Shown here one piece after another: positions 1 through 41,389 of a DNA stretch of 41,389 nucleotides. Below the pieces are notes generated by a model. It was not told where the DNA came from. It saw only the letters and a program-made list of their open reading frames with translations, and made no database searches. Both the position numbers and the translations under genes were made by a program. The DNA is from Bacteroidota bacterium. GTDB taxonomy: Bacteria > Bacteroidota > Bacteroidia > Bacteroidales > UBA7960. Numbering within the stretch: the first letter of the stretch is position 1; each line of letters begins with the position of its first letter. The stretch is taken from contig JAGXRQ010000005.1 of assembly GCA_018335675.1 (NCBI GenBank), forward strand, positions 1 to 41,389, written 5' to 3'.

Positions 1-138
1 GTTTTGTATCTTTCACAGTCTTGTCAATGGTAGATTAGTTTAATCGTTGAACCGTTGAATTGTTTAATTGCTAAAATGCTAAGCAACTAATTAAACATAA
101 AACGACTAAACGACTAAATAATTACCATAACCTTCTTT

Positions 139-248
<110 letters not shown>

Positions 249-258
249 CTTTTATTAA

Positions 259-287
259 AGCCCTCCATTTTTGGAGGGCTTTTTTTA
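259..287 (+). terminator. Rho-independent terminator after 5S rRNA
   Basis: aagccctcca-tttt-tggagggctt followed by T-run. Confidence 0.9.
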
Positions 288-340
288 TTTATGCATTTCA
301 AATATTATATTATTTTTGCCCAAAACTAAATATTTAAAAA

Positions 341-988
341 ATGACATATATAAAGACGTTCCACTTCAACCCTTTTCAGGTTAATACCTATGTAATATAT
401 GACGAAACAGGAGAGTGCGCAATTATCGACCCGGCTTGCTATACTGAAAGTGAAGAAAAAATCTTTAAGGATTTTATTTTACAGAATAATCTTAAACCGG
501 TTCTTCAGCTGTACACTCACTGTCATATTGATCATGTTCTTGGAACAAACTTTATTTCAAAGACATTTGGACTAAAACCCATAACTCATCAAGACAGCGC
601 TATTTTCATTGATAACGCAAAAAGCTATGGTGCAAGTTTTGGATTTGAAATAAACGATCTTGTTAAACCGGAAAAATGGATATTAGACAATGAAGAACTG
701 AAATTCGGGAATCAGTCTTTTAAAGCAATTCATACACCCGGGCATGCAGCTGGAAGTATCTGCTTCTATAATGAAGCAGAAAAGACTTTATTTAGCGGCG
801 ATGTTTTATTTCAAGGCAGCATAGGAAGAACCGACTTGCCAACGGGAGATTACGATACTCTTATAAAATCAATAATAAACAAATTGCTTATATTGCCTGA
901 TGATGTGACCGTTTATCCAGGACACGGAGACAAAACTAGCATTAAATACGAAAGAGTAAATAATCCTTTTCTTAATGGAATATATTAA
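341..988 (+). CDS. MBL-fold metallo-hydrolase (glyoxalase II-like)
   Basis: ORF 215 aa; THCHIDHVLG (HxHxDH), HTPGHAAGS, SGDVLFQGSIGRTDLP, YPGHG motifs. Confidence 0.92.
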   Translation: MTYIKTFHFNPFQVNTYVIYDETGECAIIDPACYTESEEKIFKDFILQNNLKPVLQLYTHCHIDHVLGTNFISKTFGLKPITHQDSAIFIDNAKSYGASFGFEINDLVKPEKWILDNEELKFGNQSFKAIHTPGHAAGSICFYNEAEKTLFSGDVLFQGSIGRTDLPTGDYDTLIKSIINKLLILPDDVTVYPGHGDKTSIKYERVNNPFLNGIY

Positions 989-990
989 TC

Positions 991-1929
991 CTACCTTAAA
1001 CTTTTTAAATACTTATAAAGTTCGCTATCGGTAGTTAGAATAATGCTTGTTTTATTATCAAATGATTTTTCAAGTGCTTCCATTGCTCTAAGAAAACTGT
1101 ATAATTCTCTAGACATTGAACTTCTATTATAAGCATTTGCATAAATTGAAGTTGCTCTAGCATCAGCCCGACCTCTAATAATTTCAGACTCCTTAACAGC
1201 TTCTGAACGGATTTTTGCAAGATCTCTCTCTTTATCCCCTTCTATTTTTCTCGCCTCACCCTGTCCTTCAGAACGAAACTGCTCGGCAATACGATTACGT
1301 TCGCTAATCATTCTGTCATATACTCTTCTTCTAACTTCGTCAACGTAATTTAATCTTTTAAACCTAAAATCTAGAATTACAATTCCTAAATCTTTTGTTC
1401 TTTCGTTGGCTCTCTCTAGTATCATTGCTTCGATCTTTGCTCTTCCTACAGTAATATCTTCCAAATATTCAAGATCTTGCAAGTAGTCTTCAGATACCTC
1501 AGGTTTCCTGTTGGATGAGCGAACAATGTCAATTAACTGATAACTTGCTACAGCATTACGTGTTTCGCCGTCTAGAATGTCATCTAGCCTTGATTGACCA
1601 GAACGTTCATCTTTCAGTCTTATAAAAAATTGCAGAGGATCAGTTATTTGCCATCTTGCGTAAGTGTCAACATGTATAAACTTTTTATCCTGAGTAGGAA
1701 CCTGATTTGGATCTCCATCCCATTTTAAATATCGTTTATCAAAGTATTGAACTTTCTGAATAATAGGCACTTTAAAATGTAGTCCGGGCGTAGTTTTTAA
1801 GCCGCCTACAGGTCTTCCAAACTGTGTTACAATTGCTTGTTTAGTTTCGTCTAATATAAACATACTGTTAAAAAACAGTATTGACGCAACAATTGCTAAT
1901 ACTAATATTAAGATTTGTTTTGTTTTCAT
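991..1929 (-). CDS. hflC: Protease modulator HflC (SPFH/prohibitin family)
   Basis: ORF 312 aa; N-terminal TM, VTQFGRPVGGLKTTPGLHFKVPIIQKVQYFDKR, RRVYDRMISERNRIAEQFRSEGQGEARKI. Confidence 0.92.
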   Translation of the reverse strand: MKTKQILILVLAIVASILFFNSMFILDETKQAIVTQFGRPVGGLKTTPGLHFKVPIIQKVQYFDKRYLKWDGDPNQVPTQDKKFIHVDTYARWQITDPLQFFIRLKDERSGQSRLDDILDGETRNAVASYQLIDIVRSSNRKPEVSEDYLQDLEYLEDITVGRAKIEAMILERANERTKDLGIVILDFRFKRLNYVDEVRRRVYDRMISERNRIAEQFRSEGQGEARKIEGDKERDLAKIRSEAVKESEIIRGRADARATSIYANAYNRSSMSRELYSFLRAMEALEKSFDNKTSIILTTDSELYKYLKSLR

Positions 1930-1973
1930 CTTTTTTAAATTTTAATGGTTAAAGGCACTGTTTTTTAATCTGT

Positions 1974-2939
1974 TTAATCTTTTTTCTGTTGAAGATTAAA
2001 TAAAGGCAGAAGATTTGTGCCCTTTTCATCCATTATTATTTTGTTGTCAATCTTAGGAAGAATTCTTTCCATTGTTTCAAAATAAATTCTTTTTTTAGTT
2101 ACTTCAGGCGCTTTGACATATTCATTATATAACGCAATAAAGCGCTCAGCCTCTCCTGTAGCGATATTAATTCTATTTGTTGCATATGCTTCAGCAAGTT
2201 GAACAATCTCTTGTGCTTCACCTCTGGCGCGTGGGATTACTTTATTGTATTCCGACTCGGCCTTATTAATCAATGTTTCTTTTTCTTGCTGAGCTTCATT
2301 AACAGCATTGAAAGATGCCTTAACAGCTTCGGGTGGGTTTACATCCTGAAGAACAACCTGAACAATTCGAATACCGTTCTCATATTCGTCGCACATCTTC
2401 TGCAGAAGAACTTCAACGCTTGAAGCAACTTCTTGCCTGCCGACGGTCAGCACCTCATTTACTGTTCTGTCGCCTATTATTTGTCGCATTGCTGCTTCTG
2501 ACATATCATGAAGTGCATCTTCTGCATCACGCACCCTGAATAGATATTTGTATGAATCTACAATTCGATATTGCACAACCCACTCTACATCTGCAAGATT
2601 TAAGTCGCCTGTAAGCATTAGCGATTCGTCTGCATATGCGGTTTTTGCGTATTGTGTACGCAAAGACGATGTAGAAACGGTTCTGAATCCAAACTCCTGT
2701 TTTAATTGCCTTTGAACAGGAATTTTATACATTTTCTCAATGCCGAATGGCAAGATGAAGTTTAGTCCGGGCTGAACAGTTCTGTTATACTTTCCAAGCA
2801 TAAGAACTACTCCCTCTTTTTCAGGACCTACAGTTCTAATTGAAGTTATAAGCAATATAAAAAGGAATAATCCTATTACGAATTTTTTCCAATGCTTCTT
2901 CATAAAGAACTCAAAATAGCTTTGTTGTTTTGTTGGCAT
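1974..2939 (-). CDS. hflK: FtsH protease activity modulator HflK (SPFH family)
   Basis: ORF 321 aa; GPEKEGVVLMLGKYNRTVQPGLNFILPFGIEKMYKIPVQ, located directly upstream of hflC. Confidence 0.92.
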   Translation of the reverse strand: MPTKQQSYFEFFMKKHWKKFVIGLFLFILLITSIRTVGPEKEGVVLMLGKYNRTVQPGLNFILPFGIEKMYKIPVQRQLKQEFGFRTVSTSSLRTQYAKTAYADESLMLTGDLNLADVEWVVQYRIVDSYKYLFRVRDAEDALHDMSEAAMRQIIGDRTVNEVLTVGRQEVASSVEVLLQKMCDEYENGIRIVQVVLQDVNPPEAVKASFNAVNEAQQEKETLINKAESEYNKVIPRARGEAQEIVQLAEAYATNRINIATGEAERFIALYNEYVKAPEVTKKRIYFETMERILPKIDNKIIMDEKGTNLLPLFNLQQKKD

Positions 2940-2980
2940 GATTATTTGATTTTAGGATATATGTAAAAGTATAAAAAAAT

Positions 2981-3013
2981 AAAAACCCTCTGAAAAAAAC
3001 AGAGGGTTTTTAA
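2981..3013. terminator. Rho-independent terminator (bidirectional shape)
   Basis: aaaaaccctctg-aaaaaa-cagagggttttt. Confidence 0.85.
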
Positions 3014-3029
3014 TGCAAGCGGAGAAAGG

Positions 3030-4700
3030 TTATTTAATAGGCTCTCCAGGTTGACGCCATCTTACATCATAGTATCCCGGTCGTTCCTGAACAGCTTTTC
3101 TTTTAAATTCTTCATTATATCCTGCACCTTTTGGATTAGGACGAATTCCACCTTCTTCATTGATATATCTGTCGTTGTATTTTGTAAAAAGGTAGTATCC
3201 TAGTTCTCTCCATCTTTCAACAACAAACTCAGCATTGTTTACTGAGAAATCTGTGAGAAATTCACTCATAAGTCCTTTATTGGTTTTGCTCAAAGACAGC
3301 GCTGCCTGGTCAATTGCTTTTGTCATGTTTATTGACCGTGTTTCCAGTTCGCTCTGCACTTTCTGAATGTCTTTTATCATATAATTATACATTCCATAAG
3401 CATAATTTGCAACAAGATTGAAAACCCAAAAAGCAGATTCCCATTCAAATTTGTTAATATCAATAATGGTAAGGCTTTTAGGAGCTTTTGTCATACCCAT
3501 ATAAAGAGGCATATAACAAGTAGAATAAGTATCATCAACGCCGTACCAGAAAATGCCGCCTATTTCGTCGGGAAGCCAATTTCTAGATTGAGAAACAAAA
3601 GAGAATCCTGTTTGTGGCTGAGAAATAGTTCTTTCCCATGAAAACTTCATTTTTTCACCATCCTTGTCAACAACATCGTCAAAGCCAAAGACTAATGGTC
3701 TCCATCTGTAAGGATTATTGTGAGGGCCTGCAGCAAAACCTTCTGCAGTGTAATAAGGAGAATCATGGAAATGATCTCTAACAAATGCCATCATATCTTC
3801 AAGAGTAACTAGCCTGTCAGGTTTAATAAACAATGGATAAGGTTCTGCTCCTACAACACATCTCCAGTAATCATCTGAAAATTTTTGTGAAGGAGCTGCT
3901 CTTCTGTAAACGCTCCATACTCTACCTTCGCAAAGAAGAAGAGAAACTGGGTCAAGCGGATTATAAGCATCAACAAAGCTGAAATCTTCTTTTTTACCAG
4001 AAAAATAACCTCTCTCTTTTGCAAAATCTACAAGATCTTCTGACCACATCCAATTGTTTTTGTCTTTCCAGTCTATTTTACGAATACGTGCCTGATTTGC
4101 ATGTGCTGCAATATATCCTTCCGGCACTCTTGCTGCCACCCATACTGCGCCTTTGCCGAATTCTCCTTTTCCAATTAACTCAAGAACCCATGCTTCGTTT
4201 TTATCTGCAATAGAGAAAGATTCTCCTGTGCTTGCATAACCGTATTCTGCAACAAGATCAGTCATGATTTTTATTGCCTCTCTAGCAGTTTTCGCTCTTT
4301 TAAGCGCTATATACTTAAGGCTGCCATAGTCCATAATGCCGTTTGGTGTGCCAAGTTCTTCTCTACCTGTAAATGTGGTTTCGCCAATTACAACCTGAAA
4401 CTCATTCATGTTGCCAATAACCTTATAAGTGCGAGGCACCTGTGCTATTTTACCAAGAAATTTTCCGGTGTCCCATTCATATATTTCCACAGAATCTCCA
4501 GGTTGGTAAGTGCCGCCAGGGTAGAATTTTAATGGGTCTATAAATCCACCGGCATCTGCCAGATAGCTTATCATAACACTGCCATCAGCACTAGCCCCTC
4601 TAGACACTAGCACGTTGGTGCATGCGTTTGACTGCAAATAAAGACCTGTTACTGAAATAACAGCCATAAATGCAGCAAGAATAATTTTGCTTTTTTTCAT
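3030..4700 (-). CDS. C69 (U34) family dipeptidase, secreted
   Basis: ORF 556 aa; signal peptide followed by ACTNVLVSRGASADGSVMISY (catalytic Cys at mature N-terminus), GETTFTGREEL. Confidence 0.88.
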   Translation of the reverse strand: MKKSKIILAAFMAVISVTGLYLQSNACTNVLVSRGASADGSVMISYLADAGGFIDPLKFYPGGTYQPGDSVEIYEWDTGKFLGKIAQVPRTYKVIGNMNEFQVVIGETTFTGREELGTPNGIMDYGSLKYIALKRAKTAREAIKIMTDLVAEYGYASTGESFSIADKNEAWVLELIGKGEFGKGAVWVAARVPEGYIAAHANQARIRKIDWKDKNNWMWSEDLVDFAKERGYFSGKKEDFSFVDAYNPLDPVSLLLCEGRVWSVYRRAAPSQKFSDDYWRCVVGAEPYPLFIKPDRLVTLEDMMAFVRDHFHDSPYYTAEGFAAGPHNNPYRWRPLVFGFDDVVDKDGEKMKFSWERTISQPQTGFSFVSQSRNWLPDEIGGIFWYGVDDTYSTCYMPLYMGMTKAPKSLTIIDINKFEWESAFWVFNLVANYAYGMYNYMIKDIQKVQSELETRSINMTKAIDQAALSLSKTNKGLMSEFLTDFSVNNAEFVVERWRELGYYLFTKYNDRYINEEGGIRPNPKGAGYNEEFKRKAVQERPGYYDVRWRQPGEPIK

Positions 4701-4877
4701 TCGTGTGAGTTTTTGGTTAGATATTCAATTATATAAAGAATTTTTCCATTATACCATCTTAGTTAGAAACGATGTTAATGCATAAAATGTTTATCAACAT
4801 TCTAACTTTAAAACACAAAAATAATAGAAATTTGAAAAAGGGCCGATTGAACAATCGTTTTGGGATTATAATAATTG

Positions 4878-6353
4878 TTAATTCTGTTCCCAGCTGCTTC
4901 CATCTTTAGAATCTTTAACGGTTATATTTAAAGCGCCAAGTGAGTCCCTTATTTTATCAGATGCTGCATAGTCCTTCTGTTCGCGTACTTTTTTTCTCAT
5001 GTCAAGGATAAGCTCCATCAGTCCGTTAATAGTTTCTATGCTTTTCTCGTCGTTTCTGATATTATCATTTAATCCTAAAATATCAACAAGGAAAGTTTTA
5101 AAAACATTTTTAAGTATTTCAATATCTTTTGACATCAGGCTGTCTTTTTTGTCATTAACAGAATTGATAATTCTAACAGCATCAAAAAGATGAGCTATTA
5201 CTATTGGGCTGTTAAAATCATCATTCATTGCATCATAACAATTCTGTTCAATTTTAGAGATATCTGCAGTAGACTTGTCGGAAGATTGAAGTTTATTAAG
5301 AGTACCCATTGCCTGAAAAAGCCTTTTTAAACCTTTTTCAGCAGCCTGTAATGCTTCATTACTAAAGTCAAGGGTGCTGCGATAATGAGCTTGAAGAATA
5401 AAAAACCGTATAGTCATTGAGTCATAAGCCTTTTCCAGTGCTGCATGATTTCCGGAGAAGAACTCTTTCAGGGTAATAAAGTTATTTAGTGATTTACCCA
5501 TTTTTTGACCATTAATTGTTATCATATTGTTGTGAAGCCAATATCTAACTGCATCTTTGCCGTTAGCAGCATTAGACTGTGCTACTTCACATTCATGATG
5601 GGGAAATAGAAGATCCATTCCACCTCCGTGAATATCGAAAACCTCGCCCAAATATTTTGTACTCATAGCCGAACATTCGAGGTGCCATCCCGGAAAACCA
5701 TCACTCCAAGGTGACGGCCAACGCATAATATGCTCAGGCGAGGCTTTTTTCCATAGAGCAAAATCGACCTGATTTTGTTTTTCATTCTGACCTTCAAGAT
5801 CGCGTGTATTTGCCATCATATCTTCAAGCACCCTGCCGCTAAGCTTGCCATAATTGTGAGTTTTATGATATTTTTCCACATCGAAATAAACAGATCCATT
5901 TATTTCATAAGCATAACCTGCATCAAGAATTGCTTTTACCATTTCAATTTGCTCAATAATATGCCCCGACGCACGAGGTTCAATGCTTGGTTTCTTAACA
6001 TTAAGCATATCCATGTCTTCATGATATCTATCGGAGAAATATTGAACTACCTCCATTGGTTCAACCTGCTCAATCCTGGCTTTTTTGGCAATTTTGTCCT
6101 CGCCTTGATCTGCGTCATTTTCAAGATGCCCAACGTCAGTGATGTTTCTTACATAGCGAACTTTATAACCAATGTGCTGTAGATATCTAAAAACGAGATC
6201 AAAGGTTATGGCCGGACGCGCATGGCCCAAGTGTGCATCACCATAAACTGTAGGCCCACATACATACATGCCTACAAAAGGAGTATTTATAGGCTCGAAA
6301 ATTTCTTTTTTCCTTGTGAGAGAATTATATACAGTAAGTTTTTGTTTAGTCAT
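4878..6353 (-). CDS. cysS: Cysteinyl-tRNA synthetase
   Basis: ORF 491 aa; [69 protein letters not shown]. Confidence 0.97.
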
Positions 6354-6390
6354 GGCATTAAAATTTTTCAGTGCAAAGATAATTATTTGA

Positions 6391-6467
6391 GTCGAAAGTC
6401 GGCAGTCGAAAGTCGGCAGTCGAAAGTCGGCAGTTGAAAGTCGAAAGTCGAAAGTCGTCAGTCGCTT
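6391..6467. repeat. Tandem heptamer array: 11 x 7 bp (gtcgaaa/gtcggca/gttgaaa/gtcgtca); reverse strand reads GACTTTC/GACTGCC
   Basis: Direct reading: (gtcgaaa gtcggca)x3 gttgaaa gtcgaaa gtcgaaa gtcgtca gtcgctt. Confidence 0.95.
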
Positions 6468-6496
6468 TCAATCGGGACAATCCATTCAATCTCATT

Positions 6497-6536
6497 GTCA
6501 CCTTTTCCTGTAACTTTCCTGTAACTTTTCTGTCAC
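6497..6536 (-). repeat. About 11-bp period array (GTGACAGAAAA / GTTACAGGAAA units on minus strand)
   Basis: Reverse complement: GTGACAGAAAA GTTACAGGAAA GTTACAGGAAAAG GTGAC; same motif and same gene-relative orientation as 12847-12906. Confidence 0.85.
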
Positions 6537-6564
6537 CACTCAGGACTCACGACTCAGGACTCCC
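6537..6564. repeat. Heptamer array, 4 units: cactcag gactcac gactcag gactccc; overlaps pnuC stop codon
   Basis: Direct reading; same family as 39767-39843. Confidence 0.85.
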
Positions 6565-7174
6565 TCATCCTTTTCCATTCTAACAAGCCCATAACAGCTA
6601 GAATTAAAAAAACAAAAAACTGAAAACTTGTAAAAACTAATCCTTTATGAAAATACAGAGGAACAGATATTAGATCGCCAATTATCCAATAAATCCAATT
6701 TTCAATTCTTTTTCTTGCCATAAACCACATTCCTACAATAAATATTGCTGTAGTAAACGCGTCAATATAAGGGATGTATGAACTTATATAATCTGTATCG
6801 TTGCTTTTTAGAATCCAAAGGACCCAAAGAATTATCCAAAAACCTATTATTACTGCAGCTATTCCGGCTATTTGTTCTCTAACAGAATTCCATCTTATCG
6901 GAATTGTTTTTTTGTTAGCGTCTCTTCTGGTCCATGCATACCAACCATATATACTCATACCGGCATAAAAAAAGTTTATACCCATGTCTGCGTATAATTG
7001 GGCAAAAAAACAAATGTAAATGTAAATCACCGTGCTTATTATTCCGCTTGGAAATACTAGTATGTTTGCTTTTCGGGCATACCAAACACTTAAAAGTCCA
7101 AAAACAACGGCAATATATTCTAAAATTGTTGTTTCCTTAAGATTTATTAAGAACACGTTGAAAAAATCAGACAT
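6554..7174 (-). CDS. pnuC: Nicotinamide riboside transporter PnuC-like
   Basis: ORF 206 aa, multi-TM; EYIAVVFGLLSVWYARKANILVFPSGIISTVIYIYICFFAQLYADMGINFFYAGMSIYGWYAW. Confidence 0.9.
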   Translation of the reverse strand: MSDFFNVFLINLKETTILEYIAVVFGLLSVWYARKANILVFPSGIISTVIYIYICFFAQLYADMGINFFYAGMSIYGWYAWTRRDANKKTIPIRWNSVREQIAGIAAVIIGFWIILWVLWILKSNDTDYISSYIPYIDAFTTAIFIVGMWFMARKRIENWIYWIIGDLISVPLYFHKGLVFTSFQFFVFLILAVMGLLEWKRMRES

Positions 7175-7230
7175 ACTTGTTTTTTATAATTTGCAAATAT
7201 ACTTGGAATATCAAATGAAAGAATTAATGC

Positions 7231-10200
7231 TTAGAAAAAAGCCCTTATTTGGATGTTTCCGGTGTGAATAGCCGCATTGTCAGGTGATTTTCTGCCGTGA
7301 TAATTCACTATAAGCATTAAGTATTCATTGAGATTTTGTTGCCAAGCAATATTCCACAATTGATTCAGCCCCGGCTTTAGGCTTTCTAACATGTCAAAGG
7401 CAATTGGAGTGTTTTCGTCGAATGGATAATCTATTTGAGAAAGTTGAAAACGAATAACTACAGACCCTTTGCCAGGAAAGTTGATTCTTGAGTCTGCGCC
7501 GGCTTTGTTAATTATTGCATATTCCTGAATACTACTATCATGGTTTTGTTTTCTTTGATGTCCGTAAAACAACCCAACCCTGAATGTATTGCTGAAAAAA
7601 ACATTAAATGTTGGCTCGGCTTCTAATGTTGTAATACTAAAGTTCCTAGAATTGAAATACTCCGAAGTTGCTGTCCTATTGCCACTTCCTAACATCATAA
7701 CAACAGAGTATTTTCTTGATAAATTCCATCTTGTTGTTAGAGTTAGCATTTCATTTTTCCTTGATTCAACCCCATTACTTAAGAGTATTTTATTTCTATC
7801 GTCTCTATATGTAAGCTCCAGGCCGTAAACAGGGTTAGACCTGTTGAAAAACAGTGAGTTTCTCAATGAAGTATTCATTGATGTTATTAAAGTATCGGCA
7901 AGACTAATATAAAAAGGATTAAATCCCGAAATTGTTAAAGCTTCCTGAATCTTTTTATTAGAACTGAAAACAGTCTGATTATTGAACTTTGACAAAAGTT
8001 TTTTGTATCCCGATTCTTTACTCCATTTTTGACCGGGATTTATATTTAAAGAATGACTATATATATTCGTAAAAACACTTACAAAATCATCAGTTGGAAT
8101 AAACACTCTAATAAAATTAGCTTCATCAGGAAATTGCGACAATTCAAATTCATCTAATTCCATTATTCCATTACCGTTATAATCAATCCACACATATGCT
8201 CCTTGCCCGGCAGGGACTTCAACATACAAAAACTCACGCTTCCTTTCCATTCCGCTTGCTATTTCATAAAATAAAGTTGAAGTAATTATACCATCTGCCA
8301 TTCTTGTAAAATACTCCAATCTGCCTGCCACAGAATTATCTTTTTTAGAATTGGTGGTTGAAAGAGTTTTATATTCAGTTTTTCTATAAATAGAACTTAT
8401 TGACAGTCTTTGATTTGGGTTGGTCGCAAACTTATAAGTAGCACCATATTCATCAGATATTGAAGCCGTATTAAAACTATTATTTTGTGGAAGGAAATCA
8501 TTTCTGTGAATGTAAAACAGTTTAAAATTATTTTCTTTTTGTTCTTCGTTTGTGATAAATACTTCTGATTGATTAAAGGCAGAGCTGTTAGGCTTTAGAA
8601 AAGAAGTTTGTTTATCAGCCACTTTAATGTCTTCCATTTTATGAGTAAGTCCGATATTAAAGTGCTTAAATATTCTTGTATAGCCTGTATAATGTCTGTA
8701 AAAGTTTGTCATATCTATTCCTGAAGCACTCAGATAGTTTCCTTGATAAAAAACGCGGTTATTGTTGTTTTTTAATCGTGTATCAATTCCATTTTTAACT
8801 CCTTTATAAAAGTCGCCTTTTAAAAATGAGGAAACATTATATTTAACGTATCCGTGGTCTTTATTAATAAATGAAAATTCTATTGTAGAATGATGTTCAG
8901 TTTCCGCTTGGGTCAGTTGTGAAAGCACCCAGTCTCTTTCAAACTCAACACTTCTGTATCTTTCAATAGGTGTGAAGGTTTTTTCGGAAGTTTCGTGTGT
9001 GATATTTGTTTCTAAATTCCAGTTTGAACTTATGTTAGATGTGTTTTTAAAGTATGCTAACACACCCATTCCGCTGTTGTCTTTTTTATCAAAATCTGAA
9101 AACATATTTTTGTCGTAATTAGAAAATGCCCATTCTACACCTGCTGATGTTTTTTCCGATAGAATCAAATCATATGCTATAGTAAGCATTTGCGACTTTT
9201 CAGGGGCTTTTAATAATTGTATTGGCTCATGAGTGCCTTGAAGCTGTCCGTTTATAGGGGCAATCCATTGAAACACCCTTCCATTTGCTGAAGATTGAAT
9301 TTGGCGATAATTTCCTTTTCCTTCGCCTAAGTAAGTGAAATTTACCTGGTAATAAGCCTTTTCAGGATTTGTAGAATGAACAAAAATAGTATCATATCCA
9401 AGTGTGTCTGTCATGAGATACATAGCTCTGTCGTTTCTAAATCCAATACTATCGAAGCTCCAGGTAAAAGCTTTGTTAATGCTGTCGCCAACAGATGCTA
9501 AAAGATCTTTTTGACTTTCCGAAAGTTCACGGAACAAAGGCTGAGAAGGATTATCCTGCTCAGAGAAAAAGTTTATTCTTACATTTCCATGCTTTGTGTT
9601 TGTTGCTGCTGATGTGAAGTACATGCTACGAGCATAATCTCTTGATGCATATTCAAATTCTACGGTTATTCTGCTGCTTGAATTTATCAGCCTCCTTGAT
9701 GTGAAAGTGATTTCTCCCTGATTGTAATCTATTGTATAATCATTTTCCATTCCTCTTGTAAGCAACATTCCGTCGATAAATACTTTTTCTGAGCCTGCAA
9801 TAACAATGATAAAACTTTCCGCATTATTGCCGCTTAATTTATATGGACCTTGGTTGCCATTTATACCATTAAATTGATTTTTTGAATAAATCCCTTTGGA
9901 AATCGCACCGGCAAAGGTTATATCATTATTCTCTAAAAATTCTTTAATAGAATCATTATCAGCTTTTGAATTATACTGAATCATTCCACCTTGAGATTTA
10001 CGAGAGAAATTCAAGAAATGCCCTTTAGGTTTTTCAACCTCAAAATCTCCGGCTGTCAGAGTGGAATTATATCCTGTAAGTTGTATAAAAACCTTGTCGA
10101 AGTCTTGTAATTGCTGTGTAGTACCTTCAGGCTGCAAAGGAATATCCTGATCTGAGATAACTGCTAAAACCTCAATGTCGTCTGTTAGCTTGCCAGCCAA

Positions 10201-10701
10201 CTGAAGATTCATTGCCGAATTTAGCGACAGATCTTGATTATTGCCAACGGTGACACCCCTGGTTATGCTTCCGGAAGAGCTAAGCTCAGGGATATCGAGC
10301 AAGCCCTTATCCCCTGATGGAGCAACCGCAGTAAGTCGCCTGAATGATTCTCCCGGCCCAGGCAAGCTAATCCATGATGTGTCTTTATGGAAATACGGTT
10401 TTGAGAAGTTTACAGGAAATACCTGATAATTTACCCTCAGAGAATCCTGTCTCCAAAATTCAGAAATTTTCAAAATCAGTTCTGAGGTTATATAATTTAT
10501 ATTGTAGAATGCTTTTTCAAGTGGGTTGTTGTTGGGGTCGAATATTTCAAAGCTCTCTTCTATAATGCTAAGGGAGTCGAGTAATATTTTGGCATGATTT
10601 GCCGGAATTTTATATGAACGATAGTTATGGGGATTTTGAGCCGACAAAAAAAATGTCAGGGTAAAAATTAAAAAGACACATATACTTGCTTGACGTAACA
10701 A
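7231..10701 (-). CDS. Large outer-membrane beta-barrel-like protein of Bacteroidetes (SprA-like N-terminal features)
   Basis: ORF 1156 aa with signal peptide; SSGSITRGVTVGNNQDLSLNSAMNLQLAGKLTDDIEVLAVISDQDIPLQPEGTTQQLQDFDKVFIQL; EF-hand-like DYNGNGIMELDEFE; alternating hydrophobicity; terminal Phe (NIQIRAFF). Family assignment by recall only. Confidence 0.6.
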   Translation of the reverse strand: MLRQASICVFLIFTLTFFLSAQNPHNYRSYKIPANHAKILLDSLSIIEESFEIFDPNNNPLEKAFYNINYITSELILKISEFWRQDSLRVNYQVFPVNFSKPYFHKDTSWISLPGPGESFRRLTAVAPSGDKGLLDIPELSSSGSITRGVTVGNNQDLSLNSAMNLQLAGKLTDDIEVLAVISDQDIPLQPEGTTQQLQDFDKVFIQLTGYNSTLTAGDFEVEKPKGHFLNFSRKSQGGMIQYNSKADNDSIKEFLENNDITFAGAISKGIYSKNQFNGINGNQGPYKLSGNNAESFIIVIAGSEKVFIDGMLLTRGMENDYTIDYNQGEITFTSRRLINSSSRITVEFEYASRDYARSMYFTSAATNTKHGNVRINFFSEQDNPSQPLFRELSESQKDLLASVGDSINKAFTWSFDSIGFRNDRAMYLMTDTLGYDTIFVHSTNPEKAYYQVNFTYLGEGKGNYRQIQSSANGRVFQWIAPINGQLQGTHEPIQLLKAPEKSQMLTIAYDLILSEKTSAGVEWAFSNYDKNMFSDFDKKDNSGMGVLAYFKNTSNISSNWNLETNITHETSEKTFTPIERYRSVEFERDWVLSQLTQAETEHHSTIEFSFINKDHGYVKYNVSSFLKGDFYKGVKNGIDTRLKNNNNRVFYQGNYLSASGIDMTNFYRHYTGYTRIFKHFNIGLTHKMEDIKVADKQTSFLKPNSSAFNQSEVFITNEEQKENNFKLFYIHRNDFLPQNNSFNTASISDEYGATYKFATNPNQRLSISSIYRKTEYKTLSTTNSKKDNSVAGRLEYFTRMADGIITSTLFYEIASGMERKREFLYVEVPAGQGAYVWIDYNGNGIMELDEFELSQFPDEANFIRVFIPTDDFVSVFTNIYSHSLNINPGQKWSKESGYKKLLSKFNNQTVFSSNKKIQEALTISGFNPFYISLADTLITSMNTSLRNSLFFNRSNPVYGLELTYRDDRNKILLSNGVESRKNEMLTLTTRWNLSRKYSVVMMLGSGNRTATSEYFNSRNFSITTLEAEPTFNVFFSNTFRVGLFYGHQRKQNHDSSIQEYAIINKAGADSRINFPGKGSVVIRFQLSQIDYPFDENTPIAFDMLESLKPGLNQLWNIAWQQNLNEYLMLIVNYHGRKSPDNAAIHTGNIQIRAFF

Positions 10702-10768
10702 GGGATTGTTTTTTTAACAAATATAGTTGAAAACAGCAATATTATATGATTATCTATGCCAAAAGGTT

Positions 10769-10941
10769 CCACGCAAAATACGCAAAATTGCGCAAAGTTC
10801 TAAATCAACTACTCAATTCATTGCAACTTGTTGCCTAGCCTTAATATCGGGATATTTCAAGTCAAAAGTCAAATCACTATTTGTTACTTTGTTACTGTCT
10901 TTGCGGTTTTTGCATATTTTACTTTTGTGGTTTTTGCGTGG
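10769..10941. repeat. Intergenic element with inverted CCACGCAAAA...TTTTGCGTGG ends
   Basis: ccacgcaaaa at 10769-10778 and ttttgcgtgg at 10932-10941; inner GCAAAG/CTTTGC also inverted. Confidence 0.6.
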
Positions 10942-11079
10942 TCAAAAAACATGCACCGAAACACAAATTGATATTATCTGGTAAGACAATATCGAAAACA
11001 AATATTCTTCTATTTCAAACAAAATTATACCTAACTTAGTTTATTATTTGTAAAAGCACGAACTTAAAAACAATTAACT

Positions 11080-12750
11080 ATGCAAACTGACCTCGATATT
11101 GCAAAAGCTGCAAAAATGCAACACATATATAATATAGGTGAAAAACTTGGCTTAAGTAAAGACGATATGCATCTTTACGGAAACCATATTGCAAAACTTC
11201 CATTAAAACTTATTGACGACAATAAAGCTAAAGGGAAAAAGCTGGTTCTTGTTACAGCTATTACACCTACTCCTGCCGGTGAAGGAAAAACAACTACTTC
11301 GATTGGTCTTACAGAAGGATTAAACAAGATTGGAGTGAAGGCAACTGTTGTAATCAGAGAACCATCATTAGGTCCGGTGTTTGGGATTAAAGGTGGTGCT
11401 GCCGGCGGTGGATATGCGCAAGTGCTTCCTATGGAGGATATTAATTTGCATTTTACAGGAGATCTTGCTGCTGTTGAAAAAGCACATAATTTATTAGCTG
11501 CTCTAATTGACAATCATCTTCAAAGTAAAAACAATTCATTAAACCTCGACCCAAGAAAAATTTTATGGAAAAGGGTTATTGATATGAATGAAAGAGCCCT
11601 CCGAGACATAATTATTGGTCTTGGTGGTCCGGTGCAAGGCGTCCCAAGACAATCGGGTTTCGATATCACGGCTGCTTCTGAAGTTATGGCAGCCTTATGC
11701 CTTGCAAAAGACATTAATGATTTAAAGGAAAAATTCGGAAATATTCTGGTGGGATACACCTATGATGATAAACCTGTTTATGCCAGAGATTTTAACGCTC
11801 AAGGCGCTATGGCTGCTTTAATGAAATACGCTATAATGCCTAATTTAGTTCAAACAATTGAAGGAAATCCTGCTATTATTCACGGTGGTCCTTTCGCAAA
11901 CATAGCTCAGGGCACAAACACCCTTATTGCAACCAAAATGGGATTGTCGTTGTCAGATTATGTTGTAACTGAAGCAGGGTTTGCATCAGAGCTTGGTGCT
12001 GAAAAGTTTCTTGATATTAAATGCCAATATGGAGGGTTAACGCCCAACGCCTCTGTTGTTGTTGCCACCATCAGGGCGCTTAAATACCATGGAGGGGTGA
12101 AGCTTGCAGAACTTAAGAAAGAAAATGTGGAAGCAGTGAAAAAAGGCTTACAGAACCTTGAAAAACATATCGAAAACATCAGACATTTTAATCTTAGTCC
12201 CGTTGTTGCAATCAACAAATTTGCTACTGATTCCGACGAGGAGATTCAAGCAGTTATGGCCAGATGTAACGAGCTTAAAGTTAAAGTTGCAATTTGCGAA
12301 GCTTGGGAAAAAGGCGGAGATGGCGCAATAGAGCTTGCAAAGCTTGTAAAAGCGGAAGCAGATAAATGCTCAACCTGTTTTGAGCCACTATATAGTTTTG
12401 ACTGGAGTATTGAGAAGAAAATCGAAACCATTGCCACTAAGCTTTATGGGGCCGACCATGTCGAGTATTCTATAGAGGCGAAAAAACAGATGGCAATGTT
12501 TGAAAAAATCGGACTAGACAAACTACCGGTATGTATTGCAAAAACACAAAAGTCTTTATCAGACGACCCAAACAAAAAGAACAGACCAATTGGGTTTACA
12601 GTTAAAATTAGAGAGTTTGAAGTTGCTGCCGGCGCAGGTTTTATAATTCCCATTGCCGGCACAATTATGAGAATGCCCGGATTACCAACCGTGCCGTCTG
12701 CCGAAAACATCGATATCGATAATGATGGAAATATAACGGGGTTGTTTTAG
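11080..12750 (+). CDS. fhs: Formate--tetrahydrofolate ligase
   Basis: ORF 556 aa; TAITPTPAGEGKTTTSIGLTEGLNKIG, REPSLGPVFGIKGGAAGGGYAQVLPMEDINLHFTGD. Confidence 0.97.
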   Translation: MQTDLDIAKAAKMQHIYNIGEKLGLSKDDMHLYGNHIAKLPLKLIDDNKAKGKKLVLVTAITPTPAGEGKTTTSIGLTEGLNKIGVKATVVIREPSLGPVFGIKGGAAGGGYAQVLPMEDINLHFTGDLAAVEKAHNLLAALIDNHLQSKNNSLNLDPRKILWKRVIDMNERALRDIIIGLGGPVQGVPRQSGFDITAASEVMAALCLAKDINDLKEKFGNILVGYTYDDKPVYARDFNAQGAMAALMKYAIMPNLVQTIEGNPAIIHGGPFANIAQGTNTLIATKMGLSLSDYVVTEAGFASELGAEKFLDIKCQYGGLTPNASVVVATIRALKYHGGVKLAELKKENVEAVKKGLQNLEKHIENIRHFNLSPVVAINKFATDSDEEIQAVMARCNELKVKVAICEAWEKGGDGAIELAKLVKAEADKCSTCFEPLYSFDWSIEKKIETIATKLYGADHVEYSIEAKKQMAMFEKIGLDKLPVCIAKTQKSLSDDPNKKNRPIGFTVKIREFEVAAGAGFIIPIAGTIMRMPGLPTVPSAENIDIDNDGNITGLF

Positions 12751-12799
12751 GGGGTATAGGGTATAGGGGTATAAGGGTATAAGGTATAGGGGTAGGGTG
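12748..12799 (+). repeat. GGGTATA/GGGGTATA-type array starting within fhs stop codon
   Basis: tagggggtatagggtataggggtataagggtataaggtataggggtaggg. Confidence 0.85.
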
Positions 12800-12846
12800 T
12801 GCTTGGAGCAGAGAGCAGTGGCTGAGTTTCGCTAAGCCGCAGGAAG

Positions 12847-12906
12847 GTGACAGAAAAGTGACAGGAGAGTTACAGAAAAGTTACAGGAAGGTGACAGGAA
12901 AGTGAC
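12847..12906 (+). repeat. 11-bp tandem array, 5 full units plus a partial (gtgacagaaaa, gtgacaggaga, gttacagaaaa, gttacaggaag, gtgacaggaaa, gtgac)
   Basis: Direct reading with exact 11-bp period. Confidence 0.93.
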
Positions 12907-13014
12907 TCAAGACAAGGTATAGAAATAAAACAAATAATCACCCCAAAAAACAAATATTATATACCAAGACAAAACGGGTCAAACATATAAATTTATTTTT
13001 TCGGAAAATTTCTG

Positions 13015-13042
13015 GTAGAGACGCGAAGCATCGCGTCTCTAC
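13015..13042. repeat. Perfect 12-bp-arm palindrome GTAGAGACGCGA-agca-TCGCGTCTCTAC (REP-like)
   Basis: Direct reading; no T-run follows, so not a canonical terminator. Confidence 0.9.
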
Positions 13043-13446
13043 AAACATCCATTAATTTTCTTAACACGAATCCTACCCCCCAACACTACTTATCAAAACA
13101 ATCCCCCCAATCCCCTACCTGTGGAAAACACTTATTAAACCACCAAGTTTCACGTAGTACTTGTTAATAAAATTATGTGCGCATAAACAATTGAAAAACA
13201 GCGCATTAAAAGCAACATCAAAAAATATCAAAAAAAAGTTCATAATTTGTTAATAACTTTCGTATTAATTATGTAATTTTACCTATGCTATATGCTGATT
13301 TTATTGATGTTTTACTTAGTGTTTAAATATAAAATAACAAAAAAATCAGACATATTGGATAAAACCAATGTTTAATATCAAATTTTGAAAATTCTTTAAT
13401 TATTCACTAATTACTTTTTTAAACCCAAACCTTAATTTTAATTATT

Positions 13447-16400
13447 ATGAAAAATCGAGTACAATTATTAATGAAAAGTTTTGCCGCATTTATGCTGGCA
13501 ATGTTTTTGGTTGTGCCAGCTTTCTCTCAAATACTGAAAGAAGGTACTTTACCAAGTATTAAGTACAACGTTCCTGACACCAAGGAAGTTGTTGATGTTC
13601 CTGTTAGCATTAACTGGGAACAGGTTCACAAAGAGGATGCGATCAACGCAGAGAACAAACTTCCTATGAGAGGTGGTTTTTCAGTTGAAGTTGGAAAAAG
13701 CATCAATGATTTTGGCGAATGGATGAGACTTCCTGACGGCAGAATGCTTTGGCGTGCTACTCTTAGAGCTGATGGTGCTCAATCTCTTGGTGTTGTATTT
13801 CACAACTTTCAATTACCTGAAGGTGCTGAACTGTGGACGTACAACAATGGTAAAGCTATGATTAATGGTGCACTTGGTATGCATAATAATCATGAATCTA
13901 AAATGTTAAGTACAAGAGTACTTTTCGGTAATACTATTACTATTGAGTATATTGAAACTCCTGCTAGTGGTAGCAATAGCTTCAATAGTTCTTCTGCTGC
14001 AGGCTCAACTCTTCGCGATTTGAATGCCTCAGAATCTATCGATATTAAAGGTTTGGAAATTAAAGAACCAAGACCATATAAGTCTAATGTTGATCTAATT
14101 GTATCAGAACTGATATATATATATCAGGATAACTATTCTATTTTTGACCAAAGCAAACCTGCGGATGGAGGTTCAGCAGCATGTCAGATTGACATTAAGT
14201 GTTCACCTGTTGGCGACCCTCATACTGACACAAGAAGAGCTATTGCACATACGTTGAATAAAATTGGTGCTAACTGGTATTATTGCTCTGGTGGCCTTCT
14301 TAACAATACTCTTGAAAACTGGACACCTTATTTTTATACTGCATGGCACTGCGGTGATGGTGCATCTGCTGCAGATAGAAACCAATGGCAGTTTTACTTT
14401 AACTATGAGCGCTCGGCTTGCGGTTCAGGTACATATTATAAAGCTGACGTAATGACAGGTTGTGTTCTTAGAGCAGTTGACCCAATTAGCGGTGGAGCTG
14501 ACCTATTGCTGGTTGAACTTAACAACTCTGTTCCTGCAGCATACAATCCCTACTTTAACGGATGGAACAGACAAGATGTTGCTTCTACTTCCGGAGCTGG
14601 TATTCACCACCCTGCAGGTGATGCAAAAAAGATTTCTACCTATTCTGCTACTTTGCAATCTGCAACTCCAACTATCAGCGGACAAACATTTGCTACTAAC
14701 GCTTCATGGCGTGTAGTATGGTCAGCAAACGCTAACGGACATGGTGTAACCGAAGGTGGTTCATCAGGATCTACTCTTTTAAATAATGCCTTACTTGCTG
14801 TTGGCAACTTATCAGGTGGTAGTTCTACTTGTGCGAGCCCTACTTCTGCAGACTTCTACGGAAAACTTGCTTATCAGTGGGATACTAAACCAAATGCAGA
14901 TCAGAAACTAAGACCTTGGTTAGACCCAGCAGGAACAAACCCTAACACTCATAGAGGTTGGGACCCAAAATGGACAACAAACCCACCGGTGGCTAACTTT
15001 ACAGCTACTCCTACAAATGCTCCGGCAGGTAGTGAAATTCAATTCACTTGTACTTCTACAAACGGACCAACTGAATGGGAATGGAATTTTGGGGCAAATG
15101 CTTTCCCTCAAACTTCTACAGCAAGAAATCCTAAAGTTGCATGGGTTACTCCAGGAACATACACTATTTCTCTTACTGTCAAAAATTCATACGGACAGAA
15201 TACTAATACAAAAACTGACTATATAACTATTACCACAGCTCCTGCTCCACCGGCTACAAACCCAGTTACAATAGGTGCAGGTACAACCGGTTCTATGCAT
15301 CCATTAGGTTATGATAGTAGAGTAGCAGGTGGAGCAAGATATGTGCGTAGCGCATCAATTTACACAGCAGCACAAATAGGTGGCGGTGGTTTAATAAGCC
15401 GTTTGGAGTATTTCACTAACACCGCTCAAACTTCCCCAAGAACTGTAACTATTTACTTGAAGCATACAACAGCAACTTCATTTACGGCTGCTGAAGCATA
15501 TAGTGCTTTGCTATCTGGCGCAACTCAGGTATATCAAGGATCTTTAACTCCATCTACGGCTGGTTGGCAGGTATTTAATTTAACCTCGAGTTTTATTTAT
15601 AACGGAACCAACAATTTAATGGTAATTGTTTTGGCCGATGGTTCAGCAGCTAACACAAATTCAAACGTTGGTACCAGGTATTCAACAGGTGCTGCAAATA
15701 CCCATCAGCAGTGGTCAGGTAATACTGATCCAATAGGTACAGGTACAAGAAACACTAACCTTCCAAATATTCGTATGACATTTGCTCCAAACACTGCTCC
15801 AGTTGCAAACTTTGGCGGTGCTGAAAGTATTTTCTTAGAAAATTTTGAAGGCGCATCTTTTCCTCCGACTAATTGGCTAATCAATAACGCTGATGCTGGT
15901 GGTAATACATGGGTTTCTTCAAGTGCTCAAAATAAAACCGATGGTGGAAGTAAATCTGCATCCCACCCATACCACGCAACCCAAACTGAAAATGGATACT
16001 TAATTACACCTCAGATTTCATTACCTGCAGGTTCAACGATTTATTTAAACTTTTGGTCTTTTAATGGTTATCCAACATGGTACGGCAAAAACAGCGTACT
16101 TATCTCTACAACAAATACCAATATAGCTTCATTTACTGAAATCTGGAGCCCGGCTGCTGTTGCAGAATCATGGGTAAACACCAATATTAGCTTATCGGCT
16201 TATGCCGGACAAAATGTTTACATCGCATTCCGCTATCAGGGTGCAGATGCTCATGACTGGTGGTTAGACGATGTTGCTATACAGGTCATAAATTCTAATC
16301 CGATTACAGTTTATGAAGGTGATCCTGTGTCTGTTTTTGATTTAAGTACAAACAATCCATTGTATTGGGATTGGACAACTACAGGTGCTTTAGTTTCTAA

Positions 16401-18927
16401 GCATTCTACAAAGGATTTAAATCTTCAGTATAATGTTGCTGGGCAATACCCCGTTAGCCTAAGAGTTGGTAATCCGGGTGGTACAAACACAAAAACTGTA
16501 AATAATTTTGTTACAGTTGTTGGTCGTGCTCCTATTGCTAATTTTAACGCTAAAGGAAACCTTAAAAACGAATTTTATCAGGCGTTTTCTCCTGTTGGTG
16601 GCTCAGTAGCATATACTGATCTTTCAACCAGAGTTCCTACTTCATGGAGTTGGTCGCTAACCGGTGGTAATCCATCAGCGCCAACAACCCAAAACCCGAC
16701 AGCAAGCTATGCTACTGCCGGCGAATATAATGTATCAATGACAGCAACCAATGCTCACGGAAATAATACAAAGAGCGTTGCTAAACAAGTTAAAATTGGT
16801 GGTGGTAATTTTGTAACCAACGACTTCCCTGAAGATTGGCCAATTTGGTACAACATGGCTCAGGGTAATCTTCCGGGCCATTGCGCTGCTGCTGACGGAA
16901 CAAAATATTTTACTGATTATGCAGAGTTTTATACAAATAGCCATGCAGGTCAAATTACTCACCTAAGAGTTGGTGTAGCTATTGCTAATGGTGCAGATAA
17001 AAACGTTGTGTTTAAAGTATGGGACGGAAGTACTGGAATTCCTGGAACTGTGTTAGGACAAAAAACTTTAGGAATTCCTACTTTAACTGCAGGACAATAT
17101 AATTTAATACAGTTTGATACTCCTGTTAACGTAACAGGTAATTTCTTTGTTGGATACACAATTACTTATGACGGTACACATAATTACACTACACATCAAT
17201 TCTGTAGTTTCTTAGCATTGGATCGTGGTTCAAACGGTGGTCCAAGTTCTGCATGGGGTAACATTGCTGCATTCGGTGGATGGGCTTCTATGAGCGACTG
17301 GATGGGAATGTCAACATCATTATATGTATGGCCTATGTTTACTTATGGAACAGCTCCTACATATTACAACCTAACATTTGCTAAAAACCCAACTAATGGT
17401 GGTGTTACTACTGCTAATACTGTTGCAACTGCAGGTCAAGTTGTTGAAGTGGGTGCTCAAGCATACAATGGCTGGGCATTTGTTGATTGGAGAGATGGTG
17501 GTACATTGTTAAGCACTAATCGTATATTTAATTATACTATGCCTGCTGCAAATAAAACTCTTACTGCTAACTTTTTAAAAGTTTGTGCTACACCAAGGCC
17601 ATACTATCAGTATTTCACTGGCTTAACTGCACTTCCAACCGATTGGACTTCTTCCGGAACACCTGCATGGACAGTTGGAACAGCTGCTGCTAATGGTTTA
17701 TCTGTGGGAGCTCCTTATGCATTTGCTACAATTACTGGTACTGCAGCAAACACATCGCATATGGTATCAGAGTGTTTCGATTTTGCAGGATACACTGATA
17801 TATCAATTGGTATGCGCCACAGGTTATTTATGGCTGCTGTTGGTAATGCAACTGGAACTTTGGCATATAGCATTAGTGGTGGAACGTGGACAACAATTGC
17901 TACATTTACTGCAATTGAAGAGAATTTAGCATATACATCGCCTGTTATTACAGCATTGGCCGGACAAAATAATGTGAGATTCAGATGGACATTTACTAAC
18001 AATGCTGTTGGTACAAACTCACAACGCCAATGGTGTATTGATAATATTGTCGTTACTGGTACTGTATCAGGAGCGCTTCTTGGAGATGTTAACGGTGACG
18101 GATTTATCAACGTTCTTGACATTGTTTGGATGGTAAGTCATCTTAATGGATCAACCCCAGTAGGTTTTGTAATGGAAGCTGCAGACGTTAATGCAGACAG
18201 TAGTGTTAACATCGCTGACTTAACTGCACTTATCAATTTAATTCTTGGTGGAGCAATGGGAGAACTTGAAGAAGTTAACTCAGAACCTGCTCATATGTAC
18301 CTTGAAGAAGGTGGTAATGTTCTTTTTGAAAGTGATGGAACTTTATTAGCTATTCAGTTTGCAATTAACAGCCCTGATTTAGCTAATATGAACATAGAAC
18401 TATTACTTGAAACAGATCACAAACTTGCATTTAACAATGAAAAAGGCCTTGGTATTATTTATAGTATGACAAATACAATAATTCCACAGGGAACTATTAA
18501 TTTGTTCAAAATTGATGGAGTTGATCTTTCTCAAGTTGAATGGGGTGTGGCATTAGCTTCAAATGTTGAACATAGAGTGGTTGATATATACACTTATAAT
18601 GCATACGAACAAGAGGCTACAAATATTGATCAAATAGTGGCTACAACTTCTGATTTTTCTGTATTCCCAAATCCAAATAAAGGTAACTTCTCAATTAAAT
18701 TAAATATTAAAGAAGCTGCTTATTTGCAAATGGATCTTCTTGATGAAAGAGGACGCTTTGTATCAAATACCGGACGCACATTATTTAATGCCGGCGAACA
18801 TGTAATTCAATACAACAATGTTCATAAACTAAATAACGGTGTTTATATTGTTAGAATTACCGGTTATGATGCTAACGGTCGCGCAATTGGAGTTAAACAC
18901 GAAGAGAAAATCATGATTGTTAAATAA
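13447..18927 (+). CDS. T9SS-secreted multidomain trypsin-like (lysyl endopeptidase-like) protease with PKD, cleaved-adhesin/MAM-like, InlB-like and dockerin modules
   Basis: ORF 1826 aa; signal peptide; TAWHC (His codon 14347), EGGSSGS (14755-14772), GADLLLVEL; PKD (PVANFTATP...GTYTISLTVKNSYG); ENFEGASFPPTNW; dockerin; C-terminal FPNPNKGNFSIKL...GVYIVRI. Confidence 0.9.
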   Translation: MKNRVQLLMKSFAAFMLAMFLVVPAFSQILKEGTLPSIKYNVPDTKEVVDVPVSINWEQVHKEDAINAENKLPMRGGFSVEVGKSINDFGEWMRLPDGRMLWRATLRADGAQSLGVVFHNFQLPEGAELWTYNNGKAMINGALGMHNNHESKMLSTRVLFGNTITIEYIETPASGSNSFNSSSAAGSTLRDLNASESIDIKGLEIKEPRPYKSNVDLIVSELIYIYQDNYSIFDQSKPADGGSAACQIDIKCSPVGDPHTDTRRAIAHTLNKIGANWYYCSGGLLNNTLENWTPYFYTAWHCGDGASAADRNQWQFYFNYERSACGSGTYYKADVMTGCVLRAVDPISGGADLLLVELNNSVPAAYNPYFNGWNRQDVASTSGAGIHHPAGDAKKISTYSATLQSATPTISGQTFATNASWRVVWSANANGHGVTEGGSSGSTLLNNALLAVGNLSGGSSTCASPTSADFYGKLAYQWDTKPNADQKLRPWLDPAGTNPNTHRGWDPKWTTNPPVANFTATPTNAPAGSEIQFTCTSTNGPTEWEWNFGANAFPQTSTARNPKVAWVTPGTYTISLTVKNSYGQNTNTKTDYITITTAPAPPATNPVTIGAGTTGSMHPLGYDSRVAGGARYVRSASIYTAAQIGGGGLISRLEYFTNTAQTSPRTVTIYLKHTTATSFTAAEAYSALLSGATQVYQGSLTPSTAGWQVFNLTSSFIYNGTNNLMVIVLADGSAANTNSNVGTRYSTGAANTHQQWSGNTDPIGTGTRNTNLPNIRMTFAPNTAPVANFGGAESIFLENFEGASFPPTNWLINNADAGGNTWVSSSAQNKTDGGSKSASHPYHATQTENGYLITPQISLPAGSTIYLNFWSFNGYPTWYGKNSVLISTTNTNIASFTEIWSPAAVAESWVNTNISLSAYAGQNVYIAFRYQGADAHDWWLDDVAIQVINSNPITVYEGDPVSVFDLSTNNPLYWDWTTTGALVSKHSTKDLNLQYNVAGQYPVSLRVGNPGGTNTKTVNNFVTVVGRAPIANFNAKGNLKNEFYQAFSPVGGSVAYTDLSTRVPTSWSWSLTGGNPSAPTTQNPTASYATAGEYNVSMTATNAHGNNTKSVAKQVKIGGGNFVTNDFPEDWPIWYNMAQGNLPGHCAAADGTKYFTDYAEFYTNSHAGQITHLRVGVAIANGADKNVVFKVWDGSTGIPGTVLGQKTLGIPTLTAGQYNLIQFDTPVNVTGNFFVGYTITYDGTHNYTTHQFCSFLALDRGSNGGPSSAWGNIAAFGGWASMSDWMGMSTSLYVWPMFTYGTAPTYYNLTFAKNPTNGGVTTANTVATAGQVVEVGAQAYNGWAFVDWRDGGTLLSTNRIFNYTMPAANKTLTANFLKVCATPRPYYQYFTGLTALPTDWTSSGTPAWTVGTAAANGLSVGAPYAFATITGTAANTSHMVSECFDFAGYTDISIGMRHRLFMAAVGNATGTLAYSISGGTWTTIATFTAIEENLAYTSPVITALAGQNNVRFRWTFTNNAVGTNSQRQWCIDNIVVTGTVSGALLGDVNGDGFINVLDIVWMVSHLNGSTPVGFVMEAADVNADSSVNIADLTALINLILGGAMGELEEVNSEPAHMYLEEGGNVLFESDGTLLAIQFAINSPDLANMNIELLLETDHKLAFNNEKGLGIIYSMTNTIIPQGTINLFKIDGVDLSQVEWGVALASNVEHRVVDIYTYNAYEQEATNIDQIVATTSDFSVFPNPNKGNFSIKLNIKEAAYLQMDLLDERGRFVSNTGRTLFNAGEHVIQYNNVHKLNNGVYIVRITGYDANGRAIGVKHEEKIMIVK
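17362..17580 (+). other. Divergent InlB-type repeat domain inside the protease
   Basis: YYNLTFAKNPTNGGVTTANTVATAGQVVEVGAQAYNGWAFVDWRDGGTLLSTNRIFNYTMPAANKTLTANF. Confidence 0.75.
18082..18252 (+). other. Type I dockerin domain in the protease
   Basis: GDVNGDGFINVLDIVWMVSHLN...ADVNADSSVNIADLTALINLILGG: two F-hand loops with D1/N3/D5/N9/D12 pattern. Confidence 0.92.
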
Positions 18928-18970
18928 TGATTAGCGCGAAAAAACAGAATATCAATTTATATTGCACAGC

Positions 18971-19006
18971 ATTAACTATTCAGGGTATTTTCCCTGAATA
19001 GTTAAT
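18971..19006 (+). terminator. Strong hairpin (15-bp perfect stem, 6-nt loop) between the protease and stalk genes
   Basis: attaactattcaggg-tatttt-ccctgaatagttaat followed by gtctttt. Confidence 0.8.
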
Positions 19007-19092
19007 GTCTTTTGTGTGTAAAGATTTAAGTATGAAAATAATTAACACTATCACACTACTAAATAATTAAACTATAACTAATCAAACATTTT

Positions 19093-22000
19093 ATGAAAAC
19101 AAAAAAACAATTTATCTTTCTGACAGCGTTGTTTTTGATGTTATTTAGTGTTTCGGCAGTAAAAAGCCAAAACACTTTGTCAATAAATAACGTTACCGGT
19201 TGTACATCTACAACTGCTACAATTCAGGTTGTCATGAACAATGCGTTACCTGTGGTAGCATTCCAGATGGATGTACCATTGCCTACTGGTTTTACTTATG
19301 TAGGTAGTTCAATTGCCTTATTAAGGGGAACTGCTAATCATAGTATTAGCGCCAGTATCATAGGCACAAATACATTAAGAATTTTGAGTTATTCTAATCC
19401 TGTAACTGCATATACTGGCAGCACAGGAATTATAGCAACATTTCAGGTAACACTACCTGGTGCTGCAGGCTCACATGCTCTTAATATTCAAAATGCAATT
19501 CTTTCAGATGCATCCGGAGCAAACATTATTTCCGGAACAGTTGGCGGTACAGCTACTGTTAATGCAGTACCTGCGCAGCCATCTGTTATTACAGGTGCAA
19601 CAAACCCATGTCAGGGTTCATCACAAGTATATAGTGTAACCAACGTTGCAGGTGTAACATACAACTGGACATTTCCAGCAGGCTGGACACAAACAGCCGG
19701 TGGAACAACCAATTCTGTTACTGTAACTGTTGGAGCAAACGCTGGAAACGTAACTGTGACTCCATCAAATGCTTGCGGTAACGGCACAGCACAGACGCTT
19801 GCAGTTACTGTGAATACAGTTCCCGCACAACCATCTGTTATTACAGGTGCAACAAACCCTTGTTTGGGCTCTTCTCAAGTTTATAGTGTAACTAACGTTG
19901 CAGGAGTAACCTACAACTGGACATTCCCAGCAGGCTGGACACAAACAGCCGGTGGTACAACTAACTCTGTTACTGTAACTGTTGGAGCAAACGCAGGTAA
20001 CGTATCTGTGACTCCATCAAATGCTTGCGGTAACGGTACAGCTCGCACACTTGCAGTTACTGTAAATACAGTTCCTGCACAGCCATCTGCAATTACAGGT
20101 GCAACAAACCCATGTCAAACTTCTTCTCAAGTTTATAGTGTAACCAACGTTGCAGGTGTAACCTACAACTGGACATTCCCAGCAGGTTGGACACAAACAG
20201 CCGGAGGTACAACTAACTCTGTTACAGTAACAGTTGGAGCCGGTACAGGAAACGTAACCGTAACACCATCTAATATTTGCGGTAATGGAACAGCAAGTAC
20301 ACTTGCAGTAACTGTAAACACAGTACCTGCGCAGCCATCCGTTATTACAGGAGCAACAACTCCATGTCAGGGTTCGTCTCAAGTATATAGTGTAACTAAC
20401 GTTGCTGGTGTAACATACAACTGGACATTCCCAGCAGGCTGGACACAAACAGCGGGTGGAACAACCAACTCTGTTACTGTTACAGTAGGAGCGGGTTCAG
20501 GTAACGTATCTGTTACTCCATCTAATATTTGCGGAAACGGTACAGCACGTACACTTGCAGTAACTGTTACTACAGTACCTGCACAACCATCTGCAATTAC
20601 AGGTGCAACAAACCCATGTCAAACTTCTTCTCAAGTTTATAGTGTAACCAACGTAGCAGGTGTAACATACAACTGGACATTCCCAGCAGGATGGACACAA
20701 ACAGCCGGTGGTACAACTAACTCAGTTACTGTAACTGTTGGAGCAAGCGGCGGAAACGTGAGCGTAACTCCATCAAATGCTTGCGGTAACGGTACAGCTC
20801 AGACGCTTGCAGTTACTGTAAATACAGTTCCTGCACAGCCATCTGTTATTACAGGTGCTACAACACCTTGCGAAACTTCTTCACAAGTATATAGTGTAAC
20901 CAACGTTGCAGGTGTAACCTACAACTGGACATTCCCAGCAGGTTGGACACAAACAGCGGGTGGAACAACCAACTCTGTTACTGTAACAGTTGGAGCGGGT
21001 TCAGGAAACGTATCTGTAACCCCATCAAATGTTTGCGGTAACGGTACAGCAAGTACACTTGCAGTAACAACTACTGCAGTTCCTGCACAGCCTTCTGTTA
21101 TCACAGGAGCAACTACTCCATGTCAAGGTACATCACAAGTATATAGTGTAACCAACGTTGCAGGTGTGACCTACAACTGGACTTTCCCTGCAGGCTGGAC
21201 ACAAACAGCCGGTGGAACAACAAACTCTATTACTGTAACAGTAGGAGCGGGTTCAGGAAACGTAACTGTTACTCCATCGAATGCCTGCGGTAATGGCACA
21301 GCTCGTTCACTTGCGGTTACTGTAAGCACAGTGCCTGCTCAACCATCTGTAATTACCGGAGCAGCAACACCTGCTTTTGGTACTTCACAAGTATATAGTG
21401 TAACAAACGTTGCAGGTGTAACCTACAACTGGACTTACCCTGCAGACTGGACTCAAACAGCCGGTGGAACAACTAACTCTGTGACTGCAACTGTTGGTAT
21501 TCAATCTGGAAACATTACAGTAACTCCGTCAAATGTTTGCGGTAATGGCACAGCTCGTACTTTAGCCGTAGCTCCTGTAAAAGGAACGCCTACAATTACA
21601 TGGCCAACTGCTACAGCAATTACTTACGGAGCACAACTTTCAGCAGCTACTCTTTCAGGTGGTTCTGCTGAATATCTTGGTAGTCCTGTACCGGGTACAT
21701 TTACATATCTAAGCCCAACATTTGTTCCTAATGCTGGAACGTATGTTGCAAGTGTTAGATTTACACCTACAGATACCGACAGATATAATACTGTTGATGG
21801 TACTGTTAACGTAACAGTTAATGCCAGAGCATTGACGCTTACAGCTAACGCACAATCTAAAGTATATGGAGATGCAGATCCTGTATTTACTTATGCAATT
21901 ACAACTGGTTCATTATATGGTACTGATGTATTAGTTGGGACACCTACAAGAATTTTAGGTCAAAATGTTGGAAACTATGCAATTAACCAAGGCACTGTTG

Positions 22001-25000
22001 CAGCTTCTCCAACTCCTGCTAACTATGTAATTACATGGGTAAGTGCAAACCTTACTATCACAGCTCGTCCTATTACAGTTACTGCAGACGCAGGTCAAAG
22101 CAAAGTTTATGGTGATGCAAACCCTGTTTATACATATACAGCTCCTGCTTTGCAATTTACTGACACATGGACAGGTGCATTAGCACGCGCTGCAGGTGAA
22201 AACGTTGGTTCATATGCTATCAATATTGGCACTTTAGCTCCTTCTGCTCCAGGTAACTATACTGTAACTTTTGTAGGCGCAAACTTTGCAATTACTCCTA
22301 AAGCTATTACAGTTACAGCAAACTCAGGACAAACAAAAGTTTATGGTGCTGTAGACCCAACTTTCACTTATACTGCTTCAGGTGTTATTGGTGGTGATAC
22401 TCCATCAGGAGCTCTTGCACGTACTGCAGGTCAGAACGTTGGAACATACCCAATAAACATTGGAACTCTTTCTTATGGTGCAAACTATACAATTACATTT
22501 GTAGCAGCTAACTTCACCATTACACAAAGAGCATTAACAATTACAGCTAATGATATTACCAAAACAGTTGGTATCCTTTACACATTTACCGGAACAGAAT
22601 TTACTCACGGTACTTTGTATTACAGTGATGCTGTTACAAGTGCTACAATTACAAGTACAGGTGCTCCTGCAGGTGCTGCAGTTGGTACTTATCCGATTGT
22701 AATTAGTGCTGCTGTTGGAGCAGGTCTTGCGAACTATAATATCAGCTATGTAAATGGTACTCTCACAGTTCAAGACCTTATACCTCTAACACTTGATGGT
22801 GCTGTTGCATCAAATAAAGTGTATGATGGTAATTCTAATGCAACTATTACAAGTTGGGGTACTTTATCAGGTGTTCAAGGTGGCGATGTTGTAACTATAA
22901 ATACTGCTGCTGCATCAGCTGCGTTTAACAACAAAAACGTTGGTGTAGGTAAAACAGTTACTTTGTCTAATGTTATTCTTGATGGTCCGGATGCATACAA
23001 GTACTATCTTGTTACTCCAACAACCACGGCTAATATTACTCAGAGAACCTTAACTCTAAGTACATTTACAGCAAACAACAAAGTTTATGACCGCACAACT
23101 GATGTTACAGGAACTGGTTTCTCTGATAACCGTATCGGTGGTGATGTTTTGACATTTACATTTACTGCTGCATTTGCTGATTTCAACGTTGGTGTTGGCA
23201 AAACTGTTAACTACACAGGAATTGCAATTTCAGGTGGTACTGATGCAGGAAACTATGTTCTTGCTAGTACAGTGGGTTCAACTACTGCTAATATTACTCC
23301 AAGACCTATTACTGTTACAGCTACTGCTCAATCTAAAGTTTATGGCGATGCTGATCCAGTATTAACGTATACGGTAACAGGATTAATTGCTCCGGACGCA
23401 ATGTCGGGCGCATTAACACGTGTTGCAGGCGAGAATATTGGCGCTTATGCAATTCAGCAAGGTACTCTAACTGCTGGTGCAAACTATACAATATCTTATA
23501 CCGGTGCAAACCTTACAATTACAGCTAAGGCTATTACAGTAACAGCTGAGGCTAAAACAAAAGTTTATGGACAGGTTGACCCTGCTCTTACTTATGTTGT
23601 TGTAGGTCTTGTAGGTGGCGACACTATGTCAGGTGCATTAACACGCGCAGCTGGTAATAACGTTGGTACATATGCAATTCTTCAGGGAACTCTTACTGCA
23701 GGTAGCAACTATACTATTACTTATACAGGTGCAAACTTTACAATTACACCTAAAGGTCTTACAGTAACAGCAGAAGCGAAAACTAAAGTTTATGGACAGA
23801 TAGATCCTGCTTTAACTTACGTTGTAACAGGTTTAGAAACCGGCGACTCTATGTCAGGTGCACTTACACGTGTAGCTGGTAACAACGTCGGAGTCTACGC
23901 TATTCAGCAAGGAACTTTAACTGCCGGTGCAAACTATACTATTAACTATACAGGCGCTAACTTTACAATTACAGCTAAGCCTATTACAGTTACAGCAAAT
24001 GCTCAATCTAAAGTTTATGGTTCTGCAGATCCTGCATTAACTTACGTTGTTGCAGGTTTAGAAACAGGTGACTCAATGTCAGGTGCACTTACACGTGCTG
24101 CCGGAGAAAACATTGGAACATATGCTATCAACCAAGGAACATTAACAGCCGGAGCTAACTATACAATTACTTATAACGGCGCATTGTTAACAATTACCGC
24201 TAAAGCTCTTACAGTAACAGCTGAGGCTAAAACTAAGGTTTATGGACAAGTTGATCCTGCATTAACTTATGTTGTAACAGGTTTAGAAACAGGCGACTCT
24301 ATGTCAGGTGCACTTACACGTGTTGCCGGCAACAACGTTGGAGTTTACGCTATTCAGCAAGGAACTTTAACTGCCGGCGCAAACTATACTATCACGTATG
24401 TTGGTGCTAACTTTACAATTACTGCTAAGCCTATTACAGTAGCTGCAAATGCTCAAACGAAAGTTTATGGACAAGCTGATCCTGCTTTAACTTATGTTGT
24501 AACTGGATTAGAAACAGGCGACTCTATGTCAGGTTCGCTTACACGTGTTGCCGGTGAAAACGTTGGAACATACGCTATCAACCAAGGAACATTGACTGCA
24601 GGCGGTAACTATACTATTACTTATACTGGTGCAAACTTTACTATTACTGCAAAAGTTCTTACAATTACAGCAAACAATATCACTAAGATATTCGGTGAAA
24701 CTTATACCTTCACAGGAACTGAGTTCTCATCTGTAGGCTTAATTGGTACAGACGCTGTTACAAGCGCAACTATTACAAGTACAGGTGCTCCTGCAGGTGC
24801 TGCAGTTGGTACTTATCCTATTGTAATTAGTGCTGCAGTTGGTACAGGTTTATCTAACTATAGTATCACATATGTAAACGGTACTATGACAGTTGAGAAT
24901 AAAATCTTGCTAACTATTTCAGGCCTTACTGCTAATAACAAACCTTATGACAGCAATAACACAGCAACAATTTCTAGCTATGGCACTTTAGTTGGTGTTC

Positions 25001-28000
25001 AAAGTGGTGATGTTGTTACTTTAGTAACTACAAGTGCTGTTGCTACATTTAACAACAAGAATGTTGGAGATGGTAAAACTGTTACTGTAACAGGACTAAC
25101 CCTTGGAGGAGCAGATGCTAACAAATATACAATTGCTAGTAGTCACACTACTACTGCAAATATTACTGTTAGAACTGTAACTTTGTTTGCTTTTACTGCT
25201 AGTAATAAAGTTTACGATCGCACCACTGCTGCTACAGGAACTGGTTTCTCTGATGACCGCGTAGCTGGTGATGTGTTAACATTTACTTATACAGCTGCAT
25301 TTGACAATTTCAATGTTGGTGTTGGTAAAACTGTTAACTATACAGCAATTGCAATTTCCGGTGGTACTGATGCAGGTAACTATACTTTAGCTTCAACTAC
25401 CGGTTCAGCAACCGCTAATATTACACCAAGACCGATTACAGTTACAGCTGATGCTAAAACAAAAGTTTATGGCGACTCTGACCCTACATTAACATATATT
25501 GTATCGGGCTTAATTGCTCCGGATGCTATGTCAGGTGCATTAACACGTGTTGCCGGCGAAAACGTTGGTACATGGGCAATTCAGCAAGGTACTTTAACTG
25601 CTGGTGCTAACTATACTATTACTTACACTGGTGCTAACCTAACAATTACGCCGAAAGCAATTACAGTTACAGCTAACTCAGGCCAAACTAAAGTTTATGG
25701 TGCTGCTAATCCTGTATATACTTATACTGCTTCAGGTGTTGTTGGTGGAGATACTCCAACAGGTGCATTAGCTCGTACAGCCGGAGAGAATATTGGAACA
25801 TACCCAATCAATATTGGAACATTAAGTTATGGTGCTAACTATACAGTAACATTTGTTGCAGCTAACTTTACAATTACTGCCAAGCCAATTACGGTTACTG
25901 CTGAAGCTAAGTCTAAAGTTTACGGACAAGTTGACCCTGCTTTAACTTATGTTGTTGTAGGTCTTGTTGGTGGCGACACTATGTCAGGAGCTCTTACACG
26001 TGTTGCAGGTGAAAACATTGGTACTTATGCAATTCAGCAAGGTACTCTTACGGCCGGAACTAACTACACCATTACTTATACAGGTGCATTATTAACAATT
26101 ACTGCTAAGTCAATTACAGTAACTGCTGATGCAAAAACAAAAGTTTATGGTGATGTTGACCCGGCTCTTACTTATGTTGTAACCGGATTAGAAACTGGTG
26201 ACTCTATGTCAGGGGCACTTACACGTGTTGCAGGTAATAACATTGGTACTTATGCAATTCAGCAAGGTACTCTAACAGCTGGTTCTAACTACACAATCAA
26301 CTATGTTGGTGCTAACTTTACAATTACTGCAAAAGCTATTACAGTAACAGCTAACTCAGGTCAAACTAAGGTTTATGGAGCTGCTGATCCTGTATTTACT
26401 TATACCGCAGTAGGTGTTGTTGGTGCAGACGCTCCAACAGGTGCACTTAGCCGTGTTGCTGGTAATAACGTTGGAACATACGCTATTACTATTGGAACTT
26501 TAAGCTATGGTGCTAACTATACTATTACATTTGTTTCTGCGAATTTCACAATTACTGCTAAGTCAATTACAGTAACTGCTGATGCTAAATCTAAAGTTTA
26601 TGGCTCAGCTGACCCTGCTTTAACTTACGTTGTAACAGGATTAGAAACTGGCGACTCAATGTCAGGCGCTCTTACACGTGTTGCAGGAACTAACGTTGGT
26701 ACTTATGCAATTCAACAAGGTACTCTAACTGCCGGTGCAAACTATACTATTAACTATGTTGGTGCATTACTTACAATTACTGCTAAGTCAATTACAGTAA
26801 CTGCTGATGCAAAAACAAAAGTTTATGGTGAAGTTGATCCTGCTCTTACTTATGTTGTAACCGGATTAGAAACTGGCGATTCAATGTCAGGTGCTCTTTC
26901 ACGTGCTGCAGGTTCAAACGTAGGTACATATGCTATTCTTCAAGGTACACTATCTGCTGGTGCTAACTACACTATTAACTATGTAGGCGCTAACTTAACA
27001 ATTACAGCAAAAGCGATTACAGTTACTGCAAATGCCGGTCAAACTAAAGTTTACGGCTCTGCTGATCCTGTATTTACTTATACTGCAGTAGGTGTTGTTG
27101 GTGCTGATGCTCCATCAGGTGCGTTAAGCAGAGTTACTCCTTCTGTTCAAACAGTTGGAACATATGCTATTACTCAAGGTACTTTAACATATGGTGCTAA
27201 CTATACTATTACTTTTGTTTCTGCAGACTTTACAATTACTGCTAAAGCTCTTACAGTAACTGCAAATAATAGAACTAAATCTGTTGGTCAAACACTTACA
27301 TTCTTAGGTACTGAGTTTACAACTGCAGGCTTGGTATTTGCTGACGAAGTAACTAGTGCAACTATTACAAGTACAGGTGCTCCTGCAGGTGCTGCAGTTG
27401 GTACTTATCCTATCGTAATTAGTGCTGCTGTTGGTACAGGATTAACTAACTATACTATCAGTTATGTAAATGGCACTCTTACTGTTGCTGACCTTATTGA
27501 GCTTTCTCTTACAGGCTTAACAGCCAACAATAAAGTTTATGACGCAACTTCAACAGCTACAATTTCTAACTATGGTACTTTAACCGGAGTTCTGGGTGGT
27601 GATGTTGTAACTCTTGTTACAACAGGCTCTACAGCTGCATTCAACAATAAGGTTGTTGGAAACGGCAAACAAGTTATTGTTGTTGGCTTAAGCCTTGCAG
27701 GTGCAGATGCTCATAAATATTTTATTGACAACCAAACTACAACTGCAAACATTACTCCTAAAGATTTAACACTTAGCTCATTTACAGCAAGTAATAAGAT
27801 TTATGACGGAACAACTAGTGTTACAGGCACGGGATTCTCTGATGACCGCCTTGGAACTGATGTTCTTAACTTTACTTTCACTGCTGCATTTGTTGACAGG
27901 AATGTTGGAGTTGGTAAAAATGTTAATTATACCGGTATTACAATTTCTGGTGGCGTTGACGCAGGAAACTACAATCTTGTTACAACAAGTGGTACAGCTA

Positions 28001-31000
28001 CTGCTAACATTACTCCAAGAACATTGAATATTGAAGCAGTTGCTGTTTCTAAAGTTTATGGTGATGCTGATCCTGCATTTACATACACTATTATTTCCGG
28101 ATTACAATCCGGTGATGATGCAACTATTGTAACAGGAACTTTAACACGTGTTGCAGGCGAAGATGTTGGTACTTATGCAATCCAAGTTGGAACTCTAACT
28201 GCTGGTACAAACTATGCTATCAACTTTATCTCTCGTAACTTGACTATTACACCAAAAGCAATCACCGTAACTGCAGATGCTGGCCAAACTAAAGTTTATG
28301 GTTCAGCTGATCCTGTGTTTACTTTCGTTGCCACAGGTGTTGTTGGTGCTGATGCTCCTACAGGTGCATTAAGTCGCGCTTCAGGTAATGACGTTGGAAC
28401 GTATGCCATTACTTTAGGTACTTTAAGCTACGGTGGTAATTACACCATAACATTCGTATCTGAATTGTTTACGATAACTCCTAAAGCTATTACAGTAACT
28501 GCGGATGGTAAATCTAAAGTTTACGGTTCTGCTGATCCTGCTCTTACATATGTTGTTACCGGACTTGAATTCGGCGATGCTATGTCAGGTACACTTACAC
28601 GTGTTGCCGGTGAAGATGTTGGTACTTATGCAATTCAGCAAGGTACTCTAACTACTGGTGCTAACTATACTATTACTTATGTAGGTGCTAATTTATCTAT
28701 TACAGCAAAAGAAATCTTTGTTTATGCTGATGCAAAAACTAAGGTTTATGGTGCAGCAGATCCTGCATTAACTTATGCTGTTGTTGGATTGGTTGGTGGC
28801 GACTTATTATCAGGAGCACTAGCTCGTGCAGCAGGTGAAAATGTTGGCGTTTACGCTATTAACATTGGAACTTTAACCGGCGGAGCTAATTATACAATTA
28901 ACTTCACTCCTGAGGACCTTACTATCACTCCAAGAGGTTTAACTGTTACAGCCAATAACGCTATTAAAGTCTTCGGACAGACATTAGTGTTTGATGGAAC
29001 AGAATTTACTCATGGAGCGCTATCCTTTACGGATGAAGTAACAAGTGTTACATTAACAAGTGCTGGAGCTGACGCAGCTGCTGCTGTTGGTACATACCCA
29101 ATAGAACCTTCTGCTGCTGTTGGTGTTGGACTTGGTAACTATAACATTTCTTATGTAAATGGAGTCTTAACGATTACTGACAAGATTATACTTACTATTT
29201 CAGGACTAACTGCTGACAATAAAGTTTATGATGGTTACACTGATGCTACAATCAGCAACTTTGGTTCATTAGTAGGTGTTATTGGTAGTGATGATGTTAC
29301 TCTTGACACTGATGCTGCAGTAGCATTCTTCTCAAACAAGAATGTTGCAAATGGCAAAGTTGTTACTGTAACAGGTCTTATTCTTGACGGTGTTGATGCA
29401 GATAAGTATATTCTTGCAGCAACTCATTTCACTAATGCTGATATTACAGTTCGTTCTCTTGCATTAAGCAACTTTACCGCTGATGATAAAGTTTATGACG
29501 GTGGCATAACTGTTGCCGGAACAGGCTTTGACAATGACGTTCTTATAGGAGATGTTGTTGAGTTCTCATATACCGCACAGTTTGAAGATAAAAATGTTGG
29601 AGTTGACAAAAATGTTAACTATACCGGCATTGCAATCTCAGGCGGTACAGATATGAACAATTACAACCTTGCTACTGCTACAGGTACAGCTATTGCTAGC
29701 ATTACTGCTAGAGAAGTTACTATCGGTGGTACATTTACAGTTCTTGATAAAGTTTATGATGGAACTACTGCTGCTGTTATTTCTAACAATAATCTAATAT
29801 TGTTAGGTGCAATAGGTGGTGATTTTGTTAACCTTGCCAATGTAATTGCTGAGTTTGAATCAGCTGATATAAACACAGATATTACTGTGAATATTGTTAG
29901 CGCTGATTTGGATGGCGGCGACAAAGACAACTATTCATTATCACTTCTTGGTGCTCCTACAGCTACTGCTGACATTTTCGAACCTGAATATACTCTTACA
30001 CTTCTTGTAAACCCTGTTGATGCAGGTGTTGTTACAGGAGCTGGAGTTTATTTTGCAGGAACAGATGTTGACATTACTGCTGCTGTACTTGGAGAGTATG
30101 TGTTTGTTAAATGGACTAATGCTCTTGGAGTAGTAGTTAGTATTTTACCTGACTTCACATATACAATGCCGGCGAATAATGTTACTTTAACAGCTAACTT
30201 CATGGCTATTGACGACTTTGAAGTTATTGTTAATATTGTTCCGGTTGATGGTGGCTTTGTTACCGGTGCAGGATTCTATGCTGCAGGTGCTGATGTTACT
30301 CTTACAGCTACTCCGGAAATTGGCTACTACTTTGTTAACTGGACTGATACAGACGACATTGAAGTAACCGCTGATATTGAGTATACATTTACAATGCCTG
30401 ATCATAATGTTGAATTGAACGCAAACTTCGCTCAATATACTTATACACTTTCATTAATGGTTAATCCGGAAAATGCAGGTATTGTTACAGGTGAAGGCGT
30501 TTATGTAGCTGGTTTAGAAATTGAAATTACTGCAGCTGCTGAAGTAGGATTCGAATTTGTTAACTGGACTACAGATTTAGGTGTAGAAGTTAGCAATCAA
30601 TCTAACTTTACTTACACAATGCCAGCTGAAGACGTAACTCTTATAGCTAACTTCAAAGTTGAAGGACAATATGAAGTTATAGTTGTTGTTGTTCCTGAAG
30701 AAGGTGGTGTTGTTACAGGTGCAGGTTTCTACTTTGAAAATGACGAAGTTGTTATTGAAGCTGTTGCTAACTTAGGTTACACGTTTGTAAGCTGGGAAGT
30801 TGATGGAACAGTTGTTGAAACAGCTGAAACATACACATTCAATATGATGGCTGAAGACATCACTGTTACCGCAAACTTTGAAGCTAATTTCTATGAAATC
30901 ATTCTAATTTCTAGTCCTGCAGGTGCTGGTGTTCTTACAGGTGCAGGTTCTTACATATTTGGAACAGAAGTAGAAATTTCTGCAGTTGCTAATGAAGATT

Positions 31001-32037
31001 GGAAATTTGTTAACTGGATATTAGGCGGAGAAATTATCAGCGTTGATGCTACATTTAATTATGTTGTTACTGCTGCTAATGTTAATCTATATGCTATATT
31101 CGTTTCTGAAAACGAGTACGAGGTTACTATTACTGTTGTTCCTGAAGAAGGTGGTTCAGTAGCCGGTGCCGGTTGGTATGAATTAGGTACTGATGTTGAA
31201 GTACAAGCTACTGCTAATGCTGGTTATACTTTCATTGGCTGGGAACTTAATGGTGCTACAGTTGAAACTGCAACTACTTATACATTCACAATGCCTGAAG
31301 AAGATGTGAACTTAATTGCAAAATTTGAAATTAATGTTCATACTCTAACTCTTGTAGCAAATCCTGCTGCAGGTGGTACTTTAAGTGGTGGTGGTAACTA
31401 CGCAGTTGGAACAGTTGTTCCTGTGTCTGCTACACCGGCAGCTAACTATAGTTTCGTTCGCTGGACAATCGGCGCAACAGTTGTTAGTACAAGCGCAAGC
31501 TTCAACTACACAATGCCTGATAACAATGTTACATTAACTGCTAACTTCGAAGTTATTCCTGATCCTACTTATACTCTTACCGTTGTTGCTGATCCTGAAG
31601 AAGGTGGAAGCGTAACTGGTGGTGGTGAATATGAAGCAGGTACTTCTGTTACAGTTATTGCAACTGCTAATGCTAACTTCACATTTACTGGTTGGTATCT
31701 TGGTGGAACTCTTGTTAGTGAAGCATCATCATTCACTTTCAATATGCCTGCTGAGAATATTACATTAGTTGGTAAGTTTGGAACAGTTAATGTTAACGAT
31801 CCTTCTATCTTTAACGTAAGTCTATATCCAAATCCATCAAAAGGAAATGTTATAATTACTTCTGATAGGATTATTACTGAAGTTAAAGTATATGACATGA
31901 TTGGTAAAGTTGTTCATACTGCTCAACCTGATGCTGCGGTTATTGACCTTATGCTAAATGTTGAACCTGGTATGTACTTCGTAAGAATTTACACTCAAGC
32001 CGGTCAGTCAACTATTAAACTACAAATTACTAAATAA
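19093..32037 (+). CDS. Giant T9SS-secreted modular surface protein (cohesin-like, 8 PKD-like, MBG/YDG array, 8 InlB repeats, T9SS type A sorting domain)
   Basis: Single uninterrupted 4314-aa ORF; signal peptide MKTKKQFIFLTALFLMLFSVSAVKSQ; modules by internal repeat reading; C-terminal LYPNPSKGNVIITSDRIITEVKVYDMIGKVV...GMYFVRIYTQAGQSTIKLQITK. Confidence 0.93.
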   Translation: MKTKKQFIFLTALFLMLFSVSAVKSQNTLSINNVTGCTSTTATIQVVMNNALPVVAFQMDVPLPTGFTYVGSSIALLRGTANHSISASIIGTNTLRILSYSNPVTAYTGSTGIIATFQVTLPGAAGSHALNIQNAILSDASGANIISGTVGGTATVNAVPAQPSVITGATNPCQGSSQVYSVTNVAGVTYNWTFPAGWTQTAGGTTNSVTVTVGANAGNVTVTPSNACGNGTAQTLAVTVNTVPAQPSVITGATNPCLGSSQVYSVTNVAGVTYNWTFPAGWTQTAGGTTNSVTVTVGANAGNVSVTPSNACGNGTARTLAVTVNTVPAQPSAITGATNPCQTSSQVYSVTNVAGVTYNWTFPAGWTQTAGGTTNSVTVTVGAGTGNVTVTPSNICGNGTASTLAVTVNTVPAQPSVITGATTPCQGSSQVYSVTNVAGVTYNWTFPAGWTQTAGGTTNSVTVTVGAGSGNVSVTPSNICGNGTARTLAVTVTTVPAQPSAITGATNPCQTSSQVYSVTNVAGVTYNWTFPAGWTQTAGGTTNSVTVTVGASGGNVSVTPSNACGNGTAQTLAVTVNTVPAQPSVITGATTPCETSSQVYSVTNVAGVTYNWTFPAGWTQTAGGTTNSVTVTVGAGSGNVSVTPSNVCGNGTASTLAVTTTAVPAQPSVITGATTPCQGTSQVYSVTNVAGVTYNWTFPAGWTQTAGGTTNSITVTVGAGSGNVTVTPSNACGNGTARSLAVTVSTVPAQPSVITGAATPAFGTSQVYSVTNVAGVTYNWTYPADWTQTAGGTTNSVTATVGIQSGNITVTPSNVCGNGTARTLAVAPVKGTPTITWPTATAITYGAQLSAATLSGGSAEYLGSPVPGTFTYLSPTFVPNAGTYVASVRFTPTDTDRYNTVDGTVNVTVNARALTLTANAQSKVYGDADPVFTYAITTGSLYGTDVLVGTPTRILGQNVGNYAINQGTVAASPTPANYVITWVSANLTITARPITVTADAGQSKVYGDANPVYTYTAPALQFTDTWTGALARAAGENVGSYAINIGTLAPSAPGNYTVTFVGANFAITPKAITVTANSGQTKVYGAVDPTFTYTASGVIGGDTPSGALARTAGQNVGTYPINIGTLSYGANYTITFVAANFTITQRALTITANDITKTVGILYTFTGTEFTHGTLYYSDAVTSATITSTGAPAGAAVGTYPIVISAAVGAGLANYNISYVNGTLTVQDLIPLTLDGAVASNKVYDGNSNATITSWGTLSGVQGGDVVTINTAAASAAFNNKNVGVGKTVTLSNVILDGPDAYKYYLVTPTTTANITQRTLTLSTFTANNKVYDRTTDVTGTGFSDNRIGGDVLTFTFTAAFADFNVGVGKTVNYTGIAISGGTDAGNYVLASTVGSTTANITPRPITVTATAQSKVYGDADPVLTYTVTGLIAPDAMSGALTRVAGENIGAYAIQQGTLTAGANYTISYTGANLTITAKAITVTAEAKTKVYGQVDPALTYVVVGLVGGDTMSGALTRAAGNNVGTYAILQGTLTAGSNYTITYTGANFTITPKGLTVTAEAKTKVYGQIDPALTYVVTGLETGDSMSGALTRVAGNNVGVYAIQQGTLTAGANYTINYTGANFTITAKPITVTANAQSKVYGSADPALTYVVAGLETGDSMSGALTRAAGENIGTYAINQGTLTAGANYTITYNGALLTITAKALTVTAEAKTKVYGQVDPALTYVVTGLETGDSMSGALTRVAGNNVGVYAIQQGTLTAGANYTITYVGANFTITAKPITVAANAQTKVYGQADPALTYVVTGLETGDSMSGSLTRVAGENVGTYAINQGTLTAGGNYTITYTGANFTITAKVLTITANNITKIFGETYTFTGTEFSSVGLIGTDAVTSATITSTGAPAGAAVGTYPIVISAAVGTGLSNYSITYVNGTMTVENKILLTISGLTANNKPYDSNNTATISSYGTLVGVQSGDVVTLVTTSAVATFNNKNVGDGKTVTVTGLTLGGADANKYTIASSHTTTANITVRTVTLFAFTASNKVYDRTTAATGTGFSDDRVAGDVLTFTYTAAFDNFNVGVGKTVNYTAIAISGGTDAGNYTLASTTGSATANITPRPITVTADAKTKVYGDSDPTLTYIVSGLIAPDAMSGALTRVAGENVGTWAIQQGTLTAGANYTITYTGANLTITPKAITVTANSGQTKVYGAANPVYTYTASGVVGGDTPTGALARTAGENIGTYPINIGTLSYGANYTVTFVAANFTITAKPITVTAEAKSKVYGQVDPALTYVVVGLVGGDTMSGALTRVAGENIGTYAIQQGTLTAGTNYTITYTGALLTITAKSITVTADAKTKVYGDVDPALTYVVTGLETGDSMSGALTRVAGNNIGTYAIQQGTLTAGSNYTINYVGANFTITAKAITVTANSGQTKVYGAADPVFTYTAVGVVGADAPTGALSRVAGNNVGTYAITIGTLSYGANYTITFVSANFTITAKSITVTADAKSKVYGSADPALTYVVTGLETGDSMSGALTRVAGTNVGTYAIQQGTLTAGANYTINYVGALLTITAKSITVTADAKTKVYGEVDPALTYVVTGLETGDSMSGALSRAAGSNVGTYAILQGTLSAGANYTINYVGANLTITAKAITVTANAGQTKVYGSADPVFTYTAVGVVGADAPSGALSRVTPSVQTVGTYAITQGTLTYGANYTITFVSADFTITAKALTVTANNRTKSVGQTLTFLGTEFTTAGLVFADEVTSATITSTGAPAGAAVGTYPIVISAAVGTGLTNYTISYVNGTLTVADLIELSLTGLTANNKVYDATSTATISNYGTLTGVLGGDVVTLVTTGSTAAFNNKVVGNGKQVIVVGLSLAGADAHKYFIDNQTTTANITPKDLTLSSFTASNKIYDGTTSVTGTGFSDDRLGTDVLNFTFTAAFVDRNVGVGKNVNYTGITISGGVDAGNYNLVTTSGTATANITPRTLNIEAVAVSKVYGDADPAFTYTIISGLQSGDDATIVTGTLTRVAGEDVGTYAIQVGTLTAGTNYAINFISRNLTITPKAITVTADAGQTKVYGSADPVFTFVATGVVGADAPTGALSRASGNDVGTYAITLGTLSYGGNYTITFVSELFTITPKAITVTADGKSKVYGSADPALTYVVTGLEFGDAMSGTLTRVAGEDVGTYAIQQGTLTTGANYTITYVGANLSITAKEIFVYADAKTKVYGAADPALTYAVVGLVGGDLLSGALARAAGENVGVYAINIGTLTGGANYTINFTPEDLTITPRGLTVTANNAIKVFGQTLVFDGTEFTHGALSFTDEVTSVTLTSAGADAAAAVGTYPIEPSAAVGVGLGNYNISYVNGVLTITDKIILTISGLTADNKVYDGYTDATISNFGSLVGVIGSDDVTLDTDAAVAFFSNKNVANGKVVTVTGLILDGVDADKYILAATHFTNADITVRSLALSNFTADDKVYDGGITVAGTGFDNDVLIGDVVEFSYTAQFEDKNVGVDKNVNYTGIAISGGTDMNNYNLATATGTAIASITAREVTIGGTFTVLDKVYDGTTAAVISNNNLILLGAIGGDFVNLANVIAEFESADINTDITVNIVSADLDGGDKDNYSLSLLGAPTATADIFEPEYTLTLLVNPVDAGVVTGAGVYFAGTDVDITAAVLGEYVFVKWTNALGVVVSILPDFTYTMPANNVTLTANFMAIDDFEVIVNIVPVDGGFVTGAGFYAAGADVTLTATPEIGYYFVNWTDTDDIEVTADIEYTFTMPDHNVELNANFAQYTYTLSLMVNPENAGIVTGEGVYVAGLEIEITAAAEVGFEFVNWTTDLGVEVSNQSNFTYTMPAEDVTLIANFKVEGQYEVIVVVVPEEGGVVTGAGFYFENDEVVIEAVANLGYTFVSWEVDGTVVETAETYTFNMMAEDITVTANFEANFYEIILISSPAGAGVLTGAGSYIFGTEVEISAVANEDWKFVNWILGGEIISVDATFNYVVTAANVNLYAIFVSENEYEVTITVVPEEGGSVAGAGWYELGTDVEVQATANAGYTFIGWELNGATVETATTYTFTMPEEDVNLIAKFEINVHTLTLVANPAAGGTLSGGGNYAVGTVVPVSATPAANYSFVRWTIGATVVSTSASFNYTMPDNNVTLTANFEVIPDPTYTLTVVADPEEGGSVTGGGEYEAGTSVTVIATANANFTFTGWYLGGTLVSEASSFTFNMPAENITLVGKFGTVNVNDPSIFNVSLYPNPSKGNVIITSDRIITEVKVYDMIGKVVHTAQPDAAVIDLMLNVEPGMYFVRIYTQAGQSTIKLQITK
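19171..19566 (+). other. Cohesin-like domain at the N-terminus of the giant protein
   Basis: TLSINNVTGCTSTTATIQVVMNNALPVVAFQMDVPLPTGFTYVGSSIALLRG...LRILSYSNPVTAYTGSTGIIATFQVTLPGAAGSHALNIQNAILSDASGANI fits the cohesin pattern of alternating strands. Confidence 0.75.
19567..21582 (+). repeat. 8 tandem PKD/Ig-like repeats, exactly 252 bp (84 aa) each
   Basis: VPAQPS starts at 19567, 19819, 20071, 20323, 20575, 20827, 21079, 21331; consensus VPAQPSVITGATxPCxxSSQVYSVTNVAGVTYNWTFPAGWTQTAGGTTNSVTVTVGA..GNVTVTPSNxCGNGTA. Confidence 0.97.
22528..23301 (+). repeat. Cassette 1: MBG-variant + YDG-a + YDG-b (774 bp)
   Basis: RALTITANDITKTVG... to ...STTANITP. Confidence 0.9.
24652..25428 (+). repeat. 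Cassette 2: MBG-variant + YDG-a + YDG-b (777 bp)
   Basis: KVLTITANNITKIFG... to ...SATANITP. Confidence 0.9.
25429..27243 (+). repeat. MBG block with three-domain higher-order repeat, 678-bp period
   Basis: GQTKVYG-type modules start at 25654, 26332 and 27010 (spacing 678 and 678 bp); flanking modules at 25429, 26107 and 26785 have the same spacing. Confidence 0.9.
27244..28017 (+). repeat. Cassette 3: MBG-variant + YDG-a + YDG-b (774 bp)
   Basis: KALTVTANNRTKSVG... to ...TATANITP. Confidence 0.9.
28933..29709 (+). repeat. Cassette 4: MBG-variant + YDG-a + YDG-b (777 bp), most diverged
   Basis: RGLTVTANNAIKVFG... to ...AIASITA. Confidence 0.88.
29980..31797 (+). repeat. 8 divergent InlB-type repeats
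   Basis: Repeated YxLTxxxNPxxGGxVTGxGxYxxGTxVxxTAxAxxxYxFVxWxxxGxxVSxxxxFTYTMPxxNVTLTANF. Confidence 0.88.
31807..32034 (+). other. T9SS type A C-terminal sorting domain
   Basis: FNVSLYPNPSKGNVIITSDRIITEVKVYDMIGKVVHTAQPDAAVIDLMLNVEPGMYFVRIYTQAGQSTIKLQITK. Confidence 0.92.
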
Positions 32038-32070
32038 TCTGCTCGACAGATATTCGGTAAAATAAATATA

Positions 32071-32104
32071 AGCAGGTGGGCATTAGTCCACCTGCTTTTT
32101 TTAT
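32071..32104 (+). terminator. Rho-independent terminator after giant gene
   Basis: agcaggtgg-gcattagt-ccacctgctttttttta. Confidence 0.9.
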
Positions 32105-32158
32105 AATGGTTTTATTCCTCTACATTTAGTAATTTCGCATTCTGAAAATTTAGAAAAA

Positions 32159-34921
32159 ATGGAATATAATTTTAATGAAGTAGAAGCCAAGTGGCAAAAA
32201 ATCTGGAAAGAAAATAAAACCTATTCGGTAAAAGTCGAAAAAGATAAACCAAAATTCTATGTGCTTGATATGTTTCCTTATCCTTCAGGTGCCGGATTGC
32301 ATGTCGGACATCCACTAGGTTATATTGCGTCAGACATTTATTCAAGGTATAAAAGACAAAAAGGATATAATGTTCTTCATCCTATGGGGTATGATGCTTA
32401 TGGGCTTCCAGCAGAACAGTATGCTATTCAAACCGGGCAACATCCTGCAACAACTACCGAAAGAAACATTGCAAGATACAGACAACAGCTTGACAAAATT
32501 GGTTTTTCTTACGACTGGGATAGAGAAGTAAGAACTTGCGAACCTGAATATTATAAATGGACTCAATGGACATTTATACAATTATATAAGTCGTGGTTTA
32601 ATAAAAAAACAAATAAAGCTGAGAATATTAATGTTCTTGTTGATTATTTCAATGAAAATGGAAGTGTGAATATTGATGCAGCTTGCGCTGAGCATGAACC
32701 TTTTTCTGCCAATGATTGGAAGAATATGTCGGAAGCCGAACAGCAAAGCATTTTAATGAATTATAGATTGGCTTATCTTTCGGAAACTCACGTTAACTGG
32801 TGTCCGGCTCTTGGAACGGTACTCGCCAATGATGAAGTTAAAGAGGGTTTCTCTGTCAGAGGAAATCATCCTGTGGAAAGAAAAAAGATGAATCAGTGGT
32901 TTTTAAGGATTACTGCTTATTCAGAAAGGCTATTGGATGGTCTGGATAAAATAGAATGGAGCGATTCTTTAAAAGAAATTCAAAAAAACTGGATTGGCAA
33001 ATCTGAAGGTGCTTCAGTTTTATTTAAAGTTAAAGACTTTGAGTTTAATATTGAAATATTTACCAGCCGCCCTGATACAATTTTTGGAGCTACATTTATG
33101 GTGCTTGCCCCAGAGCACGAACTTACTTTGAAAATTACTACAAAGGAATTCGAAAATCAGGTGTTGAGTTATATTAATGAGGCAAAAAAGAAAAGTGAGA
33201 GGGAAAGAATCTCTGAAGTTAAAAAAGTTAGCGGGCAGTTTACAGGAGCTTATTGTATTCATCCTTTTACAGGGGAAAACATTCCGGTGTATATTTCAGA
33301 TTATGTTCTCGCCGGATATGGAACAGGCGCCATAATGGCCGTGCCTGCCCATGATAGCCGCGATTATGATTTTGCAAAACATTTCAAGCTTCCAATTATT
33401 GAGGTTGTTTCAGGTGGAAATATTGAAGTTGAATCTTATGATGCTAAAGAAGGAAAGTTAATTAATAGTGATTTTATTAACGGACTCGAAGTTAAAGATG
33501 CAATTTCAAAAGTTCTTTTAAAAATTGAGGAAGTTGGAATAGGGAAGAAGCAAATTAATTATAGATTGCGAGATGCAATCTTTAGCAGACAGAGATACTG
33601 GGGCGAACCATTTCCTGTTTTTTATAAAAATGGTATTCCTTATGTTTTAGACGAAGATAAGCTACCTCTTGAACTTCCAGCAGTAGATGCATATCTTCCC
33701 ACTGAAAGCGGGCAGCCGCCTTTGGCCAGAGCGAAAAATTGGCAAACTTCAGATGGTTATCCTCTGGAGTGTAATACAATGCCCGGCTTTGCCGGCTCTT
33801 CAGCATATTATATCCGGTATATGGATCCGAGAAACAACAAAGCTCTTGTTGCCAAAGATGCCGTGGAATACTGGAGAAATGTAGATTTGTATATTGGTGG
33901 TGCCGAACATGCAACCGGTCACCTTATTTATGCTCGATTCTGGAACAAGTTTTTGTTCGACATAGGTTTAGTAGTCGAAGATGAGCCTTTTAAAAAACTT
34001 ATCAATCAAGGAATGATTCAGGGTAGGTCAAGTTTTGTATATAGGGTTAAAGGAAGTAACAAGTTTGTTTCTTATAATCTTAGAAAAGACTTCGACACTA
34101 TGCCTATTCATGTTGACGTTTATATAGTTCATAATGATATTCTTGATGTAGAGGCATTTAGAAATTGGAACGCTGAATATAAAACAGCCGAATTTGTGTT
34201 GGAAAATGGCAACTATGTATGTGGTTGGGAGGTTGAAAAAATGTCTAAGTCTTTCCATAATGTGGTAAATCCTGACGACCTTATTGAAAAATATGGTGCT
34301 GATACTTTAAGGCTTTATGAAATGTTTTTAGGACCTATTGAACAAGCAAAGCCATGGGATACTAATGGTATTGAGGGGGTATTTCGCTTTATAAGAAAGC
34401 TATGGAGGTTGTTCCATAGCCGTGATAATAATTTTGAAGTGACGGAAGAAAAACCAACTGATGCTGAATTTAAAATTCTTCATAAAACAATAAAAAAAAT
34501 AAGCGAGGATATCGAAAGGTTTTCTTTTAATACTTCTGTAAGTGCTTTTATGGTTTGTGTGAATGAGCTTACTGATCTTAAATGTAATAAAAGAGAAATT
34601 CTTCAGCCGTTGGTTGTTACTCTATCTTCTTTTGCACCACATATTTGTGAAGAATTATGGCATTTATTAGGAAATGAAACTAGTGTTGTTAATGCTAAAT
34701 TCCCGGATGTAATTCAGAAGTATGTCGAAGACGACGTGAAAGTTTACCCTGTGTCTTTTAATGGCAAAATGCGATTTACTATTGAATTGCCTGCAAATAT
34801 GAAGCCATCGGAAGTTGAGGCTGAAGTACTTAAAACAAAAGATGCGGAGAAATATCTTCAAGGAAATAAACCTAAGAAAGTTATCGTTGTTCCTGGAAAA
34901 ATTGTGAATATAGTTGTTTAA
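32159..34921 (+). CDS. leuS: Leucyl-tRNA synthetase
   Basis: ORF 920 aa; [73 protein letters not shown]. Confidence 0.98.
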
Positions 34922-35017
34922 CGTGTTTTTATGATATAATGTAGTATGGCACATTTTATGCAAAAGAATACATATGTTTATAAGCAACAAGATTAAAAAT
35001 CTAAATATCTGTAGAAT

Positions 35018-35827
35018 ATGAAATTTGCCGAGAGAATATCAGTGATTCTGTTTATTGCCGTTTTAGCAATATTTACACAAGACGCTGTAGGTCAGAATCT
35101 AAGAAAGGTCAACAATACTTCTTTTCAAAGAGGAGAAAAAATTGTTTACAGAGTTTATTACGATAGCTGGGTGCTGAGTAATGTTACTGCCGGAGAAGCC
35201 TCTCTTGAAATTATGCAAAACAATGAAAAGGTTGCAGGAAGAAACACCTTGCATGTTGTTGGTATTGGAAAAACCAAGGGGTTGTTTAATCTGTTTTTCA
35301 AAGTTGTAAACAGATACGAAACATATATAGATGAAGAAGCAATTGCTCCACTAATCTTTATAAGGAGAATCAATGAGGGTGGGTATATTATTAATCAAGA
35401 TGTTTACTTCAATCATTACACAAATAAAGCGAAAAGCAATACGGCAACAGTAGATGTTGCTCCTTATGTGCAAGACATTATCTCTGCGTTCTACTTCGCC
35501 AGAACTTACGATTTTGCAAATGCAAAAGTAGGAGATGAGTACGACGTAACATTCTTCCTCGACGATTCAGTTTATGTTTCTAAGATACTTTATGATGGAA
35601 AAGAAGTTGTGTCAAATAGAATGGGAACATTCAATACTCTCCGCTTTAAGCCAATGGTTCTTACAGGAACAGTCTTTAAACAGCCCTATCCTATGACATT
35701 ATGGATATCTGATGATAAAAACAAAATTCCTATAATGCTTGAATCCGGCATTTTAGTTGGAAGCGTAAAAATGGAGCTTATTGATTACAGCGGGTTGAAG
35801 AACCCGATTACTTCCAAGATAAGATAG
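35018..35827 (+). CDS. DUF3108-like secreted protein
   Basis: ORF 269 aa, signal peptide; FQRGEKIVYRVYYDSWVLSNVTAGEASLEI...VGIGKTKGLFNLFFKVVNRYETYID. Confidence 0.78.
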   Translation: MKFAERISVILFIAVLAIFTQDAVGQNLRKVNNTSFQRGEKIVYRVYYDSWVLSNVTAGEASLEIMQNNEKVAGRNTLHVVGIGKTKGLFNLFFKVVNRYETYIDEEAIAPLIFIRRINEGGYIINQDVYFNHYTNKAKSNTATVDVAPYVQDIISAFYFARTYDFANAKVGDEYDVTFFLDDSVYVSKILYDGKEVVSNRMGTFNTLRFKPMVLTGTVFKQPYPMTLWISDDKNKIPIMLESGILVGSVKMELIDYSGLKNPITSKIR

Positions 35828-35850
35828 ACTGACATCAGATTAGATATAAA

Positions 35851-35880
35851 AAAACCCGAACCAATTTGGTTCGGGTTTTT
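35851..35880. terminator. Bidirectional terminator between convergent DUF3108-like gene and groL
   Basis: aaaacccgaacca-att-tggttcgggtttt, 13-bp perfect stem. Confidence 0.92.
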
Positions 35881-35898
35881 GGTATTGTGAAATTGATA

Positions 35899-37533
35899 TT
35901 ACATCATACCGCCCATGCCACCCATTCCCGGGGCCATTGGCATTTCAGGTTTGTCTTCTTTTATTTCTGAGATTACACATTCAGTTGTTAGCAACATTCC
36001 TGCTATAGATGAAGCATTTTCAAGAGCTATACGTGTAACTTTTGTTGGGTCAATTACACCTGCCTTGTAAAGTTTTTCAAACTGTTCGGTGTGTGCATTG
36101 AAGCCAAAATCGTCTTTTTCTTCTTTAATTTTTTGAACGATGATAGAACCTTCAATTCCTGCATTTTCAACAATAGTTCTTAGCGGAGATTCTAATGCTT
36201 TACGAACAATTGCAATACCCGTGGTTTCATCGTCGTTTGCTCCTGTGAAGTTTACAAGTGCATCAAGTGCGCGAATATAAGCAACACCACCACCGGGAAC
36301 TATACCTTCTTCAACAGCAGCTCTTGTAGCATGCAGAGCATCGTCAAAACGATCTTTTTTCTCTTTCATTTCTACTTCGCTGGCAGCTCCTACATAAATA
36401 ACAGCTACGCCTCCTGACAATTTAGCTAATCTTTCCTGAAGTTTTTCTTTGTCATAATCACTTGTAGTATTTTCAATCTGAGCTTTAATCTGATTTACTC
36501 TTGCTTTAATTGAATCAGGGCTTCCTTTTCCACTTACAACTGTAGTATTGTCTTTGTCAATAGAAACTTTTTCAGCACGGCCCAACATAGATAAATCTGC
36601 ATTTTCAAGTTTGTAGCCTTGCTCTTCGCTAATAACTACACCACCTGTAAGAATAGCGATATCTTCAAGCATTGCTTTTCTGCGATCACCAAATCCAGGT
36701 GCTTTTACAGCAGCAATTTTTAATGAACCGCGAAGTTTGTTAACAACAAGAGTTGCAAGTGCTTCACCATCTACATCCTCTGCAATAATAATAAGCGCTC
36801 TTCCTGTTTGAACAACTTTTTCAAGAACCGGAAGAAAATCTTTCATTATACTAATCTTCTTGTCATAGATGAGAATATATGGATCATCAAATACTGCTTC
36901 CATCTTTTCTGTATCAGTTACAAAATATGGAGAAATGTAACCACGGTCAAACTGCATACCTTCAACAAGCTTAACACTTGTTTCTGTTCCTTTTGCTTCT
37001 TCAACTGTTATTACACCTTCTTTTTTAACTTTAGCCATAGCTTCAGCAATAAGTTTTCCTATTGAACTGTCGTTGTTTGCTGAAATAGTAGCAACCTGTT
37101 CAACTTTTTCATTGCTATCGTCAACTTCCTTAGATTGTGATTTTAGATGTTCAACAACTTTTTCAACCGCTTTATCTATACCGCGTTTTATATCCATCGG
37201 ATTAGCACCGGCTGTAACGTTTTTTAAACCATTGTTAAAAATAGCTTGTGCCAAAACAGTTGCTGTTGTTGTGCCGTCGCCTGCAAGATCTGCAGTTTTA
37301 CTTGCTACTTCCTTTAGCATTTGAGCACCCATGTTTTCTACCGGGTCAGCTAATTCAATTTCTTTTGCTACAGAAACACCGTCTTTTGTGATAATCGGAG
37401 CTCCGTATTTTCTGTCGATAATTACATTACGTCCTTTTGGACCTAAAGTAACTTTTACAGCATTTGCCAATTGGTCAACACCACTTTTGATTGCTGTTCT
37501 AGCTTTTTGATTGAAAATTATATCTTTTGCCAT
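35899..37533 (-). CDS. groL: Chaperonin GroEL
   Basis: ORF 544 aa; [54 protein letters not shown]-terminal tail. Confidence 0.99.
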
Positions 37534-37572
37534 ATGATTATATTTTTTGTTTAGTTTGTTTTTGTTATTTTA

Positions 37573-37851
37573 TTAGATGATAGCATAAATGTCGCTCTCT
37601 CTCATGATTAGGTAATCTATTCCATCTACTGAAATCTCTGTTCCAGCATATTTTCCGTATAAAACAGTATCACCAACTTTAACGGTTATCGGTTCGTCTT
37701 TTTTTCCACTTCCAACAGCCACAACTTTTCCTCTTTGTGGTTTTTCTTTTACTGTGTCAGGAATAATGATTCCTCCTGCAGTTTTTTCTTCAGCCGCTGA
37801 TGGTTCTACCAATACTCGGTCAGCTAATGGTTTAATGTTTATAGTTGCCAT
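37573..37851 (-). CDS. groS: Co-chaperonin GroES
   Basis: ORF 92 aa; [45 protein letters not shown]. Confidence 0.99.
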
Positions 37852-37990
37852 GTTTTTTATAATTTAATGGTTAAACAAATATTATTTATGATGTTATTTT
37901 CATTTCACAAGCCGCTATCCAACACAATCTATACCAATTAATAAATTGGTAATTTTTGTCAGTTTATTTACAATAATTCGGACAAATCAA

Positions 37991-38030
37991 AAAAAAATGT
38001 CAGAATGTTATGACATTCTGACATTTTTTT
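37991..38030. terminator. Terminator hairpin between secG and groS
   Basis: aaaaaaatgtcagaatg-ttatga-cattctgacattttttt, 17-bp perfect stem. Confidence 0.9.
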
Positions 38031-38046
38031 AATCAGTCGTAAACTA

Positions 38047-38385
38047 TTAATCTACAACTTCATCTTGTCCACCACTAGTTCCGGCATCAAACGGTGCAGC
38101 ATCCTGAGGAGGAATCATTGTTTGAATCTCACTCTGAGGTTCTGCTTTTATAGTGTCTCTTGGAATAACAAAAATTGACAACAATGAAAGTAATAGCAAC
38201 ACAACTGCAAGTGTCCAAGTAGATTTTTCAAGAAAATCTGTGGTTTTGCGTACTCCCATTACTTGATTGTTTGATGCAAAATTACTTGCCAATCCGCCAC
38301 CTTTACTGTTTTGTACCAGTACAATTAGTATTAGTAAAACACACGTAATCAATACTAATACAGAAATTAAAACATATGCTCCCAT
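38047..38385 (-). CDS. secG: Preprotein translocase subunit SecG
   Basis: ORF 112 aa; LLILIVLVQNSKGGGLASNFASNNQVMGVRKTTDFLEKSTWTLAVVLLLLSL. Confidence 0.93.
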   Translation of the reverse strand: MGAYVLISVLVLITCVLLILIVLVQNSKGGGLASNFASNNQVMGVRKTTDFLEKSTWTLAVVLLLLSLLSIFVIPRDTIKAEPQSEIQTMIPPQDAAPFDAGTSGGQDEVVD

Positions 38386-38397
38386 TTATTTAAAAAT

Positions 38398-39162
38398 TTA
38401 ATTGGTTTCTTTTTGAATATCAGAAATTTTTTGTGCAAAGTAACTGCTTTTTTCTGGAAATTTCAAACTTAATTTTTTATAAACTGAAATTGATCTTTCT
38501 TTTTGTCCTTGCTTATAATAAATCAGGGCCAAAGTCTCACTCACGATGTCATCTTTCTCTAAACTGCTATCGGCTGAAAAATCCTCTCCAAACTCAGGCT
38601 TGTCTTTGCTAACTTTTATTGTAGGCTCTTCCATTAAAAATTTATCGATTAGCTGGCTAACTGATGGCTTTTTTGCTTCCTGTTCTTGCAGAATAGGAGG
38701 CTTCTCTAAAAGCTCTTCAACAACAAACATCTGTACTGTAGAAACAGGCTTGCTTTTTTCTTTTACTTCAAGACTCACGCTTGCTTCTCCTCTTTCAGAT
38801 GATATTTCTGCAAGCCTTTTGTTTACGATTGCAAGTAATTCTTCTTTGCTCAATTGTTTGTGGTCTTGTATTGTTTCAGATGACTTTATGTTTTCTGTTT
38901 TTATTACCGGCTTTCTTTCGCTTATATGTTCTTTCTCCGATAAGTATTTTTGCAGCTTTTTCATATCACTTGCGTACACTGAAGCCATGTTTACATGCTT
39001 TTCATAAGCTAGTTTATCAAAGTTTTCAATGTTTTTTGAAAGTATTATATGTGCGGTATGGCAATAAGGATAAAACTTTGTAACTCTTTCCAGAAAAGAT
39101 AGAGTGTTTCCATCCAATGAATTTGGATTATTAATTATGCCGGTATATTTTGACTTTTCCAT
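38398..39162 (-). CDS. Conserved hypothetical protein (TPR-like C-terminus)
   Basis: ORF 254 aa; SETLALIYYKQGQKERSISVYKKLSLKFPEKSSYFAQKI. Confidence 0.7.
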   Translation of the reverse strand: MEKSKYTGIINNPNSLDGNTLSFLERVTKFYPYCHTAHIILSKNIENFDKLAYEKHVNMASVYASDMKKLQKYLSEKEHISERKPVIKTENIKSSETIQDHKQLSKEELLAIVNKRLAEISSERGEASVSLEVKEKSKPVSTVQMFVVEELLEKPPILQEQEAKKPSVSQLIDKFLMEEPTIKVSKDKPEFGEDFSADSSLEKDDIVSETLALIYYKQGQKERSISVYKKLSLKFPEKSSYFAQKISDIQKETN

Positions 39163-39165
39163 TAA

Positions 39166-39678
39166 TTACCAGTTAACTACAGCTGCATTAAACACATCCT
39201 CAACCAGTGCTTCCACAATTTCAGTTATTGCCTGATCTTCAACCTGAGTAAGACTTAATTTACTATCGTAATCAAAGTATCTTGCAAAACTTCTTTCAAA
39301 ATCACTCTTTGGGTCGTATTCGTTAATAAATGTAATCCTGATCGTAATTGTGAGCCTGTTGAGTGCTGCTTGGTCGTCGCCGCTAATGGCAGTGGGTTGA
39401 GTTGTATATCCTGTTATACTGCCTTCAAAATGCAAATCGCCCCTTCCGTCAGTAAGCTTCAAGCTGGTTTGTTTCATAAATTTATCCTGAAGCGACTCGG
39501 TAAACTTTTGACTTAAAGTGGGTTGAACAATTTGAGCATGATTAGGAAAATGCTTTACAGAAAATGTTTTAGCCTGAGGCGGAATCGAAGCTCCTGTAAA
39601 ACTATAAAATTTACAGCTAGTCATAATTCCTAAAACTATGACAACGATTGTCAACACAGGTAAATTTCTTGATTGCAT
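39166..39678 (-). CDS. LptE-like LPS-assembly lipoprotein
   Basis: ORF 170 aa; lipobox-like GIMTSC, CKFYSFTGASIPPQAKTFSVKHFPNHA...PTLSQKFTESLQDKFMKQTSLKL. Confidence 0.82.
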   Translation of the reverse strand: MQSRNLPVLTIVVIVLGIMTSCKFYSFTGASIPPQAKTFSVKHFPNHAQIVQPTLSQKFTESLQDKFMKQTSLKLTDGRGDLHFEGSITGYTTQPTAISGDDQAALNRLTITIRITFINEYDPKSDFERSFARYFDYDSKLSLTQVEDQAITEIVEALVEDVFNAAVVNW

Positions 39679-39766
39679 CTATATCGATTTTAGGGTGCAA
39701 ATATAAGGAAAAAAGTCTTAGGAAAAACCCTAAATATCAGCTACTAAAACATCTACATAACCTTTT

Positions 39767-39843
39767 GACTCAGGACTCAGGACTCAGGACTCAGGACTTA
39801 GGACTTAGGACTCAGGACTTAGGACTCAGGACTTACGACTCAA
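39767..39843. repeat. Tandem heptamer array, 11 x 7 bp (gactcag / gacttag / gacttac / gactcaa)
   Basis: Direct reading; overlaps last codons and stop of the sigma-54 activator. Confidence 0.97.
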
Positions 39844-41098
39844 CCCCATATTCCTTAATCTTTCTGTAAAGCGTTCTTTCACTAATTCCAAGCTCATCTG
39901 CTGCTTTTTTTCTCCTTCCTCTGTATTTTTCTAAGGCTTTTATGATAAGATCTTTTTCTTTTTCCTGAATAGAGAGAGTTTCTTCAATGTAAACATGAGG
40001 CGCCTCTTCATAGCTCTCAATAATTTCTACTTCTTCTTTCTTTTGTTCTGGTTGGCGTACTTTTATTTCAGGGGTGTTTATAATTTCATTATCGTGTAAG
40101 GTATCTCGATATAATTTGTTTATAAGATGTTTGTTCTCATCTTTAAAAGCCTGATCTACTTCACCGCTATGAATTAGTTCCATAATTATCTTCTTCATGT
40201 CGTTTACATCCTTTTTCATATCAAACAACACTTTATAAAGAAGTTCTCTTTCACTAAAGTTTTCAGGTGCATTTGCATCTTTAAACAAAACCGGAAGATT
40301 TGTATCAAAGCTCTGGGGTAGGTATTTGTGTAATGTATCTCCCGAAATCATTCTTTCATTTTCTATAACTGATATTTGTTCGGCAAGGTTTTTCAATTGT
40401 CTAACGTTTCCAGGCCATCTGTAATTTATTAGCATTTGTTCGGCCTCTGAAGAAAGCTGCATTACCGGCATTCTGTATCTTTCAGCAAAATCGGAAGCAA
40501 ATTTCCTGAATAGCAAAATTATATCTCCTTTTCGTTCTCTTAATGCCGGCACTTGAATAGGAACTGTATTCAATCTGTAATATAAATCCTCTCTGAACTT
40601 TCCTGAAGCTATTGCCGATTGAAGGTTAACATTTGTTGCAGCAACAACTCTAACATTGGTTTTTTGGATTTTTGATGATCCAACACGTATAAACTCGCCA
40701 CTTTCAAGAATTCGAAGAAGCCTCACCTGGGTAAGAAGTGGAAGCTCTGAAACCTCATCAAGGAAGATTGTTCCACCATCTACTACTTCAAAATACCCCC
40801 TTCGCGCTTCGTGTGCTCCTGTAAATGATCCCTTTTCATGACCAAACAACTCACTGTCTATTGTGCCTTCCGGAATAGCACCGCAGTTTACGGCAATATA
40901 TTGACCGTGTTTGCGAGGACTCAATTGGTGAATTATTTTCGGGAATACTTCTTTCCCTACACCACTTTCTCCACTAACCAAAACGGAAATATCTGTTGGA
41001 GCAACTTGTCGTGCCACATCAATAGCCCTCTCCAACAATGGAGAATTTCCAATTATATTAAATCTTTGCTTTATTGCTTGTATTTCCATGATTAACAA
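39833..41098 (-). CDS. Sigma-54-dependent transcriptional activator (AAA+ and Fis-type HTH, no receiver domain)
   Basis: ORF 421 aa; VSGESGVGKEVFPKIIHQLSPR, CGAIPEGTIDSELFGHEKGSFTGAHEARRGYFEVVDGGTIFLDEVSEL, C-terminal KKAADELGISERTLYRKIKEYG. Confidence 0.95.
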   Translation of the reverse strand: MLIMEIQAIKQRFNIIGNSPLLERAIDVARQVAPTDISVLVSGESGVGKEVFPKIIHQLSPRKHGQYIAVNCGAIPEGTIDSELFGHEKGSFTGAHEARRGYFEVVDGGTIFLDEVSELPLLTQVRLLRILESGEFIRVGSSKIQKTNVRVVAATNVNLQSAIASGKFREDLYYRLNTVPIQVPALRERKGDIILLFRKFASDFAERYRMPVMQLSSEAEQMLINYRWPGNVRQLKNLAEQISVIENERMISGDTLHKYLPQSFDTNLPVLFKDANAPENFSERELLYKVLFDMKKDVNDMKKIIMELIHSGEVDQAFKDENKHLINKLYRDTLHDNEIINTPEIKVRQPEQKKEEVEIIESYEEAPHVYIEETLSIQEKEKDLIIKALEKYRGRRKKAADELGISERTLYRKIKEYGVES

Positions 41099-41227
41099 AA
41101 AAAATATCTGGTGAAGATATTAGTATTATCCATTTAAATTGCAAAATTAAAAAACCTTATCCATTTTTCAACCTTAGTAGAATATTTTGTTTCCGTAGAT
41201 TTATAACCTCTTATATAACTTCCTCGT

Positions 41228-41389
41228 TCATGCAGCTTCCAGTTTAGCTAATTTCATCCTTAACTGATTGATTTTCTTTTGTTTATATTTTTGTTGAAAT
41301 TCAAGTAGCGCATTTGGGTTGAAACTTTGTTGGTTGATTATCATTTTATAATAGATAATGGACAGTTTTCGTGCTGTTGCCACAACTGC
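41228..41389 (-). CDS. IS110-family-like transposase, C-terminal fragment truncated by window edge
   Basis: Minus-strand reading open through the window edge: AVVATARKLSIIYYKMIINQQSFNPNALLEFQQKYKQKKINQLRMKLAKLEAA* (53 codons); the VA.ARKL..I.YKM motif resembles IS110 C-termini. Not in the supplied ORF track. Confidence 0.65.
   Translation of the reverse strand, partial: AVVATARKLSIIYYKMIINQQSFNPNALLEFQQKYKQKKINQLRMKLAKLEAA

Follow-up and report, generated by a model that had tools for sequence, protein, structure and literature searches.

In the clostridial cellulosome, with its CipA-type scaffoldin, the enzymes carry dockerins and a non-catalytic protein carries the cohesins. The locus described here shares this arrangement, the cohesin fold, and the dockerin family, but it belongs to Bacteroidota and has a T9SS tail in place of Firmicute anchoring, one cohesin per scaffold, and proteases instead of cellulases. 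Cohesins also occur outside cellulosomes, and those of Archaeoglobus fulgidus (2xdh) and Clostridium perfringens NagJ (2jh2/2w1n) are among the nearest structures to the cohesin examined below; these are archaeal and Firmicute proteins, which are not known to contain T9SS tails or MBG stalks. The gingipains and PPAD of Porphyromonas gingivalis represent the same enzyme families (C25 and PAD_porph) as several enzymes discussed here and likewise carry T9SS tails. The P. gingivalis cargo depends on the C-terminal domain (CTD) and a lipopolysaccharide anchor, whereas several homologues in the present system have a terminal dockerin that replaces or accompanies the CTD. In 2021, a cellulosome-like complex was proposed, from sequence only, for Ca. 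Stygibacter (Cloacimonadota), with dockerin-bearing peptidases of the C25 gingipain-like and S8 types, a cohesin scaffold, and a C-terminal surface-attachment domain of the T9SS type (PMC8542988). Its own features are a single 3755-aa scaffoldin, tandem cohesins, CBMs, and GH18/GH57 enzymes (PMC8542988). Bacteroidetes genomes have been stated to lack cohesins and dockerins (PMC5831590), and, in a cockroach-gut study, single-cell genomes of Bacteroidales were reported to have dockerins without cohesins (PMC10266427). We found nothing relevant in the literature on dockerins in soda-lake Bacteroidales.

We analyzed a 41,389-nucleotide stretch of a Bacteroidota genome, referred to as the window, in which two neighboring genes on the forward strand encode a dockerin protein and a cohesin protein. 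The first gene (13447–18927) encodes a secreted lysyl-endopeptidase-like protease of 1826 aa, as judged from the open reading frame and the Pfam architecture. Its domains comprise PKD, Cleaved_Adhesin, Flg_new_2, a dockerin, a domain that we call X, and a T9SS tail, with X being recognized by our own profile and the others by Pfam. The catalytic domain (14170–14967) is an S1 lysyl-endopeptidase-like domain, homologous to Achromobacter protease I in phmmer searches against the PDB (4nsy, E 3.4e-32; 1arb, E 3.9e-27), and these matches back the assignment made in an earlier note on this DNA. Candidate His/Asp/Ser motifs can be read in the sequence as TAWHC, ADLLL, and GGSSGS. The T9SS type A sorting domain lies at 18661–18864 (PF18962, E 8.8e-9 in the genome search and 5.2e-7 in the whole-protein scan).

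The protease dockerin (18079–18249) is of type I. The dockerin I HMM comparison that the earlier note had proposed matched Pfam PF00404 (Dockerin_1) with E 2e-13, and the genome scan gave 50.2 bits over 18079–18246. Both Ca2+-binding repeats are present as two DxNxDxxxNxxD loops within 18082–18252 (GDVNGDGFINVLDIVWMVSHLNG.../DVNADSSVNIADLTALINLILGG), so that the description as a textbook type I dockerin holds. Among solved structures, the nearest in sequence is CaDoc0917, a dockerin of C. acetobutylicum (6kg9, E 1.9e-7), to which the modelled window dockerin (pLDDT about 97) superposes with an rmsd of 0.8 Å.

The second gene (19093–32037, forward strand) encodes a giant stalk protein of 4314 aa, with an N-terminal cohesin and a C-terminal T9SS tail. 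Its signal peptide, read by eye, spans about 26 aa (MKTKKQFIFLTALFLMLFSVSAVKSQ, 19093–19170) and is directly followed by the cohesin domain (19171–19566). Pfam then delineates 8 PKD_6 repeats of about 84 aa each (19567–21579, placed by the unit starts), a stalk of 25 MBG_2 and 9 YDG repeats (21580–29979), and 8 Flg_new_2 (InlB B-repeat-like) repeats (29980–31785), with the boundaries of the latter two blocks being approximate. The T9SS type A sorting domain is found at 31822–32028 (PF18962, E 4.2e-11); both the protease and the stalk thus bear the T9SS tails that had been read from the sequence.

The junction of the two genes contains a terminator-like hairpin on the forward strand (18970–19007; 16-bp stem, T-rich tail), which was absent from the earlier note. 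Its folding energy is −31.5 kcal/mol, with a z value of −8.4 against shuffled sequences. A terminator-like structure of this strength implies that the protease and stalk genes may not be co-expressed, and they are likely transcribed separately, although their order is conserved. No Rfam RNA was found at the junction; the sole Rfam match reported is a 5S rRNA at the left edge of the window (138–249).

The cohesin identity of 19171–19566 was settled by profiles and the predicted fold, not by single-sequence searches. The HMM comparison proposed for this domain was only partly successful, as the sequence alone matched no Pfam cohesin and no PDB entry, and NCBIfam gave nothing useful, whereas a family profile built from a 42-sequence alignment did find cohesins in the PDB: 5n5p (3.6e-6), 6kgc (1.7e-4, over positions 3–129), and then 2jh2 and 2xdh. 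PF00963 is matched individually by 17 of the 42 aligned relatives (best 5.4e-11), and some relatives pass the Pfam Cohesin threshold (28.7 bits versus a cut-off of 24.1) over positions 3–138, nearly the whole model. The window domain is therefore placed in the family through its homologues and not directly. A single paralogue in the same genome, on contig C75, is about 50% identical and scores E 0.032 against Pfam Cohesin (15.7 bits, below the cut-off). The AlphaFold2 model of the window domain (pLDDT 97.9) has the cohesin beta-sandwich fold; in a Foldseek search against the PDB, the first 39 neighbors listed are cohesins or cohesin-bearing chains, and the best match is 6kgc (E 1.1e-8, TM 0.82). 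A generic Ig/BACON fold, the contrary outcome named beforehand, was ruled out by these neighbors, and the cohesin-patterned domain noticed behind the signal peptide is a cohesin. One solved complex (6kgc–6kgf) is among the nearest structures of both the window dockerin and the window cohesin.

The genome itself (3.36 Mb, 98% complete) encodes 12 dockerin proteins above the cut-off, the yield of the search for further dockerins that had been suggested, and two detectable cohesins. Each of the two cohesins tips a T9SS-sorted repeat stalk, with a single cohesin per stalk, and in both cases the gene immediately upstream encodes a dockerin protein; in the second pair, on contig C75, the cohesin stalk gene follows a gene for a C25 gingipain-like dockerin protease. 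Across about eleven genomes, this one included, a same-strand dockerin gene lies 71–241 bp upstream of 13 cohesin genes, the near-identical cassettes on the contigs of genomes G028 and G004 being counted once. Counterexamples exist in G023:C84, G035:C466, and G008:C101, where the cohesin genes have no upstream dockerin neighbor. The window cohesin has relatives in 12 of the 13 dockerin-bearing genomes as against 17 of all 47 genomes of the same taxonomic family (Fisher p 1.3e-6, a value that ignores phylogeny); the thirteenth dockerin genome (G017) has PF00963 cohesin matches in its place. The pairing of dockerin and cohesin genes is not due to chance.

Across the phylum, the window cohesin family is rare and patchy, occurring in 9 genomes of 395 sampled. 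Some relatives carry 2–4 tandem cohesins of this family, as in scaffoldins. One protein (G009:C136, L128:2378–3895) combines a cohesin, a dockerin, X, and a T9SS tail in an adaptor-scaffoldin-like layout. The cassettes of G028:C152/C224 and G004:C170 are near-identical in genomes placed in different genera, reflecting either recent transfer or misbinning. Additionally, a Neomarinimicrobiota protein (L062:8453–11500) contains four domains that are distantly related to the cohesin domain.

The dockerin-bearing enzymes of this genome are the lysyl-endopeptidase-like protease of the window, the C25 gingipain-like protease with a propeptide (C75), trypsin-like and S8 enzymes (C95), M14 and Endonuclease_1 enzymes (C52), an S51-like enzyme (C97), and a PAD_porph enzyme (C133). 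The relatives add M6, more C25, S8, and M14 enzymes, trypsin, and PAD. Several dockerin proteins have no recognized catalytic domain, and none of those scanned has a glycoside hydrolase domain over its cut-off. A cargo of proteases, PAD, and nuclease with no glycoside hydrolase marks the system as proteolytic or scavenging rather than cellulolytic, in agreement with its earlier description as proteolytic and non-cellulosomal. The plant-cell-wall enzymes of a cellulosome are not found among the dockerin proteins of this genome, nor is a scaffoldin with several cohesins; there is one per stalk here, and up to four in the relatives. The genome also encodes 82 T9SS tails and SprA, and the Por_Secre_tail domains sit at the C-termini, as in T9SS cargo.

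The earlier note made no mention of domain X (18268–18645, forward strand), a segment of about 115 aa between the dockerin and the T9SS tail in proteins that have both. Among 45 distinct dockerins surveyed, 20, including that of the window protease, are followed by X and then the T9SS tail; in another 20, the protein ends within 0–9 residues of the dockerin. Domain X was unmatched in the Pfam scans of the dockerin proteins, and its cohesin fold was recognized with our A4 profile, a structural model, Foldseek, and hhalign. Leaving dockerin-only chains aside, the first 11 PDB matches of X in Foldseek are cohesins (E 1.5e-4 to 8.3e-4), with modest TM values that are normalized to the whole chain, and hhalign against the cohesin family alignment gave 91.6%. 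When the dockerin and X were modelled together, the pLDDT was 92.0 and the pTM 0.86, which for two domains and a loose tail suggests a defined dockerin–X arrangement. One of the dockerin matches, the PDB entry 8x39 (Serine protease), contains a double dockerin and not a dockerin–X pair.

By the A4 profile, X is largely confined to dockerin proteins, and a dockerin precedes it in nearly every case. In this genome, X stands alone just once, as a 133-aa open reading frame with a signal peptide (L025:8993–9394, contig C79); the gene 50 bp upstream of it encodes a dockerin protein that lacks a T9SS tail. We considered that this upstream gene might be a frameshifted dockerin + X + CTD gene and rejected the idea, as the downstream X is an intact open reading frame that has a start and a signal peptide of its own and appears to be a genuine gene in its own right. 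The linkage of X to dockerins, including the free-standing copy, points to a partner or stabilizer of the dockerin, acting in cis or in trans.

The best reading of these data, with a probability of roughly 0.7, is in our view a cohesin–dockerin system by which this T9SS-bearing member of the Bacteroidota docks enzymes that are secreted and mostly proteolytic. The stalk would be exported by Sec and T9SS, and its C-terminal tail would hold it at the cell surface, unless the stalk is released; with the tail at the surface, the MBG/YDG repeats would place the N-terminal cohesin far from the membrane. About 12 dockerin enzymes, the adjacent protease among them, would bind the stalk cohesin specifically and in a Ca2+-dependent manner and be held at the tip, and the second stalk (C75) would be paired likewise with its C25 gingipain-like protease. 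Such a device could serve the scavenging of protein, and perhaps of DNA. The earlier proposal of a protease docked on the neighboring stalk is upheld for the identities of the dockerin and the cohesin, but less so for the exclusiveness of the pair. With one cohesin per stalk and 12 dockerin proteins, the adjacent protease need not be the only or main partner. Docking would also add nothing to its anchorage if its own T9SS tail were linked to lipopolysaccharide, and the neighboring X might occupy its dockerin in cis.

Taken further, the last point yields an alternative in which X sits on the dockerin of its own chain, stabilizing it or masking it during T9SS export, and the main clients of the stalk cohesin are CTD-less dockerin enzymes and not the adjacent protease. 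The near restriction of X to dockerin proteins, its resemblance to cohesins, the modelling of dockerin and X as a single unit, and the lone secreted X encoded next to a dockerin gene all speak for it. We nevertheless regard it as unlikely, since the dockerin sequence hardly differs between proteins that have X and those that lack it, as in the tandem genes of contig C95, and the genes of the dockerin + X + CTD type (type A) directly adjoin cohesin genes.

The dockerins without a T9SS tail (loci L018, L019, L020, L021, L022, L025, and relatives) raise a concrete question, namely by which route these enzymes exit the cell. In one case (C52, L020:2001–5972), tandem M14 carboxypeptidase paralogues are 65% identical over 503 aa, and one ends in a T9SS tail while the other ends in a dockerin. 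The tail-less dockerin enzymes of this genome have signal peptides, as judged by eye, and no lipobox was seen in them. They may cross the outer membrane as passengers on a tailed cohesin protein. A joint reading, in which the tail-less enzymes are co-secreted via the tailed cohesin and X masks the dockerin of the tailed enzymes until they are outside, is in our estimate quite doubtful; a literature search on T9SS piggyback export found nothing relevant. If true, it would make the cohesin–dockerin pair a T9SS co-secretion adaptor, beyond a surface dock.

Modules with the cohesin fold can have other partners when they occur outside cellulosomes, and the dockerin–cohesin binding is so far a prediction; the dockerin could be a Ca2+-stabilized spacer in front of the T9SS tail, and the domains with the cohesin fold could be ordinary beta-sandwiches, with no mutual binding. 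We judge this highly improbable, as it leaves the gene pairing at many loci and the strong co-occurrence without a reason, and in nearly half of the dockerins there is no T9SS tail that would need a spacer. That the cohesin instead binds the dockerin of another cell or species, giving the stalk a role in adhesion or in the capture of foreign enzymes, would suit a very long stalk with just one cohesin at its distal end and the busy surface suggested by the 82 T9SS tails, but it is the least credible account in a genome with 12 dockerins of its own, on average 65% identical, two of which adjoin the two cohesins.

The docking system that we favor is of a known kind. The pair had been put forward as a new system; peptidases with dockerins and a cohesin-bearing scaffold that ends in a sorting domain occur here as already proposed for Ca. 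Stygibacter (PMC8542988), and a Cloacimonadota MAG contig (L061) encodes a member of the window cohesin family with 39% identity to the window query. The Bacteroidota version differs in having two stalks with one tip cohesin each, no CBM, no GH over the cut-off, and a dockerin often followed by domain X and a T9SS tail. What distinguishes it is thus its occurrence in Bacteroidota, the single-cohesin MBG stalks, the conserved protease–cohesin gene pair, domain X, and the alternation of CTD and dockerin. X is a new domain and a candidate dockerin cap, and the cohesin, dockerin, and X domains are small and amenable to in vitro work. Much as cellulases are docked in cellulosomes, protein-digesting enzymes are probably docked on the surface of this bacterium, and the recurrence of the pairing in one Bacteroidota family, tied to T9SS, would extend cohesin–dockerin assembly to surface proteolysis.
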